From Georgenia muralis (GTDB lineage: Bacteria; Actinomycetota; Actinomycetes; Actinomycetales; Actinomycetaceae), in the NCBI RefSeq assembly GCF_003814705.1, contig NZ_RKRA01000001.1, positions 1,054,001 through 1,118,000 on the forward strand: 64,000 bases of DNA. The letters are read 5' to 3'. The notes beneath the pieces were generated by a model that saw nothing but the letters and a program-made list of their open reading frames with translations, was not told where the DNA came from and ran no database searches. Below, one piece after another: positions 1 to 64,000 of the stretch (position 1 is the stretch's first letter; each line of letters opens with the position of its first letter). A program made the position numbers and the translations under genes.

Positions 1-169
1 TGCCCGGGGCGAGGCCGAGGTCGACGGTGCGCGAGCCGCCCCCGGCCGTCGGCTGCCCCTCGAGGACGAGCACGTCCAGGCCGGCCCGCGCGAGGGTGAC
101 GGCGGCCGCCAGGCCGTTGGGCCCGGCGCCCACGACGACGGCGTCGCGCACCTCCCGCCGGGCCGTCAC
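1..169 (-). CDS. NAD(P)/FAD-dependent oxidoreductase, N-terminal part (runs off the window)
   Basis: Only the first 56 residues are inside the window. From a GTG start they read into a dinucleotide-binding Rossmann motif ([20 protein letters not shown], residues about 11-30), then an acidic strand end (VLVLEGQ) and a Gly-rich GGGSR stretch. This is the FAD ADP-binding fold of the phytoene-desaturase-like and amine-oxidase-like families. The GTG at 169 is chosen because the motif follows within ten codons. The substrate cannot be told from this fragment, and carotenoid desaturase, carotenoid isomerase and uncharacterised oxidoreductases all remain possible. It lies just downstream of, and on the same strand as, the LytR_C gene. 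Confidence 0.8.
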
Positions 170-174
170 GGCAC

Positions 175-822
175 TCAGCCGGTGAAGTCCGCGCGCAGGA
201 CGATGGCGATCGCCTGGGTGGCGCTCGCGGACTCCACGAGGTTGGTGATGCCCAGGACCGAGGCCACCTCCTCGGCGGTGGCCTGCAGGCCGGCGTTGTT
301 GTAGTACAAGGTGGTCGTGGCGGGGGTCGCCGAGGCGTAGTTGTCGGGGATGCCTCCGGTGAAGCCCTCCGCCGCCAACTGGTCCACGACCTGACCGGCC
401 AGCCCGCCGACGCCTGCGCCGTTGAGCACGGCGATCGGGGTGCCGAGCTCGACGCCCGCGGCCGGCTCGGTCTCCTCCGGGGTCTGCGTGGCGGCGCCGC
501 CCGTCGGCTCCTCGCTCGCGCCGCCGGTGGGCTCGGCGGTGGCCGTGCCGCCCTCGGTCGCGCCCTCGGTCGCGCTGTCGGTGCCGCCCTCGGTGGCCAC
601 GGCGGTGGATGTCGCGGCCACGGTCGGTGCCGCCGTGGGGTCCTCGCCGCCGCCGAGCAGGGAGATGGCCCCCCACGCCAGCAGCGGGGCCAGGACGATG
701 ACGGCGACCACGGGAAGCAGCGCGCGCCAGAGCGGACGGGGGCTGCGGTGGACGCCCTCGGGGGCGCGGTCGCGGCCGGCGACGTCGAACTCGTCCTCGT
801 AGTCCTCGTGGTGCGTGCTCAC
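175..822 (-). CDS. LytR C-terminal domain (LytR_C) membrane-anchored protein
   Basis: 215 residues. An acidic cytoplasmic N-terminus of about 40 residues precedes one membrane segment ([20 protein letters not shown], about 41-60). A low-complexity Thr/Ala/Glu/Gly linker (about 65-120) follows, then a compact C-terminal domain of about 90 residues. That domain starts [20 protein letters not shown] and contains TLYYNNAG and a closing IVLRADF, the pattern of the LytR_C (DUF4809-like) domain found in actinobacterial surface proteins. Its biochemical role is not established. The start is placed at the GTG giving [11 protein letters not shown]; longer upstream reading is possible but unlike a gene. 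There is no convincing ribosome site before it, and a TAACCT box lies 7 nt upstream, so a leaderless transcript is possible. Confidence 0.8.
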
Positions 823-893
823 GCAGGTGAGGTTATCTGCTCCGTGGACACGCCCGCGCATCCCCCGCCGTGACGGCGCACGGCCAGGGTGGG

Positions 894-1181
894 CTACAGC
901 CCCGAGCCGAGCCGGCGGGCGGAGCGCTCGCGCTGGCGGGCGGAGCGCATGCGGCGCAGCCGCTTGACGAGCATCGGGTCGGCCGCGAGCGCGGCCTCGG
1001 AGTCCAGGAGCTGGTTGAGCACCTGGTAGTACCGGGTGGCGGTCATGTCGAACAGGTCGCGGATCGCCGTCTCCTTGGCGCCGGCGTACTTCCACCACTG
1101 CCGCTCGAAGGCGAGGATCTGCTGCTCGGTCTCGCTGAGGGCGTCGGCCGGGGTGACCTCGTGTGCCTGGGCTGCCGTCAC
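894..1181 (-). CDS. DUF3263 family protein
   Basis: 95 residues, the usual size for this actinobacterial family. The centre (LSETEQQILAFERQWWKYAG, then KETAIRDLFDMTATRYYQVL) is the conserved DUF3263 core and resembles a small helix-turn-helix DNA-binding domain, so a regulatory role is plausible but unproven. The Arg-rich C-terminus (RLRRMRSARQRERSARR) would suit nucleic-acid contact. The start is the GTG at 1181 because a strong aggagga ribosome site lies just upstream (about 1185-1192); the longer reading on the same frame is antisense-like. It is followed on the same strand by the LytR_C gene, a pairing common in actinobacteria. Confidence 0.85.
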   Translation of the reverse strand: MTAAQAHEVTPADALSETEQQILAFERQWWKYAGAKETAIRDLFDMTATRYYQVLNQLLDSEAALAADPMLVKRLRRMRSARQRERSARRLGSGL

Positions 1182-1267
1182 GGCTCTCCTCCTCGCTGGG
1201 ACCTCTCGGGCCGGGCGCACACCGACCACCGTCATGCTAGAGCAGCGAACGACACCCGTGTCATTCC

Positions 1268-1660
1268 TCAGCGCGTCGCGTCGGCGCGTCGGGGACCGAC
1301 CGGCGCCCGGTCGAGCGCCTCGGCGGGCAGCCAGACCTCCGCGCGGGGGTGCAGCGGCAGGATCCGCACGCTCACCCGGTCGCGCTCGGTGCCCGGCAGC
1401 ACGTCGAGGTCGACGTCCCACGGCGAGCCGTCCGCGGTCGGCGACGACGACGCCGTCGACCAGCAGCTGCGCGACGTCGCCCGCCCACACCAGCCGGAGG
1501 ATGCGGCGGTCGTCCCCGCGCGACGCGGGCCCCACGTCGGTGAGCCGGTAACGCGCCGCAAGGAGGCGACCTGCGCCGGGGCCGAGGCCCGGCCCTGCGA
1601 CCGGCCGTAGCCCGGCGGCACCTCGCCCGGCCCGCGCTCGAGGACCACCCGCACCTCCCG
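1268..1660 (-). pseudogene. Decayed C-terminal remnant of a glycoside hydrolase (beta-galactosidase-like)
   Basis: The minus strand encodes one recognisable C-terminal domain spread over two frames. The frame used at about 1660-1560 gives [19 protein letters not shown]. The next frame, about 1553-1434, gives YRLTDVGPA and then WAGDVAQLLVDGVVVADR. The first frame resumes from about 1432 with DGSPWDVDLDVLPGTERDR and RILPLHPRAEVWLPAEA. The order and spacing match the beta-sandwich end of GH35-like actinobacterial beta-galactosidases as I remember them; the family call is inference. The VVADR/DGSPW junction is what a deletion of about five bases would leave. No N-terminal catalytic domain is present because ung starts at 1714 on the other strand. 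Sequencing error could explain one shift but hardly the missing catalytic part. Confidence 0.6.
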
Positions 1661-1713
1661 CGACGGGCGCGGCCGACATCCCACCACACCGGCGCGCCGG
1701 TAGCCTCGTCGCG

Positions 1714-2382
1714 ATGAGCCCACTCCCCGTGGACCCGGCCTGGGCCGACGCCCTCGCCCCGGTCGAGCCGCGCATCCACGCCCTGGGCGACTTCCTCCGC
1801 GCCGAGCTCGCGGCCGGTCACGGCTACCTGCCCGAGGGGCCGGACGTCCTGCGGGCCTTCACCTACCCCATGGCCGACGTGCGCGTCCTCGTCGTCGGCC
1901 AGGACCCCTACCCCACCCCGGGACACCCCATGGGCCTGTCGTTCTCCGTCCAGCCGCACGTGCGGCCGGTCCCGCGCTCGCTGCGCAACATCTACCGCGA
2001 GCTCCACGACGACCTCGGTGTGGCCGCCCCCGACGACGGCGACCTCACGCCCTGGGCGAGGCACGGCGTCATGCTGCTCAACCGCGTGCTCACCGTGCGC
2101 CCGGGCACGCCCGCCTCGCACCGGGGGCGCGGCTGGGAGGAGGTGACCGAGCACGCCATCCGGGCGCTCGTGGCCCGGGGCACCCCGCTCGTGGCGATCC
2201 TGTGGGGCCGCGACGCCGCCACGCTCAAGCCGGTCCTCGGTGACACCCCGGTCGTGGAGTCCGCGCACCCCAGCCCGCTGTCCGCCTCGCGCGGATTCTT
2301 CGGCTCCCGGCCGTTCTCGAGGGCCAACGCGCTGCTCGCCGAGCTCGGGGCCGAGCCGGTGGACTGGTCGCTCGCCGGCTGA
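1714..2382 (+). CDS. ung: Uracil-DNA glycosylase, family 1
   Basis: 222 residues, the normal size. It removes uracil from DNA to start base-excision repair. All family-1 motifs are visible: the water-activating loop GQDPYP (62-67, Asp64), the uracil pocket MGLSFSV (73-79), the LLN strand (121-123), and the DNA-intercalation loop [19 protein letters not shown] (185-203, catalytic His185). The ATG at 1714 fits the family N-terminus; the ribosome site before it is weak. It is divergent from the decayed glycosidase remnant and appears monocistronic. Confidence 0.97.
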
Positions 2383-2490
2383 CGGGGTGTCCGCCACGCG
2401 GGGTCGTGTCGCACGCCCGCGGCGTCGCGGGGCATCATGAGTACCGGGGGTCACACCGACCGTCGGGCCGGCCCCCTCGAGGAGGAGACC

Positions 2491-2754
2491 ATGGGAACCC
2501 CGGAGACGACGCGCGAGCCCGGGTGGCGCCCGGAGCTGGTCAACGACGCCCTCGTGCACCGCGGCCTCGTGCGGCCCGAGGAGCACGGTGACCACCCGGT
2601 CCGGGACCTCCTCAAGGGCGGTCACGCCGCGGGCGCGCCCCGTACCGACGCCGAGAGCTACGGACGGGACTCCGAGCTCGTCGGCGCGGGCCCGGACGAC
2701 GAGGACGAGTTCGTCCACGGCGACTCCGGCCAGGACTCGGGCTCGATCATCTGA
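2491..2754 (+). CDS. Small acidic protein of unknown function
   Basis: 87 residues, strongly acidic at the C-terminus (a GPDDEDEFVHGDSG stretch), with no Cys, no membrane segment and no motif I recognise. The gene is supported by a perfect aggagga ribosome site at 2480-2486 placed 5 nt before ATG 2491 and by GC-biased third positions. I do not recognise the family. The composition suggests a soluble, partly disordered cytoplasmic protein. The 166 bp downstream contain only GC-rich repeats before the tRNA. Confidence 0.65.
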   Translation: MGTPETTREPGWRPELVNDALVHRGLVRPEEHGDHPVRDLLKGGHAAGAPRTDAESYGRDSELVGAGPDDEDEFVHGDSGQDSGSII

Positions 2755-2840
2755 CCGGCACGTCCTCACGCACCGGGCCCGGACGTCGTCCGACCGGCCC
2801 GGCAGTGATCCGGCCGGCCCGTGAGTGAGCCGAGCGGCCC

Positions 2841-2918
2841 GGGCGTCGTCCGTCATGCCCGGGCGTCGTCCGTCATGCCCGGGCGTCGTCCGTCATGCCC
2901 GGGAGTCGTCAGACATGC
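2841..2918. repeat. 20-bp tandem repeat, three perfect copies plus one degenerate
   Basis: The unit GGGCGTCGTCCGTCATGCCC occurs at 2841-2860, 2861-2880 and 2881-2900, followed by a diverged copy at 2901-2918. The array sits between the small acidic protein gene and the 3' end of the convergent tRNA-Thr. Related GC-rich pieces (cggacgtcgtccg, ccggcccggcag) continue upstream to about 2780. It has no coding potential; it could arise from replication slippage or serve in termination. Confidence 0.9.
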
Positions 2919-2920
2919 TG

Positions 2921-2996
2921 TGGAGCCGCCTGTCGGAATCGAACCGACGACCGTCCGCTTACAAGGCGGGTGCTCTACCAGCTGAGCTAAGGCGGC
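2921..2996 (-). tRNA. tRNA-Thr (anticodon TGT)
   Basis: 76 nt with the CCA end encoded. Read on the minus strand, the acceptor stem GCCGCCT pairs with AGGCGGC. The D arm GCTC...GAGC, the seven-base anticodon loop CTTGTAA (anticodon TGT) and the T arm GTCGG-TTCGATT-CCGAC are all intact. One C-A mismatch closes the outer anticodon stem, which is tolerated. It shares its acceptor stem with the second tRNA-Thr at 24134-24209. Confidence 0.97.
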
Positions 2997-3092
2997 GGGG
3001 CGGGCAGCAGTCTGCCATGACCGGCGAGGCCGGGCCGAGCCGGGCTGCGCGGCGCGGGGTGGCCGGCGGACGGCCGGCCACCCCGCGAGCCG

Positions 3093-3896
3093 TCACTCCC
3101 CGGTGACCGCCTCGACGAGCGCGCCGGGGGTGTTCCACTCCTGGAAGACCTCGCCGTCGACCAGAACGGTCGGCGTGCCGGTGAACCCGTCCCGGCCGAA
3201 CTGCTCGGTGGTTGCCGAGACCCACTCGGTGAAGCGGCCCTCGGCGATGGAGTCGGCCACGTCCTGGGGGACACCGGACTCGACGGCCGCCGCGGCGATG
3301 TCCTCGTCGGTGGGCTCGACGTCGCCGCCGGACTCGCTCGCCCCGGCGTCGACGGCCTCGGCCCAGAGCGCGAACAGGGCGGCGTGGAAGTCGGCGAACG
3401 CCTCGGGCGCGGCGTCCGCGACGACGGCGGCCGCCTGGGCGGACCGGCCCGAGTAGCCCGAGAACTCCCCGGTCCGGTCGAGGATCGCCACGGGGTGGAA
3501 CACGACCGTCGCGTCGCCGGCGGTCACCATCTCCTCGACGTCGCCGGCGTTGATCTCCTCGAACATCGCACAGAAGCTGCAGGTGTAGTCGAGGTAGACG
3601 TCGAGCACCGGGGCACCCTCGTTGGCCGTGCCGGCCACGAGGTCCGAACCGAGCGAGATGCCGCCGTCCTCCACCGAGACGTTGGCCGGCACGGTGTCCA
3701 CGCTCTCGGCGACGGTCTTCGAGCCCTGGCTGATGATCACGTAGAGGGCGATGGCCACGACCACCATGAGGGCGATGACACCGCCGATGAGGATGTTCCG
3801 GTTGCGGCGGTCACGCCGGGCCTGCGCATCGCGCAGCTGCTCGGCCTGCTCGCGGGCGGCCTCGCGACGCTCGGCCTTGGTGGGGTTGCTCGGCAT
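3093..3896 (-). CDS. DsbA-family thioredoxin-fold membrane-anchored oxidoreductase
   Basis: 267 residues. A charged, Arg/Glu-rich cytoplasmic start (1-34) precedes one membrane anchor (NILIGGVIALMVVVAIALYV, about 34-53). The extracellular thioredoxin-4/DsbA-like domain carries the redox motif CSFC within LDYTCSFCAMFEEI and the cis-Pro loop GTPTVLVDGEVF near the C-terminus. Such proteins form or isomerise disulphides in exported proteins, or pair with VKOR; the exact partner is not shown here. The insert between the two motifs is helical and acidic, as usual. It is monocistronic, and its 3' end faces the tRNA-Thr gene. Confidence 0.9.
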   Translation of the reverse strand: MPSNPTKAERREAAREQAEQLRDAQARRDRRNRNILIGGVIALMVVVAIALYVIISQGSKTVAESVDTVPANVSVEDGGISLGSDLVAGTANEGAPVLDVYLDYTCSFCAMFEEINAGDVEEMVTAGDATVVFHPVAILDRTGEFSGYSGRSAQAAAVVADAAPEAFADFHAALFALWAEAVDAGASESGGDVEPTDEDIAAAAVESGVPQDVADSIAEGRFTEWVSATTEQFGRDGFTGTPTVLVDGEVFQEWNTPGALVEAVTGE

Positions 3897-3998
3897 GACT
3901 CTTCCTGTTCGTGGGTCCGGTGCGGCGACGGCGACGGCGACGGCGCACCTGACAAGGGTAGGGCGCCCGGCGCCCCGCTCGTGCGGGACCAGCGGTGG

Positions 3999-5750
3999 TC
4001 ACCGGGGCCAGGCAGGCTCCGGCAGCGGCGCCCAGGTCGGCGACGGCGGCGCGAGGAGCACGACCGCCGCCACCGCCACGACGACGACGAGGACCAGCAC
4101 GGCCAGGAGCGCCCGGAAGCCGGCCGTGGGTGTGAGCACGTCGACCGCCGCGCGGGCGCCCTCACGGGCGGGCAGCGTCGTCGGGGTGAGCCAGGCCACG
4201 CCCAGGGCCGCCGCCGCCGCGCCCCACAGGACCAGCGGCGGGGTGAGACGCGGATCCCCCGCCGAGATCCCGACCCACCAGGCGGCGGCGCCGGTGAGGA
4301 GGCCGAGCACCAGGCCGGGCACGACCGAGAGCAGGCCCCGCAGGAGGTGCCAGGGGACGCCGGCGAGCATGCGGGCGTCGTCGCCGGGCCGCGGGCCACG
4401 GCGGAGCCGGGCGGTGCGGCGCGAGCGGCCGGCCCAGCCGGCGGTGGCCGTGAGGACGAGCGCGACGGCCGCGACGAGGAGGAAGACACCGGGGTAGGAG
4501 GTCGCGATGGCGGCCACGCCCAGCCCGACCACGCCGACGAGCAGGCTGCGCCGCCGCGGCGGCACGGCCCACCGCGGGGCGACGGGCGGGCCCTCCGGGG
4601 CCCACTCCTGGGGGTGCGTGTCGTGCGCCGGCGGCGCCCACCGCTCCGGCGGCGCCCACCGCGCCGCGGGCCCGACCTGGCCCGGCCGGACCTGCGGCTC
4701 GACCGGTGCGCCTCCCGGCCAGGTGGGCTGCTCGACGGGCCGTCGCGGTCCGTCCTCCCGCCGCGGCACGGGCGGGACGCCCGGGGGGTACACGGGCGCG
4801 GTCGCCGCCTCCGCGGCGCCCAGGGTGCGGGTGGCCGGCCCGGCTCCGGCGACGTCCGGCAGCGCCCGGGTGCGCCACTCCTCGGGATCACCGGGGGCGG
4901 CGTGGCCGGGGACGCGCGGCGCGGCGGCCAGGACTCGGGTGAGCTCGGCCGACCCGGGTCGCCCGTCCAGCGCGGCCAGGACGTCGTCGGGGCCGAGCCG
5001 GTCGCCGGGCCGGGCGGCGAGGGCCGCCGTGAGGGCGCGGGCGGTGCCGGCCGGCAGCCCGGCCGTGTCCACCTGGCCGGTGGCCACCCGGGCGAGGACG
5101 GCGTCGGTCGGGCCCCGGCCGAAGGGGGGCCGGCCAGTGGCGGCGAAGACCAGCACCGCCGCCCACCCCCACCAGTCGCACGCGGGCCCGGGCTCCGCGC
5201 CGGCGATGATCTCGGGGTCGAGGTAGCCCGGCGTGCCCGTGACCATCCCGGTCTGGGTGAGGCGGGCGTCGTCGGCGACCTGCGCGATGCCGAAGTCGAT
5301 GACCACCGGCCCGGTGTCGCTCATCATGACGTTGCCCGGCTTGAGGTCGCGGTGGACCACCCCGACGGCGTGGATCGAGCGCAGCGCGTCGGCGAGGCCG
5401 TGCGCGAGGACCGAGAGCTCCTCGGCGTCGAAGGGCCCGTCCCGCGCGACGTCCTCCTCGAGCGTGGGTCCCTCGACGAGCTCGGTGACGACGAACGCCT
5501 CGGCGTCCTCCACCTCGGCGTCCAGGACCCTCGCCACCCCGGCGTCGCGCACCCGGTGGAGCAGGGCGACCTCCCGCGCCAGCCGGCGGCGCGCCTGCGG
5601 GTCGGCGCCGATGTGGGGGTGCAAGAGCTTGATCGCCACGTGCCGGCCCTCGCCGTCCACGGCCTCGTGGACGGTGCCCATCCCGCCGGCACCGAGGGTG
5701 CGCACGAGCCGGTAGCCGCCCACCGAGCGCCCGGAGGCCTGCGCCGTCAT
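3999..5750 (-). CDS. Serine/threonine protein kinase with C-terminal membrane segments
   Basis: 583 residues. The Hanks-type kinase domain fills about 10-270: Gly loop LGAGGMGTV, catalytic Lys in HVAIKLL, HRDLKPGN catalytic loop, DFG in VIDFGIAQV, and the substrate-side GTPGYLDPE. A long Pro/Arg/Ala-rich linker (about 290-430) follows. The C-terminus has several hydrophobic stretches, for example SLLVGVVGLGVAAIATSY, FLLVAAVALVLTATAG and ALLAVLVLVVVVAVAAVVLL, so the kinase domain is cytoplasmic and tethered. No PASTA repeats are present, so it is not a PknB orthologue. ATG 5750 puts the Gly loop at the expected distance. It diverges from otsA 165 bp away; the substrate is unknown. Confidence 0.92.
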   Translation of the reverse strand: MTAQASGRSVGGYRLVRTLGAGGMGTVHEAVDGEGRHVAIKLLHPHIGADPQARRRLAREVALLHRVRDAGVARVLDAEVEDAEAFVVTELVEGPTLEEDVARDGPFDAEELSVLAHGLADALRSIHAVGVVHRDLKPGNVMMSDTGPVVIDFGIAQVADDARLTQTGMVTGTPGYLDPEIIAGAEPGPACDWWGWAAVLVFAATGRPPFGRGPTDAVLARVATGQVDTAGLPAGTARALTAALAARPGDRLGPDDVLAALDGRPGSAELTRVLAAAPRVPGHAAPGDPEEWRTRALPDVAGAGPATRTLGAAEAATAPVYPPGVPPVPRREDGPRRPVEQPTWPGGAPVEPQVRPGQVGPAARWAPPERWAPPAHDTHPQEWAPEGPPVAPRWAVPPRRRSLLVGVVGLGVAAIATSYPGVFLLVAAVALVLTATAGWAGRSRRTARLRRGPRPGDDARMLAGVPWHLLRGLLSVVPGLVLGLLTGAAAWWVGISAGDPRLTPPLVLWGAAAAALGVAWLTPTTLPAREGARAAVDVLTPTAGFRALLAVLVLVVVVAVAAVVLLAPPSPTWAPLPEPAWPR

Positions 5751-5915
5751 GGGTCCAACGTACCCAGCCGGCCCGTCCGGCCGGTCCGCCGAGGGCCCGG
5801 CCGGACACCCGCCGTGCCCGGCCACGTGCGGGACGTGGCCCCCGCCCCACCGGGCACGTCACCACGGGCACGGATACGGTGGGACGGAAGTCGACCAGGG
5901 AGCTGTGAGTCACCA

Positions 5916-7343
5916 ATGCCGGCCGGAGAGCATGAGTTCGTCGTCGTCGCGAACCGACTGCCCGTGGACATCACCGTCGAGCCGGACGGGGGCCTGCGCA
6001 CCGAGCGCTCGCCGGGCGGCCTCGTCACCGCCCTGGCGCCGATCATGCGCAAGAACGACGGCGCCTGGGTGGGCTGGTCGGGCCAGCCGGACTTCACGCA
6101 CGAGCCGTTCGACGCCGAGGGCATGCGCCTGTGGCCGGTGCCGCTGAGCGAGCGCGAGGTCGCCGAGTACTACGAGGGCTTCTCCAACGCCACCCTCTGG
6201 CCGCTCTACCACGACGTCATCGTGGCGCCGGAGTACCACCGCAACTGGTGGAACGCGTACGTCTCGATCAACCGGCGCTTCGCCGCCGCCGCGGCCGAGG
6301 CCGCCGCCCCGGGCGGGACGGTGTGGGTGCACGACTACCAGCTCCAGCTGGTCCCGTCGGTGCTGCGGCTGCTGCGCCCCGACGTCAAGATCGGGTTCTT
6401 CAACCACATCCCGTTCCCGCCGGTCGAGATCTTCGCCCAGCTGCCCTGGCGGCGCCAGGTGGTCGAGGGCCTCCTCGGGGCCGACCTCGTGGGCTTCCAG
6501 CGGCCGGGCGACGCCTCGAACTTCCTCCGCGCCGTCCGCCGGCTCACCGACCTCCAGGTCCGCGGCCCGCAGGTGACCATCCCCGGCCGCTGGTCGCGCC
6601 CGGACCGCCAGGTGCGGGCCCAGGCCTTCCCGATCTCCATCGACGCCGCCTCCTTCGACGAGCTCGCACGCACGCCCGAGGTGCTGGCGCGCGCCGAGGA
6701 GATCCGCAGGAACCTCGGCAGCCCGGAGGTCCTGCTCCTCGGTGTGGACCGGCTCGACTACACCAAGGGGATCCGCCACCGGCTCAAGGCCTTCGGCGAG
6801 CTCCTCGAGGACGGGCAGCTGCGGGTGCCCGAGGCGGCCATGGTCCAGGTGGCCAGCCCGTCCCGGGAGCGGGTGGAGCAGTACCGCCAGCTGCGCGACG
6901 AGGTCGAGGTCACGGTCGGGCGCATCAACGGCGACTTCGGCACCCTGGGGCGCGCCGCCGTGCACTACCTCCACCACTCCTACCCGATGGAGGAGATGGC
7001 CGCCCTGTACCGGGCCGCCGACGTCATGCTCGTCACCTCCCTGCGCGACGGCATGAACCTCGTCGCCAAGGAGTACGTCGCCGCCCGCTCGGACCTCGGC
7101 GGGGCGCTGGTCCTCAGCGAGTTCACCGGCGCCGCCGACGAGCTGGCCCAGGCCCTGCTCATCAACCCCCACGACATCGACGGCACGAAGGCCACCGTCA
7201 TGCGCGCGATCGGGATGGACCCCCGCGAGGGCCGCCGCCGCATGCGCAGCCTCCGCCGGCGCGTGCTCGAGCACGACGTCCAGCGGTGGGCCGACGACTT
7301 CCTCGGCTACCTCGCCATGACCGCCCCCACGGAGACCCAGTGA
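5916..7343 (+). CDS. otsA: Alpha,alpha-trehalose-phosphate synthase (UDP/GDP-glucose)
   Basis: 475 residues, GT20 family. It joins glucose from a nucleotide sugar to glucose 6-phosphate, giving trehalose 6-phosphate. Visible hallmarks are ANRLPV near the N-terminus, GGLVTALAP, WVGWSG, the donor-site WVHDYQLQLVP, GFFNHIPFPP, and the signature GVDRLDYTKGIRHRLKAF with SLRDGMNLVAKEYVA toward the end. ATG 5916 gives the normal N-terminus; a purine-rich stretch about 14 nt upstream is only a modest ribosome site. The stop overlaps the start of otsB (GTGA), so the two are translationally coupled. The pathway provides the osmoprotectant trehalose. Confidence 0.97.
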   Translation: MPAGEHEFVVVANRLPVDITVEPDGGLRTERSPGGLVTALAPIMRKNDGAWVGWSGQPDFTHEPFDAEGMRLWPVPLSEREVAEYYEGFSNATLWPLYHDVIVAPEYHRNWWNAYVSINRRFAAAAAEAAAPGGTVWVHDYQLQLVPSVLRLLRPDVKIGFFNHIPFPPVEIFAQLPWRRQVVEGLLGADLVGFQRPGDASNFLRAVRRLTDLQVRGPQVTIPGRWSRPDRQVRAQAFPISIDAASFDELARTPEVLARAEEIRRNLGSPEVLLLGVDRLDYTKGIRHRLKAFGELLEDGQLRVPEAAMVQVASPSRERVEQYRQLRDEVEVTVGRINGDFGTLGRAAVHYLHHSYPMEEMAALYRAADVMLVTSLRDGMNLVAKEYVAARSDLGGALVLSEFTGAADELAQALLINPHDIDGTKATVMRAIGMDPREGRRRMRSLRRRVLEHDVQRWADDFLGYLAMTAPTETQ

Positions 7344-8269
7344 CCACCGAGCCCGCCCCCACCCCCGACCGCCCGGACCGCGACGTCCCGCACGGTGAGC
7401 GCGCCCCCGACGACGCCGGCGTGCCGGGCCCGGGTGTGGACGCGCCGCTGTTCACCGCCCACCTCGAGGAGGGGCTCGACGCCGCACTGCGCGACCTCGC
7501 CGGCGCCGGCCGGCTCCTCGTGGCCCTGGACTTCGACGGCGTGCTCGCCCCGATCGTCGTCGACCCGACGGCGTCGCGGATCCTGCCGGTCTCCGCGCGG
7601 GCGCTGGCCGACCTCGCCGTCCTCGACGGCGTCGACGTCGTCCTCGTCTCCGGCCGCAACGCCGCGGACCTCGCCACGCTCGCCGACGTCCCCGACGGCA
7701 CCCGGGTCATCGGCAGCCACGGCGCCGAGCTCGGCCGGGTCACGCTCACCCCGGACGGGCAGCGAGGGGTGGACGCCGAGGCCCTGAGCCTGAGCGAGGA
7801 CCAGGCCGCGCTGCGTGCCGAGCTCCTGCGCGAGACCGAGGAGCTGGCCGCCGCGGTGGAGGGCGCCTGGGTCCAGGCCAAGCCCGCCGCCGTCGTCCTG
7901 CACACCCGCCCCGCCGCCCCGGAGGACGGCGCCGAGCTCACCCGGCGGGTCCTGGCCGGGCCGGCCGCCCACGACGGCGTCCACGTCGTGGTGGGCAAGG
8001 AGGTCGTCGAGATGGCCGTCCTCGCGGTGACCAAGGGGGACGCCGTGACCACGCTGCGCTCCGACGTCGGCGCGGACGCCGTGCTGTACGCCGGGGACGA
8101 CACCACCGACGAGGACGCCTTCGCCGTCCTGACCGGCGACGACGTCGGGATCAAGGTCGGTGACGGCGAGACGCTGGCCGGCTGGCGCGTGGCCGACCCG
8201 GAGGAGTTCTCCGCCGTCCTCGTCCGCCTGGCGGAGCTGCGTCAAGAGACCTCCGTCACGCGTTCGTAA
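7340..8269 (+). CDS. otsB: Trehalose-phosphatase
   Basis: 309 residues, HAD superfamily. It removes phosphate from trehalose 6-phosphate to complete trehalose synthesis. Motif I is LDFDGVLAP (nucleophile Asp64, acid Asp66), motif II Ser is in VLVSGRN, and motif IV is GDDTTDEDAF. A disordered, Pro/Asp-rich N-terminal tail of about 35 residues precedes the domain. The GTG start overlaps the otsA stop by four bases, so the start is set by coupling. A short GC-rich hairpin (8298-8317) without a T run follows. Confidence 0.95.
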   Translation: MTTEPAPTPDRPDRDVPHGERAPDDAGVPGPGVDAPLFTAHLEEGLDAALRDLAGAGRLLVALDFDGVLAPIVVDPTASRILPVSARALADLAVLDGVDVVLVSGRNAADLATLADVPDGTRVIGSHGAELGRVTLTPDGQRGVDAEALSLSEDQAALRAELLRETEELAAAVEGAWVQAKPAAVVLHTRPAAPEDGAELTRRVLAGPAAHDGVHVVVGKEVVEMAVLAVTKGDAVTTLRSDVGADAVLYAGDDTTDEDAFAVLTGDDVGIKVGDGETLAGWRVADPEEFSAVLVRLAELRQETSVTRS

Positions 8270-8404
8270 CAAACCTGTGCAAGGATGACCCCAGCGACGG
8301 CCCCTTCCCGGGGGCCGCCCGCTGTGTCAGTGCGGACACGCTCTCGACACCCTCCACAACGGATCGTCCGGCACGTACCTGCCGGTGAAGGGATGTACAT
8401 CACC

Positions 8405-9532
8405 ATGGCCTCAGTCACCTTCGACAAAGCCACCCGCATCTACCCCGGCGGCGAGCGCCCCGCGGTGGACGCCCTCGACCTGGAGATCGCCGACGGCGAG
8501 TTCCTCGTCCTCGTCGGGCCCTCCGGCTGCGGCAAGTCCACGTCGCTGCGCATGCTCGCCGGCCTCGAGGACGTCAACGCCGGCCGCATCTTCATCGGTG
8601 ACCGCGACGTCACCGACGTCCAGCCCAAGGACCGGGACATCGCCATGGTGTTCCAGAACTACGCGCTGTACCCGCACATGTCCGTCGCGGACAACATGGG
8701 CTTCGCCCTGAAGATCGCCGGCACCCCCAAGGCCGAGATCGAGACCCGCGTCAAGGAGGCGGCGAAGATCCTCGACCTCACCGAGTACCTCCAGCGCAAG
8801 CCGAAGGCCCTCTCCGGCGGCCAGCGTCAGCGTGTGGCGATGGGCCGCGCGATCGTCCGCCAGCCGCGCGTGTTCCTCATGGACGAGCCGCTGTCGAACC
8901 TCGACGCCAAGCTCCGCGTCCAGACCCGTACGCAGATCGCCTCGCTCCAGCGCCGCCTGGGCGTCACGACGGTGTACGTCACCCACGACCAGACCGAGGC
9001 CCTGACCATGGGTGACCGCATCGCGGTGCTCAAGGACGGCGTCCTGCAGCAGGTCGGCACCCCGGCGCAGATGTACGACACCCCGGCGAACGTCTTCGTC
9101 GCGGGCTTCATCGGCTCCCCGGCGATGAACCTGGGTGACTTCCACATCGAGAACGGCCACGCCGTCCTCGGCGAGGCCAACGTCCCGCTGACCCGCACCA
9201 CGCTCGACGCCCTCACCTCCGAGGACAACGGCAAGGTCGTCCTCGGGTTCCGGCCCGAGTCCCTCGACCGGGCGTCCGGCTCGGGCCAGGGCACCATCCC
9301 GGTCACGGTCAACATCGTCGAGCACCTCGGTTCCGACGCGTTCGTCTACGGCGAGCTCGCCGGGTCCAAGGAGCTCAAGGAGCACCTGGGCTCGGGCGAG
9401 GACTCCAGCCAGATCATCGTCCGCATCGACCCCCGGGACGTCCCGGCCAAGGGCGAGACGATCCACGTGAGCATCCGCGAGGGCGAGCAGCACGTGTTCT
9501 CCTCCGCGACGGGCAAGCGCCTGCCGCAGTGA
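8405..9532 (+). CDS. msiK: Sugar ABC transporter ATP-binding protein (MsiK/MalK type)
   Basis: 375 residues. The ATPase domain has Walker A GPSGCGKST (38-46), the Q-loop in VFQNYALYPHM, signature LSGGQRQ (about 136-142), Walker B VFLMDEPLSNLD and the switch His in YVTHDQ. A C-terminal TOBE/OB regulatory domain (about 240-375) includes GFIGSPAMN and VVLGFRPE. Sequence and length match the stand-alone MsiK of actinomycetes, which energises several sugar importers. No permease or binding-protein genes are adjacent, as expected for a shared ATPase. ATG 8405 matches the family start (MASVTF); the in-frame ATG 8393 would add four residues. A strong terminator follows. Confidence 0.95.
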   Translation: MASVTFDKATRIYPGGERPAVDALDLEIADGEFLVLVGPSGCGKSTSLRMLAGLEDVNAGRIFIGDRDVTDVQPKDRDIAMVFQNYALYPHMSVADNMGFALKIAGTPKAEIETRVKEAAKILDLTEYLQRKPKALSGGQRQRVAMGRAIVRQPRVFLMDEPLSNLDAKLRVQTRTQIASLQRRLGVTTVYVTHDQTEALTMGDRIAVLKDGVLQQVGTPAQMYDTPANVFVAGFIGSPAMNLGDFHIENGHAVLGEANVPLTRTTLDALTSEDNGKVVLGFRPESLDRASGSGQGTIPVTVNIVEHLGSDAFVYGELAGSKELKEHLGSGEDSSQIIVRIDPRDVPAKGETIHVSIREGEQHVFSSATGKRLPQ

Positions 9533-9567
9533 CGTCCGGCCCGTAGGGCCGCACGTCGTTCGAACCC

Positions 9568-9603
9568 CGCACGGGGCGGGTCCAGCAGGACCCGCCCCGT
9601 GCG
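9568..9603 (+). terminator. Rho-independent-like terminator after msiK
   Basis: Perfect 16-bp stem (9568-9583 pairing with 9588-9603) closed by the 4-nt loop agca, about 35 bp after the msiK stop. There is no long T run, which is usual in high-GC actinobacteria. Confidence 0.85.
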
Positions 9604-9678
9604 TTCGTGTCGGGCACGTCACACCACCGTCGCGCCCGCACCCCGCGCGACGACCGGACCACCTGGGAGGATGGCCGC

Positions 9679-10923
9679 ATGGCCCAGGAGCTCCAGATCA
9701 CCGCCGCCTCGGTGGAGCCCGCGCTGCTCGACCTGCCCTGGGACGTCCCGCTCGAGGAGTGGCCCGGCGAGGTCCTCGCCGCACTCCCCCGGGGCCTCTC
9801 GCGTCACGTGGTGCGGTTCGTCAAGCTCGGCGGACGGATCATCGCCGTCAAGGAGATCGGTGAGACGGTCGCCTACCACGAGTACGAGCAGCTCCGGGCG
9901 CTGGGCCGCCTCGGTGCCCCCTCCGTCCAGCCCCTCGCGGTCATCACCGGACGGCGCGACCACAGCGGGGAGGATCTCAACTCCGCCCTGGTCACCGAGC
10001 ACCTGCAGTACTCGCTGCCCTACCGCGCGCTCTTCAGCCAGTACATGCGTCCCGAGACGGCGGACCGGCTCATCGACGCCCTCTCCGTCCTCCTCGTGCG
10101 CATGCACCTGCTGGGCTTCTACTGGGGCGACGTCTCGCTCTCGAACACCCTCTTCCGCCGTGACGCCGGTGCGTTCGCCGCCTACCTCGTCGACGCCGAG
10201 ACGGGCGAGCTCCACCCCACGCTCACCCCGGGGCAGCGCGCCTACGACCTCGACCTCGCCCGGACCAACATCATCGGCGAGCTCATGGACCTCCAGGCCG
10301 GCGAGGTCCTCGACGAGGACGTCGACACCATCGCCGTGGGCAACCAGATCGTCGAGCGCTACGAGTCGCTGTGGGCCGAGCTGACCCGCAAGGAGTCCTT
10401 CGAGTCCGGCGACCGCTGGCGCGTGACCCGCCGGATCAACCGCCTCAACGACCTCGGCTTCGACGTGGGCGAGCTGACCATCACCACCGACATCGACGGC
10501 ACCACGGTCTCGATCCAGCCCAAGGTCGTCGACGCCGGTCACTACCACCGTCAGATCATGCGGCTCACGGGCCTGGACGTTCAGGAGAACCAGGCCCGGC
10601 GCATGCTCAACGACCTCGAGTCCTACCGGGCGCTGACCGACCGGCAGAACGACGACGCCGTCGTCGTCGCCCACGACTGGCTCGCCGAGGTGTTCGAGCC
10701 CACCGTGCGCGCCGTGCCCCGCGAGCTGCGACGCAAGCTCGAGCCCGCCGAGATCTTCCACGAGCTGCTCGAGCACCGCTGGTTCATGTCCCAGCGCGAG
10801 CGGCGTGACGTGCCGACCGCCGAGGCCGTGCAGGACTACGTCGAGACGGTGCTGCGCCACCGCCCCGACGAGCGCTCGTTCCTCCACCACGGCGGCATCG
10901 CCGACGAGGCCACGGAGCCGTAG
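9679..10923 (+). CDS. DUF4032 domain protein with a kinase-like (RIO/Kdo-kinase-like) core
   Basis: 414 residues. The N-terminal half looks like an atypical protein-kinase fold: VVRFVKLGGRIIAVKEIGE could supply the nucleotide-binding Lys, and LLGFYWGDVSLSNTLFRRD resembles the HGDLxxxN-type catalytic loop. YLVDAETGEL stands where the DFG-like metal site would be. The C-terminal half carries the DUF4032 helices (WLAEVFEPTVRAVP, EIFHELLEHRWF). The substrate is not known; the kinase reading is inference from motif order. The start at ATG 9679 is set by the GGGAGG ribosome site at 9665-9670. Downstream lies the 55-bp hairpin element shared with the convergent gene. Confidence 0.85.
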   Translation: MAQELQITAASVEPALLDLPWDVPLEEWPGEVLAALPRGLSRHVVRFVKLGGRIIAVKEIGETVAYHEYEQLRALGRLGAPSVQPLAVITGRRDHSGEDLNSALVTEHLQYSLPYRALFSQYMRPETADRLIDALSVLLVRMHLLGFYWGDVSLSNTLFRRDAGAFAAYLVDAETGELHPTLTPGQRAYDLDLARTNIIGELMDLQAGEVLDEDVDTIAVGNQIVERYESLWAELTRKESFESGDRWRVTRRINRLNDLGFDVGELTITTDIDGTTVSIQPKVVDAGHYHRQIMRLTGLDVQENQARRMLNDLESYRALTDRQNDDAVVVAHDWLAEVFEPTVRAVPRELRRKLEPAEIFHELLEHRWFMSQRERRDVPTAEAVQDYVETVLRHRPDERSFLHHGGIADEATEP

Positions 10924-10975
10924 CAGTCCGGTCGTCCCCCCGGCCGGCGGTCCGGCCGTCCCCCCGGCCCTCGTT

Positions 10976-11030
10976 CCGACGATTCTGCTCATCCGGTCGT
11001 CATCCACGACCAGGCGAGCAGAATCGTCGG
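10976..11030. repeat. 55-bp nested inverted-repeat (hairpin) element
   Basis: Outer arms of 15 bp are perfect (ccgacgattctgctc at 10976-10990, its complement at 11016-11030). Inside, a second stem (ggtcgt 10995-11000 with acgacc 11006-11011) closes a 5-nt loop, with a 4/4 internal bulge between the stems. It lies between the ends of two convergent genes and could act as a bidirectional terminator. The AT content of the arms is unlike the flanks, so it may instead be a dispersed repeat. Confidence 0.9.
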
Positions 11031-11094
11031 GGCCGGCAGCAGGCGGCGCGGGCGTCGGGGCCGGGACCAGCCGGCGCGGGCGGCTGCCGCGGGG

Positions 11095-12480
11095 TCAGCC
11101 GTCCTCGCGGCCGGGACCGCCGGGCGGCAGGAACCGGCCCTCGGGCGTCGTGTGCCGCGAGACCCAGCGGGCGGCCGCGAGCTCGGCCGCGGCGTCGACG
11201 AGCATCCACGCACCGACGGCCGCACCGACCCGGCGCGTCCGCCCGGCGCTGCGCAGCGCCGTCGTCAGCGCCGCGGCCCCGATGAGGGCCTCGGTGGCCG
11301 TGGCACCGCGCATCACCCACGGCCGGTCAACGGCGATGCCGCGGTAGGTGCGCCAGAACGCCGGGACGGCGCCGTAGCCACGGGTCTCCAGGGCGACGGT
11401 CTCGCCGATGGCGTGCGCGATGCCGCGGGGCTCGTAGACCCGCGCGCCCGGCACCGCGAGCGGCGTGAGCCGGCCGTGGAGCACGTCGTCGGCCTCCTGC
11501 GGGAGGCCCAGCGCCCGCGCCAGCCGGCTGAGGCCGTCGGTGCGGTCCAGGAGTGCATCGCGCACCGCGGTGCGGTCGAGGTCGGGCAGCGCGTCGGCGA
11601 GCGCGGTCGCCATGCCGCCGGCACCGAGGACGTCCTCGGCGAAGGTCGCGGCGGCCTTGCCGTCGGCGTCCCCGACGAGCCCGAGCGGGCGCCAGCCGGG
11701 CACCCACCGCCACGTCCGTGGCTGGGCCGGGGCGGGGCGGGTGACAACGACGGAGGGCTCGCCGTCCTGCACGTCGAGCTCGACCACCGGCAGCGCGTGG
11801 CGCCCCCAGCCGCCCACGCCGAGCGGCCGCTCGGCGAGCACCAGGCGGCGGTCGCCGCGGTCGAGCACGGCCACGGGGACGCCGAGGTCCTCGGTCCAGA
11901 ACGGCACCTCACGAAGGGGCATCGCAGTGACGGCGGCGACGCGCACGTGCTCGGCGTCGTCGTCGGCCGCGCGCCGCCGGCCCCGGCGGCCGCGCCGGGT
12001 CACGGGCTCGGCGCCCGGCTGCGCCTCGTCCGGGCCGGCGTCAGGCGTCTCGTCGGTGTCCGTCCTATCGGTGTCCGTCTCGTCGGCGAGGTCGGTCCCC
12101 GCGACGTCCCCGGCGGGGCCGATGCCGGTCCCTTCCGCACCGAGGTCCTCGCCGTCGGCCTCGAGCTCGTCCAGGTCGTCGACGTAGACCTCGCCGCCCG
12201 CCCACACGTCGCCGACGGCGACCTCGGTACCGCTCGCGGCGGCCAGGTCGTCGACGAACCGGAACAGCGGTGGGCCGGGGACGACCTCGCCGCCCTCGAC
12301 CACGGCCACGCGGCGGGTGCGGCCGGTGACGGCCAGGACCACCCCGAGCGCGTCCGGGGACTCCTCCCGGACCAGCGCGACGGCCTTCGTCTCGCGCAGT
12401 GCCTCCTCGAGGGCGGCATGGTCGACGGCGTCGCCGTAGAGCCCGCCGCTGTGGACGGTCCAGGTGACGGTCTCGCTCAC
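11095..12480 (-). CDS. Hypothetical protein with acidic central linker
   Basis: 461 residues; I do not recognise the family. The N-terminal part (about 1-100, SETVTWTVHSGGLYGDAVDH onward) reads as a small alpha/beta domain. A disordered linker follows, rich in Asp/Thr/Glu (about 105-150) with a basic patch ([15 protein letters not shown]). The C-terminal part (about 165-461) is globular, with WVPGWRPLGLVGDADG, FAEDVLGAGGMATALADALPDL and a hydrophobic helical end (ALIGAAALTTALRSAG) that might touch the membrane. GTG 12480 is chosen because GAAGGAG precedes it by about 8 nt. It follows rlmB on the same strand after a 37-bp gap and could be co-transcribed. Confidence 0.75.
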   Translation of the reverse strand: MSETVTWTVHSGGLYGDAVDHAALEEALRETKAVALVREESPDALGVVLAVTGRTRRVAVVEGGEVVPGPPLFRFVDDLAAASGTEVAVGDVWAGGEVYVDDLDELEADGEDLGAEGTGIGPAGDVAGTDLADETDTDRTDTDETPDAGPDEAQPGAEPVTRRGRRGRRRAADDDAEHVRVAAVTAMPLREVPFWTEDLGVPVAVLDRGDRRLVLAERPLGVGGWGRHALPVVELDVQDGEPSVVVTRPAPAQPRTWRWVPGWRPLGLVGDADGKAAATFAEDVLGAGGMATALADALPDLDRTAVRDALLDRTDGLSRLARALGLPQEADDVLHGRLTPLAVPGARVYEPRGIAHAIGETVALETRGYGAVPAFWRTYRGIAVDRPWVMRGATATEALIGAAALTTALRSAGRTRRVGAAVGAWMLVDAAAELAAARWVSRHTTPEGRFLPPGGPGREDG

Positions 12481-12517
12481 GTGCTCACTCCTTCTCGGCG
12501 GTGGGGTGCGCCGGTGG

Positions 12518-13549
12518 TCAGGCCACCGGCGGGGTCGCGGCACGGCGCCGCGACACCTCGTACAGGGCGATCCCGGTGGCCACGGCGGCGTTGAGGGACT
12601 CCACCTGTGCGGCGATCGGGATCGAGGCGACGACGTCGCAGGTCTGGCGCACGAGGCGGGACAGGCCCTTGCCCTCCGAACCCGTGACGAGCACGAGCGG
12701 GCCGTCGGCCAGCTCGAGGTCGCCCACGGCGGTGGGCCCGTCGCCGTCGAGCCCGACGACGAAGCACCCGGCGTCCTTGAGGTCGGTCAGGGCCCGGACG
12801 AGGTTCGTCGCCCGGGCGACCGGCACCCGGGCGGCCGCGCCCGCCGAGACCTTCCACGCCGTGGCGTTGACCCCGGCGGAGCGCCGCTCGGGCAGCAGGA
12901 CGCCGTCGGCGCCGAAGGCACCGGCGCTGCGCAGGACGGCACCGAGGTTGTGCGGGTCGGTGACCGAGTCCAGGGCGACGATGAGCGGCGGGTGGCCGGC
13001 GCGCTCGGCCCGCGCGAGCAGGTCCTCCACGTCCCGGTAGGCGTAGGCGGGCACCTCGATGACGACGCCCTGGTGCACGGCGCCCTCGGTGAGGTTGTCC
13101 AGGTCGGAGCGCGAGACCTCGACGAGCGGGGCGCCGAGGGCCGTGGCGGTGCGGACCACCTCCGCCACACGCTCGTCGCTGGCCATGTTGCCCGCGAGGA
13201 AGACCTTCGCCAGGGGGATGCCCGACCGCACGGCCTCGGTGACGGGGTTGCGCCCGGCGATGAGCTCGTGGTCCGAGCCCACCCGCAGCGCCTCGCGGAC
13301 CTTCGCGGCGACCGTCGCGCTGCGTGCGGCGTCGCGCCCGGCCTGGCCCGCCCGGGCCGGCGCCTTGGCCTCCGCACGCTCGACGGCCGCCTTGCGCTTG
13401 GCGGCGGGGTGGTGCGGGCGCTCGGTGGCCTTGGGCGTGGGGCCCTTGCCCTCCAGGGCCCGGCGGCGCTGGCCGCCGGAGCCGACGACCTGCCCCTTCT
13501 TCGAGCCCGGCTTGCGGACGGCGCCGCGGCGCTGGGAGTTCCCGGCCAT
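12518..13549 (-). CDS. rlmB: 23S rRNA 2'-O-methyltransferase, TrmH/SpoU family (RlmB-like)
   Basis: 343 residues. The N-terminal about 85 residues are a basic extension (RKPGSKKGQ, AAKRKAAVERAEAKAPA). The substrate-binding domain begins at HELIAGRNPVTEAVRSG. The SPOUT knot shows the three family motifs: DPHNLGAVLRSAGAFGADG, VLVTGSEGKGLSRLVRQTCD and IPIAAQVESLNAAVATGIAL. It should methylate a ribose in 23S rRNA, G2251 if orthologous to RlmB. The ATG overlaps the cysS stop by one base, so the pair is coupled, an arrangement typical of actinobacteria. Confidence 0.92.
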   Translation of the reverse strand: MAGNSQRRGAVRKPGSKKGQVVGSGGQRRRALEGKGPTPKATERPHHPAAKRKAAVERAEAKAPARAGQAGRDAARSATVAAKVREALRVGSDHELIAGRNPVTEAVRSGIPLAKVFLAGNMASDERVAEVVRTATALGAPLVEVSRSDLDNLTEGAVHQGVVIEVPAYAYRDVEDLLARAERAGHPPLIVALDSVTDPHNLGAVLRSAGAFGADGVLLPERRSAGVNATAWKVSAGAAARVPVARATNLVRALTDLKDAGCFVVGLDGDGPTAVGDLELADGPLVLVTGSEGKGLSRLVRQTCDVVASIPIAAQVESLNAAVATGIALYEVSRRRAATPPVA

Positions 13550-14988
13550 CAGTTCTTTCCCTTCAGCTGCCAGCGTGCGCCGGCGTTGGAGTCCTCGACG
13601 ACGATGCCCGCGGCGGCCAGCTGGTCGCGCAGGGCGTCCGCCCGGGCCCAGTCCTTCGCCTGGCGGGCCTCGACCCGCTCGGCCAGGACGGTGGACACGA
13701 GGGCGTCGAGGGCCTCGTGCTCGGCGGAGCCGGCGGCCCCGGCGCCGGTGCGCCACGGCTGGGCCAGCGGGTCCAGGCCGAGGACGTCGAGCATCCCCCG
13801 GACGCTGAGCTGGGCACCACGGGCGGCGGCGTGGTCGTCCTCGGCGAGGGCGGTGTTGCCGGCCCGCAGGTGCTCGTGCACCACCGCCATGGCGGCGGCG
13901 AGGTTGAGGTCGTCGTCCATCGCCTCGACGAACGGTGCCGGGAGCTCGGCGCGGCCCAGGGCCGCGACCTCCTCGGCGGGGACCTCCCCCACCACCTCCA
14001 CGGCCCGGGTGACGAACCCGGAGAACCGCTCCCACGCCGTCGCCGCCTCGGCGAGGGTGACCTCGGAGAACTCGACGGTGGAGCGGTGGTGGACCGTCCC
14101 GATGGCGTAGCGCAGGACGACGGCAGGGGTGTGCTCGAGGAGGGCGGACACGACGAGGGAGTTGCCGAGCGACTTGCTCATCTTCTCCCCCCCGATGGTC
14201 ACCCAGGCGTGGTGGACCCAGTACCGGGCGAAGCCGTACCCCGCGCCGTGGGACTGGGCCTGCTCGTTCTCGTGGTGGGGGAAGCGCAGGTCGATCCCGC
14301 CGCCGTGGATGTCGAAGGTCTGCCCGAGGTAGCGCTGGGACATGGCCGAGCACTCCAGGTGCCAGCCCGGCCGGCCGCGGCCGTAGGACGTGGGCCAGGC
14401 CGCGGTGGCCGGCTCGCCGGGGCGGGGTGCCTTCCACAGGGCGAAGTCGCGCGGGTCACGCTTGTCGGGCTCGGTGTCGCCGTCCTCGGTGGGCGTGAGG
14501 TTCTCCAGCGTCTGCCGGGTGAGCGAGCCGTACTCCGGCAGGGAGCGCACGTCGAAGTACACGTTCCCCGTCTCACCGGTGTACGCGTGACCGCGCTCGA
14601 CGAGCCGGTCGATGAGCTCGACCATCTCGGTGACGTGGCCGGTGGCCCGGGGCTCGTAGGTGGGTCGGGCGACGCCGAGGGCGTCGTAGGCAGCGGTGAA
14701 CTCCTGCTCGAACCGGTACGCCCAGGCCCACCAGGGCACGCCGGCCTCGGCGGACTTCGCGAGGATCTTGTCGTCGATGTCGGTGACGTTGCGGACCAGG
14801 GTCACGTCGAGCCCGCCGCGGCGCAGCCAGCGGGCGAGGACGTCGAACGCGATCGAGGAGCGCATGTGGCCGATGTGGGGCGAGCCCTGGACCGTCGCGC
14901 CGCACAGGTAGATGCCCACCGACCCCGGCTCGACGGGTTCGAAGGGACGCACCGACCGGGTGGCGGAGTCGTACAGGCGCAGGCTCAC
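13549..14988 (-). CDS. cysS: Cysteine--tRNA ligase
   Basis: 479 residues, class I aminoacyl-tRNA synthetase, full length. Visible are the zinc-ligand Cys29 in YLCGATVQ, the HIGH motif (38-41), further zinc ligands in GWHLECSAM and the FPHHENE region, and KMSKS (269-273). It charges tRNA-Cys. The C-terminal helical DALR-type region ends at KGKN. ATG 14988 gives the standard N-terminus ([11 protein letters not shown]). It heads the cysS-rlmB unit and diverges from the MFS gene 84 bp away. Confidence 0.98.
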
Positions 14989-15072
14989 CCGCCCAGGCTA
15001 CCGGCGCGCCCTGCCACGTGCCGTTTCCCCGGTCGGCGCCCGGGAGCGCGCCCGGGCCGCTACGGTGCGCTC

Positions 15073-16425
15073 GTGACGAACGCACCCGAACCCCCGCCCG
15101 AGGCCGCGGCGGCGGCGGTCTCCCCCGGTCTCGTGGTCCCGGAGCTCGCGAGCGAGCCCGCACCACGGCGCACGATCGCCGCGTGGAGCCTGTGGGACCT
15201 CGGCTCAAACGCCTTCAACACCGTCATCCTGTCGTTCGTCTTCTCGGTCTACGTCACCCAGGCGGTCGCCGCGGACCCCGAGAACGGCCAGCAGGTCTAC
15301 TCCAACGCCCAGACGGTGGCGGGTCTGGGGGTGGCGCTGCTCGCTCCGCTCATGGGGGCCTGGGCGGACCGGGTGCGCAACCGCCGGCTCATGCTCACCG
15401 TGGCGACCCTCGCCGTCGTCACGACCATGGCGCTGATGTGGTTCGTCCGGCCGGAGAACTCCTACCTCCTGCTCGGGGTGAGCCTCATCGCGCTGGCCTC
15501 GGTCATCGCGGAGATCGCCGGGGTGTTCTACAACGGCATGCTCCTGCAGATCTCGACGGCCGGCACGATCGGGCGCATCTCGGGGACCGCGTGGGCGCTG
15601 GGCTACGTGGGCGGCGTCATCGCGCTGGTCGTCGCGCTGTTCGGGTTCATCCTCGACGGCGGGATGCTCGGCATCCCCACCGAGGACGCCGCCAACGCCC
15701 GCGCCGTCGCCCTGCTGTGCGCGGCCTGGTTCCTGGTCTTCTCGATCCCCGTGATGATCTGGGGCCCGAAGGAGGTCCCGGACGCCGCGCGGGTGCGTGA
15801 GCCGTTCCGTCCCGCGCAGGCCTACCGCGACATCGCGACCAGGGTGGTGCGGATGTGGCGGCAGGAGCGCCCGCTCCTGCACTTCCTCGTGGCCTCCGCG
15901 GTCTACCGCGACGGGCTCTCCGCCGTGTTCTCCTTCGCCGGCGTCATCGCCGCCACCTCCTACGGCATGGACACCGTGCAGGTGGCGATCTTCGGCATCG
16001 CGGCCAACGTCGTCGCCGCGGCCGGGACGTGGGTCTTCGGCAAGGTGGACGACCGGGTCGGGCCGCGCCCGGTGATCGTGTGGTCGCTCGCGGCGATGAT
16101 CGGCTTCGGCCTGGTCATCGTGGCGGTCGACTCGACGGCGGTGTTCTGGGTGTTCGGGATGGCCATCGCCGCGCTGGTCGGGCCGGTGCAGTCGGCCTCG
16201 CGCACCCTCCTCGCCCGCGTGGTGCCCCCGCACGAGGCGAACGAGACCTTCGGTCTCTACGCCACCGCCGGCCGGGCCGTCAGCTTCATCTCCCCGGCGC
16301 TCATCGCGATCTTCACCGCCGTGGCGGGAGCGCGGATGGGCCTGCTCGGGATCATCCTCACCCTCGCCCTGGGGCTGGCGGCGATCTGGCCGCTCCGCAT
16401 CCCGGGCGTCACCTCGAAGAGCTGA
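15073..16425 (+). CDS. MFS transporter, UMF1/Atg22-like
   Basis: 450 residues with about 12 hydrophobic helices. The start AAWSLWDLGSNAFNTVILSFVFSVY and the inter-helix loop GAWADRVRNRRLML match the UMF1 (vacuole effluxer Atg22-like) branch of the major facilitator superfamily. In bacteria these are putative effluxers, possibly of amino acids or small metabolites; the substrate is not known. The central loop between helices 6 and 7 is cytoplasmic and basic (AYRDIATRVVRMWRQERP). GTG 15073 is the first plausible start and places a 35-residue disordered tail before helix 1. It is convergent with ispF 11 bp away. Confidence 0.88.
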   Translation: MTNAPEPPPEAAAAAVSPGLVVPELASEPAPRRTIAAWSLWDLGSNAFNTVILSFVFSVYVTQAVAADPENGQQVYSNAQTVAGLGVALLAPLMGAWADRVRNRRLMLTVATLAVVTTMALMWFVRPENSYLLLGVSLIALASVIAEIAGVFYNGMLLQISTAGTIGRISGTAWALGYVGGVIALVVALFGFILDGGMLGIPTEDAANARAVALLCAAWFLVFSIPVMIWGPKEVPDAARVREPFRPAQAYRDIATRVVRMWRQERPLLHFLVASAVYRDGLSAVFSFAGVIAATSYGMDTVQVAIFGIAANVVAAAGTWVFGKVDDRVGPRPVIVWSLAAMIGFGLVIVAVDSTAVFWVFGMAIAALVGPVQSASRTLLARVVPPHEANETFGLYATAGRAVSFISPALIAIFTAVAGARMGLLGIILTLALGLAAIWPLRIPGVTSKS

Positions 16426-16436
16426 CGAGCCTCGAC

Positions 16437-16931
16437 TCAGGCGCCTGGCTCCCGCGCGGAGACCACGAGCGCCGTGGCGACGGCAGCGACGCCCTCGCCA
16501 CGGCCGGTGAACCCGAGGCCGTCGGTGGTGGTGGCGCTCAGGCTCACCGGGGCGCCGACCGCGCGGGCCATGGTGGCCTCGGCCTCGGCGCGGCGCGGGC
16601 CCACCTTGGGGCGCGCCCCGACCACCTGGACCGCCACGTTGCCGATGTCGAAACCGGCCTCCCGGACGCGGCGGGCGGCCTCGGCGAGGAGGCGCTCCCC
16701 GGCGGCGCCGGCCCACTCGGGGTCCGCGGTGCCGAACTGGCTGCCGAGGTCACCCAGGCCGGCTGCGGAGAACAGGGCGTCGCACGCGGCGTGGGCGGCG
16801 ACGTCGGCGTCCGAGTGGCCCTCCAGACCCACCTCGCCGGGCCACCGCAGGCAGGCCAGGTGCATCTCGCGCCCCGAGCCGGGCTCGGCGAAGGCGTGGA
16901 CGTCGGTCCCGATCCCGGTGCGCGGCAGCAT
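16437..16931 (-). CDS. ispF: 2-C-methyl-D-erythritol 2,4-cyclodiphosphate synthase
   Basis: 164 residues. It cyclises CDP-methylerythritol 2-phosphate in the MEP isoprenoid pathway. Metal ligands Asp10 and His12 are in GTDVHAF and His47 in [12 protein letters not shown]. The C-terminal [19 protein letters not shown] is the family signature. ispD lies 233 bp upstream on the same strand. The gap between the two (16932-17164) holds no gene I can support, so they may be transcribed separately. Confidence 0.97.
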
Positions 16932-17164
16932 GGACGAAACCGTAGCGCCAGCCGCTGACCACCCGGCTCCCTCGCTCTGCGGACCGCACCAGTGCCGACG
17001 GCACCGCGGGCTCGGCTCGATGTCACGCTGTTGCTGCTCTGTGCCGAGGAACTTCCGCCACTCCGTTACACCGCTGCCGCAACCACGTCACATCGCCCTG
17101 GGCACGACGTCCCAGCGCTGCCGACACCACACCGCTCCCGGCGCGGCCGGTGACGCCCGTGCGC

Positions 17165-17899
17165 TCAGCCGCGGTCGGACAGCAGCAGCTCCGCGATGGC
17201 CAGGTCGTGCGGTGTCGTGATCTTGAGGGCTCGCTCGTCGCCGGGGACCACCCACACCTGTTCGCCGAGCGCCTCGACGAGGCCGGCGTCGTCCGAGGCA
17301 GCCGCGGCCTCGTCGCCGGCCCTCGACGCCCCCGCGACGTGCGCGGCCTCGAGCAGCGAGCGGTCGAACCCCTGCGGGGTCTGGACGGCCCGCAGGCTCG
17401 CACGGTCCACCGTGGCGGTGACCGGCTCGGCGCCCGTGGCGTCGGCCGGCCCCACCCGCTTGACCGTGTCCGTGACGGGCAGCGCCGGCACGACCGCGCG
17501 GTGGCCGCCGCGGACCGCGGCCTCGACCGCCCGGACCGTCCCCGGCGGGGTGAGGCACCGCGCGGCGTCGTGGACCAGGACGACGTCGACCTCGGCGGGC
17601 AGCGCCGCCAGTCCGGCGGCGACCGAGGCCTGGCGGGTGGCGCCCCCGGGGACGACCGCGACCGCCAGGGTGGTGCCCGGGACGTGACCACCGGGGAAGA
17701 GCGCCGCGAAGGCACCGAGCTCGGCCGCGGGGACGGTCACGACGAGCGCGTCGAGGCAGCCCGCCTCGGCGAGGCCCCGTGCTGCCCGCAGGACGAGCGG
17801 GACGCCCCCGAGCTCGACCAGCGCCTTCGGCACACGCGCGCCGAGCCGGGTCCCGGAGCCGGCGGCCGTGAGGACGGCGGCGCTGCCCCGCCGGCTCAC
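17165..17899 (-). CDS. ispD: 2-C-methyl-D-erythritol 4-phosphate cytidylyltransferase
   Basis: 244 residues from the GTG at 17899. It makes CDP-methylerythritol in the MEP pathway. The nucleotide loop is TAAGSGTRLG with KALVELGGVPL. VLVHDAARCLTPP carries the conserved acidic metal site, and ALKITTPHDLAIAE is the family end. The start is placed at the GTG preceded by agggtg; an in-frame GTG at 17926 would add nine residues without a ribosome site. carD lies just upstream on the same strand (66 bp gap), so carD and ispD are probably one transcription unit. Confidence 0.95.
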   Translation of the reverse strand: MSRRGSAAVLTAAGSGTRLGARVPKALVELGGVPLVLRAARGLAEAGCLDALVVTVPAAELGAFAALFPGGHVPGTTLAVAVVPGGATRQASVAAGLAALPAEVDVVLVHDAARCLTPPGTVRAVEAAVRGGHRAVVPALPVTDTVKRVGPADATGAEPVTATVDRASLRAVQTPQGFDRSLLEAAHVAGASRAGDEAAAASDDAGLVEALGEQVWVVPGDERALKITTPHDLAIAELLLSDRG

Positions 17900-17965
17900 G
17901 GCGACATCACCCTGCACGGGAGGCACCGACGGGTCAGCGACGACGACCGGCGCGGGCGGAGCGGC

Positions 17966-18448
17966 TCAGGACGCGAGGACGTCGTCGAGGATGGCCTCGG
18001 CCTTGTCCTCGCCGGTCTTCTCGGCGAGCGCGAGCTCGGAGACGAGGATCTGGCGGGCCTTGGCCAGCATGCGCTTCTCGCCGGCGGAGAGGCCACGGTC
18101 GGTGTCGCGGCGGGACAGGTCGCGCACGACCTCGGCGACCTTGATGACGTCGCCGGAGGCGATCTTCTCCACGTTCGCCTTGTACCGGCGCGACCAGTTG
18201 GTGGGCTCCTCGGTGTACGGCGCGCGCAGCACGTCGAAGACCTTCTCGAGCCCCTCCTTGCCGACGACGTCCCGCACACCGACGAGGTCGACGTTCTCCG
18301 CCGGCACCTGGATCGTCAGGTCGCCCTGGGCGACCCGGAGGTGGAGGTAGAGCTTCTCCTCCCCGCGGATGATGCGGGTCGAGATCTCCTCGATGAGAGC
18401 GGCGCCATGGTGCGGATAGACAACGGTCTCGCCGACAGCGAAGGTCAT
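17966..18448 (-). CDS. carD: CarD family transcriptional regulator
   Basis: 160 residues, the typical size. The N-terminal Tudor-like RNA-polymerase interaction domain starts [20 protein letters not shown]. The C-terminal DNA-binding helices include the conserved Trp of [15 protein letters not shown] and [20 protein letters not shown]. CarD stabilises RNA-polymerase open complexes at rRNA and housekeeping promoters. ATG 18448 follows agggag by 9 nt. Gene order carD-ispD-ispF matches mycobacteria. Confidence 0.97.
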
Positions 18449-18480
18449 TTCGTGGTGCTCCCTAAGTCGTGAGTAAGGCT

Positions 18481-18486
18481 ATTCTA
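18481..18486 (-). promoter_or_regulatory. Candidate -10 box of the carD promoter
   Basis: On the minus strand tagaat lies about 33 nt before the carD ATG, in a short AT-rich patch that stands out from the flanks. No good -35 element is visible at 17-18 bp. The position is plausible but no start site is shown. Confidence 0.4.
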
Positions 18487-18658
18487 ACACGCCGAAATGG
18501 CGAGATTCCGCGGCTCTCGAGGGGACCTGACGGGCGGCTCCCGGCCCGGGCCGCCCCCGGAGGTGACGGATCGTCACGAAGGACTGGCGCTCTCCGGTAA
18601 TCTCGCGGTGGGCGAGCGCCGCGCTCCACCTCGCCCCGCACCCGAAGAAGGAGATCTC

Positions 18659-19132
18659 GTGGCCCGCACCGCCCCTCGCGCCCGCACGGTCGCCGTCGCC
18701 TCCGCCGCCGCGACGCTCACGCTCGCGGGGTGCTCGGTCGCCAACCCCATCACCACCGCCGTCCCCTACGCCCCCAGCGACGGGGTGCGGGTGGAGGTCA
18801 CCGACGGCGTCGTGGTGGAGAACCTCATGATCCTCGCCGAGGGCGAGGGCGAGGAGGGCCTCGTCATCGGCTCGGTGGTCAACCGCTCCCGCGAGGACGT
18901 CGAGGTCACCCTCAGCCTGGGCGAGGGCGGCGGCGAGGTGCCGGTCGAGGTCGCCGCCGGCGAGAGCGTGAGCCTGGGTGAGGCCGGGCTGTCCGTCGCC
19001 TCCCTCGAGGTGCCGCCGGGTGCGGTGCTCCCGTCCTCGGTCTCGACCGACGTCGGCGGCGCGGTCGAGGTTCCGGTGCCGGTCCTGGACGGCACGGTCC
19101 CGCCCTACGACGACGTCCTCGACCAGGGCTGA
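18659..19132 (+). CDS. Putative lipoprotein, LpqE-like by context
   Basis: 157 residues. The signal peptide ends in lipobox TLAGC, with Cys25 as the lipidated residue. The mature part is a small all-beta domain (VRVEVTDGVVVENLMILAEG, GLVIGSVVNRSREDVEVTLS, then alternating strands to PVPVLDGTVPPYDDVL) with no further Cys or His cluster. It diverges from carD, exactly where mycobacteria carry lpqE. That synteny plus the fold pattern suggests an LpqE-like surface lipoprotein; its function is unknown. The GTG at 18659 is set by the strong gaagaaggag ribosome site. Confidence 0.8.
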   Translation: MARTAPRARTVAVASAAATLTLAGCSVANPITTAVPYAPSDGVRVEVTDGVVVENLMILAEGEGEEGLVIGSVVNRSREDVEVTLSLGEGGGEVPVEVAAGESVSLGEAGLSVASLEVPPGAVLPSSVSTDVGGAVEVPVPVLDGTVPPYDDVLDQG

Positions 19133-19162
19133 CCTGGCCGCCGCCCGCTGTCGCGGGTGCCG

Positions 19163-19855
19163 CTAGGCCGGGGCGCTGACGAGCTTGTACCCGAGCCCGC
19201 GGACGGTCTGCAGCATGGCCGGGCGGGAGGGGTCCTCCTCGATCTTGGCCCGTACCCGCTTGACGTGGACGTCGAGCGTCTTGGTGTCGCCGACGTAGTC
19301 CGCGCCCCAGATGCGGTCGATGAGCTGGCCGCGGGTGAGGACCCGGTCGGGGTTGCGCAGGAACAGCTCGAGCAGCTCGAACTCCCGCAGCGGCATGGCG
19401 ACCGGGTCGCCGTCGACCTGGAGCTCGTGGCGGTCCACGTCCATCCGCACGCGGCCGACGGTGAGAACCGCGGGCTCACCGAGGTCGTCGTCGCCGGCGG
19501 TGCGGCGCAGTACCGCGTGGACCCGCGCGAGGAGCTCGCGGTAGGAGTAGGGCTTCGTCACGTAGTCGTCGGCGCCGAGCTCGAGGCCGACCACCTTGTC
19601 GATCTCGCTGTCCTTGGCCGTGAGCATGATGACCGGGACGTTGCCGTGCTGGCGCAGCTGCCGGCACACCTCCGTCCCCGACATCCCGGGGAGCATGAGG
19701 TCGAGCAGCACGAGGTCGATCCCGCCGCGCTCGTACGCCGCCACGGCCTCGAGCCCGTCGGCCACCGGGACGACCTCGAACCCGTCGCGCTCCAGCTTGT
19801 AGGTCAGCGGCTCGCGGTAGGACTGCTCGTCCTCCACCAGCAGGATCGTCGTCAT
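19163..19855 (-). CDS. regX3: Two-component response regulator RegX3 (OmpR/PhoB class)
   Basis: 230 residues. The receiver domain (1-120) has the acidic pair in VEDE, phosphoacceptor Asp52 in LLDLMLPGMSG, and Lys in VTKPYSY. The winged-helix domain (about 135-225) has REFELLELFLRNPDRVLTR and TLDVHVKRVRAKIE with RGLGYKL. With SenX3 it controls phosphate-starvation genes. The start overlaps the senX3 stop by four bases (ATGA), so the two are coupled. The divergent phoU and the PHO-box-like repeats support the phosphate role. Confidence 0.95.
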   Translation of the reverse strand: MTTILLVEDEQSYREPLTYKLERDGFEVVPVADGLEAVAAYERGGIDLVLLDLMLPGMSGTEVCRQLRQHGNVPVIMLTAKDSEIDKVVGLELGADDYVTKPYSYRELLARVHAVLRRTAGDDDLGEPAVLTVGRVRMDVDRHELQVDGDPVAMPLREFELLELFLRNPDRVLTRGQLIDRIWGADYVGDTKTLDVHVKRVRAKIEEDPSRPAMLQTVRGLGYKLVSAPA

Positions 19856-21159
19856 CGGCGTGCTTCCTTCCTGCCGCGCCGCCGCGCGGCGCGTGTCTCG
19901 TCGTCGGCGTCGCCGACCTCGTCGCGCGAGGTGGTGCCCGGCCCGGCCGGGCCGGTGCCGCGGGCCGGGACGGCGGCGTCGTCACGGTCGTCGGCGTCCT
20001 CGGTCCCGCCGGCCTCATCCGGGCTCTCGCCGGGCTCGATCGCCTCGGGCAGGACGAGGGTGAAGGTCGAGCCGCGGCCCTCGGCGGACCACAGCTCGAC
20101 CCGGCCGCCGTGGTCGCTGGCGATGTGCTTGACGATGCTCAGTCCCAGCCCGGAGCCGCCCGTCTCGCGCGAGCGCGCCTCGTCGAGGCGGTAGAACCGC
20201 TCGAACACCCGCTCGCGCTGGTCCACGGGGATGCCCGTGCCCTGGTCGACGACGGCGATGCGCACCAGGGCGTCGTGCCGGGACACCCCCACCGACACCC
20301 GGGACTGCGCCGGGGAGTACCGGATGGCGTTGTCGAGGAGGTTGCGCACCGCGGTGGTGAGCAGGGACGCGTCGCCGTAGACCTTCAGCCCGGTTGTCCC
20401 GCCGACGACGACGGACACGCGGCGGTCCCGTGCGGCGACGCGGACCCGGTCCACCGCCTCCGTGACGACGTCGTCGACGTGGACGAGCTCCGGCTCGACG
20501 AGCGCGTCCGGCTCCTGGAGCCGGGAGAGCTCGATGATCTCCTGGACGAGGGCCGCCAGGCGACGGGACTCCTTGCCCATCTGGCCGGCGAAGTGGCGCA
20601 CGGTGCCGGGGTCGTCCGCGCTGTCCGCGACGGTCTCGGCGAGCAGCGAGATGGCACCGACGGGGGTCTTGAGCTCGTGGGAGACGTTGGCGACGAAGTC
20701 ACGACGCATCTCCTCGACGCGGCGGGCGGCGGTGCGGTCCTCGACCAGCACGAGCACCCGGCCGGCCTTGAGGGGGGCGACGCGCACCTGCATCCGCAAC
20801 GTGCCGGCACCCTCGACGGTGCTGCGCGGCAGGGTCAGCTCGGTGTCGCGGATCTGCCCGTCCCGGCGCAGGCCCTCGACGAGCGCCCTCAGCTCGGCGG
20901 GGACGAGGGCGTCGTTGCGTACCAGGCCGAAGCTGTAGGCGGCCGGCGAGGCCCGCAGCACCTCGTCGTCGGGCTCGAGGACGATGACGCTCTGGGGCAG
21001 CACGCTCAGCACCGAGACGACGTCGTCGTCGACGGTCCCGTCGTCGGAACGCCCGGGACCGCGCTGCTCGCGCTCGCTCAGGCGGAACGCGAGAACCCCC
21101 ACGGCGCCGACGAGCACCCCCAGGAGGGCCACCCCCACGAGCTGCCAGATCTGGTCCAC
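19852..21159 (-). CDS. senX3: Sensor histidine kinase SenX3
   Basis: 435 residues. One membrane segment (about 7-26) is followed by a PAS-like region (about 50-140) and HisKA with phosphoacceptor His161 in FVANVSHELKTPVGAIS. HATPase_c carries N box NLLDNAIRYS, DQGTGIP and GGSGLGLSIVKH. A long acidic/basic disordered tail of about 60 residues follows. It phosphorylates RegX3 when phosphate is low. GTG 21159 is chosen since the membrane segment starts within seven codons; no clear ribosome site supports it. Mycobacterial SenX3 is described with two membrane segments, whereas only one is evident here. Confidence 0.93.
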   Translation of the reverse strand: MDQIWQLVGVALLGVLVGAVGVLAFRLSEREQRGPGRSDDGTVDDDVVSVLSVLPQSVIVLEPDDEVLRASPAAYSFGLVRNDALVPAELRALVEGLRRDGQIRDTELTLPRSTVEGAGTLRMQVRVAPLKAGRVLVLVEDRTAARRVEEMRRDFVANVSHELKTPVGAISLLAETVADSADDPGTVRHFAGQMGKESRRLAALVQEIIELSRLQEPDALVEPELVHVDDVVTEAVDRVRVAARDRRVSVVVGGTTGLKVYGDASLLTTAVRNLLDNAIRYSPAQSRVSVGVSRHDALVRIAVVDQGTGIPVDQRERVFERFYRLDEARSRETGGSGLGLSIVKHIASDHGGRVELWSAEGRGSTFTLVLPEAIEPGESPDEAGGTEDADDRDDAAVPARGTGPAGPGTTSRDEVGDADDETRAARRRGRKEARR

Positions 21160-21186
21160 GCCGTGAGCGTACGGCCCGCCGGACGT

Positions 21187-21252
21187 CTTCACCGAGACCG
21201 CCCCGGCAGGCCGCCGGCCGTTCACCCGCGCGCCACCGGGTGTACACCCAGG
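21187..21252. promoter_or_regulatory. Candidate PHO box (11-bp phased repeats) between senX3 and phoU
   Basis: GTTCACC at 21220-21226, CGCCACC at 21231-21237 and GTACACC at 21242-21248 are spaced exactly 11 bp apart. CTTCACC at 21187-21193 lies 33 bp before the first, in the same phase. Actinobacterial PhoP/RegX3 boxes are direct repeats of 11-bp units starting GTTCACC, so this divergent promoter region is a likely RegX3 target. Confidence 0.65.
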
Positions 21253-21334
21253 ATGGCTTGACTACGGTAGGAAGCAGAGCAACGGCACGAACCGGTCACG
21301 AGCCGACGGCTGGACCGCACACCTGGAGGAAGCC

Positions 21335-22021
21335 ATGCGCGAGATGTTCACCCACGAGCTGGAGGCCTTGCGCGACGACCTGGTCAAGATGGCGAACCAC
21401 GTCGCCGTCGCGATCGAGAAGGCGACGTCCGCCCTCGACAACGCCGACCTCCTCGTCGCCGAGGAGGTCATCGACGCCGACCGCCGGATCGACGGCATGG
21501 AGCGCGCCCTGGACGACCAGGGCATCTCGGTCCTCGCCCGCCAGCAGCCGGTCGCCACCGACCTGCGCGTGGTCGTCTCGGGGCTGCGCCTGTCCGCCAC
21601 GATCGAGCGGATGGGCGACCTCGCCCGCCACGTCGCCTACGTCGCCCGGGGCCGCTACCCGCAGACGGCGCTCGACGGCCCCATGCGCGACCTGGTCTCG
21701 GAGATGGGCTCCCAGGCGGTCAAGGTGGCCCAGCGGGTGACCCAGCTGCTGGAGAACCGGGACCTCGACCTCGCCGCCGAGATCGAGCGGGAGGACGACG
21801 TCCTCGACGAGCTGCACCGCCGCTCGTTCGAGATCGTCCTGGACGAGTCGGTGCCCATGACCCGCCAGCAGGTGGTCGACGCCGTCCTGCTCGGTCGTTA
21901 CCTCGAGCGGTTCGGCGACCACGCCGTCTCGGTCGCGCGGCGGGTGTCCTATCTCGTCACCGGTGACACCGTGTTCGAGACCGACCACAAGGACGGCGAG
22001 ACGGACGCCCACCGCGACTGA
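21335..22021 (+). CDS. phoU: Phosphate signalling regulator PhoU
   Basis: 228 residues, two PhoU three-helix repeats. Conserved metal-site stretches are ALDNADLLVAEEVIDADRRI with LRVVVSGLRLSATIERMGDL in repeat 1, and LLGRYLERFGDHAVSVARRV in repeat 2. PhoU couples phosphate uptake to SenX3-type kinases and keeps the system off when phosphate is sufficient. ATG 21335 follows aggaag by 6 nt. It diverges from senX3 across the PHO-box-like element. No pst genes are in the window. Confidence 0.96.
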   Translation: MREMFTHELEALRDDLVKMANHVAVAIEKATSALDNADLLVAEEVIDADRRIDGMERALDDQGISVLARQQPVATDLRVVVSGLRLSATIERMGDLARHVAYVARGRYPQTALDGPMRDLVSEMGSQAVKVAQRVTQLLENRDLDLAAEIEREDDVLDELHRRSFEIVLDESVPMTRQQVVDAVLLGRYLERFGDHAVSVARRVSYLVTGDTVFETDHKDGETDAHRD

Positions 22022-22100
22022 CCGGAGCCGGCACCGGCACCGTCAGGAAGGCGCCCTGGCACGCCGGTCAGGATCGCCGCCCACCAGGTCGGAGCACGCG

Positions 22101-22132
22101 AGAGCCCCCGCACCACCAGGTGCGGGGGCTCT
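22101..22132. terminator. Bidirectional terminator between phoU and gpmA
   Basis: A perfect 14-bp stem (agagcccccgcacc at 22101-22114 with its complement at 22119-22132) and 4-nt loop, between the convergent ends of phoU and gpmA. Confidence 0.85.
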
Positions 22133-22158
22133 GCCGTGTCAGGGGCGCGCCGGTCGGC

Positions 22159-22896
22159 TCACTTGCCCTGGTTGGCGACGGCCTTGATGGCCTCGGCGGC
22201 GGCGTCGGGGTCCAGGTAGGTCCCGCCCTTGGTGACGGGGGTGAGGTTCTCGTCCAGCTCGTAGACCAGCGGGATGCCGGTCGGGACGTTGAGCCCGGCG
22301 ATCGTCTCGTCGTCGATGCCGTCGAGGTGCTTGATGATCGCGCGCAGCGAGTTGCCGTGCGCCGCGACGAGAACGGTCTTCCCGGCCTTGAGGTCGGGCA
22401 CGATCTCGGCGTCCCAGTACGGCAGCGCCCGCTCGAGGACGTCCTTGAGGCACTCGCTGCGCGGGATGGGCTCGCCGGCGTAGCGGGGCTCGGCGTCCTG
22501 GGAGTACTGCGACCCGAGCTCGATCTCCGGCGGCGGGACGTCGTAGGAGCGGCGCCAGAGCATGAACTGCTCCTCGCCGTACTCCTCGCGGATCTCCTTC
22601 TTGTTCTTGCCCTGCAGGGCGCCGTAGTGACGCTCGTTGAGGCGCCAGTCGCGCTTGACGGGGATCCAGTGCAGGTCGGCGACGTCGAGGGCGTAGTAGG
22701 CCGTCGAGATCGCGCGGCGCAGCAGCGACGTGTGGAGGATGTCCGGGGACACCCCCGCCTCCTTGAGGAGCTCGCCGCCACGCTTGGCCTCGGCGACGCC
22801 CTTCTCGGACAGCGGCACGTCCACCCAGCCGGTGAACAGGTTCTTGGCGTTCCACTCGCTCTCGCCGTGGCGGAGCAGTACCAGGGTGTAGGTCAT
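22159..22896 (-). CDS. gpmA: 2,3-bisphosphoglycerate-dependent phosphoglycerate mutase
   Basis: 245 residues. It interconverts 3- and 2-phosphoglycerate in glycolysis. The phosphohistidine is His10 in [49 protein letters not shown] and the second catalytic His in [11 protein letters not shown] are all present. ATG 22896 is chosen because ggaaga lies 9 nt upstream; the ATG three codons earlier has no room for a ribosome site. Linkage of gpm with senX3-regX3 is conserved in mycobacteria and seen here within 1 kb. Confidence 0.97.
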
Positions 22897-22984
22897 GGCG
22901 GCCATTCTTCCATCCCCGACCACGGGCGGCCCGGGGACCCAGGTCACGAGGTGAGGGACCTCACTCACCGGCCTCTCACGCAGA

Positions 22985-23014
22985 CCGGCCGGCCCCCGTG
23001 AGGGAGCCGGCCGG
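22985..23014 (-). terminator. Probable terminator after lsr2
   Basis: A 9-bp GC stem (ccggccggc at 22985-22993 with its complement at 23006-23014) and 12-nt loop, 39 bp beyond the lsr2 stop. There is no T run. Confidence 0.5.
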
Positions 23015-23052
23015 GTACAGGCGTCCGGAGGACGTCCTGCGTCGGGGAGACC

Positions 23053-23397
23053 TCAGTTGGTCGCCTTCTCGTAGGCCTCGCGGATCTCGGCCGAGATCCG
23101 GCCACGCTCGGAGACCTCGTACCCGTTGTCACGGGCCCAGTCGCGGATCTTCCCCGCGTCGGAGCCGGACGAGGCGCGGCCCGCGCCGGCCTGCGCCCCG
23201 CGCTTGGCGGGCGCCTTGCGGCCGCCGGCGCGGCGGGCGTGCCCGATCCACTCGGCGAAGGACTCACGAAGGGCGTTCGCGTGCTCGTCGGTGAGGTCGA
23301 TCTCGTACGAGACGCCGTCGAGCGCGAACGTCACCGTCTCGCTCGCCGACGAACCGTCGATGTCGTCGACCAGAGTCACCTGAACCTTTTGCGCCAT
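23053..23397 (-). CDS. lsr2: Nucleoid-associated protein Lsr2
   Basis: 114 residues. The N-terminal dimerisation domain (MAQKVQVTLVDDIDG, then TVTFALDGVSYEIDLTDEHA) is joined by a basic linker (about 57-75) to the C-terminal DNA-binding domain. That domain has IRDWARDNGYEVSERGRIS with the RGR minor-groove loop. Lsr2 is the actinobacterial H-NS analogue that silences AT-rich, often foreign DNA. The promoter region upstream (23398-23540) is itself noticeably less GC-rich than the surroundings. The gene is monocistronic. Confidence 0.97.
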   Translation of the reverse strand: MAQKVQVTLVDDIDGSSASETVTFALDGVSYEIDLTDEHANALRESFAEWIGHARRAGGRKAPAKRGAQAGAGRASSGSDAGKIRDWARDNGYEVSERGRISAEIREAYEKATN

Positions 23398-23539
23398 GTT
23401 TCTCGATTCTTTCTCTCGTCATTCCGGTGTGAGCCGGAGTGAGTACCCCCTGCGGTGGAACGGGACCGGTCCACCCACCGAGAACACTAATTGGCGGCAA
23501 CGTCATTGTCACGCCAATCACGGAGAAGTTGTGGAGAAG

Positions 23540-23695
23540 CTATCCGTCCCTTCCGTCGGGACGCTTCGCCGCCTCGCGGTCCATCCGTTCCAGCGCCGCG
23601 CGCTCATTCCGGTCGGCGTTGACCATGGCGCGAATGACGACGAAGAAGAGAAATCCGGTGCCCACGGACGGGATGAGCGCGATGAGGTAGTCCAC
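23540..23695 (-). CDS. 51-residue single-span membrane protein
   Basis: This short reading frame, GTG 23695 to TAG 23540, encodes VDYLIALIPSVGTGFLFF followed by a short hydrophobic end and then a charged helix (NADRNERAALERMDREAAK). One membrane span (about 3-21) with a cytoplasmic charged tail is clear. Third positions are GC-biased except near the span. I recall similar short proteins in actinobacterial genomes but no known function. The ribosome site is weak, so the start is not certain. Just downstream lies the lsr2 promoter region. Confidence 0.6.
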   Translation of the reverse strand: MDYLIALIPSVGTGFLFFVVIRAMVNADRNERAALERMDREAAKRPDGRDG

Positions 23696-24096
23696 ACCTG
23701 GAGTCTACGTGCCACCTCTGTCCACGTCGGGGCGACGGCTGCCCGGCCAGGCACGACGTGCGCCGGTCCCGGCCCGCGACAGGCACCGATCCGGGCGGGG
23801 AGGCGTCGGAGCCGCAGCGACGGGCACGTGGCCCGCCGTCACGAGGTGCCGGGCTCACCGCGCTCACGCACGGACCGAATACACCGTCAGCCGGCGTAGA
23901 TATCAGAACTGGCCCGTCCACAAAATGACGTGATGCAGTCCTCAGAATGGGCGCAAGAACTGCCCCGACCTGAGGGGGCGACGCCGGTGGCACGCCCGAC
24001 GAAATTCCCGAAGCTCCCCACGGAAAATGCCTCCGGTGCCCGGCCAGACGCACTGCACGCACGGGACGAACCGCTTCGGCGACGCCCCGGAAATGG
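23696..24096. other. Non-coding stretch before tRNA-Thr(CGT) terminator
   Basis: About 400 bp with no gene I can support on either strand. The part from 23880 to 24030 is less GC-rich than the window average (for example gtagatatcagaact, cacaaaatgacg) and could hold promoters. Short frames here lack ribosome sites and codon bias. I see no attachment-site-like repeat of the tRNA end. Confidence 0.5.
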
Positions 24097-24129
24097 GTCA
24101 GGCCCACCCCGCACCGGGGTGGGCCTGAC
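24097..24129 (-). terminator. Terminator of tRNA-Thr(CGT)
   Basis: Perfect 15-bp stem (24097-24111 with 24115-24129) closed by the 3-nt loop cac. It lies 4 bp beyond the 3' end of the tRNA and is followed on the minus strand by ccattt. Confidence 0.8.
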
Positions 24130-24133
24130 CATC

Positions 24134-24209
24134 TGGAGCCGCCTGTGGGAATCGAACCCACGACCTATTCATTACGAGTGAATCGCTCTGCCGACTGAGC
24201 TAAGGCGGC
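24134..24209 (-). tRNA. tRNA-Thr (anticodon CGT)
   Basis: 76 nt with CCA encoded. Acceptor GCCGCCT/AGGCGGC, the D arm GCTC...GAGC, anticodon stem GATTCA/TGAATA-like around loop CTCGTAA (anticodon CGT), and T arm GTGGG-TTCGATT-CCCAC are all intact. Confidence 0.97.
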
Positions 24210-24275
24210 GTGCTCGCCCGGGAGCTCCCGGGCGCGGCCCGACCACTCTACCGGCAGGTCCGGGGCGGCGACAAA

Positions 24276-24301
24276 ACGGCCCCGCGGCCCACCGGGGCCG
24301 T
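24276..24301 (-). terminator. Terminator of the S33-type hydrolase gene
   Basis: A 9-bp stem (acggccccg at 24276-24284 with its complement at 24293-24301), followed on the minus strand by ttttgt, placed 2 bp after the stop of the upstream gene. One of the few hairpins in the window with a T run. Confidence 0.8.
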
Positions 24302-24303
24302 CC

Positions 24304-25866
24304 TCAGCAGGTCGTGCCCTCCTCGGGCACCACGCCCTCGAGGAGGAAACCGTCGACCGCGGCGTTGACGCAGTCGTTGGAGCGGCCGTACGCGGTGTGC
24401 CCGCCGCCGTCGTAGGTGAGGAGGACGCCGCTCTCGAGCTGGTCGGCGAGCGCGACGCTCCACTCGTAGGGGGTGGCCGGGTCGCCGGTGGTGCCGACCA
24501 CCATGATCGGCGGCGCGCCCGCCGCGGTGACCGGCTCCCGCTCCGCCCGGTCCTGCGCGGGCCAGGCGTCGCACAGCACGGCGCCGTAGCCCATGATCGG
24601 CCCGAACGTCGGGGCGGCGGCCTCGAGCTCGTCCGCCTCGGCCTTCCACCGGGCGAGGTCACCCTCGACCGGGTAGTCGAGACAGTTGACGGCCCAGTTC
24701 GCCTCGGTGGTGTTGACCGGGTAGGAGCCGTCGGCCTCGCGACCGGCCAGGAGGTCGGCGAGGAAGAGCAGCTGGGAGCCGTCCCCCTCGTTGATGGCCT
24801 GGTCGAGGGCGGCGGTGAGGGCGAACCACGTGGAGTCGTCGTACAGCGGGGCGATGATGCCGGAGAAGGCGAGCGAGGCCGTGAGCTCACGACCGTCCGC
24901 CGTCGGCAGGGGCGTGTCGCCCGTCAGCTCGAGGAGGGTGCGGACCTGGCCGACGGCGTCGTCGACGCTGCCGGAGAGCGGGCAGTCGGGCCCCGCCAGG
25001 CAGTCCTCGGCGTAGGCGCGCAGGGAGCTCTCGAAACCGACCGCCTGCGCGAGCGTGGTCTCGTGCGCGGAGAGGCTGGGATCCATGGCCCCGTCGAGCA
25101 CGAGCCGGCCGACCCGCTCGGGGAACAGCTCGGCGTAGGTCGCCCCGAGGTAGGTTCCGTAGGAGAAGCCGAGGTAGTCCAGCTCGTCCTCGCCCAGCAC
25201 GTGGCGCAGGACGTCGAGGTCCCGGGCCGCCGAGACGGTGTCGACGTTGGCCACGAGGTCGCCGGAGGTCGAGGCGCACCCGTCGGCGATGAGCTGCGCG
25301 TCGGCCTGGTAGGCCCGCAGGCCCTCGTCCGTCTCGAGGTCGTACTCCGCCGCCCGGAGGCGGTCGAGCTCGGCGTCCGAGACGCAGTCCACCGGGGTCG
25401 AGTCACCCACGCCACGGGGGTCGAGGCCGACGACGTCGTACGCGTCGCGCAGCTCGGCGGTGAAGTAGCTGGGGGCGGCCTCCGCGAGCTCGATCCCGGA
25501 GGAGCCCGGCCCGCCGGGGTTGATGACCAGCGACCCCTGCTTCTCCCCCGACGCGAGCAGCCGCTTGGCGGCCAGGGTGATGCTCTCCCCACCGGGGTCG
25601 TCGTAGTCCAGCGGCACCGTGATCTCGGCGCACTCGAAGGTCTCCCCGCACGAGGCCCAGGCGACCTCCTGGCCGTAGTACTCGGCCAGCGCCTCGGGGA
25701 CGTCGTCCGCCTCGCCGCCGGCGGTCGGCGATGCCGACGGCGCTTCGGAGGACGGCGCCGATGGCGTCGTCGGTGCGGCCGCGGGCTCGTCGCCGGAGAC
25801 CGAGGTGCACGAGGTCAGGACGAGGGCGGCGGCGACGAGAGCCGGGGCGGGGCGGGGGCGGCGCAC
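24304..25866 (-). CDS. Secreted alpha/beta-hydrolase lipoprotein (S33/tripeptidyl aminopeptidase-like)
   Basis: 520 residues. A lipoprotein signal with lipobox VLTSC (Cys20) is followed by a Pro/Ser/Ala linker, then an alpha/beta-hydrolase. It has the oxyanion stretch INPGGPGSSG, PRGVGDSTPVDC, nucleophile Ser235 in LGFSYGTYLGATY, acid Asp in VVGTTGDPATPYEW and His in YDGGGHTAYGRSNDCVN. The C-terminal TAP-like part, with paired cysteines, fits Streptomyces SLP-type or tripeptidyl aminopeptidases. Release of N-terminal tripeptides is the family activity; the substrate here is unproven. ATG 25866 gives the signal peptide directly. Confidence 0.92.
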   Translation of the reverse strand: MRRPRPAPALVAAALVLTSCTSVSGDEPAAAPTTPSAPSSEAPSASPTAGGEADDVPEALAEYYGQEVAWASCGETFECAEITVPLDYDDPGGESITLAAKRLLASGEKQGSLVINPGGPGSSGIELAEAAPSYFTAELRDAYDVVGLDPRGVGDSTPVDCVSDAELDRLRAAEYDLETDEGLRAYQADAQLIADGCASTSGDLVANVDTVSAARDLDVLRHVLGEDELDYLGFSYGTYLGATYAELFPERVGRLVLDGAMDPSLSAHETTLAQAVGFESSLRAYAEDCLAGPDCPLSGSVDDAVGQVRTLLELTGDTPLPTADGRELTASLAFSGIIAPLYDDSTWFALTAALDQAINEGDGSQLLFLADLLAGREADGSYPVNTTEANWAVNCLDYPVEGDLARWKAEADELEAAAPTFGPIMGYGAVLCDAWPAQDRAEREPVTAAGAPPIMVVGTTGDPATPYEWSVALADQLESGVLLTYDGGGHTAYGRSNDCVNAAVDGFLLEGVVPEEGTTC

Positions 25867-25946
25867 CCCGTCACGCTACCTTCCCGCCGGTGCCGCCCGC
25901 ACCCGGCCGCCCGGGTCTGTGGGCGAGACCACCGCAGGGTGGGACG

Positions 25947-27104
25947 TCATCCCTGGGGGCGCAGGGCCACCATCATGGCCTCCACCGCGAGCAGGGGGGC
26001 GACGTTGCCGGCGAGCCGCTCGCGCGCGACACCGACGGCGTCCATCCGCCGCACGGACTGCTCCGGCGTCGAGCCGGCGGCGAGGCGCCGGACCTCCTCG
26101 GCGGCGTCGGTGTTGACGAGGTCGACGTCGGCGCCGAGCTGGACCACCAGGACGTCGCGGTACAGGGAGAGCAGGTCCACCATCGCCCGGTCGAGCACGT
26201 CGCGCTGGGCGCGGGTGGCGCGGCGCTTCTGGTCGTCCTCGAGGGTCTTGACCTGGCCGCGCAGGGCGGGTGGGAGCCGGGAGCCGGCGTCGGCGCCCAG
26301 CGTGCGCAGGAGCTCCGTGCGCTCGGCCGCGTCGCGCTCCTCGGTGGCCCGGCGGGCGTCGACCGTGGAGATCTCGATGAGGTCGGCCGCGGCGAGCACG
26401 GCGTCGCCGACCCCGCGGATCGACGTCGGCACGGCCAGGAGGCGACGGCGCCGCTCCCGGGCCTCCGGGTCCCGTGCGAGGCGGCGCGCCAGACCGATGT
26501 GGGACTGCGCGGCGCGGGCCGCCGAGAGCGCGACGTCGGCGGGCAGGCCGTCGCGGCGCACGAGGAGCTCGGCCACCGCCCGCGGGTCGGGCACCCGCAG
26601 GTGCACCGCCCGGCACCTCGACCGGATGGTCGTGAGCACGTCCTCCGGGCTCGGCGCGCACAGCAGCCACACGGTGCGCGGCGGGGGCTCCTCGATGGCC
26701 TTGAGCAGGACGTTGGAGGTGCGCTCGACCATCCGGTCGGCGTCCTCCATGAGCATCACGCGCCAGCGGCCCTGCGACGGGGCGCGCTGCGCCTGGGAGA
26801 CGAGGGGGCGGATCTCGTCGATGCTGAAGATGACCTTCTCGGTGCCCACGAGGGTGACGTCGCCGTGGGTGCCCGCCAGCGCCGTCGTGCAGCCCTGGCA
26901 GCGGCCGCAGCCGGGCTCGTCCGGGTCGGTGCACTGCAGGGCGGCGGCGAAGGCCCGGGCCGCGACCGAGCGGCCCGAGCCGGGCGGCCCCGTCACGAGC
27001 CACGCGTGGGACATCCCCGGCCCGCCGCTGCGCGCCGCGGCGACGGCGTCGCGCAGGGTGGCCACGACCTGCTCCTGGCCGACCACCTCGTCCCAGACGC
27101 TCAC
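25947..27104 (-). CDS. holB: DNA polymerase III subunit delta'
   Basis: 385 residues, AAA+ clamp-loader subunit. WDEVVGQEQVVATLRDAV opens the fold. The P-loop-like GPPGSGRSVAARAFA is followed by the four-Cys zinc module CTDPDEPGCGRCQGC and then KVIFSIDEIRPLV. The SRC motif appears as TIRSRCRAVHLRVPDP. It helps load the beta clamp. The GTG start overlaps the tmk stop (GTGA), so tmk and holB are coupled, the common actinobacterial arrangement. Confidence 0.95.
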   Translation of the reverse strand: MSVWDEVVGQEQVVATLRDAVAAARSGGPGMSHAWLVTGPPGSGRSVAARAFAAALQCTDPDEPGCGRCQGCTTALAGTHGDVTLVGTEKVIFSIDEIRPLVSQAQRAPSQGRWRVMLMEDADRMVERTSNVLLKAIEEPPPRTVWLLCAPSPEDVLTTIRSRCRAVHLRVPDPRAVAELLVRRDGLPADVALSAARAAQSHIGLARRLARDPEARERRRRLLAVPTSIRGVGDAVLAAADLIEISTVDARRATEERDAAERTELLRTLGADAGSRLPPALRGQVKTLEDDQKRRATRAQRDVLDRAMVDLLSLYRDVLVVQLGADVDLVNTDAAEEVRRLAAGSTPEQSVRRMDAVGVARERLAGNVAPLLAVEAMMVALRPQG

Positions 27105-27784
27105 GGCCGGGTTGCCTCGGTGACGGCCGGGAGCAGCGGGGCCAGCCGGCCACGCACCCGCTCCTGGATCTCCTCGGGCGCCAGCGTGGCGTCCACGACG
27201 AGGTACCGGTCCGGCTCCGCCGCGGCGAGCTCGAGGAAGTGCTCACGCACCCGCGCGTGGAACGCGGTGGGCTCGCGCTCGATCCGGTCCGGCCGTCCGG
27301 TGCGGCGGGCGGCCGCGACGACCGGCTCGAGGTCGAGCAGGACGGTGAGATCCGGCAGGAGGCCGTCGGTGGCCCACAGCGACAGGGCGCGCACCTCGTC
27401 GGCGCCGAGGGCCCGGGCGGCGCCCTGGTAGGCCACCGAGGAGTCGAGGTACCGGTCCGTCACCACGACGGCTCCCCGGTCCAGGGCCGGGCGCACGAGG
27501 TGGTGGACGTGGTGGGCCCGGTCGGTGGCGTAGAGCAGCGCCTCGGTGCGCGGGTCGACGTCGTCGCCGTGGAGCAGCGCGTCGCGCAGCACCTGCCCCA
27601 GCTCGGTCCCGCCCGGTTCGCGGGTGAGGACGACGTCGTGGCCCAGGGTCCGCAGCCACTGCCCCAGCAGGTCACGCTGGGTGGTCTTGCCGGCGCCGTC
27701 ACCGCCCTCGAAGGAGACGAAGCACCCGCGGGACGTGGCCGTCGCGGCGGCCGGGTCGGGGGCGGGGGGCGGGCCGTCGGTCAC
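27101..27784 (-). CDS. tmk: Thymidylate kinase
   Basis: 227 residues. It phosphorylates dTMP to dTDP. The P loop is SFEGGDGAGKTTQ, the DRX motif is VVTDRYLDSSVAYQGAAR, and REPGGTELG binds the nucleotide. The LID region GRPDRIEREP has an Arg pattern. An 18-residue Pro/Ala-rich N-terminal tail precedes the domain. The topA gene lies about 1.5 kb upstream on the same strand with two genes between. Confidence 0.97.
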   Translation of the reverse strand: MTDGPPPAPDPAAATATSRGCFVSFEGGDGAGKTTQRDLLGQWLRTLGHDVVLTREPGGTELGQVLRDALLHGDDVDPRTEALLYATDRAHHVHHLVRPALDRGAVVVTDRYLDSSVAYQGAARALGADEVRALSLWATDGLLPDLTVLLDLEPVVAAARRTGRPDRIEREPTAFHARVREHFLELAAAEPDRYLVVDATLAPEEIQERVRGRLAPLLPAVTEATRP

Positions 27785-27857
27785 CGGGTCAGCGTAACCA
27801 CCGGCGGGCCCGGCCCGGCGCCGGCGGTGTGGACACCTACCGCTCCCGCCTTGCCTC

Positions 27858-28907
27858 TCACTCGCCCGGGTACACCACGCCGAGCTGGCGGCGGATCTCG
27901 TCCATGGTCCCCATGACCTCGAGCGTCGCGCTCCAGGGCATGACGTCGGACTGCTGCCGGCCCGCGCTCACGCACCGGGCCACCTCGGCGGCCTCGTACT
28001 CGAAGCCGTACCGGTGGCCCGCGAGCTCGGCGGGGGGCCACTGCCACGCCTCCCCGCCCCGCGGCGTGACGACGAAGGAGGTCGAGCCGTAGAAGGGCCC
28101 GGCGACGTCGATGCGGCCGTCCGTGCCCACCACCGACGCGCCCGTGGCGCTGGCCGTCCACATCGAGGCGGTGCAGACGGCGAGCGCCCGCTCGTGCTCG
28201 CCGTCGTAGGTGAGCACGACCGCCTCCTGCAGGTCGACCCCGCGGTCGGTGAGCACCCCGGCGGCGCGCACGCCGGCCGGTGCGCCGAGGAGCAGGTGGG
28301 CGAACGAGACGTCGTAGACGCCCAGGTCGAGCAGGGCGCCGCCGGCCAGCTCGGGAGCGAACAGGCGCTCGACGTGGTCCAGCCGCTGCCCGTGGTCGGC
28401 GGTGACGGTGCAGATCTCGCCGAGGGCGCCGGAGCCGACGACCGCGCGCAGCGCGACCATGTGGGGCAGGAAGCGGGTCCACATCGCCTCCATGGCGAAC
28501 AGGCCCTGCCGCTCGGCGACGGCCAGGACCTCCCGGGCCTCGGCGGCGCTGCGCGTGAAGGCCTTCTCCACGAGCACGTGCTTGCCGGCCTCGAGCGCGA
28601 GGACGGCGTGGTCGCGGTGGTGGCTGTGCGGCGTGGCGACGTAGACGGCGTCGACCTCGGGGTCCGCGACGAGGTCCTCGTAGCTGCCGTGGACGCGCTC
28701 GATGCCGTGCGCCGCGGCGAACGCGCCGCCCTTGTCCGCGCTGCGGGAGCCGACGGCGACGACGCGCTGGGCGGAACGTGAGGGGACGTCACGGGCGAAG
28801 GTGCCCGCGATGCCGCCGGCACCGAGGATCCCCCAGCGCAGCGCGGGGGCGTCACGCGGGTCGGGCGGCATCGGGAGGGAGGGCGGCGTCGTCGCCAGGA
28901 GGCTCAT
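27858..28907 (-). CDS. Gfo/Idh/MocA family oxidoreductase
   Basis: 349 residues. The NAD(P)-binding N-domain begins RWGILGAGGIAGTFARDV, the cofactor/substrate loop ATPHSHHRDHAVLALEAG is followed by EKAFTRSAAEA, and LLDLGVYDVSFAHLLLG is the C-domain sheet entry. The usual EKP of the family is EKA here, as in several dihydrodiol-dehydrogenase-like members. The substrate, probably a sugar or polyol derivative, cannot be given from sequence. ATG 28907 is the first start consistent with the domain; a short disordered lead of about 20 residues precedes it. Confidence 0.9.
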   Translation of the reverse strand: MSLLATTPPSLPMPPDPRDAPALRWGILGAGGIAGTFARDVPSRSAQRVVAVGSRSADKGGAFAAAHGIERVHGSYEDLVADPEVDAVYVATPHSHHRDHAVLALEAGKHVLVEKAFTRSAAEAREVLAVAERQGLFAMEAMWTRFLPHMVALRAVVGSGALGEICTVTADHGQRLDHVERLFAPELAGGALLDLGVYDVSFAHLLLGAPAGVRAAGVLTDRGVDLQEAVVLTYDGEHERALAVCTASMWTASATGASVVGTDGRIDVAGPFYGSTSFVVTPRGGEAWQWPPAELAGHRYGFEYEAAEVARCVSAGRQQSDVMPWSATLEVMGTMDEIRRQLGVVYPGE

Positions 28908-28917
28908 GGTGGCCAGG

Positions 28918-29214
28918 CTAGGGCCTGACGGCGAGCCGGAACGTCCCGTCCACGAGCACGGCGTCCAGCGCCACCTCCCCGCCCGGGGCGACGGTGAGGC
29001 TGGTGGTGGCCCGGCCGTGCGTCGAGCGGCGGTTGCGGTAGTGCACCCCGACCTCGTGCGTGCCGGGCGCGACCACGAGGCGCCGCTCGCCCAACCAGGA
29101 CAGGTCCGTCTCGACGCCGTCGACGCTGAGCACCGGGGTGGCGAGGGCACGGCGGAGCCGGGCGATGAACCCCTCGGTCCGAGCCTGCACGGTCAAGGTC
29201 GCTGCGACGGTCAC
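28918..29214 (-). CDS. Hypothetical small beta-rich protein
   Basis: 98 residues from a GTG. Alternating strands (VLSVDGVETDLSWLGERRLVV, GTHEVGVHYRNRR, TSLTVAPGGEVALDAVLVDG, TFRLAV) suggest an immunoglobulin- or PEGA-like beta sandwich. It has no signal peptide, Cys or membrane segment. I do not recognise the family. It ends 10 bp before the Gfo/Idh/MocA start, so the two may be co-transcribed. There is no clear ribosome site before the GTG. Confidence 0.55.
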   Translation of the reverse strand: MTVAATLTVQARTEGFIARLRRALATPVLSVDGVETDLSWLGERRLVVAPGTHEVGVHYRNRRSTHGRATTSLTVAPGGEVALDAVLVDGTFRLAVRP

Positions 29215-29263
29215 GGGGCGATCCTGCCAGCGACCCGGATGACCGGCACGCCGTGCCTGGGAG

Positions 29264-29287
29264 CCCGCGGGACGGCCCTGCCGCGGG
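29264..29287 (-). terminator. Possible terminator after topA
   Basis: Short perfect 7-bp stem (cccgcgg at 29264-29270 with its complement at 29281-29287) with a 10-nt loop, immediately after the topA stop. It is weak and has no T run. Confidence 0.35.
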
Positions 29288-32014
29288 TCAGCCCTTCTTC
29301 GCGGGGGTCTTGCGCGTCGTGGCCCGCTTGGCGGGCGCCTTGCGTGTGGTGGTCTTCTTGACCGGCCCCTTGGCGCGCTTCTCGGCGAGGAGCTCGAAGC
29401 CGCGCTCGGGGGTGATCGTCTCGACGTCGTCGTCCTTGCGCAGGGTCGCGTTGGTCTCGCCGTCGGTGACGTAGGGGCCGAAGCGGCCGTCCTTGACCAC
29501 GACGGGCCGGCTGCTCACCGGGTCCTCGCCGAGCTCGCGCAGCGGCGGCTTGGCGGTGGCGCCGCGGCGGGTCTTGGGCTGGGCGTAGATGGCCAGGGCC
29601 TCGGCGAGGGTGATGTCGAAGACCTGCTCCTCCGACTCCAGCGTCCGCGAGTCGGTGCCGCGCTTGAGGTAGGGACCGTAGCGCCCGTTCTGGGCGGTGA
29701 TCTCCTGGCCCTCGGGGTCGGTGCCGACCACCCGCGGCAGGGACATCAGCCGCAGCGCGTCGTCGAGGGAGACGGTCTCGAGCTGCATCGACTTCAGCAG
29801 CGACGCGGTGCGCGGCTTGGCCGCAGCCTTCTTCCGGGCCGGCTTCTTCGCCCCCTCGGCGGGGGCCGACGCGTCCTCCTCGGGGAGGACCTCGGTGACG
29901 TAGGGGCCGAAGCGGCCGTTCTTCGCGATGATCGTGTGACCGGTGGCCGGGTCGGTCCCCAGCTCGCGGCCGTCGTCGGCCTGACGCTCGAGGAGCTCCC
30001 GGGCCTTGGCGGGGGTGAGCTCGTCCGGTGCGACGTCGTCGGGGACGGACGCGCGGCGGCCCTCCTCGCCGTCGGTGCCGGCCACCTCCAGGTAGGGGCC
30101 GTAGCGCCCGACCCGCACCGTGATGCCCTCGCCGATGTCGATGCTGTTGACGGCGCGGGCGTCGATGTCGCCCAGGCCCTCGACGAGGTTCTTCAGGCCG
30201 GGCCGCTCGGTGGCGGTGTCGCCGCGGTAGAACCGCGCCAGCCAGTCCACCCGCTCCTCCGAGCCGGTGGCGATGCGGTCGAGGTCGGACTCCATCTCGG
30301 CGGTGAAGTCGTAGTCCACCAGGCGCGGCAGGTTCTCCTCGAGGAGGCGCACCACGGAGAACGCCAGCCAGGTGGGCACGAGCGCCTGCCCGCGCCGGTC
30401 GACGTACCCGCGGTCGGTGATGACCGAGATCGTCGCGGCGTAGGTCGACGGCCGGCCGATGCCCCGCTCCTCCAGCGCCTTGACGAGGGAAGCCTCGGTG
30501 TAGCGCGGCGGCGGTGTGGTCTCGTGGCCCTCGGCGCTGACCCGGTCGGTCTCGACGAGGTCGCCCTCGGCCAGGACGGGCAGCCGGGTCTCCTTCTCGT
30601 CGCGGCCCTCGCCGGCCTCGTAGCGCTCGGCGTCGCGGCCCTCCTCGTACGCGGCCATGAAGCCGCGGAAGGTGATGACCGTGCCCGACGCCGTCAGCTC
30701 GGCGCGCCGGTCGCCCTCCGCCGTCGCGGCGGTCGCGGCGAGCCGGACGGTCGCGGTCGAGCCCCGGGCGTCGGCCATCTGCGAGGCGACGGTGCGCTTC
30801 CAGATGAGCTCGTAGAGCCTGAACTGCGACCCGGTGAGCTGGTTCGCCACCTGGGCCGGGGTGCGGAAGGAGTCACCCGCCGGCCGGATCGCCTCGTGCG
30901 CCTCCTGCGCGCCCTTGGCGGCCTTGCCGTACGTGCGGGGCTTGTCCGGGACGTACTCGGCCCCGTAGAGCTCCCCCGCCTGACGCCGGGCGGCGGCGAT
31001 CGCCTGCCCCGAGAGCGCCGAGGAGTCGGTACGCATGTAGGTGATGTAGCCGTTCTCGTACAGCCCCTGCGCGGTGCGCATGGTCTCCCGGGCGCTCATC
31101 CGCAGCTTGCGGGAGGCCTCCTGCTGCAGAGTGGAGGTGGTGAACGGGGCGGCCGGACGGCGCGTGTAGGGCTTGGTCTCCATCGAGACCACCCGCGCCT
31201 GCGCGTCCTCCAGCGCGGCGGCGACGGCGGTCGCGGTGGCCTGCTCCAGGTGCAGGACCCCCGCCCGGGCGGCGGAGGCGGTCAGCGCGCCGTCGTCGCC
31301 GAAGTCCCGGCCGGTGGCGACCTTCTTCCCGTCGAGGGTGACCAGACGGGCCTCGAACGGCCGCGGCTCCGTGCCACCGGTGAACACCCCGCGCACGTCC
31401 CAGTACGACGCCGACCGGAAGGACATCCGCTCGCGCTCGCGCTCGACGACCATGCGGGTGGCGACCGACTGCACCCGTCCGGCGGAGATGCCCGGCTTGA
31501 TCTTGCGCCACAGCAGGGGTGAGACCTCGTAGCCCACGAGCCGGTCGAGGATGCGGCGGGTCTCCTGGGCGTCGACCAGGCGCGTGTCAAGCTCGCGGGT
31601 GTGCTCCAGCGCCCGGGTGATCGCCTCCTTGGTGATCTCGTGGAAGACCATCCGCTTGACCGGCACCTTGGGCTTGAGGACGTCCAGGAGGTGCCAGGCG
31701 ATGGCCTCGCCCTCGCGGTCCTCGTCCGTGGCCAGGTACAGCTCGTCGGAGTCCTTGAGGAGGCGCTTGAGCTCGGCGACCTTCTTCTTCTTGTCCGGGT
31801 CGACGACGTAGTAGGGGTCGAAGTCGCCCTCGACGTCGACGGCGAACTTGCCGTACGGCCCCTTCTTCATGTCCGCCGGCAGCTCCGAGGGCTGGGGCAG
31901 GTCGCGGATGTGGCCCACCGAGGCCTCGACGTCGAAGTCCGGGCCGAGGTAGCCGCCGATGGTGCGGGCCTTGGCGGGGGACTCGACGATCACGAGCTTG
32001 CGGGAGGTGGGCAT
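29288..32014 (-). CDS. topA: DNA topoisomerase I
   Basis: 908 residues, type IA topoisomerase that relaxes negative supercoils. The TOPRIM domain starts KLVIVESPAKARTIGGYLG (metal Glu11) and has the acidic ATDEDREGEAIAWHL. The active-site Tyr is about residue 326 in YITYMRTDS, and GRPSTYAATISVI is conserved. The C-terminus lacks Cys4 zinc fingers. Instead it has four repeats of the actinobacterial type with NGRFGPYVT or NGRYGPYLK cores, then a Lys/Arg/Ala/Thr-rich tail as in mycobacteria. ATG 32014 is preceded by gaagga 4 nt upstream. Confidence 0.98.
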   Translation of the reverse strand: MPTSRKLVIVESPAKARTIGGYLGPDFDVEASVGHIRDLPQPSELPADMKKGPYGKFAVDVEGDFDPYYVVDPDKKKKVAELKRLLKDSDELYLATDEDREGEAIAWHLLDVLKPKVPVKRMVFHEITKEAITRALEHTRELDTRLVDAQETRRILDRLVGYEVSPLLWRKIKPGISAGRVQSVATRMVVERERERMSFRSASYWDVRGVFTGGTEPRPFEARLVTLDGKKVATGRDFGDDGALTASAARAGVLHLEQATATAVAAALEDAQARVVSMETKPYTRRPAAPFTTSTLQQEASRKLRMSARETMRTAQGLYENGYITYMRTDSSALSGQAIAAARRQAGELYGAEYVPDKPRTYGKAAKGAQEAHEAIRPAGDSFRTPAQVANQLTGSQFRLYELIWKRTVASQMADARGSTATVRLAATAATAEGDRRAELTASGTVITFRGFMAAYEEGRDAERYEAGEGRDEKETRLPVLAEGDLVETDRVSAEGHETTPPPRYTEASLVKALEERGIGRPSTYAATISVITDRGYVDRRGQALVPTWLAFSVVRLLEENLPRLVDYDFTAEMESDLDRIATGSEERVDWLARFYRGDTATERPGLKNLVEGLGDIDARAVNSIDIGEGITVRVGRYGPYLEVAGTDGEEGRRASVPDDVAPDELTPAKARELLERQADDGRELGTDPATGHTIIAKNGRFGPYVTEVLPEEDASAPAEGAKKPARKKAAAKPRTASLLKSMQLETVSLDDALRLMSLPRVVGTDPEGQEITAQNGRYGPYLKRGTDSRTLESEEQVFDITLAEALAIYAQPKTRRGATAKPPLRELGEDPVSSRPVVVKDGRFGPYVTDGETNATLRKDDDVETITPERGFELLAEKRAKGPVKKTTTRKAPAKRATTRKTPAKKG

Positions 32015-32786
32015 GACGTCCTTCGAGGCGTGGGCGGCCGGCCGCGGCCGGATCTCTCGCGGCTGACGGTACATCGTGGATCCGGTGTCGTCGTCACCGC
32101 CGTCCACCGGGCGGCGGCGCCGGGCCGCGGACCCGGGGTGGGCTCAGGCGGGGTGGTCGATGGCGATCGCGGCCGGCCGCGGCGCGCGTCCCAGCGGTTG
32201 CGGGGGGCGCGGCAGCAGCGGCTCGGGCACCCGGACGGGGTGCTCGACCGGCTCGTCGGTGACCTTCACCTCCTCGCCGTACAGCAGCACCGGGACGCTC
32301 GCCCCGGGCTGGTCGGGCAGCCACAGGCGCACCTGCTCGTGGGTGACCTCGACGCGCAGGAGCGCGCCGCGCCAGCGCAGCCCGAACGCCATGCGCCGCA
32401 CCGGGCCGGGCAGGGCGGGGGCCAGCCGGACGGCGTCGCCGTCCTCGCGGAGCCCGCCGAGCCCGCTGACGGCGGCGGTCCAGGCCCCCGCGAGGGAGGC
32501 GATGTGCAGCCCGTGCGCGGTGTTCTGCTGGAGGTCGTGCAGGTCGACGAGGGCGGCCTCGTGGAGGTAGTCGTGGGCGAGGTCGAGGTGGCCGACCTCC
32601 GCGGCGACGATCGCCTGGGGCGAGGCCGAGAGGGAGGAGTCGCGCACGGTGCGCCGCTCGTAGTAGTCGAGGTTGCGGGCCTTCTGCTCGGCCGTGAAGG
32701 CGTCGGTGCGCCACACCATCGCCAGGACGAGGTCGGCCTGCTTGACCACCTGCTTGCGGTAGAGCTGGACGTAGGGCGCGTGGAGC

Positions 32787-32791
32787 ATGAG
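32787..32791. repeat. 5-bp target-site duplication (left copy)
   Basis: atgag lies directly outside the left end of the insertion element; the same five bases occur at 34424-34428 outside the right end. Keeping one copy restores the GH65 frame exactly. Confidence 0.9.
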
Positions 32792-34423
32792 CCTCGATCC
32801 ACCGGTGGGGTGGGCGGGTCGTGACGCACGAGTGCCCTTCTGACCTGGGACGATGGGACTTGTCTAAGGTTCCGCGTCGCAGATAGAAGGGCACTTCGCA
32901 GGTGCGAGTCTCTCACAAGGTTTCCACGGATTTTGATGACCCGAATCTGGTGTCGGTGGCGGGTCTGGTCCCGACGATGGCGTTGGCGCGGCGGGCCGGG
33001 CTGCATGACCTGGCGGGGCAGCGGGTGAAGGTGCCTGGCGATGCGGGCGCCAATGCCGCGATGAAGGTCCCGGCCCTGGTGGCGGGGATGGTCGCGGGCG
33101 CGGACAGCATCGATGACATGGACCTGTTGCGCCACGGCGGCATGGGGAAGGTCTTCGCCGGGCTGCGGGCACCGTCGACGTTGGGCACGCATCTGCGCGC
33201 GTATACCCATGGGCATGTGCGCCAGCTCGACTCGGTCGCCGCGGCCGTTCTGGTTGGCCTGGCCGGGGAGGTCCCGGACCTGCTCAAGGGTTCCGAGGAG
33301 GTGGCCTACCTCGACGTTGACGACACCATGCGGCAGACCCACGGGTACCAGAAGCAGGGCGTGGCCTACGGGTACAACAAGACCAAGGGCCTCAACGCCC
33401 AGCTCGCGGCGGTCTCGACCCCGCTGGCGGCGCCGGTGATCGCCGCCACCCGGCTGCGCCGGGGCAACGTCTCCTCGCCCCACGGGGCGAAGTCGTTGAT
33501 CACCGAGGCGCTGGGCACCGCACGCCGGGCCGGGGTGAGCGGGCAGATCACCGTGCGGGCCGACAGCGCGTACTACACCCACGCCGTCGTCGCCGCCGCC
33601 TCCAGGGGCGGGGCCCGGTTCTCCGTCACCGCCCGGATGGACCCCGCGGTGGTCGCGGCAATCTCCCGGATCCCCGAGACCGACTGGGTGGGGATCAAGT
33701 ACCCCGCGGCGATCTGGGACCCCGACGAGCAACGGTGGATCTCCGACGCCGAGGTCGCCGAGGTCCCCTTCGTCGCGTTCACCTCCCGCCGGAAGGCCGA
33801 GCACGTCACCGCCCGGTTGATCGTGCGCCGGGTCAAGCGCCTGAATCCCAGGTCGGTCCCGGCCGGGCAGGGCGAGATGTTCGCCGCCTACCGCCACCAC
33901 GCCGTCTTCACCGACACCGAGCTGGCCATGCTCGAGGCCGAGGCCTCCCACCGCGACCACGCGATCATCGAGCAGGTCATCGCCGACCTCAAGGACGGCC
34001 CGCTCGCTCACCTCCCCTCCGGGGTCTTCACCGCGAATTCGGCCTGGACCGTGCTCGCGGCCATCGCGTTCAACCTCACCCGCGCCGCCGGCACCCTCGC
34101 CTCGACCCGGCACGCCCGAGCCCGGACCGCCACCATCCGCAAGCATCTGATCACCGTCCCGGCCCGTCTCGCGACCTCCGCCCGCCGGCTGCGCCTCCAC
34201 CTGCCCAAGGACTGGCCCTGGGAGCACCCCTGGCGCGCCCTCAACGACGCCGCCTTCGCTCCACCGCTCGCCCCCGCGGCCTGAGCCGCAGTTCCTGACC
34301 GCACGAGGAAACACACCGAAGTGGAAAAGGCCGGGCACACCGGCGACTACCCCACGCCCACCCAGGGGTGAACGGCCCCGACCCGAAATCAATCACCAAA
34401 GAATCCGCGTCGGTGGATCGAGG
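32792..34423 (+). mobile_element. IS1380-family insertion sequence, 1632 bp, complete
   Basis: The ends are perfect 13-bp inverted repeats: cctcgatccaccg at 32792-32804 and its complement at 34411-34423. They are flanked by the 5-bp direct repeat atgag. One transposase gene fills the inside, in opposite orientation to the disrupted GH65 gene. Intact ends, intact transposase and identical duplications indicate a recent insertion. No second copy lies in this window. Confidence 0.95.
32902..34284 (+). CDS. IS1380-family transposase
   Basis: 460 residues, full length, DDE transposase. It opens RVSHKVSTDFDDPNLVSVAG, the typical actinobacterial IS1380 start. Candidate catalytic acids lie in VAYLDVDDTMRQTHGYQKQG (first Asp), ITVRADSAYYTHAVV (second Asp) and HRDHAIIEQVIADLKDGPLAH (Glu, with the Y/K-rich surroundings of this family). 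GTG 32902 follows a purine-rich agaaggg about 10 nt upstream. It is expressed from inside the element, antisense to the host gene. Confidence 0.95.
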   Translation: MRVSHKVSTDFDDPNLVSVAGLVPTMALARRAGLHDLAGQRVKVPGDAGANAAMKVPALVAGMVAGADSIDDMDLLRHGGMGKVFAGLRAPSTLGTHLRAYTHGHVRQLDSVAAAVLVGLAGEVPDLLKGSEEVAYLDVDDTMRQTHGYQKQGVAYGYNKTKGLNAQLAAVSTPLAAPVIAATRLRRGNVSSPHGAKSLITEALGTARRAGVSGQITVRADSAYYTHAVVAAASRGGARFSVTARMDPAVVAAISRIPETDWVGIKYPAAIWDPDEQRWISDAEVAEVPFVAFTSRRKAEHVTARLIVRRVKRLNPRSVPAGQGEMFAAYRHHAVFTDTELAMLEAEASHRDHAIIEQVIADLKDGPLAHLPSGVFTANSAWTVLAAIAFNLTRAAGTLASTRHARARTATIRKHLITVPARLATSARRLRLHLPKDWPWEHPWRALNDAAFAPPLAPAA

Positions 34424-34428
34424 ATGAG
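34424..34428. repeat. 5-bp target-site duplication (right copy)
   Basis: Second copy of atgag, directly outside the right inverted repeat; pairs with 32787-32791. Confidence 0.9.
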
Positions 34429-36305
34429 CGGGTACCGGCCCACGGTGGCCTCGAAGTCCCACTCGGCGTACCGCGTGAAGTTCGCGCACGCCGGGTGGAC
34501 CTGCAGCTTGGCGTCGAAGGGCACGTGGACCGACCGCGCGGCGCGGCGCCACCGGGCGATCTCGGCCTCACCCACGCCGAGCAGCCGGGCGGCCCGGCGC
34601 TGACGGGTGCAGGCGCCGACGGCGGCGTTGAGGTTGGCGGCGGCCATGAGGTTGGTGAAGACGTTGTCGTCGACGACGGCGGTGTACTCGTCCGGCCCGG
34701 TGACGCCGTCGACGTGCCAGCGGCCGGCGGCGTCGTGGTGGCCCAGCGAGATCCACAGCCGGGCCGTCTCGACGAGGACGTCCAGCCCCACCGACCGCTC
34801 GAGGCCGTCGTCGCCGGTGGCCCAGCGGTAGAGCTCGAACGCGCGGGTGATGTCGGCGTTGATGTGGAAGGCGGCGGTGCCGGCGGGCCAGTACGCGGAG
34901 GTCTCGTCGCCGTCGATGGTGCGCCAGGGGAAGGTCGCACCGGCCAGGCCGAGCGTCCGGGCGCGCTCCCGCGCCCGGTCCAGGGTCGAGGCCCGCCACC
35001 GCAGCGCGTGCGCGGCGGCGTCGGGCGCCGTGAGGGTCAGGACAGGCACGACGAAGCCCTCCACGTCCCAGAACGTGTGCCCGTTGTACCCGGTGCCCGT
35101 CAGCCCCTTGGCGCCGATGGCCCGCCCCTCGGTCCGCGCGCCGGCCTGGAGGACCTGGAAGGCGGAGAACCGCAGCGCCTGCTGGAGGACGGGGTCGCCG
35201 TCGATCTCGATGTCGGCGGCGCGCCAGAACTCGTCGAGGTAGTCGCGCTGGGCGCGGCGGAGCATGTCCCAGCCGGAGTACTTGGCCCCGGTGAGGGCCG
35301 CGGCGACCTGGTCCCGCAGCGCGGGGTCCGAGCGGGTCCTGGACCACCCGTAGCCGAGGTACTTCACCACGCGCAGCTTGTCCCCGGGCCGCAGGATCGT
35401 CACCACGGTCGTGCGGGCCCAGTCCTGCCGCACCTCGTTCTCGACGTCGTACTGCCGCGAGCACTCGATGTCGTGGTCCATCCCGGCCGCGAGGTGCAGG
35501 CCGCTGTGCGCGGTGCGGTGCAGCAGGACCGACCCGTGCTGCTCGACGTCCTGGCCGACCGCGACGAGCGGGTTGTCCAGCGCCTCGGCCACGCGCGGGT
35601 CGTCGCTGTCGACCTCGGGCGGCGCCTCGTTCGCGACCAGCTCGGACTGCAGGATGATCCGCACCTCCTGCTCCGCCTCGACCGTGTAGGCGATCGCGGC
35701 GACCGCGCGGTGCGCGAAGGAGACCAGCCGCGTGGACTTCACCCGCACGGCCCGGCCGGCCGGGGAGACCCAGTCCACCCAGCGCTGCAGGGTCCCCTCG
35801 CGCATGTCGAGGACCCGCTCGTGGCGCAGCACGGTGCCGTACCGCACGTCGAACGGCTCGTCGTCCACGAGCAGCCGGATGAGCTTGCCGTTGGTGACGT
35901 TGACCATCGTCTGGCCGGACTCGGGGTAGCCGTAGCCGCCCTCGGGGTAGGGCAGGGGGTGGTGCTCGAAGAACCCGCTGAGGTACGTGCCCTGGGTGTG
36001 GTGCGGCTCGCCCTCGTCGAGGTTCCCGCGCAGGCCGATGTGACCGTTGGACAGGGCGAAGAGCGACTCGGTGCGACCCAGCCCGGCGAGGTCGAGGGTC
36101 GGCTCGCGCACCGACCACGGGTCCACCGGCAGGGAGCCGCGCCCGTGCGCGACGTGCAGGGGCCGTTCGGACGGCGCGGCCTGCGACGCGGCCGCCCTCT
36201 CGGTCGCACCGACCTCGGCCGGCCCGACGGCGGCCGCCGCGCCCTGGTGCCCGTCGCCGGCGACCGCCGCCACCTCCGCCGGGACCGGCTCCGCGTCCTG
36301 GGTGC

Positions 36306-37037
36306 TCACAGCAGCTCCTCGAGGTCGGCGACGACGACGTCCGCCCCGTGCCGGCGCAGCTCGTCGGCCTGGTCGAGCCGGTCGACGCCGACGACGTGGC
36401 CGAACCCCCCGGCCCGGCCCGCCTCCACCCCGGCGAGGGCGTCCTCGAAGACCGCGGCTGCGCCGGGGGCCACCCCCAGCCGGCGGGCCGCCTCGAGGAA
36501 CGTGTCGGGGGCGGGTTTGCCGGGCAGGTCCAGGCGGCGCGCCTCGACACCGTCGACGACGACGTCGAAGTGGGGGGCCAGGCCGGTGACGTCGAGCACG
36601 AGCCGGGTGTTCGCGCTGGAGGACACCACGGCCCGGGCCAGGCCCGCGGCGGCGGCGGCCTCGACGTAGCGGCGGCTGCCCTCGAAGACCTCCACGCCCT
36701 CGTCGTGGAGGAGGCTCAGCAGGAGGCGGTTCTTGCGGTTGCCCAGGCCGGCGACGCTCTCCGTGCCCTCGTCCTCGGCCGTGCCCTCCGGGAGGACGAC
36801 GCCGCGGCTGGCGAGGAAGTCGCGCACGCCGTCGGCGCGCTTCTTGCCGTCGACGTAGGCGGCGTAGTCCGCCGCGGGGTCGAAGGGCACGAACGGCTCG
36901 CCGGTGCGCGTGGAGCGTGCGCGCAGGTACTCGTCGAACGTCGCGGTCCACGCGGCGCGGTGGACCTGCGCCGTCTGTGTGAGCACGCCGTCGAGGTCGA
37001 AGAGGCAGGCGCGGACACCCGCCGGCAGTCCCAGCAC
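36306..37037 (-). CDS. pgmB: Beta-phosphoglucomutase (HAD superfamily)
   Basis: 243 residues. It converts beta-glucose 1-phosphate to glucose 6-phosphate. HAD motif [19 protein letters not shown] carries the nucleophile Asp and the acid/base Asp. The cap has [19 protein letters not shown], the substrate-recognition loop. Motif II is VVSSSANT, and motifs III/IV are [16 protein letters not shown] and [20 protein letters not shown] 37037 is chosen because acggagg lies about 6 nt before it. It precedes the GH65 phosphorylase with a 4-base overlap, the usual phosphorylase-mutase pair. With the phosphorylase broken it may lack its supply of substrate. Confidence 0.93.
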
Positions 37038-37097
37038 GTCAGCCTCCGTCCATCGCCGCGTCGCGCCTGCCCAGTCTGGCACCGGCGCCGGCCCGTC

Positions 37098-38087
37098 TCA
37101 GTGCCACACGCGCGGCGTGGACAGGCGCAGCACGGCCAGGAAGGTCAGCGCCGTCACCGCGCCGACCCCGACGGCCGCACCGGCATAGGCGACGACGAGC
37201 TCGGTGCGCGAGTCCCCGCCGAGCCAGTTGGTCACGAGCACCGAGAGCAGGGCGAGCAGGAGGGCGAAGAGCGCGGCCCCGCCGAAGAGGTGCTCGGTGG
37301 TGCGGGTGGCGCGCAGCGCCGCCGGCGCGCTCTCCTCGTCCGCCTCGACGAATCCGTCGCGCGAGAGGTGCGGCTCCGCGCCGCCGGCGGCCGTCCCGGC
37401 GGTGTCGGCCGTCCCGGCGCCGTCGGCGTCGCTCGCGGGCGCGGCGGACCCGACGGCTGCGAGGCGCGCCCGGCGGGCCGGACCGAGCTCGAGCGGCGTC
37501 GCGGCGGGACCGAGGACCGCCAGCGTGAGGAACGTCCACGCCCCGACGACGAGGATCGCGGCCACCACGTCCGAGGCGCGGTGCCAGCCGCCGACCATCG
37601 TCGAGACGCCTGTCGCGCCGGCGTAGGTGGCACCCAGCAGCGCCGTGACCCACCGCCATCGCGGCGCCGTGACGAGGATCGCGACGGCCGCCACCGAGCC
37701 GGCCACGGTGGCGTGCCCGCTCGGGAGGGAGTTCACGGTGGCCTCGGAGAGGTTCATGTCCGGCCGCTCGAGGGTGTTCTTGAGCACCTGGGTGGTGACG
37801 TTCGAAGCCGCGACGACCACGACGACGGCGACCGCGAGCCACCACTGGCGCCGCAGACCCGCGACCACCATCCCGACGAGGACCACGACCATGAGGAACG
37901 GGACGGAGACGACGTCGAGGAGGTCTCGGGCGCTGTCCATGAGACGCCAGCGTCCGATGCGCGAACCCTCGAACGCGATCTCGTCGACCTCCTGGCCGGC
38001 CGCCGTGGTGACGAAGAACCACCACACCAGCCACACCCCGGCGCCGGAGAGCACGGCGGCGGCGAGAGCGGTGGCGCGCCGGCTCAT
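37098..38087 (-). CDS. PAP2-family phosphatase, membrane
   Basis: 329 residues. Six membrane segments form the first about 200 residues. The three phosphatase motifs are KNTLERPDMN (KX6RP-like), NSLPSGHATVAGS (PSGH) and GVSTMVGGWHRASDVVAA (SR-H-D-like, with His). After a disordered cytoplasmic linker, Ala/Asp/Gly-rich (about 205-250), two more membrane segments follow. The family removes phosphate from lipid phosphates such as phosphatidate or undecaprenyl diphosphate; the substrate is not known here. ATG 38087 is preceded by gaggtg. It is separated from the FUSC-like gene by 28 bp. Confidence 0.88.
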   Translation of the reverse strand: MSRRATALAAAVLSGAGVWLVWWFFVTTAAGQEVDEIAFEGSRIGRWRLMDSARDLLDVVSVPFLMVVVLVGMVVAGLRRQWWLAVAVVVVVAASNVTTQVLKNTLERPDMNLSEATVNSLPSGHATVAGSVAAVAILVTAPRWRWVTALLGATYAGATGVSTMVGGWHRASDVVAAILVVGAWTFLTLAVLGPAATPLELGPARRARLAAVGSAAPASDADGAGTADTAGTAAGGAEPHLSRDGFVEADEESAPAALRATRTTEHLFGGAALFALLLALLSVLVTNWLGGDSRTELVVAYAGAAVGVGAVTALTFLAVLRLSTPRVWH

Positions 38088-38115
38088 CGGAGCACCTCGC
38101 ACGGTCGCTGGCGTC

Positions 38116-39201
38116 TCATCGCAGTCTCCTCGGGGGGTCGGTGACGGCCTGGAGGCATCGTCGCAGGGTGACGACCAGGGTGGCGGCCGTATCGGTGTTC
38201 TCGCCACGGGCCTGCGCCTCGTGGACGGCGTGGGCGAGGTCCGCGATCGCCTCGGTGGCCAGCGGCACGTCCTCGGTGTGCTCGGCGACGCCCCGGACCT
38301 CGGCGCAGACGGCGGCGAGCCGGCGCAGCGCCTCGGCCGCGAGCGGGCGCAGCTCCGGCCCGAGCGCGACCCGCTCCAGGCCCGCGTGCTCCTCCTCGCT
38401 GACGAAGATCGTGAGGTCCTCCACCAGCAGGGCGGCCCGCTCGAGCGCGCGGGACTGACGGTCCTGGCGCTCGATGCTCTCCCGGTAGCGCGCAGTCCGC
38501 CGGTTCCACATCTGGGCTTCGGTGGCGTCCTGCACGCTGTCGCGCATGCGGCGCAGCAGCGGGTCGAGGTTGCGGCGACGTCCCGCCCACTCGTCCGGGT
38601 CGGGCGGCTGGTCCTGCTCCAGGCCCTCGGCGAGGTCCTCGAGCTGCCGGGTGAGGGTGCGCCGGACCGCGTCGAGGGCCATCTGGGCCGGCGTGAGCGG
38701 GAGCGGGGGCCAGGCCCAGTTCACCGCGACGCCGATGGCGGCGCCGACCAGCGTGAGGCCGGTGTACGCACCGATGAACCCGACCGGGTCGCCCCGCCCG
38801 AGGATGAGGACGAACAGCGACGCCGTCGACACCCAGCTGCCCATCGAGCCCAGGCGTGGCCAGCCGGCCAGGAACACCCCGACGAGGACGACGACCGCCA
38901 CCGTGAGCGGGGCGAAGTCGGACGGGCTGACGGCGGCCACGCCGAGCGCGACGACGGCACCCAGGGTGATCGAGGCCACCGCCTGGAGGGACTCACGGAC
39001 CGAGCCTGCCAGGCTGGACGTGGTCGCGATGACGGCGCCGAGCGGGGCGTAGTAGGGGTAGTCCGCGACCGGTCCGGGCACCAGGTGGGCGACGAACCAC
39101 GCCAGGGCCGCGGCGATCGCCGCGCGCAGGGCCAGGGCGAGCCGCGGGTGGCTCGACCAGGTCCTGCGCACGGCGGCGGGGTCGGGAGTCATCGCGCCCA
39201 T
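38116..39201 (-). CDS. FUSC/aromatic-acid-exporter-like membrane protein
   Basis: 361 residues. Five or six membrane helices occur in residues about 20-160 (LALALRAAIAAALAWFVAHL, ITLGAVVALGVAAV, FAPLTVAVVVLVGVFLAG, WVSTASLFVLILG). A cytoplasmic helical domain follows (about 170-361), with YRESIERQDRQSRALERAAL. The layout fits the FUSC/ArAE family of putative aromatic-acid exporters, in its short single-module form. The substrate is unknown. ATG 39201 or 39192 are both possible starts; neither has a good ribosome site. It is probably in one unit with the PAP2 gene. Confidence 0.78.
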   Translation of the reverse strand: MGAMTPDPAAVRRTWSSHPRLALALRAAIAAALAWFVAHLVPGPVADYPYYAPLGAVIATTSSLAGSVRESLQAVASITLGAVVALGVAAVSPSDFAPLTVAVVVLVGVFLAGWPRLGSMGSWVSTASLFVLILGRGDPVGFIGAYTGLTLVGAAIGVAVNWAWPPLPLTPAQMALDAVRRTLTRQLEDLAEGLEQDQPPDPDEWAGRRRNLDPLLRRMRDSVQDATEAQMWNRRTARYRESIERQDRQSRALERAALLVEDLTIFVSEEEHAGLERVALGPELRPLAAEALRRLAAVCAEVRGVAEHTEDVPLATEAIADLAHAVHEAQARGENTDTAATLVVTLRRCLQAVTDPPRRLR

Positions 39202-39381
39202 CTTGCGTGAGGAGGAACGGCGTCGCGATCGGGAGGGGTGCGACACCGTTCACACCCGCCCGAGGACCCGCAGAGCGTGGATCCGGCCGCCCCCGGACCC
39301 GCCTTGTGGATCCGGCCGGCCCGGGTGGGCCGGACGGCCGGTCCGGAGCGGGCCGGCCGGTCCGGGAGCGGGCCGCACCCC

Positions 39382-40239
39382 TCAGAAGACCGGTCGGCCG
39401 CCGGTGACCCCCAGGACGGTCCCGGAGACGTAGCTCGCCTCGTCGCTCGCGAGGTAGACGAAGGCCGACGCCACCTCGACCGGGTGCCCGGCGCGGCCGA
39501 GCGGGGTGTCGGCGCCGAAGCCCTCGACCTTCGACTCGGGCATCGTGGACGGGATGAGCGGGGTCCAGATCGGTCCGGGGGCGACCGCGTTGACGCGGAT
39601 GCCCTTCTCGCCGAGCTCGGCCGCGAGGTTCACGGTGAGGTTGTTCAGGGCCGCCTTGGTCGCAGCGTAGTCGAGCAGCGGCTCGGAGGGCTCGAACGCC
39701 TGGATCGACGTCGTCACGAGGATGCTGCTGCCCGGGGCCAGGTGCGGCGCCGCGGCCTTGGCCAGCCAGAAGGTCGCGAAGACGTTCGTCTCGAAGGTCC
39801 GCACGATCTGCTCGCCGGGGAACTCCTCGAGCCCCTGGTGGCTCATCTGGTAGGCGGCGTTGGAGACGAGGACGTCCAGCCCGCCGAGCCCGTCGACGGC
39901 GCCGGTGACGACCTCGAGCGCCGCCGCCTCGGTGCGCAGGTCGGCGGGCAGGAGCACGCACGTGCGGCCCGTCGCCTCGACCTGCTTGCGGGTCTCCTCG
40001 GCGTCGGCCTGCTCCTCGGGAAGGAAGCTGATGGCGACGTCGGCGCCCTCCTTGGCGAAGGTGATGGCGACGGCGCGGCCGATGCCGGAGTCGCCGCCGG
40101 TGATGAGCGCCCTCTTGCCGGTGAGCCGGTGGCGACCGGTCCAGCTGGTCTCGCCGTGGTCGGGCGCGGGGTCGAGGGAGGACGTCGTCCCGGGCCACTG
40201 CTGCTGCTGGGCGGGGATCTTCGAGGTGTCGGAAGCCAT
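39382..40239 (-). CDS. SDR family oxidoreductase
   Basis: 285 residues. Classical short-chain dehydrogenase of the YhdG/YhxC-like group, with an extra N-terminal 40 residues (KIPAQQQQWPGTTSSLDPAP). The cofactor motif is ALITGGDSGIGRAVA and the NAG-like motif appears as VSNAAYQMSH. The catalytic triad is Ser in SILVTTSIQAF, then Tyr and Lys in LLDYAATKAAL. The APGPIWTPLIPS loop is conserved. Such enzymes often act in general stress or aldehyde metabolism; the substrate is unknown. ATG 40239 is chosen for the conserved QQQ N-terminus. Confidence 0.93.
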   Translation of the reverse strand: MASDTSKIPAQQQQWPGTTSSLDPAPDHGETSWTGRHRLTGKRALITGGDSGIGRAVAITFAKEGADVAISFLPEEQADAEETRKQVEATGRTCVLLPADLRTEAAALEVVTGAVDGLGGLDVLVSNAAYQMSHQGLEEFPGEQIVRTFETNVFATFWLAKAAAPHLAPGSSILVTTSIQAFEPSEPLLDYAATKAALNNLTVNLAAELGEKGIRVNAVAPGPIWTPLIPSTMPESKVEGFGADTPLGRAGHPVEVASAFVYLASDEASYVSGTVLGVTGGRPVF

Positions 40240-40286
40240 GAGCCCATGGTGGGACGGCGCAGCGGTGCCCGCACCTCGGACGACCG

Positions 40287-41897
40287 TCAGGCCCGCCGGA
40301 GGAACCCGTCGACGAGGAGGTCGTGGGCCGCCGGCAGGACCTCGGCGGCGACGTCGTCCGCGGGGACGTCCAGGAGCGCGGCGAGCCCTCCGACGATCTG
40401 GCCGAGGGTGAGCTCGCCGTCGCACGCCCCGACCGCTCCGGCGACGAGGGTGCCGGGCCGGACCACGCGCCCCAGCCCGCCACCCTGCCGGAGCTGGACG
40501 ATCCGGGGGTCCTCGGCGCCGGGCTCGAGGTAGCGCTCCTCCGTGACGTCGGCGGCCACCACGAGCCGTTCGCCGGCAAGCCCGGGCATCGCCGTGGTGC
40601 CGGCCGCGGCCGGTCCTGTGGCGGTCGCCGGCCCGGTGGCCGCCTCGACGCCGGCGAGCCACTCGCGGGTCGCGAGGACCTCGGCGACGTGCGTGCCGAG
40701 CGGCTGGCGCACCGCGCCGGTGACCTCCTCGACCCGTCGCCACGGCGGCCGCGCACCGCCCGGCCGCTGGAGGAGGACGTACCCGAAACCGACGCCCTCG
40801 ACGCCGCGGGCCGCGAAGTCCGCGAGCCAGGCCTCGTAGGCGGCCTCGTAGCGGGGCCGGTCCACCTCGGGCCGCAGCCCTCCGTCGCGCAGCCACAGCT
40901 CGGCGTACTCGGCCGGGTCCTGCACCTCCCGCTCGACCACCCAGGCGTCCACGCCCGCGAGGTCGAGCCACCGACCCACGCGCTCGCGCCAGTCCTCGCC
41001 GGCGTGGTGCTCCCAGTTGCCCAGGAGCTGCGCGACGCCGCCGGGGGCGAGGTGCTGCCCCACGCCCGCGACGAGGTCGGCGACGAGGTCGTCACCGGCG
41101 CGGACGCCGTCGCGGTACTCCATGACCGGCAGGCCCGCGGCGCGCACCGAGGCGGGGGTGATGACGAAGGGCGGGTTGGACACGACGAGGTCGAACCGCT
41201 CCCCCGCGACCGGCTCGAGCATGGAGCCGGCGCGCAGGTCGAGCCGGACACCGGCGAGGTCGGCGTTGAACCGGGCGAACTCCAGCGCCCGCCGGGAGAT
41301 GTCGGTCGCGACGACGGCGCCGCTGTGGCGGGCCGCGTGCAGGGCCTGGACGCCGCACCCGGTGCCGAGGTCGAGGGAGCGCTCGCGACGGTCACGGACC
41401 GTGATCTGCGCCAGCGTCGTCGACGCGCCACCGATGCCGAGGACGTGGTCGGGCCCGAGCGGCCGCCCGGTGGCGGCCTCGCCGAGGTCCGAGGCGATCC
41501 ACCAGTGCGCCGGCCCGGCGGCGTCGTGGGCGGCGTAGGGCCGCAGGTCGACGACGCCGCGGACGTCGTCGGCCGCGCCGTCGCCCGCGGCAAGCACCAG
41601 GCCGAGCCGCTGCGCGCCGGCGGTGCCCGTGCGCGGCAGCGCCCGGTCGACCGCGGCGCGTGGGACGTCGTCGCCGAGCATGAACACCCGCAGGAGGGCG
41701 GCCGCGGGCTCGTCGGCGGCCCGGGCGGCGACGAGGGCCGGCAGCCGCTGCTCCCGGTGGAGCGCGGCGGCGGCGACGTCGTCGAGCAGTGCGCCCACGC
41801 CGTCGACGGTGAAGCCCGCCCCGGTGAGGTCCGCGCGCAGGGCGTCGACCTCCGCCGGCGAGACGGCACGGGGGGCGGTGTGCGCCGGGTCGGTCAT
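40287..41897 (-). CDS. Class I SAM-dependent methyltransferase (HemK/RlmG-like), large actinobacterial form
   Basis: 536 residues. A winged-helix-like N-terminal domain of about 150 residues (VDALRADLTGAGFTVDGVGA) precedes the Rossmann methyltransferase. That domain has SAM motif I SLDLGTGCGVQALHAAR, acidic motif II VATDISRRAL and the NPPF active-site motif in DLVVSNPPFVIT. The C-terminal about 200 residues form a further domain ending LLVDGFLRRA. NPPF-type enzymes methylate amide or amino nitrogens of protein or nucleic acid; the target is unknown. ATG 41897 is the first sensible start. It diverges from the BCCT gene. Confidence 0.88.
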   Translation of the reverse strand: MTDPAHTAPRAVSPAEVDALRADLTGAGFTVDGVGALLDDVAAAALHREQRLPALVAARAADEPAAALLRVFMLGDDVPRAAVDRALPRTGTAGAQRLGLVLAAGDGAADDVRGVVDLRPYAAHDAAGPAHWWIASDLGEAATGRPLGPDHVLGIGGASTTLAQITVRDRRERSLDLGTGCGVQALHAARHSGAVVATDISRRALEFARFNADLAGVRLDLRAGSMLEPVAGERFDLVVSNPPFVITPASVRAAGLPVMEYRDGVRAGDDLVADLVAGVGQHLAPGGVAQLLGNWEHHAGEDWRERVGRWLDLAGVDAWVVEREVQDPAEYAELWLRDGGLRPEVDRPRYEAAYEAWLADFAARGVEGVGFGYVLLQRPGGARPPWRRVEEVTGAVRQPLGTHVAEVLATREWLAGVEAATGPATATGPAAAGTTAMPGLAGERLVVAADVTEERYLEPGAEDPRIVQLRQGGGLGRVVRPGTLVAGAVGACDGELTLGQIVGGLAALLDVPADDVAAEVLPAAHDLLVDGFLRRA

Positions 41898-42000
41898 GCG
41901 CGTGAGCGTATGCGCCGCCCCGGCCGCTCTTCGCGATGGTGCGCGGCGGCGGGCGGGGTTAGGTTCGTACCGACCCTCTCCCCGGCCCCTGGAGGACGTC

Positions 42001-43776
42001 ATGTCGCAACCCACGCGCGCCCCGGTCCAGGGCACCACCGGCCGGCGCGTCCAGGCCCCGGCGGTGTTCTTCCCGGCGCTGGGGATCATCCTCGCCGCGG
42101 TCGCTCTAGCCATCGCCCTGCCCGACCAGACCGACGCCGTGCTCGACACCCTCCAGAGCTCGGTCGTGGCCGGGTTCGGTCCGTACTTCGTGGTCGTCGT
42201 CGCCGGCTTCGTCGTGTTCTCCCTGTGGATGGGCATGAGCCGGTTCGGTGACATCAAGCTCGGGAAGGACGAGGACGAGCCCGAGTTCGGCCTCATGTCC
42301 TGGTTCGCGATGCTCTTCGCCGCCGGCATGGGGATCGGCCTGGTGTTCTGGGGAGCCGCGGAGCCGCTGACGTTCTTCGTCGACCCCAAGCCGGGAGCCG
42401 GCGCCGAGACGCGCGTCGAGCGGGCCGAGGCGGCGATGACCCAGACCTTCCTCCACTGGGGCTTCCACGCGTGGGCCGTGTACGCCGTCGTCGGCCTCTC
42501 GCTGGCCTACGCCATCCACCGCCGGGGCCGGCCGGTCTCGATCCGGTGGGCCCTCGAGCCGCTCCTCGGTGACCGCCTCCGCGGACGGATGGGCGACGCG
42601 ATCGACGTCATCGCCATCGTGGGCACCCTCTTCGGGGTGGCGACGTCACTGGGGCTCGGCGTGCAGCAGATCTCGGCCGGTCTGGTGCGGCTCGGCGCCG
42701 TCGGGCAGCCGTCCGACGGCCTGCTCATCGTGCTCATCACCGTCATCACGCTCGTCGCGCTCACCTCGGTGCTCAGCGGGGTCGGGCGGGGGATCAAGTG
42801 GCTGTCGAACATCAACCTCGGCCTCGCCGGCGCGTTCCTCGTCGCCGTCCTCCTGCTCGGTCCGACGCTGTTCCTCCTGCGCGACCTCGTGCAGTCCTTC
42901 GGCAGCTACCTGCAGAACATCGTGCAGCTCACCTTCAACGCCTCCGCGTACACCGGCGCCGACGGGCTCGCGTGGCAGGGCTCGTGGACGATCTTCTACT
43001 GGGGCTGGTGGATCTCCTGGGCACCGTTCGTGGGCGTGTTCATCGCCCGGATCTCGCGCGGACGCACCGTCCGGGAGTTCATCCTCGGCGTCATGCTCGT
43101 CCCGACCGCGGTGACGTTCGTGTGGTTCACCGTCATGGGCGGTGGCGCGATCCGGCAGGCGTGGGACGACTTCAACGGCGGGCTGTTCGACCCTGAGGTG
43201 GGCATCGTCTCCGAGTCCGTGCTCTTCAACTTCCTCGGCACCCTGCCGGCGTCGGGCCTGCTGTCGGTCATCGCGATCATCCTCGTGGCGGTCTTCTTCG
43301 TCACCTCCTCCGACTCCGGCTCCCTCGTGGTGGACATGCTCGCCTCCGGCGGGGACATCGACCCGCCGAGGTGGAGCCGGGTGGTGTGGGTGACCCTCGA
43401 GGGTCTCGTGGCCATCGCCCTGCTGCTGGCCGGCGGCCTCGGGGCCCTGCAGACGGCGGCGATCCTCACGGCCCTACCGGTGAGCCTGGTGATGATCGGC
43501 ATGTGCGTGGCCACCTACCGCGCGCTGCGCGACGAGCACGCGGTGCTCGTGCGCGCCGAGCGGCGTCAGCGCCGCGAGGAGCTCGCCCACCACGTGGGCA
43601 CCCGGGTTCGCACCGAGCTCACCGAGGGGTTCGGCGACCACTTCGGCGTGCACGTGGACGACCGGGTGGCCGTCGCCCTGTCCGAGCACATGGACGACCG
43701 GGCCGGCGTCGTCCCCGAGCAGCTCGACGACGTGCGCCGTCCGTGGTGGCAGCGGTTCAGACCGTCAGCTCGTTGA
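42001..43776 (+). CDS. BCCT-family betaine/choline/carnitine transporter
   Basis: 591 residues with 12 membrane segments. Family hallmarks are LFAAGMGIGLVFWGAAEPL (Gly-rich helix 3) and the aromatic substrate-box helix WTIFYWGWWISWAPFVGVFI with ARISRGRTVREF. SSDSGSLVVDMLASGG is also conserved. The GMGIG form is typical of sodium-coupled betaine carriers such as BetP. The C-terminal tail (about 520-591) is long and charged, as in osmosensing members. Uptake of glycine betaine for osmoprotection fits, but the substrate is inferred. A strong ggagg ribosome site precedes ATG 42001. Confidence 0.95.
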   Translation: MSQPTRAPVQGTTGRRVQAPAVFFPALGIILAAVALAIALPDQTDAVLDTLQSSVVAGFGPYFVVVVAGFVVFSLWMGMSRFGDIKLGKDEDEPEFGLMSWFAMLFAAGMGIGLVFWGAAEPLTFFVDPKPGAGAETRVERAEAAMTQTFLHWGFHAWAVYAVVGLSLAYAIHRRGRPVSIRWALEPLLGDRLRGRMGDAIDVIAIVGTLFGVATSLGLGVQQISAGLVRLGAVGQPSDGLLIVLITVITLVALTSVLSGVGRGIKWLSNINLGLAGAFLVAVLLLGPTLFLLRDLVQSFGSYLQNIVQLTFNASAYTGADGLAWQGSWTIFYWGWWISWAPFVGVFIARISRGRTVREFILGVMLVPTAVTFVWFTVMGGGAIRQAWDDFNGGLFDPEVGIVSESVLFNFLGTLPASGLLSVIAIILVAVFFVTSSDSGSLVVDMLASGGDIDPPRWSRVVWVTLEGLVAIALLLAGGLGALQTAAILTALPVSLVMIGMCVATYRALRDEHAVLVRAERRQRREELAHHVGTRVRTELTEGFGDHFGVHVDDRVAVALSEHMDDRAGVVPEQLDDVRRPWWQRFRPSAR

Positions 43777-44665
43777 GGATGCGGGGCAGCTCGTCGAGCA
43801 CCTCGCGCGCGAGGAAGCCGACCTTCCCGACGCGCGCGGTGAGCGAGTCCCCGGCGCTGGTGTGCAGGTGGGTGGACCAGACCGCGGCCTGGGCCGGCTC
43901 GGCGCCGCGAGCCAGCAGGCCCGCCAGCGCGCCGGCCTGCACGTCACCGCTGCCCGAGGTGCCCAGGCCCGTGTGACCGGTGGTGGCCCGCCAGAGGCGC
44001 TCGCCGTCCGAGATGCTGCCCCGGCAGGAGACGACGGCCCGGTACTCCCGCGCGACGGCCAACGCGGCGTCGTCGGGATCCTCGATCTCCTCGCGCCCGA
44101 GCAGCCGTGCGGCCTCCTCGAGGTTGGGGGTCAGGACCAGGCGACCCGCCAGGGACCGCGCGACGTCGGGGAGGTCGGGCAGGACGCCGAGCGCGAAGGC
44201 GTCGAGCACGACGGGGGTCTCCTCCGGCAGCGCGGCGACGACGGCGGTGAGCAGCCGCGCGGTCCCCCCGGGCCGGCCGAGACCGGGACCGAGCAGGACG
44301 ACGTCGCTGCGCTCGAGGTCCTTCCCGAGACCCTCGACGCCCGCGCCGCTGACCTCGCCGTCGTCGTCCTCCGCCAAGCCGCGGACACCCGCCTCCGGGA
44401 CGGCGACCGCGAGAGCGGGCGCGACGGACTCCGCCACGGCCAGGGTGAGGCGGCCGGCGCCCACCCGCAGCGCTGCCAGGCCGGCGAGCAGCACGGCGCC
44501 CGGGGTGGCGCGCGAACCTCCGATGACGAACACCTGACCGCGTCCGTACTTCGTCCCCGACGGCTCCGGCAGGGGCCACCCGCGAAGCATCGCCGGCATG
44601 ATCGGCAGGGCCTCGGGGTCCGCCGGCCCGGTCCGGCCGGCGTCACGCGGCTTCTGGCTCGTCAT
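43757..44665 (-). CDS. nnrD: ADP-dependent NAD(P)H-hydrate dehydratase
   Basis: 302 residues, ribokinase-like fold. It repairs hydrated NAD(P)H using ADP. YGRGQVFVIGGSRATPGAVLLAGLAAL opens the fold; LLGPGLGR, LDAFAL, LVLTPNLEEAARLLG and GTSGSGDVQAGALAGLLARG (catalytic Asp) are the family motifs. No YjeF N-terminal epimerase domain is fused. The last 20 bp overlap the convergent BCCT gene. The start overlaps the stop of the histidine-phosphatase gene (ATGA), so these two are coupled. Confidence 0.93.
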   Translation of the reverse strand: MTSQKPRDAGRTGPADPEALPIMPAMLRGWPLPEPSGTKYGRGQVFVIGGSRATPGAVLLAGLAALRVGAGRLTLAVAESVAPALAVAVPEAGVRGLAEDDDGEVSGAGVEGLGKDLERSDVVLLGPGLGRPGGTARLLTAVVAALPEETPVVLDAFALGVLPDLPDVARSLAGRLVLTPNLEEAARLLGREEIEDPDDAALAVAREYRAVVSCRGSISDGERLWRATTGHTGLGTSGSGDVQAGALAGLLARGAEPAQAAVWSTHLHTSAGDSLTARVGKVGFLAREVLDELPRILNELTV

Positions 44666-45411
44666 GGCGCGACGTCCTCGTCCGCCGACTCCTGCTCCCC
44701 CACGGCCGGCTCGTCTGTGGGGGGCACGCCACGGTCGGTGAGGTGGGTGTCGATGTTGTAGTCCACGAGCCGCCAGCTCGCCGGACCGTCCTGCGCGATC
44801 CGGGTCACCGACGCGTTGCGCACGCCGTCCGACCGCGCGACGTCCAGCACGGTCTCCTCGTCCAGCCCCTCGCACACGTACCGGAAGATCATGATGACGA
44901 CGTCGTGGGCACTGACGAGCACCCGCCCCTGCCCCAGCCGCTCGAGGTCCGCGAGGACAGACCGGACCCGGAGGGCGACATCGGCCCAGGACTCCCCGCC
45001 CGGGGGGCGGTGGTAGAACTTGCCCAGCCACTCACGCCGTTCGGCCTCCTCCGGGTACCGCGCGCGGATCCCGGCCTGGGTGTGCATGTCGGTGATGCCG
45101 AGGTCGCGGTCGCGCAGGCGTTCGTCCGTGCGGACCGGGACGTCGATGCCCGCCTCGGCCAGCGCGGTCCGGGCCGTGTCGAGCGCGCGGCGGTACGGCG
45201 ACGACCAGACCAGGTCGGGGCGGGCGTCGTCCGGGAGCGAGCGCAGCCAGCTGCCGAGGGCCTTGGCCTGCTCGAGCCCGGTCTCGGAGAGGGTGATGTC
45301 GGCGTCGCGCGCGTCGACCTCGATCATCTCGGCGCCGGACGACTCGGCCCTGGCGGCGGCGACGTTGGCGGTGCTCTGCCCGTGACGGACGAGGAGGATC
45401 TCCAGAGGCAT
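44662..45411 (-). CDS. Histidine phosphatase family protein
   Basis: 249 residues. The phosphohistidine motif is ILLVRHGQSTANV; conserved partners are DLVWSSPYRRALDTAR, DRDLGITDMHT, HRPPGGESWADVALRV and the second His in VLVSAHDVVIMIFRY. It is a broad-specificity phosphatase of the PGM-like clan; the substrate is unknown. The C-terminus ends in an acidic disordered tail (TDEPAVGEQESADEDVAP). Coupling to nnrD suggests joint expression, not necessarily a joint pathway. Confidence 0.93.
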   Translation of the reverse strand: MPLEILLVRHGQSTANVAAARAESSGAEMIEVDARDADITLSETGLEQAKALGSWLRSLPDDARPDLVWSSPYRRALDTARTALAEAGIDVPVRTDERLRDRDLGITDMHTQAGIRARYPEEAERREWLGKFYHRPPGGESWADVALRVRSVLADLERLGQGRVLVSAHDVVIMIFRYVCEGLDEETVLDVARSDGVRNASVTRIAQDGPASWRLVDYNIDTHLTDRGVPPTDEPAVGEQESADEDVAP

Positions 45412-45558
45412 GGGGTGAACGTAGGACGGTCAGGGCCCGTGCGCACGGCGGGGCGACGGCGCTGCGCTGCGGCGCGACGTCGAGCGGTCGGCATGCGCGG
45501 AGCATCGGCGGTGCACCGGTCCGGGGCGGATGTCAGTGGTCGAATATAGGTTCGAGAC

Positions 45559-47388
45559 ATGGTTCAGGACGGTGGTTCGCAGGCTCTCCCGGGTGGTTCC
45601 CGGCAGGCCGGTCGCGTGCCCGTCCACGGATCTGCCGAGCACGACGCGGGGCGCGTCGACGAAACCGCTCACGTCGCTGCTGCTGGCGATCCTGCTGCTG
45701 GCGGGGCCGCCTCGTGGTTCGAGGCGGCGGTGGAGGAGTACGTGCAGGATGCGCGGGCGCGGGCGCGGCGGGCCGGTCGCTCGAGTTGTGGTCGGGGGTC
45801 CAAGGCGGTGCGGCGGGCGGTGGCCCGGACCGTGGCCGCGGGCCGGGCGCGGGGCCGGGTCATGGCCGACCACGCCCTCGCACCGGCCCCCGCGACACCG
45901 ACCCCCGCGACACCGGCCGCCGCGACACCGGCCCCCGCGACGCCGGCCTTCGCGACGCCGGGCGTGGCGGGACCGGCCGCCGCGCGACCGGGCGTGGCGG
46001 GATCGGCCGTGGCGGGCGGCGCGGTGGTGGTGGAGGGCGCCGATCTGGCCGGGCTGGTCGGGGAGCGGTTGCCGGGCCGGTTCGTCCTGGTCGACCCGGT
46101 CGCGGCCCGGCTCGAGCGGATGGTCCCGGGCCCGGCGCTGACCGCGGCCCTGGCCGGCCTGGCCGTCGCGGACGCCACGGACGCGGCCCTGGTCGAGGCC
46201 GTCGCCGCGCACGAGCGGCTGATCTCGGCCGCGACCGCCGCCCAGGCGCGGGCCCTGGAGGAGCTCCTCGCCCGGCGCGGGTCCGGGACCTCGGCGCTGG
46301 CCCGGGTCGCGGACGAGGTCGCCGCCCGGCTGGGCATCACCCACCACGCGGCCGAGCGCCGGACCCACGCCGCGGGGGTCCTGGCCCAGTTCCCCGAGGT
46401 CGCCGACGCCCTGACCACCGGACGGATCGACCCCCGCAAGGCCCAGATCCTCACCCAGGACGAGACGGGCCTGACCCTGGAGGACCAGCGCGCCCTGGCC
46501 ACCACCCTCCTGGACCGGGCCACCGAGCTCACCCCACCCCAGCTGCGTCAGGCCCTGCGCACCGCCGCGACCACCGCCGACCCCGCCGCCGCGGCCCGCC
46601 GCCACGACCGCGCCCACACCCACCGGGCCGTGACCATCACCGACGCCCCCGACGCCATGGCCTACCTGGTCGCCTACATCCGCGCCGACCACGCCCACAC
46701 CATCCGCACCTACCTCGACGCCCTCGCCGACTCCGCGGCCGGACCGGCCGAGACCCGCACCCGCGACCAGCTCCGCGCCGACGTCCTGACCGACACCTTC
46801 ACCCTCCTCCTCACCCGCGGCCTGGACCTGGACGGGCGCGCACTGCCCCGCCGCCACGGCCGCCACCCCCACATCCAGGTCACCATCCCCGCCGGGACCC
46901 TCCTGGGCCTGGGCGAGCACCCCGCCCACCTCGCCGGGTACGGCCCCATCCCCGCCGACCTCGCCCGCACCATCGCCGCCGACGGGACCTGGCGGGCCCT
47001 GTTCACCGACCCCGACACCGGCGAGTACCACCACCTCTCCACCCGCGCCTACCGCCCCGGCGCGGACCTGACCCGCCACATCATCGCCCGCGACGTCACC
47101 TGCACCTTCCCCGGCTGCCGCCAACCCGCCTACCGCACCGACCTCGACCACATCGACCCCCACGACCCCACCCGCACCAGCGACCCCACCACCGCGGACC
47201 AGACCTGCCAGGACAACCTCCACTCCCTGTGCCGACGCCACCACAACCTCAAGACCACCGGCACCTGGACCGTCACCCGCGACCCCCACACCGCCACCAT
47301 CACCTGGACCTCCCCCACCGGCCACACCTACACCCGCCACCCCACCCGACCACCCGGCCCCCCACCCACCGGCGACCCGCCCTACTGA
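45559..47388 (+). CDS. DUF222/HNH endonuclease domain protein (13E12-type)
   Basis: 609 residues. The N-terminal about 170 residues are variable and low complexity, with pentapeptide-like repeats (PATPTPATPAAATPAPATPA). DUF222 helices run from about 190 to 450 (AAHERLISAATAAQARALEE, RRTHAAGVLAQFPEVADALT, GRIDPRKAQILTQDE). The C-terminal HNH nuclease has Cys pairs and His: VTCTFPGCRQPAYRTDLDHI, then NLHSLCRRHHNLKTTG. The family is abundant and highly repeated in actinobacteria (the 13E12 repeats of M. tuberculosis). Its biological role is unsettled, possibly mobile. The DNA is extremely GC-rich, even for this window. Confidence 0.9.
   Translation: MVQDGGSQALPGGSRQAGRVPVHGSAEHDAGRVDETAHVAAAGDPAAGGAASWFEAAVEEYVQDARARARRAGRSSCGRGSKAVRRAVARTVAAGRARGRVMADHALAPAPATPTPATPAAATPAPATPAFATPGVAGPAAARPGVAGSAVAGGAVVVEGADLAGLVGERLPGRFVLVDPVAARLERMVPGPALTAALAGLAVADATDAALVEAVAAHERLISAATAAQARALEELLARRGSGTSALARVADEVAARLGITHHAAERRTHAAGVLAQFPEVADALTTGRIDPRKAQILTQDETGLTLEDQRALATTLLDRATELTPPQLRQALRTAATTADPAAAARRHDRAHTHRAVTITDAPDAMAYLVAYIRADHAHTIRTYLDALADSAAGPAETRTRDQLRADVLTDTFTLLLTRGLDLDGRALPRRHGRHPHIQVTIPAGTLLGLGEHPAHLAGYGPIPADLARTIAADGTWRALFTDPDTGEYHHLSTRAYRPGADLTRHIIARDVTCTFPGCRQPAYRTDLDHIDPHDPTRTSDPTTADQTCQDNLHSLCRRHHNLKTTGTWTVTRDPHTATITWTSPTGHTYTRHPTRPPGPPPTGDPPY
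45881..45960 (+). repeat. 15-bp in-frame tandem repeats inside the DUF222 gene
   Basis: About five copies of a unit close to cccccgcgacaccgg, encoding PATPT, PATPA, AATPA, PATPA and FATPG. It adds a flexible linker before the DUF222 domain and is expected to vary in length between strains. Confidence 0.8.
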
Positions 47389-47514
47389 CAGATACTCGAG
47401 CGCGCCTCGCACCGTCACCTGCGCTCCGTCCGCCAGATCCCACGTCGTCGCGCACCACCCGGGCCAGACCGGGGCGAGCCACGCCAGCCACGCCGACGCG
47501 CCCACCAACCACGA

Positions 47515-47546
47515 AGGCCCTCCGACGCTCACGCGTCGGAGGGCCT
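47515..47546. terminator. Bidirectional terminator between the HNH gene and hspR
   Basis: A perfect 13-bp stem (aggccctccgacg at 47515-47527 with its complement at 47534-47546) and 6-nt loop, between convergent transcription units. Confidence 0.8.
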
Positions 47547-47557
47547 CTCGGGTAACG

Positions 47558-47675
47558 GGGTACTTCTCAGCCGGGTAGTTCTCAGCGGGGTACTTCTCAG
47601 CCGGGTAGTTCTCAGCCGGGTAGTTCTCAGCGGGGTACTTCTCAGCGGGTACTTCTCGTCGCTGTACCTCTCAGC
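47558..47675. repeat. 15-bp tandem array at the 3' end of hspR
   Basis: About eight units of gggtaSttctcagcS (S = c or g): five exact-length copies at 47558-47632, then 14- and 16-bp variants to about 47662. The last degenerate unit contains the hspR stop codon. On the minus strand the 15-bp units encode alternating AENYP/AEKYP pentapeptides. There are no spacers, so it is not a CRISPR. Confidence 0.9.
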
Positions 47676-48093
47676 GCTGCGGCCGCCACAGGACGAGGGC
47701 GCCGCCGCTGCTGGTGCTCACCCGGCGCACGCGGGTGCCCCGCGGGACCGCCACGACGTCCCCGGACGGCCCGGCCGCGAAGATGCGGTTGCCGGGCTCG
47801 GCGAACGCCCGCAGGTGCTCCACCTGGGCCCGCGTCCGCTCGAGCTCGCGCTCGAGGTCGAGGATCCGCTTGATGCCGGCAAGGTTGATCCCCTCCTCCT
47901 GGCTGAGCCGCTGGATCTCGCGGAGCACGGCGACGTCACGGAAGGTGTAGCGCCGCCCGCGCCCGCGGGTCCGCCGAGGCTCCACGAGCCCGAGCCGGTC
48001 GTACTGGCGCAAGGTCTGCGGATGCATGCCGGCCAGGCCCGCCGCGACGGAGATGGTGAGCACCGGGGCGTCCTCACGCGCACCTTCGAACAC
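47671..48093 (-). CDS. hspR: Heat-shock repressor HspR (MerR family)
   Basis: 140 residues. The MerR-type winged helix (about 12-80) has ISVAAGLAGMHPQTLRQYDR, LVEPRRTRGRGRRYTFRDV and EEGINLAGIKRILDLERELE leading into a coiled coil. The C-terminal tail ends VLWRPQR. HspR represses dnaK and clpB operons by binding HAIR sequences, with DnaK as co-repressor. It is the last gene of dnaK-grpE-dnaJ-hspR. The GTG at 48093 follows aggaggagg by about 8 nt. The stop lies inside the 15-bp array. Confidence 0.96.
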   Translation of the reverse strand: MFEGAREDAPVLTISVAAGLAGMHPQTLRQYDRLGLVEPRRTRGRGRRYTFRDVAVLREIQRLSQEEGINLAGIKRILDLERELERTRAQVEHLRAFAEPGNRIFAAGPSGDVVAVPRGTRVRRVSTSSGGALVLWRPQR

Positions 48094-48152
48094 CGAACCA
48101 CCTCCTCCTGTCTGCGACCCGCCTGGCAGCTCCGGACCGTCTCACGGGCGCG

Positions 48153-49163
48153 CTACTGCGCGGCCATCTCCGCGAGTCCCACCCGCGGGTTGGCCCCGCC
48201 GTTCGCATCTGCGAACGCCTTGACGGCGTCCCGGGCAGCCGAGGACAGCTTGTTCGGGACGACGACGTTGACGGTGACGAGCAGGTCGCCGTCGAAGCCC
48301 TTGGGCACGTCGACACCCTTGCGCCGGACCCGGAGGGTGCGCCCGGACGGCGTGCCGGCCGGGATCTTCACCTTGACGGTGCTGCCGTCGAGGGTGGGCA
48401 CCTCGATCGTCGCGCCGAGCGCGGCCTCGTCGAACGTGATCGGGACGTTCATGCGCACGTTCTTGCCGTCGATCGCGAAGACGGGGTGCGGCTCGACGTG
48501 CACGGTGACGATGAGGTCGCCGGCCTCCCCGCCGCTGGCGCCGGGTCGGCCCCTGCCGCGGATGCGGATCCGCTGACCGTCGTGGACGCCGGGCGGGATC
48601 CGGGTGTTGACCTGCCGGCCGTCGACCGTCAGCTGGACGGTCGATCCGGTGAGCGCCTGCCGGAACGGGAGCGTCGCGTTCGCGACGACGTCGGCCCCCC
48701 GCTGGGGGCGACGCCGGGACCCGAACCCGGAGGAGCCGGCCCCGAACATCCCCGAGAGGATGTCCTCGAAGCCCTGGGTGCTCTGAGCACCACCGGCAGG
48801 CCCCTGGGTGCTGTAGCGCACCCGGGACCCGCCCGGCGCACCCTGCCCGAACATCGACCCGAAGAGGTCCTCGAACCCGGCGGTGCCGCCGCCACCGGAG
48901 GAGCCCGCCGAGAACCTGGCGCCGCCCCCCGCCATCGCCCGCAGCGCGTCGTACTGCTTGCGCTGCTCCGGATCGGACAGCACGGCGTAGGCCTCGCCCA
49001 CGGACTTGAACCGCTCCTCGGCCTGGGCGTTGTCAGGGTTGTGGTCCGGGTGGTGCTGGCGAGCCAGCTTGCGGTAGGCCTTCTTGATCGCGTCGGCGTC
49101 GGCGTCCTTCGCGACGCCGAGGATGGCGTAGAAGTCCTTCTCCAGCCAGTCCTGTCCGGTCAT
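48153..49163 (-). CDS. dnaJ: DnaJ C-terminal-domain co-chaperone without zinc finger
   Basis: 336 residues. The J domain (1-75) has DFYAILGV and the HPD motif at 38-40, which stimulates the DnaK ATPase. A Gly/Phe-rich linker (about 80-165) follows, then two C-terminal substrate-binding subdomains ([38 protein letters not shown]). No CxxCxGxG repeats are present, so this is a type II/CbpA-like DnaJ rather than the type I form. It sits between grpE and hspR in the operon, 60 bp before hspR. Confidence 0.94.
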
Positions 49164-49230
49164 CCCGCCTCACCTCCTCGATCGTGCGGTGCCGCGGCGG
49201 TCGCCCGCCGCGGCACCTGGGCCGTCCTGC

Positions 49231-49892
49231 TCACGCGGGGCTGCTGACCGCCACGCGAGCGGCCCGCAGCACCCTGTCACCGGCACGGTAGCCCGGCTGG
49301 AGAACCTGCGTGACCGTGGTGGCGCTCGCCTCGGCGTCCGTGCTGTGCATCAGCGCCTCGTGGACCTCGGGGTCGAACTCCTCACCCACCTGCCCGTAGC
49401 GCTCGACCGCGAAGCGCTGGGCGAGCGCGGTCTCGAGCTTCTCGGCGATGGCGGCGAACGGCCCCGTCAGGTCCCCGTGCTGACGAGCGAGCTCGATCTC
49501 GTCGAGCACCCCCAGCAACGACTCCACGACCTCGTTGACACCGGCCTGCCGCTGCGCGGCCGCGTCGGCCTTGGACCGGCGGACGTAGCTGTTGTACTCC
49601 TGCTGGACGTTGTAGACCTCGGCGCTGCGCCGGGCGAGCTGGTCGGCCAGGTCGAGGGCCTCCGCCCTGGCCTTGCCCAGCTCGTCCTCACCCGCCGCCT
49701 CGTCGCCAGGACCTGCGGCGTCGGCTGCGGCGGCTCCCACAGCGTCGGCTGCCAGGCCGGCGGGGGCGGCGGCGTCCGCCGCCGCGTCCCGCCTCCTACC
49801 GGTCTCCGGATCGATCCGTCGCTTGTCCGTGACGTGCGGCTTGTCGGCTGCCTCGTCGGGCGTGGCGTCGTGTGGGGGGGCGTCGGGGGGCG

Positions 49893-49896
<4 letters not shown>
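49231..49896 (-). CDS. grpE: Nucleotide exchange factor GrpE
   Basis: 221 residues. A disordered Ala/Asp-rich N-terminus (1-75) precedes the long dimerising helix (about 80-150, [20 protein letters not shown]). The beta-wing domain has [20 protein letters not shown] and [20 protein letters not shown]. It releases ADP from DnaK. The GTG start overlaps the dnaK stop by four bases (GTGA). Confidence 0.97.
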
Positions 49897-51764
<1,868 letters not shown>

Positions 51765-51811
51765 GTGCGTTCGCTCCTTCGTCGTGGGCCGGCACGGGTC
51801 GCCGGCTCCAT

Positions 51812-51832
51812 GTTGAGTCGTATGCACTCAAG
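51812..51832. promoter_or_regulatory. HAIR operator 1 (HspR-binding inverted repeat)
   Basis: gttgagt-N7-actcaag, at 51812-51818 and 51826-51832, differs from the HAIR consensus CTTGAGT-N7-ACTCAAG at one base. It lies about 50-70 bp before the dnaK start. Confidence 0.92.
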
Positions 51833-51852
51833 TTTCCCCCACCATCCGGTCA

Positions 51853-51858
51853 TGTCAA
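51853..51858 (-). promoter_or_regulatory. Candidate -35 box of the dnaK promoter
   Basis: On the minus strand TTGACA lies between the two HAIR sites. A -10 at the usual 17-18 bp spacing would fall on HAIR 1 (around 51830-51835, aaactt), so HspR binding would cover it. The -10 match is poor. Confidence 0.45.
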
Positions 51859-51873
51859 CTCGGCCGTGACGAA

Positions 51874-51894
51874 CTTGAGTCTGTCAGGCTCAAC
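51874..51894. promoter_or_regulatory. HAIR operator 2 (HspR-binding inverted repeat)
   Basis: cttgagt-N7-gctcaac, at 51874-51880 and 51888-51894; the left half is perfect and the right half differs at two bases. Its centre is 62 bp from that of HAIR 1, about six helical turns. Confidence 0.85.
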
Positions 51895-51998
51895 TACCGA
51901 CCGGCTGTTGTTGTTCCCACCCCCGGGAGCTGTCTTCGGCACAGCGGATCGGGGGGCGGGCACCCGGCCGGCCCGAGCGGCTCGCTACCGTGTGGTTC

Positions 51999-52607
51999 AT
52001 GCCGCTGCTGGGACCTGCCCACCCGCTTCCGGCCCGGCCGGCTCGCGTCCTCGTCGCCGGCACCTCCGGAGCGGGCAAGACGAGCACCGCCCGTCGCATC
52101 GCCGAGCGGCTGGGGGTCCAGCACGTGGAGATCGACGCGCTCTACCACGGGCCCGGCTGGACGCCGCGGCCGACCTTCGAGGCCGACGTGCAGCGCTTCG
52201 TCGCCGAGCCGTCCTGGGTGACGGAGTGGCAGTACGCCTCCGTCCGTGCGGCCCTGGCGGAACGCGCAGACCTTCTCGTCTGGGTGGACCTGCCCCGCGC
52301 ACGGGTCATGCAGCAGGTCGTCGTGCGCACGGTCGTCCGGCGGCGACGTCGGCAGGAGCTGTGGAACGGGAACGTCGAGCCACCGCTGTGGACGATCCTC
52401 ACCGACCGCGAGCACATCGTGCGGTGGGCCTGGACGACCCACCGCAAGACCGCCGCGCGCGTCGCGGACCTCCGGCGCCGGCGACCGGACCTCCCGGTCG
52501 TGCGCCTTCGCAGCTGGCCGGAGATCGAGCACTGGATTTCCGGGCCGATGACCAGGCTGCCCGCGGGAGGCGCGAGCGGGCGAGGGGCGACCGATCTGGC
52601 GACGTGA
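51999..52607 (+). CDS. P-loop NTPase (adenylate-kinase-like, topology-modulation-protein-like)
   Basis: 202 residues. Walker A is VLVAGTSGAGKTSTARRIAERL. HVEIDALYHGPGWTPRPTFE and a DLLVWVDLPRARVMQQVVVR strand follow, then the basic RRRRRQELWNGN with REHIVRWAWTTHRK, a lid-like segment. This is the pattern of the FlaR/DNA-topology-modulation family, small nucleotide kinases of uncertain substrate. ATG 51999 is chosen over GTG 51990 because both lack strong ribosome sites and the ATG is closer to the domain. The gene diverges from dnaK. Confidence 0.85.
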   Translation: MPLLGPAHPLPARPARVLVAGTSGAGKTSTARRIAERLGVQHVEIDALYHGPGWTPRPTFEADVQRFVAEPSWVTEWQYASVRAALAERADLLVWVDLPRARVMQQVVVRTVVRRRRRQELWNGNVEPPLWTILTDREHIVRWAWTTHRKTAARVADLRRRRPDLPVVRLRSWPEIEHWISGPMTRLPAGGASGRGATDLAT

Positions 52608-52681
52608 GCCCGGCCGGCGCCGCGAGCCCGGCCGGTACCGACGAGCCCGGCACGGGACCTCCGTACCTGCCGGCCCGCGCG

Positions 52682-53171
52682 CGGGAGGTTGAAGAAGTAG
52701 TAGATGTCGAACGCGGTGCCCATCCAGGTCGCCAGCATCCCGTCACCGGTCGCGACGAGCGCGACCTGCTCCGCCGGGCCGGCCTCGCCGTACGCGCGGG
52801 CGAGGGTGAGCATCTCGACCGGTCGCGGTGAGGCCATGTAGGCGGCCATCCCGAGGACGCCGAGACCCAGCGCCACCACGACGGCGGACCGGCTCACCTG
52901 CCACAGCACGACGGCGAGCGCGAGGTAGAGCAGGAACGCGAGGAGGTTGCTCACCACGTAGAGCATGTCGAGCGCGAGGACACCACGGACCGGGTTGTCG
53001 AGGAGCACCTCGAAGAGCCCCACGGTGGACTCCGGTGGGGGCCGACCAGGTAGATGCCGACCTGCACGAGGATGAGCGCCACGCTCGCCAGCGCCACCCA
53101 GGCGCCGGTGACGAGCAGTCCCGACCAGGGGAAGAGGTCGTTGCGGACCCCCGCTCGTCCAGGGCAACCAT
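52682..53171 (-). pseudogene. Inverted, frameshifted N-terminal part of a membrane-protein gene
   Basis: On the minus strand, a ribosome site (ggagg) and ATG 53171 lead into a membrane protein, but in three pieces. About 53171-53152 gives MVALDERG. About 53145-53043 gives VRNDLFPWSGLLVTGAWVAL and on to IYLVGP. 53041-52682 gives PPESTVGLFEVLLDNP, several membrane helices (MLYVVSNLLAFLLYLALAVV), then GTAFDIYYFFNLP. The two shifts fall in a G run (about 53150) and a C run (about 53040). The natural continuation of the protein is found on the opposite strand from 53260. The family is not certain (DUF4386-like in style). Confidence 0.8.
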
Positions 53172-53259
53172 CGGTCCTCCGATCCCGGCCGCGGACCTCA
53201 CGACCCGGCTGCGGCGTCATCCGACCGCGTTGCACGCCTCCGGTCAGCGTCCCTCGACG

Positions 53260-53487
53260 CTCCCCGTCCTTGCCGTGCTGATGTACCGGAGCAGCGTCTT
53301 CGGTCGGCCGACGGCGGTGTGGGGCCTCGTGGCCGCGTCGCTCATGGCCGTCCCGTCGAACTTCGGCACGGTCGGCCTGGTGTTCGCCATGGCGTCCCTG
53401 GTGCCCTGGGCCGTGTTCGCGGTGCTCGTCGCACGTCGTCTGCTCGAGCTGGCTCGACCGCCCAGCTCTCGGCCCATCGGACGCTGA
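53260..53487 (+). pseudogene. Detached C-terminal part of the same membrane-protein gene
   Basis: The plus strand reads LPVLAVLMYRSSVFGR, TAVWGLVAASLMAVPSNFGT and VGLVFAMASLVPWAVFAVLV, ending ARPPSSRPIGR. It comprises two or three membrane helices with no start of its own. Joined behind FFNLP of the minus-strand piece it would give FFNLPVLAVLMYRSS, a smooth membrane-helix transition. The two halves share ctccc at the joint. This supports inversion of about 580 bp (about 52684-53262) in an originally plus-strand gene. Confidence 0.8.
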
Positions 53488-53611
53488 CCGGTCCTGGGAG
53501 CGGCAACGAGGACCCCGCACGGCGGCGGCGCCCGCACGCTCCCGCATCCCTTGCAGGACCCTCACATCTGCCCCACCGACTCAGCACGCCGCCGCTCCTA
53601 GGCTCAGGACC

Positions 53612-54298
53612 ATGGAGCACGCCGCGAGACTTCTCGTCGTCGAGGACGACCCCACGATCAACCAGGCACTCACCGACCGCCTGGTGGCCGAGGGCTTCGA
53701 CGTCGTCCAGGCCCACGACGGCCCGGGCGCGGTGGCGGCCTTCGAGCGGGACGCCCCGGACCTCGTCGTCCTCGACGTCATGCTGCCGGGCTTCGACGGC
53801 ATCGAGGTCTGCCGCCGGATTCAGGCCGTCCGCCCCGTCCCGGTGCTCATGCTCACCGCCCGCGTGGAGGAGACCGACGTCCTCGTCGGCCTCGCGGTCG
53901 GCGCCGACGACTACGTCACGAAGCCGTTCCGGCAGCGGGAGGTCGTCGCACGCATCCGCGCCCTGCTCCGGCGCGTCGAGCGGGCGCGGGAGCTCGCGGC
54001 CGTCGGCGCACCACGCGTGGAGCTCGGCGAGGTCACCCTGGACCGCGCCGCCCGCCGTGTGTGGGTGCGCGGCGCGGAGGTGCACCTCGCCCCCCTCGAG
54101 TTCGACCTGCTCGCCACCCTCGCCGCCGAGCCCGGCGTCGTCCGCACCCGGGAGGACCTCATGCGCGAGGTGTGGGGCTGGGCCGACGCGCGGGGCACCC
54201 GGACCCTCGACACCCACGTCCGGGCCCTGCGCACGAAGATCGGCCCCGAACGCGTGCGCACGGTCCACGGCGTCGGCTACGCGGTCGAGCTGCGATGA
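53612..54298 (+). CDS. Two-component response regulator, OmpR/PhoB class
   Basis: 228 residues. Receiver domain: acidic pair in VVEDDPT, phosphoacceptor Asp55 in VVLDVMLPGFDG, Lys in VTKPFRQRE. Winged helix: EFDLLATLAAEPGVVRTRED, TRTLDTHVRALRTKIG and VHGVGYAVEL. Its TGA overlaps the kinase ATG (ATGA), so the pair is coupled. Its targets may include the kinase-DUF4173 unit downstream; nothing in the sequence shows them directly. Confidence 0.95.
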   Translation: MEHAARLLVVEDDPTINQALTDRLVAEGFDVVQAHDGPGAVAAFERDAPDLVVLDVMLPGFDGIEVCRRIQAVRPVPVLMLTARVEETDVLVGLAVGADDYVTKPFRQREVVARIRALLRRVERARELAAVGAPRVELGEVTLDRAARRVWVRGAEVHLAPLEFDLLATLAAEPGVVRTREDLMREVWGWADARGTRTLDTHVRALRTKIGPERVRTVHGVGYAVELR

Positions 54299-56874
54299 CC
54301 ACCGACCCCGCCGGGCGCCCGCTGGACGCCGTCGGCTCCATCAAGCTCAAGATCGGCCTGCTGGTCGGCCTCAGCGTGGTCGCGGCCGCGCTCGTCGCCG
54401 AGATCGGCAACCGCGCCGGCGCCCCGCTGTGGATGACCCTGCCGGTGACCGTCGCCGCCGCGCTCGGCGTCACCCAGGCCCTCGCCCGGGGCATGACCGC
54501 GCCCCTGCGCGAGATGACCGCCGCCGCGGCCCGTATGGCCACCGGCGACTACTCGCTGCGCGTCACGGACACCTCCGCCGACGAGGTGGGCCGGCTGGCC
54601 CGTGCCTTCAACACCATGGCGGTCGACCTGGCGACGGCGGACCACCAGCGCCGCCGCCTCGTCGCCACGGTCTCGCACGAGCTGCGCACCCCCCTGACCG
54701 CGCAGCGCGCGCTCCTGGAGAACCTCGTCGACGGGGTCGTCCGGCCCGACGACGTCGCCCTGGCCAGCGCGCTCGCGCAGGCCGAGCGCCTCAGCGACCT
54801 GGTGGGCGACCTGCTCGACATCACCCGCGTCGACGGGACGGCCGACCTCGACCTCGCGCCCGTTCGCGTGTCGGACCTGGTCGCGGGCGCCGTCGCCGAG
54901 GCGCGGCTCGCCCGCGACGTCCGGTACGTCACGCAGGTCCGGCCGGAGGACCTCACGGTCACCGGCGACGCGGGCCGCCTCGCCCAGGTCGTCGCGAACC
55001 TCCTCGACAACGCCGCACGCCACTCCCCCGCCGGCGCCACCGTCACCGTCCTCGCGTCCGCCGACGGCCCGGAGCGGTGGTCCCTCGAGGTGCGCGACGA
55101 GGGCCCGGGCATCGCCGACGGCGACGAGGAGCGGATCTTCCGCTTCGGCGCCGCGGCCGGCGACGGCGGAGGCGGCACGGGCCTGGGCCTGGCGATCGCC
55201 AGCTGGGTGTGCGAGCTGCACGGCGGGTCCATCGCCGTGGTGCCGCCCGCCCCCGGGTCGACCGGCGCCCGCGTCCGGGCAGTCCTGCCTCGCCGACCGG
55301 GTCGCGTGGCCGGCCCCACCTCCCCGCCCGTCGCCCACGCACCCGGTGCCACCCACCCCACCCCCGAGGAGAGACCCATGAGCACCGAGCACGCCGTGCC
55401 CGCCCTGCCGCCCGCCGCCGCGGCGACGAACCGGCCGCCGTCCGCGGTCGACGGCGTCCTCCGCGAGATCTGGCCCGAGTCCGGTCCCGCGACGGCGACG
55501 ACGCCGTTCCTCGCCTCCCTCGCCGTCGGCGCGCTGGGGGCGGTCGTCCTCCCGGAGCGCAACCTCGGCCTCGGCGCCCTCGTGGTGCTCCTCCTCGGCG
55601 GCGCCGTCATCCTCCTCGTCTCCCCTCGACGCACTCGCCCCTGGACGGTGCTCTCGGCCGCGCTGGCCGTCGGGCTCGGGTCGTTCGTCGTCCTCCGCGC
55701 CGCGGAGTGGCTGGCCGTGCTCTCCCTGCTCGTCGTCGCCCTGCTGGTCACGACGGCCCTGACGGACGCGCGCCGCCTCACCGCGGTCCTCGCCGGGGCG
55801 CTCGCGTGGCCCCTGTCCGGCCTGCGGGGCCTGCCCCTGCTCAGCCGGACGGCGTCCGCCCTCTCGCGGCACCGCATGCTCTGGCCGGTGCTGCGCACCG
55901 CCGCGGTCTCCCTCGTCGCGCTCGTCGTCTTCGGCGGTCTGTTCGCCTCCGGCGACGCGATCTTCGGCTCGTGGGTCTCGCCGCTGGTCCCGGACCTCGC
56001 GTGGGACTCGATCATCCTGCGCGCGTTCGTCCTCGTCCTCGTCGGCGGCGTCGTGCTGGCCGGGGCGTACCTCTCGCTCAACCCGCCGCGGGTGGAGACC
56101 CTCGCGCCGCCGGCGCCGCGGCCGGTGCGCGCCTGGGAGTGGCTGGTCCCGGTCGGCCTCGTCGTCGCGGTGTTCGCCGTGTTCGTGGTGGCGCAGGCCT
56201 CGGCGATGTGGGGCGGTCACGACTACGTGCGCCGCGTGACGGGGATGAGCTACGCCGACTACGTCCACCAGGGCTTCGGCCAGCTGACGGTCGCCACGAC
56301 GCTCACCCTGCTCACCGTCGCGCTCACCGTGCGCCGCGCACCCCGGACGACGCCGCGGGACCGGCTCCTGCTCCGCGTGGTGCTGGGGCTCCTGCTCACG
56401 CTCACCCTCGTCGTCGTCGCCTCCGCGCTCTTCCGCATGTCCGTCTACCAGGACGCCTTCGGCTTCACCGTGCTCCGCGTCCTCGTCGACGCCTTCGAGC
56501 TGTGGCTGGGCCTGGTCGTCGTCCTCGTCATGGTGGCCGGGATCCGATGGTCCGGGTGGTGGCTCCCGCGCGCCGCGCTGGTCTCCGCCGCGGTCTTCCT
56601 GCTGGTGGTCGGGGCCGTCAACCCCGAGGCGTGGGTGGCGCGCCAGAACATCGAGCGCTTCGAGACGACCGGCAAGGTCGACGTCGACTACCTCGCCTCG
56701 CTCGGCCCGGACGCGACGCCCGTGGTCCTCGAGGGGCTGCCGGCGGGCCTGGCGGCCTGCGTGGTGGAGCGGCAGTCGCCGCCCGACGCCGACGACCCGC
56801 TCTCGTGGAACCTGGGCAGGACCCGCGCCGCCGAGGCCCTCGAGGCGGCGCCGGCGGACGCGCGCTGCCCCTGA
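54295..56874 (+). CDS. Sensor histidine kinase continuous with a DUF4173-type membrane protein
   Basis: 859 codons without a stop. Residues 1-62: two membrane segments with almost no extracellular loop. HAMP about 62-117; HisKA with His128 in VATVSHELRTPLTAQ; HATPase_c with NLLDNAARHSP, DEGPGIAD and GGTGLGLAIA. A Pro-rich linker (about 340-361) follows. From Met362 a second protein begins: an acidic/Pro N-terminus, then about ten membrane segments with FGGLFASGDAIFGSWVSPL and GGHDYVRRVTGMSYADYVHQGFGQL, characteristic of DUF4173/DUF4153 proteins. Met362 has its own ribosome site, so the cell may make the kinase fused, the membrane protein alone, or both. Normally these are two adjacent genes. 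The DUF4173 role is unknown. Confidence 0.88.
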   Translation: MTTDPAGRPLDAVGSIKLKIGLLVGLSVVAAALVAEIGNRAGAPLWMTLPVTVAAALGVTQALARGMTAPLREMTAAAARMATGDYSLRVTDTSADEVGRLARAFNTMAVDLATADHQRRRLVATVSHELRTPLTAQRALLENLVDGVVRPDDVALASALAQAERLSDLVGDLLDITRVDGTADLDLAPVRVSDLVAGAVAEARLARDVRYVTQVRPEDLTVTGDAGRLAQVVANLLDNAARHSPAGATVTVLASADGPERWSLEVRDEGPGIADGDEERIFRFGAAAGDGGGGTGLGLAIASWVCELHGGSIAVVPPAPGSTGARVRAVLPRRPGRVAGPTSPPVAHAPGATHPTPEERPMSTEHAVPALPPAAAATNRPPSAVDGVLREIWPESGPATATTPFLASLAVGALGAVVLPERNLGLGALVVLLLGGAVILLVSPRRTRPWTVLSAALAVGLGSFVVLRAAEWLAVLSLLVVALLVTTALTDARRLTAVLAGALAWPLSGLRGLPLLSRTASALSRHRMLWPVLRTAAVSLVALVVFGGLFASGDAIFGSWVSPLVPDLAWDSIILRAFVLVLVGGVVLAGAYLSLNPPRVETLAPPAPRPVRAWEWLVPVGLVVAVFAVFVVAQASAMWGGHDYVRRVTGMSYADYVHQGFGQLTVATTLTLLTVALTVRRAPRTTPRDRLLLRVVLGLLLTLTLVVVASALFRMSVYQDAFGFTVLRVLVDAFELWLGLVVVLVMVAGIRWSGWWLPRAALVSAAVFLLVVGAVNPEAWVARQNIERFETTGKVDVDYLASLGPDATPVVLEGLPAGLAACVVERQSPPDADDPLSWNLGRTRAAEALEAAPADARCP
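55366..55380 (+). promoter_or_regulatory. Internal ribosome site and start for the DUF4173-type protein
   Basis: GAGGAGAG at 55366-55373, then ATG at 55378-55380 in frame with the kinase. Product from here: 498 residues (55378-56874), MSTEHAVPALPPAAA onward. The site is as strong as any in the window, which argues that translation starts here at least some of the time. Confidence 0.7.
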
Positions 56875-57053
56875 CCGGGCGGGCGGGGTCGCCCCGGGAG
56901 CGGGCGGGGCGCCCCGGGCGGGCGCGCCGCGGCCGCACCGGCGTGGGTTACCGCACCGGCCCGTGTCCGGCTACCGTGCGGGAACGGCCGGACCCGCGCA
57001 GCGCGACGGCGTCGCGGCCACCCCCCCCGTGACCCCGAGCGAGGAGCAGCCCC

Positions 57054-57614
57054 ATGGGACGCATCGCCGTCAACCTGTTCACCACCCTCGACGGCTCGGC
57101 CGAGCACCCGGACCGGTGGCACGGCCCGTACTTCGACGAGGCCATGGGCCAGGCGGTCGACCGTCACACGAGCCGGTGCGAGTCCTACCTCATGGGCCGC
57201 GTCCTGTACGACCAGTGGTCCCGCTACTGGCCGGACAACGACAGCGACGACTTCGCCGACTTCATCAACCCGGTGCCCAAGTACGTCCTCTCCACCACCC
57301 TCAGCGACCCGGCGTGGGCGGGCACGACGGTCGTGCGCAACCTCGGCCAGCTGCGCGAGCTGCGTGAGCGGACCCCGGGCACCATCGGCATGTCGGGGAG
57401 CCTGACGACGGTGCGCTCGCTCCTCGGCGCAGGGCTCCTCGACGAGCTCGACCTCCTCGTCGACCCGGTCGTCGTCTCGGGCGAGCGCCGCTGGACCGAC
57501 GGCGTCGAGCACACCCCGCTCGAGCTCATCTCCTCCGAGACGCTCCCCACGGGGGTCGTGCACCTCGTCTACCGGCCCACGGCGCCCCAGGCACCGGCCA
57601 CCGTCGTGCGGTAG
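57054..57614 (+). CDS. Dihydrofolate-reductase-like (RibD C-terminal domain) protein
   Basis: 186 residues. It opens IAVNLFTTLDGSAEHPDRW as in the RibD_C/DHFR-like family; SYLMGRVLYDQWSRYWP and GTIGMSGSLTTVRSLL (nucleotide loop) are conserved, and LDELDLLVDPVVVSGERRW is the family C-terminal strand. It probably uses NADPH; the substrate is not known and it is not in a riboflavin operon. ATG 57054 follows gaggag by 7 nt. Confidence 0.93.
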   Translation: MGRIAVNLFTTLDGSAEHPDRWHGPYFDEAMGQAVDRHTSRCESYLMGRVLYDQWSRYWPDNDSDDFADFINPVPKYVLSTTLSDPAWAGTTVVRNLGQLRELRERTPGTIGMSGSLTTVRSLLGAGLLDELDLLVDPVVVSGERRWTDGVEHTPLELISSETLPTGVVHLVYRPTAPQAPATVVR

Positions 57615-57629
57615 GCCGCCGCCCGTCCG

Positions 57630-57986
57630 CTACAGGCCCAGGGCCCGCTCGACGTACCGCAGCGCGACGGCGGGGTCGACGCCGAGGTGGCGCACCCGCT
57701 CGGCGTAGGCCGTCGCCGCCTCCTGCGCCTGACGTCCGGCCGCGTCGCCCTGGGCGCTGACGAAGGAGCCGTGGCGGCCCCGGGTCTCGATGAACCCGTC
57801 CGCCTCGAGCTCGCGGTAGGCCCGGGCGACGGTGTTCGTGGCGAGGGCCAGCTCCGCCGCGAGGGTGCGGACGGTGGGCAGCCGCGTGCCCGCGGCGAGG
57901 GTGCCGGAGGTGATGTCCGCGGCGAGGCGGGTGCGCAGCTGCTCGAACGGCGGCACGTCGGAGGCGGGGTCGATGACGACGTCCAT
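57630..57986 (-). CDS. GntR-family transcriptional regulator (YtrA-like, short)
   Basis: 118 residues. The winged helix has PPFEQLRTRLAADITSGTLAAG, RLPTVRTLAAELALATNTVARAY and RELEADGFIETRGRHGSFVS. The short C-terminal helical tail without an effector domain is typical of the YtrA subgroup. It starts only 8 bp after the permease stop, so it is likely co-transcribed with and may regulate it. ATG 57986 has no clear ribosome site; translation may depend on the upstream gene. Confidence 0.92.
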   Translation of the reverse strand: MDVVIDPASDVPPFEQLRTRLAADITSGTLAAGTRLPTVRTLAAELALATNTVARAYRELEADGFIETRGRHGSFVSAQGDAAGRQAQEAATAYAERVRHLGVDPAVALRYVERALGL

Positions 57987-57994
57987 GGGCCGAG

Positions 57995-59299
57995 TCAAGC
58001 ACGCACGCGGCGGCGCACCACCAGGTGGGTGACCACGCCGACGGCGAGCAGGACCCCGGCGAAGGCCCACACGCGGGCCGACTGCTGGGTGAGCAGGACG
58101 GCGCAGGAGACCAGGGCCAGCACCGGCAGGACCACAGGGGCGCGGAAGTGCTCGTGCTCCACCCGGTCGCGCCGCAGGACCAGCACGGCGAGGTTGGTGC
58201 TGATGAACACCAGGAGCAGCAGCATCACCACCGTCTCGGCGAGCACGGCGAGGTCGCCCACGAGGGTGAGCGCGACGGCGAGCGCCGTGGTCACCGCGAT
58301 GGCGACCCACGGCGTCCGGCGGTGGGGCAGGACCCGGGTGAGCGGGGCGGGGAGGAGCCCCTCGTCGGCCATCCCGTAGGCCAGCCGGCTGGCCATGATC
58401 ATCGTCAGCAGGGCGCCGTTGGCGACCGCGACCAGCGCGATCGCGCTGAAGGCCCACGCGGGCACCCCGGCGCCGGTTGCCTCGACGACGTCGAGGAGCG
58501 GGCTGGAGGAGCCGGCGAGCTCGCCGGGCTCCATGACGACGGCGGAGCCGAGGCCGACCAGGGCGTAGACGACCCCCGCGACGAGCAGCGCCCCGAAGAG
58601 TGCGCGGGGGTAGACCCGGCTGACGTCCTGGACCTCCTCGGCGACGTTGGCCGAGACCTCGAACCCCACGAAGGAGTAGAACGCGATGAGCGCCCCGCCG
58701 AGCACGGCCGCCCCCGCGGAGACCCCGGGCGGGGTCTGGAGGATGCGGCCCGCGTCGCCCTGGCCCCCGCCGACGGCCACGGCGACGACGACGACCACCA
58801 GGACCAGGCCCGAGACCTCGACGAGGGTCATCACCACGTTGGAGCGGACGGACTCCTTGATGCCGCGGGCGTTGAGCAGCGCGAGGAGCACGAGGAACAC
58901 CGGGGCGGCGACGACCGCCGGGACGTCGACGAACGTGGCGAGGTAGTCGCCCGCGAAGGCGATCGAGAGCCCGGCCGCGCTCGTCACACCGGCGGCCAGC
59001 ATCGAGAAGCCCACGAGGTAGGAGACGAGGGGGCGCCGGAAGGCCCGCTGGGCGAAGACCGCGGCTCCCCCGGCCCGCGGGTACTTCGTCACGAGCTCGG
59101 CGTAGCTGGCGGCGGTCAACATGGCCATCGCCAGCGCGAGGAGCAGCGGCGCCCACATGGCGCCGCCCGGCTCCTCCGCCAGGACCCCCACCAGGGCGTA
59201 GATGCCGGCGCCGAGGACGTCCCCGAGGATGAACAGGAACAGCAGGGGCGGGGTGATGCCGCGCCGGAGGCGCGCGGGGGCGGCGGTGTCGGTGGCCAT
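57995..59299 (-). CDS. APC-family amino-acid permease
   Basis: 434 residues with 12 membrane segments. Helix 1 has LFILGDVLGAGIYALVGVLA, the substrate-binding GAGIY-type break. Helix 6 has ALIAFYSFVGFEVSANVAEEVQDVSR with the conserved FVGFE. YGMADEGLLPAPLTRVLPHRRTP is the family loop. The substrate is an amino acid or amine, not determinable here. It is upstream of the GntR gene by 8 bp. The start is ATG 59299 with a short disordered N-terminus. Confidence 0.94.
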   Translation of the reverse strand: MATDTAAPARLRRGITPPLLFLFILGDVLGAGIYALVGVLAEEPGGAMWAPLLLALAMAMLTAASYAELVTKYPRAGGAAVFAQRAFRRPLVSYLVGFSMLAAGVTSAAGLSIAFAGDYLATFVDVPAVVAAPVFLVLLALLNARGIKESVRSNVVMTLVEVSGLVLVVVVVAVAVGGGQGDAGRILQTPPGVSAGAAVLGGALIAFYSFVGFEVSANVAEEVQDVSRVYPRALFGALLVAGVVYALVGLGSAVVMEPGELAGSSSPLLDVVEATGAGVPAWAFSAIALVAVANGALLTMIMASRLAYGMADEGLLPAPLTRVLPHRRTPWVAIAVTTALAVALTLVGDLAVLAETVVMLLLLVFISTNLAVLVLRRDRVEHEHFRAPVVLPVLALVSCAVLLTQQSARVWAFAGVLLAVGVVTHLVVRRRVRA

Positions 59300-59349
59300 C
59301 GGGCAAGCGTGGGGCCGCCGTCCGGGCCCGGCAACCGGGGGCAGCCCGC

Positions 59350-61026
59350 CTACCGCGCCCCGCGCAGCGGCTGGATCTCCGGGAACGACCAGAGCCGGTC
59401 GGGCAGCGGCCGGACGAGGCGGACGCGCGGCTCCTCGGCCCGCACGACGTGCCGGGCCAGGTGGTCCACGACGTGCTCGGTGACGTCGACGGCGCCGGCC
59501 GCACCCGGCCCACCGGCCGCACCGGGCCCGTCGAGCGCGGCCCCCGCGCGGCCCAGCACCGTCACCTCGCCGCCGTCGATGCCCCCCACCTTGTCCGGCA
59601 CCCTCGGGTACCAGTACCCGGCCAGGGTGTAGGTGGCACCCGGCTCGAGGTCCGACCAGTCACCGTCGCCGCGGCGGACCTGCACCGCCGAGACGCGCGA
59701 GCCCTTGTCGGCGAAGACGTCCAGGGCGTAGCGCACGCCGGCGTACGCGTGGACCCAGCCACCGGTCCAGCGGAACGGGTCCGGGTTGAAGGTCCCGTCG
59801 GCCGAGTCCTCCAGGGACCGCCGGAGCTGCTCGCCGGTGACGGTCGTCCGGGCGAGCTGGGCCCCCACCGGGAGGTAGTGGTAGAGGTCCTCGAGCCGGA
59901 CCGGCCCGGGCGCGACGTGGGTGCCGTACCGGAAGCCGCGCAGGTGGCCCACATCGGTCCCGGCCACCTCGCAAATCGCGGCCGAGAGGAAGTCGTGCGA
60001 GGTGCCCTCGACCGCGGCCGGGTACCCCTCCCCGCAGAAGCCCGAGCGGTGCAGCCCCACCTCGGTCCGGCCGACGACGTCGTCGATCGGCCGGTCGAGC
60101 ACCGCGCCGTTGAGGGGGTTGACGTGGGGGCGGAACGCCGGCCCGGCGAGGAAGGGCGCCCGGACCTCGTCCACCAGCCGCGCGACACCGCGGTCCGGTG
60201 CCGTCCCGGCGTCGACGGTGTGGAGGCGGTAGCGGTGGCCCGTGACCCGTCCGCCCTCGACCGTGACGTCCAGCCGGGCCAGCCGGGTGCCGTCCTGACC
60301 GACCTCGGAGACCAGCGCCCCGGTCGACGTCACGACGCAGTCACGGGTCTCCTCGTGCATGTCGGAGGACAGGACGACGTCGATGCCGGGGTTCACCTCG
60401 GCGATGAGGACGTTCTTGGCCAGGCCGAACTCCGAGACGAGGACGACGAGGTCGACGCCCTCCTCCTCCCGCAGGGTGCGCACATGCGCCGGGACCTCGT
60501 GGCCGTCGTCGGTGAACTCGATGCCCTCGGTCACCCAGGGACCGAGGGCGTTGACGGCCCGCTCGCTCGACAGCCCCACCACACCCACCCGCAGGCCCGC
60601 CACCTCGGTCACGAGGTACGGCGGCAGGAGGAGGTCGCGGGTGCCGGCGTGGTAGACGTTCGCGGCGACGGCGCCCCACCGCGTGCGCGAGGGACCGGAG
60701 CCCGTGCCGGGCCCGAACAGCTCGAGGAAGCGCTCCTTGCCGTAGAGGTAGTCCCAGTTGCCCGGGGCGAAGAGGTCCACGCCCAGGCGGTCGACGACGT
60801 CGACGAGCGCCTGTCCCCGGGTGAAGAGGGCCTCGGCGCTGCCCTGGATGGTGTCGCCGGTGTTGGCGAGCAGGCTGGCAGGCCGCTCGGCGCGGATCTG
60901 CGCGACCATTGCGGCGAGGTGGGCGAGGCCGCCCTCAGCGCGGCCGGTGCCGTCGCCGCGGACGTTCGGGCGCGGGACCAGGTGTCCGTGGAGGTCGCCG
61001 ATGTGGACGATGGTCAGCTCGGCCAT
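59350..61026 (-). CDS. Bifunctional metallophosphatase/5'-nucleotidase, SoxB-like
   Basis: 558 residues. The calcineurin-like metallophosphatase domain has IVHIGDLHGHLVPRPN (Asp, His ligands), ANTGDTIQGSAEALFTRGQA and FAPGNWDYLYGKERFLELFG. FAPGNWDYLYG takes the place of the usual GNHEFD, as in SoxB relatives. The C-terminal nucleotidase domain has GTSHDFLSAAICEVAG, FRYGTHVAPGPVRLEDLYHY and DSADGTFNPDPFRWTGGW. No signal peptide is seen, so it is probably cytoplasmic unless the start is further upstream. No other sox genes are in the window; nucleotide or thiosulfate-ester hydrolysis are both conceivable. ATG 61026 is chosen. Confidence 0.88.
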   Translation of the reverse strand: MAELTIVHIGDLHGHLVPRPNVRGDGTGRAEGGLAHLAAMVAQIRAERPASLLANTGDTIQGSAEALFTRGQALVDVVDRLGVDLFAPGNWDYLYGKERFLELFGPGTGSGPSRTRWGAVAANVYHAGTRDLLLPPYLVTEVAGLRVGVVGLSSERAVNALGPWVTEGIEFTDDGHEVPAHVRTLREEEGVDLVVLVSEFGLAKNVLIAEVNPGIDVVLSSDMHEETRDCVVTSTGALVSEVGQDGTRLARLDVTVEGGRVTGHRYRLHTVDAGTAPDRGVARLVDEVRAPFLAGPAFRPHVNPLNGAVLDRPIDDVVGRTEVGLHRSGFCGEGYPAAVEGTSHDFLSAAICEVAGTDVGHLRGFRYGTHVAPGPVRLEDLYHYLPVGAQLARTTVTGEQLRRSLEDSADGTFNPDPFRWTGGWVHAYAGVRYALDVFADKGSRVSAVQVRRGDGDWSDLEPGATYTLAGYWYPRVPDKVGGIDGGEVTVLGRAGAALDGPGAAGGPGAAGAVDVTEHVVDHLARHVVRAEEPRVRLVRPLPDRLWSFPEIQPLRGAR

Positions 61027-61114
61027 GGGAGATCCTCTGCTCGCGTACCCCGCCGGGTATCGGCGGCGCGTCGAGCGTAGGCAGAGGAGCGGGCAGGTGC
61101 ACCGTGAACGCCCC

Positions 61115-61861
61115 TCAGCGGTGCCCGGGCCGCCGCCGACCTCTCGGGTCGCCGCGACGTCGCGCCCCGGTCTTCCCTTCGCCTGCCGGACGGCCCCCGC
61201 CGGACTGCCGGCCGCCGGCCGCCGCGGCCCGCCCGCCGCCCTGCGGTGCAGCCGCACCCCGCGAGCTGCGCTCGGTGCGACCACGGACGACGCCGACGAA
61301 CTCCTCGATGCGCGGGTCGTCGTCGCCCTCGCGCCAGGCGAGCCCGATCCGGGAGCCGGCCACGCCGGTCACGGGCCGGTGGACGACGTCCTTGCGGTGG
61401 TGGAGCCGGGCGAGCGACATGGGGACCACCACGACGCCCGCACCGGAGGCGACCACCTCGACGGCTTCCCCGAGGCTCATCGGGGGGACGGGCACCCGGG
61501 TGCCGTGGCGGACCTCGTCGGCGACCGCCCACCACTCCGGGATCTCGTCGGCGCCCTGGAGCAGGTGCTCCCCGGCGAGGTCGGCGACGTCGACCTCCTC
61601 GAAGGCCGCGACCGGGTGGTCCCTGGCGACGACGACGACCGGCACCTCCTCGTAGAGGGGGATGACGTGCAGCCCGGCGCGGTCCACCGGCAGCCGCACG
61701 AAGCACATGTCCGCGGTGCCCTCGCGCAGGCACCTGATCTGGTCGGCCACGTCCACGGGGCCGGCGTCCAGGTCGGCGCCGGGGCGTCGCCGGCTCCACG
61801 TGCGCAGCCACCTGTCCGGGCTCACCCCGGGGACGAACCGGATGCGGAAGGCCTGCGTCAT
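61115..61861 (-). CDS. LysR-type substrate-binding domain protein without DNA-binding domain
   Basis: 248 residues. It resembles the periplasmic-binding-like effector domain of LysR regulators: FRIRFVPGVSPDRWLRTW, QIRCLREGTADMCFVRLPVD, GLHVIPLYEEVPVVVVARDHP and VEVVASGAGVVVVPMSLARL. There is no HTH; a basic, Gly/Arg-rich tail (about 200-248) follows. ATG 61861 is preceded by gggggacc. It diverges from the DUF5997 gene, which may supply a DNA-binding partner. I have seen this pair together in other actinobacteria. Confidence 0.88.
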   Translation of the reverse strand: MTQAFRIRFVPGVSPDRWLRTWSRRRPGADLDAGPVDVADQIRCLREGTADMCFVRLPVDRAGLHVIPLYEEVPVVVVARDHPVAAFEEVDVADLAGEHLLQGADEIPEWWAVADEVRHGTRVPVPPMSLGEAVEVVASGAGVVVVPMSLARLHHRKDVVHRPVTGVAGSRIGLAWREGDDDPRIEEFVGVVRGRTERSSRGAAAPQGGGRAAAAGGRQSGGGRPAGEGKTGARRRGDPRGRRRPGHR

Positions 61862-61949
61862 GGTCCCCCGTTCGCCTGGCCGCCGGAGCGGCGACCTCGC
61901 CAGGCTAGCGGCACCGCGGTCCGGCCCCCAACGCCTAGGCTTGCCAGTC

Positions 61950-62351
61950 ATGAGCACCCCGAAGCCGCAGACCATGAAGCCCCAGACAGCCGCCCGCAAG
62001 CTCGGCGTCCTGCTCTCGGCGACGCCGGAGGAGTTCCGGGCCGGGGTGGTCAGCCGCGACGAGCTCAACGCGCTCCAGGCCGACCCGCCGGCGTGGCTCG
62101 CCGACCTGCGACGCAACGGCCCGCACCCGCGTCAGGAGGTCGCCCGGCGCCTGGGGGTCTCGACGTCGGGCCTCTCGCGCGGCGGTGTCGAGGAGCCGCT
62201 GACCACGGACGAGATCAAGGCCCTGCTCGACGAGATGCCGGTCTGGCTCCAGCGCGAGCGCGCCACCCAGGCGGACGTCCGGGCCGAGGAGGCCCGGCTC
62301 CGCTCGCGCGACCGGGCCCGCAGCTCCGACGACGACGACGCGCCCCGGTAG
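61950..62351 (+). CDS. DUF5997 family protein
   Basis: 133 residues. The core QTAARKLGVLLSATPEEFRA, SRDELNALQADPPAWLADLR, GPHPRQEVARRLGVSTSGLS and LTTDEIKALLDEMPVWLQRE is the DUF5997 pattern. The central stretch looks like a helix-turn-helix, so DNA binding is plausible. The C-terminal tail is charged and disordered. Together with the divergent HTH-less LysR protein it could form a split regulator; that is inference. Confidence 0.88.
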   Translation: MSTPKPQTMKPQTAARKLGVLLSATPEEFRAGVVSRDELNALQADPPAWLADLRRNGPHPRQEVARRLGVSTSGLSRGGVEEPLTTDEIKALLDEMPVWLQRERATQADVRAEEARLRSRDRARSSDDDDAPR

Positions 62352-62440
62352 CCGGACGACCGGCCCGGCAGCCCGACGACGCCCAAGTTCCCGATGACGC
62401 CCCGGCAGCCGGACGACGCGCCCGGGCACCCGTACCTGGC
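62352..62440. repeat. GC-rich intergenic mosaic repeat
   Basis: Repeated pieces of ccggacgac, cggcccggcag, cgacgacgccc and gatgacgcc occur. The 15-mer cgaccggcccggcag (62357-62371) is identical to 2791-2805 in the other mosaic of this window. No gene is present; possibly related termination or slippage repeats. Confidence 0.6.
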
Positions 62441-62776
62441 TCAGCCGAGCTGCTGCCAGGCGAAGACCCCGATGGCCACGTCGATGGCGACCCCGGCGAG
62501 GAACCACGGGCTGAAGGTCAGGGCGATGAGCACCAGCGACGTCACGCTCGCCGCCACGGTCACGCCGGGCCACCAGAGGGCACCGACGATCCCACCGACG
62601 CCGGCGGCCACGAACAGCGTCGCCGCCAGCGCGGCTAGCCCCACGGCGAGCGCGCGGACGTTGCCCAGCGCCACCGAGCGACCGGGGTCGTAGGGCAGCT
62701 CCTCGCCGTTCGGTACCCACACCGCGAGGTGGAGCAGTCCGTGGGCGACGAGGAACGCCCCGAGCAGCCAGCCCAT
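62441..62776 (-). CDS. Small integral membrane protein, unknown function
   Basis: 111 residues with about three or four membrane segments (WLLGAFLVAHGLLHLAVWVP, VGLAALAATLFVAAGVGGIV, VTVAASVTSLVLIALTFSPW, then a final span). I do not recognise the family; GxxLxHxxVW near the start recurs in small actinobacterial membrane proteins. Its ATG overlaps the stop of the upstream gene by one base (TGATG), so it is translationally coupled. Confidence 0.8.
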   Translation of the reverse strand: MGWLLGAFLVAHGLLHLAVWVPNGEELPYDPGRSVALGNVRALAVGLAALAATLFVAAGVGGIVGALWWPGVTVAASVTSLVLIALTFSPWFLAGVAIDVAIGVFAWQQLG

Positions 62777-63237
62777 CAGTCGCCCTCGCCCGCCCGGTCG
62801 CGCTCGCGCATGGTGCCGGCCGCCGCCCAGGCCAGGACCGCCAGCCACGGCAGCGCCCAGCTCCACAGCCCCATCGCCAGCAGCCCGGCCTTGAAGGCCG
62901 CGATGCCGCCGAGCCCCACCAGACGACGGCGCGGGTCGGCCGAGAGCGCCAGGACACCCACGGCGGCCTCGTACCCCACCCCGACCGCCGTCGCCCACAC
63001 CCGCGGGTGGGCGCCCATCGTCCGGCTCCACAGGTCCTGGAGGGCGTCGACCTGAGGGCTGAGCTCGGCGAACCAGGTGCCGAGCCCGGCGTAGACCCCG
63101 GGCCGGGCGACGACGAGCACGGCGTTGAGACCGGCGCCGGCGATCATCATCCCCCCGGCGACCCTCGCCACCCGTCGAGCGGCGAGGCTCCCCGTTCCGC
63201 TGCCGGCCCGCGAGCTCCCGCGGTACACCTGGGTCAT
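62776..63237 (-). CDS. Small integral membrane protein, unknown function
   Basis: 153 residues. A basic N-terminus (1-25) is followed by membrane segments (VAGGMMIAGAGLNAVLVVAR, VGYEAAVGVLALSADPRR as a half-span, GIAAFKAGLLAMGLWSW, LPWLAVLAWAAAG). No known family is recognised. Conserved-looking polar positions sit in TWFAELSPQVDALQDLW. ATG 63237 follows ggagg by about 5 nt. It is coupled to the smaller membrane protein downstream, suggesting a two-component membrane complex. Confidence 0.78.
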   Translation of the reverse strand: MTQVYRGSSRAGSGTGSLAARRVARVAGGMMIAGAGLNAVLVVARPGVYAGLGTWFAELSPQVDALQDLWSRTMGAHPRVWATAVGVGYEAAVGVLALSADPRRRLVGLGGIAAFKAGLLAMGLWSWALPWLAVLAWAAAGTMRERDRAGEGD

Positions 63238-63338
63238 CGCTGCCTCCCCCGCACCGTCGCGGGCCCGTCCCGCGGGCGCGGTCACACACCGTCCTACCGC
63301 CGCCGCCCCGGCCGCCGCGAGAGACCAAGGTCCGGCGA

Positions 63339-63788
63339 CTACTCCCGGGCGCCCCGCGGCCGGTGCCCGCTGACGACCGAGACCCGGTTGTAGGAGTTGA
63401 TGGTGACGGCGATCCAGACGACGAGGGAGAGCCGCTGCTCCCCGAGGACCGCCAGGACCCGGGCGTAGGTCTCGTCGTCGAGGTGCCCGCCTGCGGTCAC
63501 CGCCTCGGCGACCTCGAGGGCGGCCTGCTCCACGTCGTCGAACAGCCCGCTCTCGCGCCAGGCCGGCAGGACCCCGATGCGCTGGACGTCCTCCCCGGCG
63601 TCGAGCGCCTGCCGGACGTGCAGGTCCAGGCACTGGGCGCAGCCGTTGATCTGGGACGAGCGCACGTTGACCAGCTCCATGAGCCGGCGCCCGACCCCCT
63701 GCCGCTCGGCGGCCATCCGCACCTGGACGACCGTGCCCGCGAGCGCCTTGGCGATGTTGGGGTGCTCCTTGTCGACCTGGACCCTCAC
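63339..63788 (-). CDS. Carboxymuconolactone decarboxylase family (AhpD-like) protein
   Basis: 149 residues. The redox motif CAQC is in SSQINGCAQCLDLHVRQALD, and IGVLPAWRESGLFDDVEQAA with ALEVAEAVT completes the AhpD/YcdF-like pattern. CxxC members act as peroxidase-linked thiol oxidoreductases. The GTG at 63788 overlaps the stop of the upstream GNAT gene (GTGA), so the two are coupled. The longer upstream reading in this frame is antisense-like and is not used. Confidence 0.9.
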   Translation of the reverse strand: MRVQVDKEHPNIAKALAGTVVQVRMAAERQGVGRRLMELVNVRSSQINGCAQCLDLHVRQALDAGEDVQRIGVLPAWRESGLFDDVEQAALEVAEAVTAGGHLDDETYARVLAVLGEQRLSLVVWIAVTINSYNRVSVVSGHRPRGARE

Positions 63789-64000
63789 GACGTCGCCAGG
63801 CCCTTCACGGCGGCCCGCTCGTCCTCGCTCGGCTCGTCGACGACGTCGGCCCAGCCGCCCGAGCGGCGGGCGAGGCGCTCGACGTACGGGCACACCGGCA
63901 CGGCCCGCAGCCCCTCCTCGCGGGTGGCGTCCAGGGCGTGGCCGACGAGCCGCCCCGCCAGGCCCCGCCCGCCGTACTCCTCCCCCACCTCGGTGTGGAA
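63785..64000 (-). CDS. GNAT-family N-acetyltransferase, C-terminal part (runs off the window)
   Basis: 71 residues inside the window. HTEVGEEYGGRGLAGRLVGH is the acetyl-CoA pyrophosphate loop (Q/RxxGxG/A as GGRGLAGR). GLRAVPVCPYVERLARRSGG is the end of the small YidJ-type GNAT proteins, which are about 100 residues in full. The substrate is unknown. It is coupled to the AhpD-like gene by a 4-base overlap. Confidence 0.88.
   Translation of the reverse strand, partial: FHTEVGEEYGGRGLAGRLVGHALDATREEGLRAVPVCPYVERLARRSGGWADVVDEPSEDERAAVKGLATS

Follow-up and report, generated by a model that had tools for sequence, protein, structure and literature searches.

The locus lies in a stretch of 64,000 nucleotides (the window; G000:C1:1054001-1118000) of the genome of Georgenia muralis (G000), which is 4.14 Mb in size and consists of a single contig. 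It was compared with its counterparts in two genomes of the same genus, G006 and G001, and positions in the G006 locus are given on L002. An intact P-loop NTPase gene is followed by two pieces of one other gene, whose start region and first two thirds are on the minus strand and whose last third is on the plus strand; the right neighbour is a response regulator gene. The features are as follows.

51990..52607, plus strand: P-loop NTPase gene of 205 aa, the intact neighbour on the left; a gene 91% identical lies at the same spot in G006
52686..53253, minus strand: block of 568 bp inverted relative to G006 (blastn, base-level alignment and 264-kb comparison)
52686..53171, minus strand: N-terminal piece of a gene classed by sequence as DUF4386-like, start ATG at 53171, frameshifts near 53151 and near 53043 (alignment)
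52686..52687, no strand: left inversion junction, two bases matching both sides (blastn)
53254..53255, no strand: right inversion junction, two bases against four that are unaligned in G006 (L002 1269 and 1854-1856; blastn and alignment)
53254..53487, plus strand: C-terminal piece of the same gene, in the original orientation, with its own stop codon (alignment)
53510..53535, no strand: site of about 1 kb of extra DNA in G006, with an AlkZ-like gene unmatched in G000 (blastn)

As mentioned in an earlier note made from the letters alone, this arrangement looked like a membrane-protein gene split onto two strands by a local inversion, and the comparison with G006 bears this out. By blastn, window 52653-52687 matches L002 1234-1268 in the forward direction, window 52686-53253 matches L002 1853-1270 inverted with 89.7% identity, and window 53256-53509 matches L002 1857-2116 in the forward direction again with 87.3% identity. 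The G006 counterpart is an uninterrupted gene of 240 aa (L002:1366-2088), and both window pieces are covered by this one frame, all 240 aa being read from the matching ATG. It lies directly after the same P-loop NTPase gene, which is where the rejoined gene had been expected. The N-terminal piece was also correctly described as reading leftward from the ATG at 53171 with a ribosome site, since the alignment contains this ATG and a preceding GGAGG; the blastn matches place 82 bp of its own upstream DNA in the flipped block along with it.

The limits of the flip had been put at 52684 and 53262, and the start of the C-terminal part at 53260. The inversion and the plus-strand piece stand, but the positions do not: the left limit is at 52686/52687, the right limit is at 53253/53256, and the C-terminal piece begins at 53254. 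At the break, the protein reads F-N-L-V-T-L-L-V-L-A in G006 and in six of the nine relatives printed, and N-L-V-T-L-L-V-L-A in L031. The right piece of the window starts S-T-L-P-V-L-A, so that ACGCT is part of the right flank and the break falls at 53253/53256. Since 53254-53265 (S-T-L-P) aligns without a gap to V-T-L-L of G006, the ctccc at 53260, which had been proposed as a microhomology shared by the breakpoints, lies inside the right-hand piece and off the break. Between the G006 breakpoint regions (31 and 33 bases), inverted matches reach at most 5 nt, the length found most often in 1922 random pairs, and none of the inverted-repeat pairs listed (the 25 longest of 63 and of 61) joins the two breakpoints. 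A direct repeat of 7 nt, GACGCTG, near both G006 breakpoints was reached by 213 of the 1922 random pairs, and was dropped as a cause of the flip because direct repeats are not oriented so as to produce an inversion.

When 264 kb of G000 was compared with 280 kb of G006, the blocks kept (60 bp or longer, 80% identity or higher) numbered 24 and covered 241,074 bases; one of them, 52686-53253, is inverted. With these limits, inverted blocks that are shorter or have diverged further would escape. Without the identity limit, four further short reversed matches of 70-76% identity were obtained; they match other places and seem to be paralogous matches rather than local flips.

The two halves are collinear on one strand in all 12 other genomes in which a relative was found, namely G006 and 11 loci from a scan of named genomes, G001 and G022 being among the 11. 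These 11 relatives, from Georgenia, Actinotalea, Agromyces, Intrasporangium, Myceligenerans and others, each gave a single match on one strand. The matched stretch is free of stops in 10 of them; the stop in the remaining one, L036, is at residue 232 of 236, past both halves. The idea that the halves come from two separate protein families is dismissed, as both match one protein. The N-terminal piece found a relative in 4 of the 59 genomes searched (G000 being one of them); when 14 genomes were searched with the C-terminal piece, the same 4 gave a relative. A DNA search of nine genomes of the genus, including G000, showed that G006 and G001 hold both parts, each collinear, while the other six gave short weak matches or none. 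The gene, present in three of the nine, is accordingly accessory. The opposite-strand arrangement, which the earlier note had named as a finding that would speak against it if shared by relatives, was seen in none of the eight other genomes of the genus searched in this way, of which only G001 and G006 have the gene.

The intact protein appears from profile matches to be DUF4386-like (PF14329). Residues 21-222 of the G006 protein align to positions 1-197 of the 210 of the profile, that is, nearly end to end, and nine of the ten aligned relatives match it at E <= 0.01 (L036, the eleventh, was left out of the alignment). The G. satyanarayanai copy, at 29.8 bits, is above the curated cut-off of 27.6 bits, and those of G006 (26.3), G001 (18.3) and G022 (17.6) are below it. 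Whereas intact relatives match nearly the whole profile, the window copy is broken, and among its three pieces the C-terminal one alone matches, weakly (E 0.012). The G. satyanarayanai relative was modelled as all helical (mean pLDDT 75, pTM 0.59, 10 sequences), and the break corresponds to its Leu161, within a long helix predicted at residues 131-173. Judging from its hydrophobic helices, it is probably a membrane protein. A literature search on DUF4386, worded without the genus name or the gene locus, found no paper.

Other differences between the two genomes were seen in and around the locus. Just to the right of the counterpart of the broken gene, G006 carries on the minus strand a gene for an AlkZ-like DNA glycosylase (337 aa, L002:2066-3076), which has no match in the whole G000 genome and occurs also in G005 with 65% identity; the difference may reflect either a loss in G000 or a gain in G006. 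At window 46638-46642, G006 has about 1.3 kb extra, with a called gene of 294 aa that is unmatched in the window, and the window frame 46042-46641 matches DUF222. An insertion at 32790-34420, with the ends CCTCGATCCACCG and a target duplication of about 6 bp as read by eye, bears a 460-aa DDE transposase (PF13701; ORF 32902-34284, plus strand) and interrupts a glycoside hydrolase family 65 gene, which is uninterrupted in G006 (844 aa).

The alignment confirmed that the N-terminal piece contains two one-base frameshifts in addition to the break, so a full protein would come from neither orientation of the block. Among 50 G006 genes from 80 kb, 40 matched the window, and 37 of the 40 did so in a single frame with no stop (2 of the 37 over part of their length only); the rest were one gene split by an insertion element and two with one stop each. 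Eight of the 10 unmatched genes lie outside the part that corresponds to the window, and the broken gene itself is not among the 50. Frameshift noise thus looks low, and it is unlikely that the frameshifts are sequencing noise. Over the 264 kb, with gene calls that are rough, of 154 called G006 genes, 122 matched G000 at full length, 13 matched in another way (three of these in two frames, among them the insertion-split gene) and 19 had no match; in the reverse direction, 123 of 152 called genes matched at full length, 18 otherwise and 11 not at all. Stop flags were not counted as decay, and of the two inspected in the window, one was in a wrong-looking frame and the other at residue 685 of 696.

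Substitutions polarised over 235 codons gave a mixed picture. When G001 serves as outgroup, the changes in the N-terminal piece number 9 nonsynonymous and 8 synonymous for the G000 branch, compared with 1 and 11 for the G006 branch (Fisher p 0.019), and for the whole gene p is 0.077. No difference was obtained with G022 (p 0.44 for the N-terminal piece, 0.37 for the whole gene) or with G. satyanarayanai (0.70 and 1.0) as outgroup. Relaxed selection on the G000 branch is therefore weakly seen at best.

We consider that an accessory, DUF4386-like gene became a pseudogene when it was broken by one inversion of 568 bp, which runs from the upstream DNA into the gene, and we give this reading a probability of about 0.88. 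It is quite unlikely that the block is flipped only in the assembled sequence and that the frameshifts are homopolymer errors. Both frameshifts do lie in or near short single-base runs, as such an artefact would have it; but it is chiefly between inverted repeats that assemblers flip pieces, and a search for such a pair at the breakpoints of this single-contig genome found none. Moreover, the right junction is off a clean flip by a few bases, and with 37 of the 40 matched neighbour genes in one stop-free frame, frameshift noise looks low. Still less probable is that the two pieces are new small working genes, or that the turned upstream DNA drives an antisense transcript into the NTPase gene. 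As the block took its 82 bp of upstream DNA along, leftward transcription toward that gene is possible, but the N-terminal piece is frameshifted, and the arrangement was seen in none of the eight other genomes of the genus searched by DNA.

A reversible, phase-variable inversion that switches a membrane protein on and off is the hardest to maintain. As in known invertible switches, one end of the block lies within a gene and the block carries the gene start and upstream DNA, and it resembles the intragenic invertible elements of phase variation in that one end is in coding sequence; however, here the inverted repeats at the block ends do not exceed chance, the frameshifts break both orientations, and relatives have a single orientation. 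The inversion resembles known short inversions that differ between related genomes, except that here it occurs in a bacterium and the gene was destroyed.

The inversion is most likely a one-off illegitimate event. It would have begun with two nearby double-strand breaks, whose repair put the middle piece back in the reverse direction. The rejoining may have followed an error-prone route, either end joining by Ku and LigD or a template switch over a few bases, and the resulting pseudogene would then have gathered its frameshifts or already have had them. Given the lack of repeats and the roughly 2 nt at the junction, the likeliest route would be end joining that reinserted the piece in reverse. 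Matches to Ku (PF02735) were found in all six genomes searched, including G000, and matches to LigD_N in both of the two searched; to judge by the presence of these genes and by how the junctions look, the end-joining route was perhaps used, and template switching fits as well.

The case is one of ordinary gene decay. It is doubtful that it represents something wider, in which small repeat-free inversions arise so frequently in bacteria with Ku and LigD that they regularly kill genes in this genus, the present locus being an instance, and in which the resulting opposite-strand pairs of fragments are annotated as unrelated genes. Annotation would tend to hide such cases, since the two fragments lie on opposite strands. 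The locus provides a clean example in which an inversion of less than a kilobase, with no inverted repeats, killed a gene and for which the ancestral order is known from relatives, and thereby a breakpoint-resolved case for asking if bacterial end joining makes such inversions.
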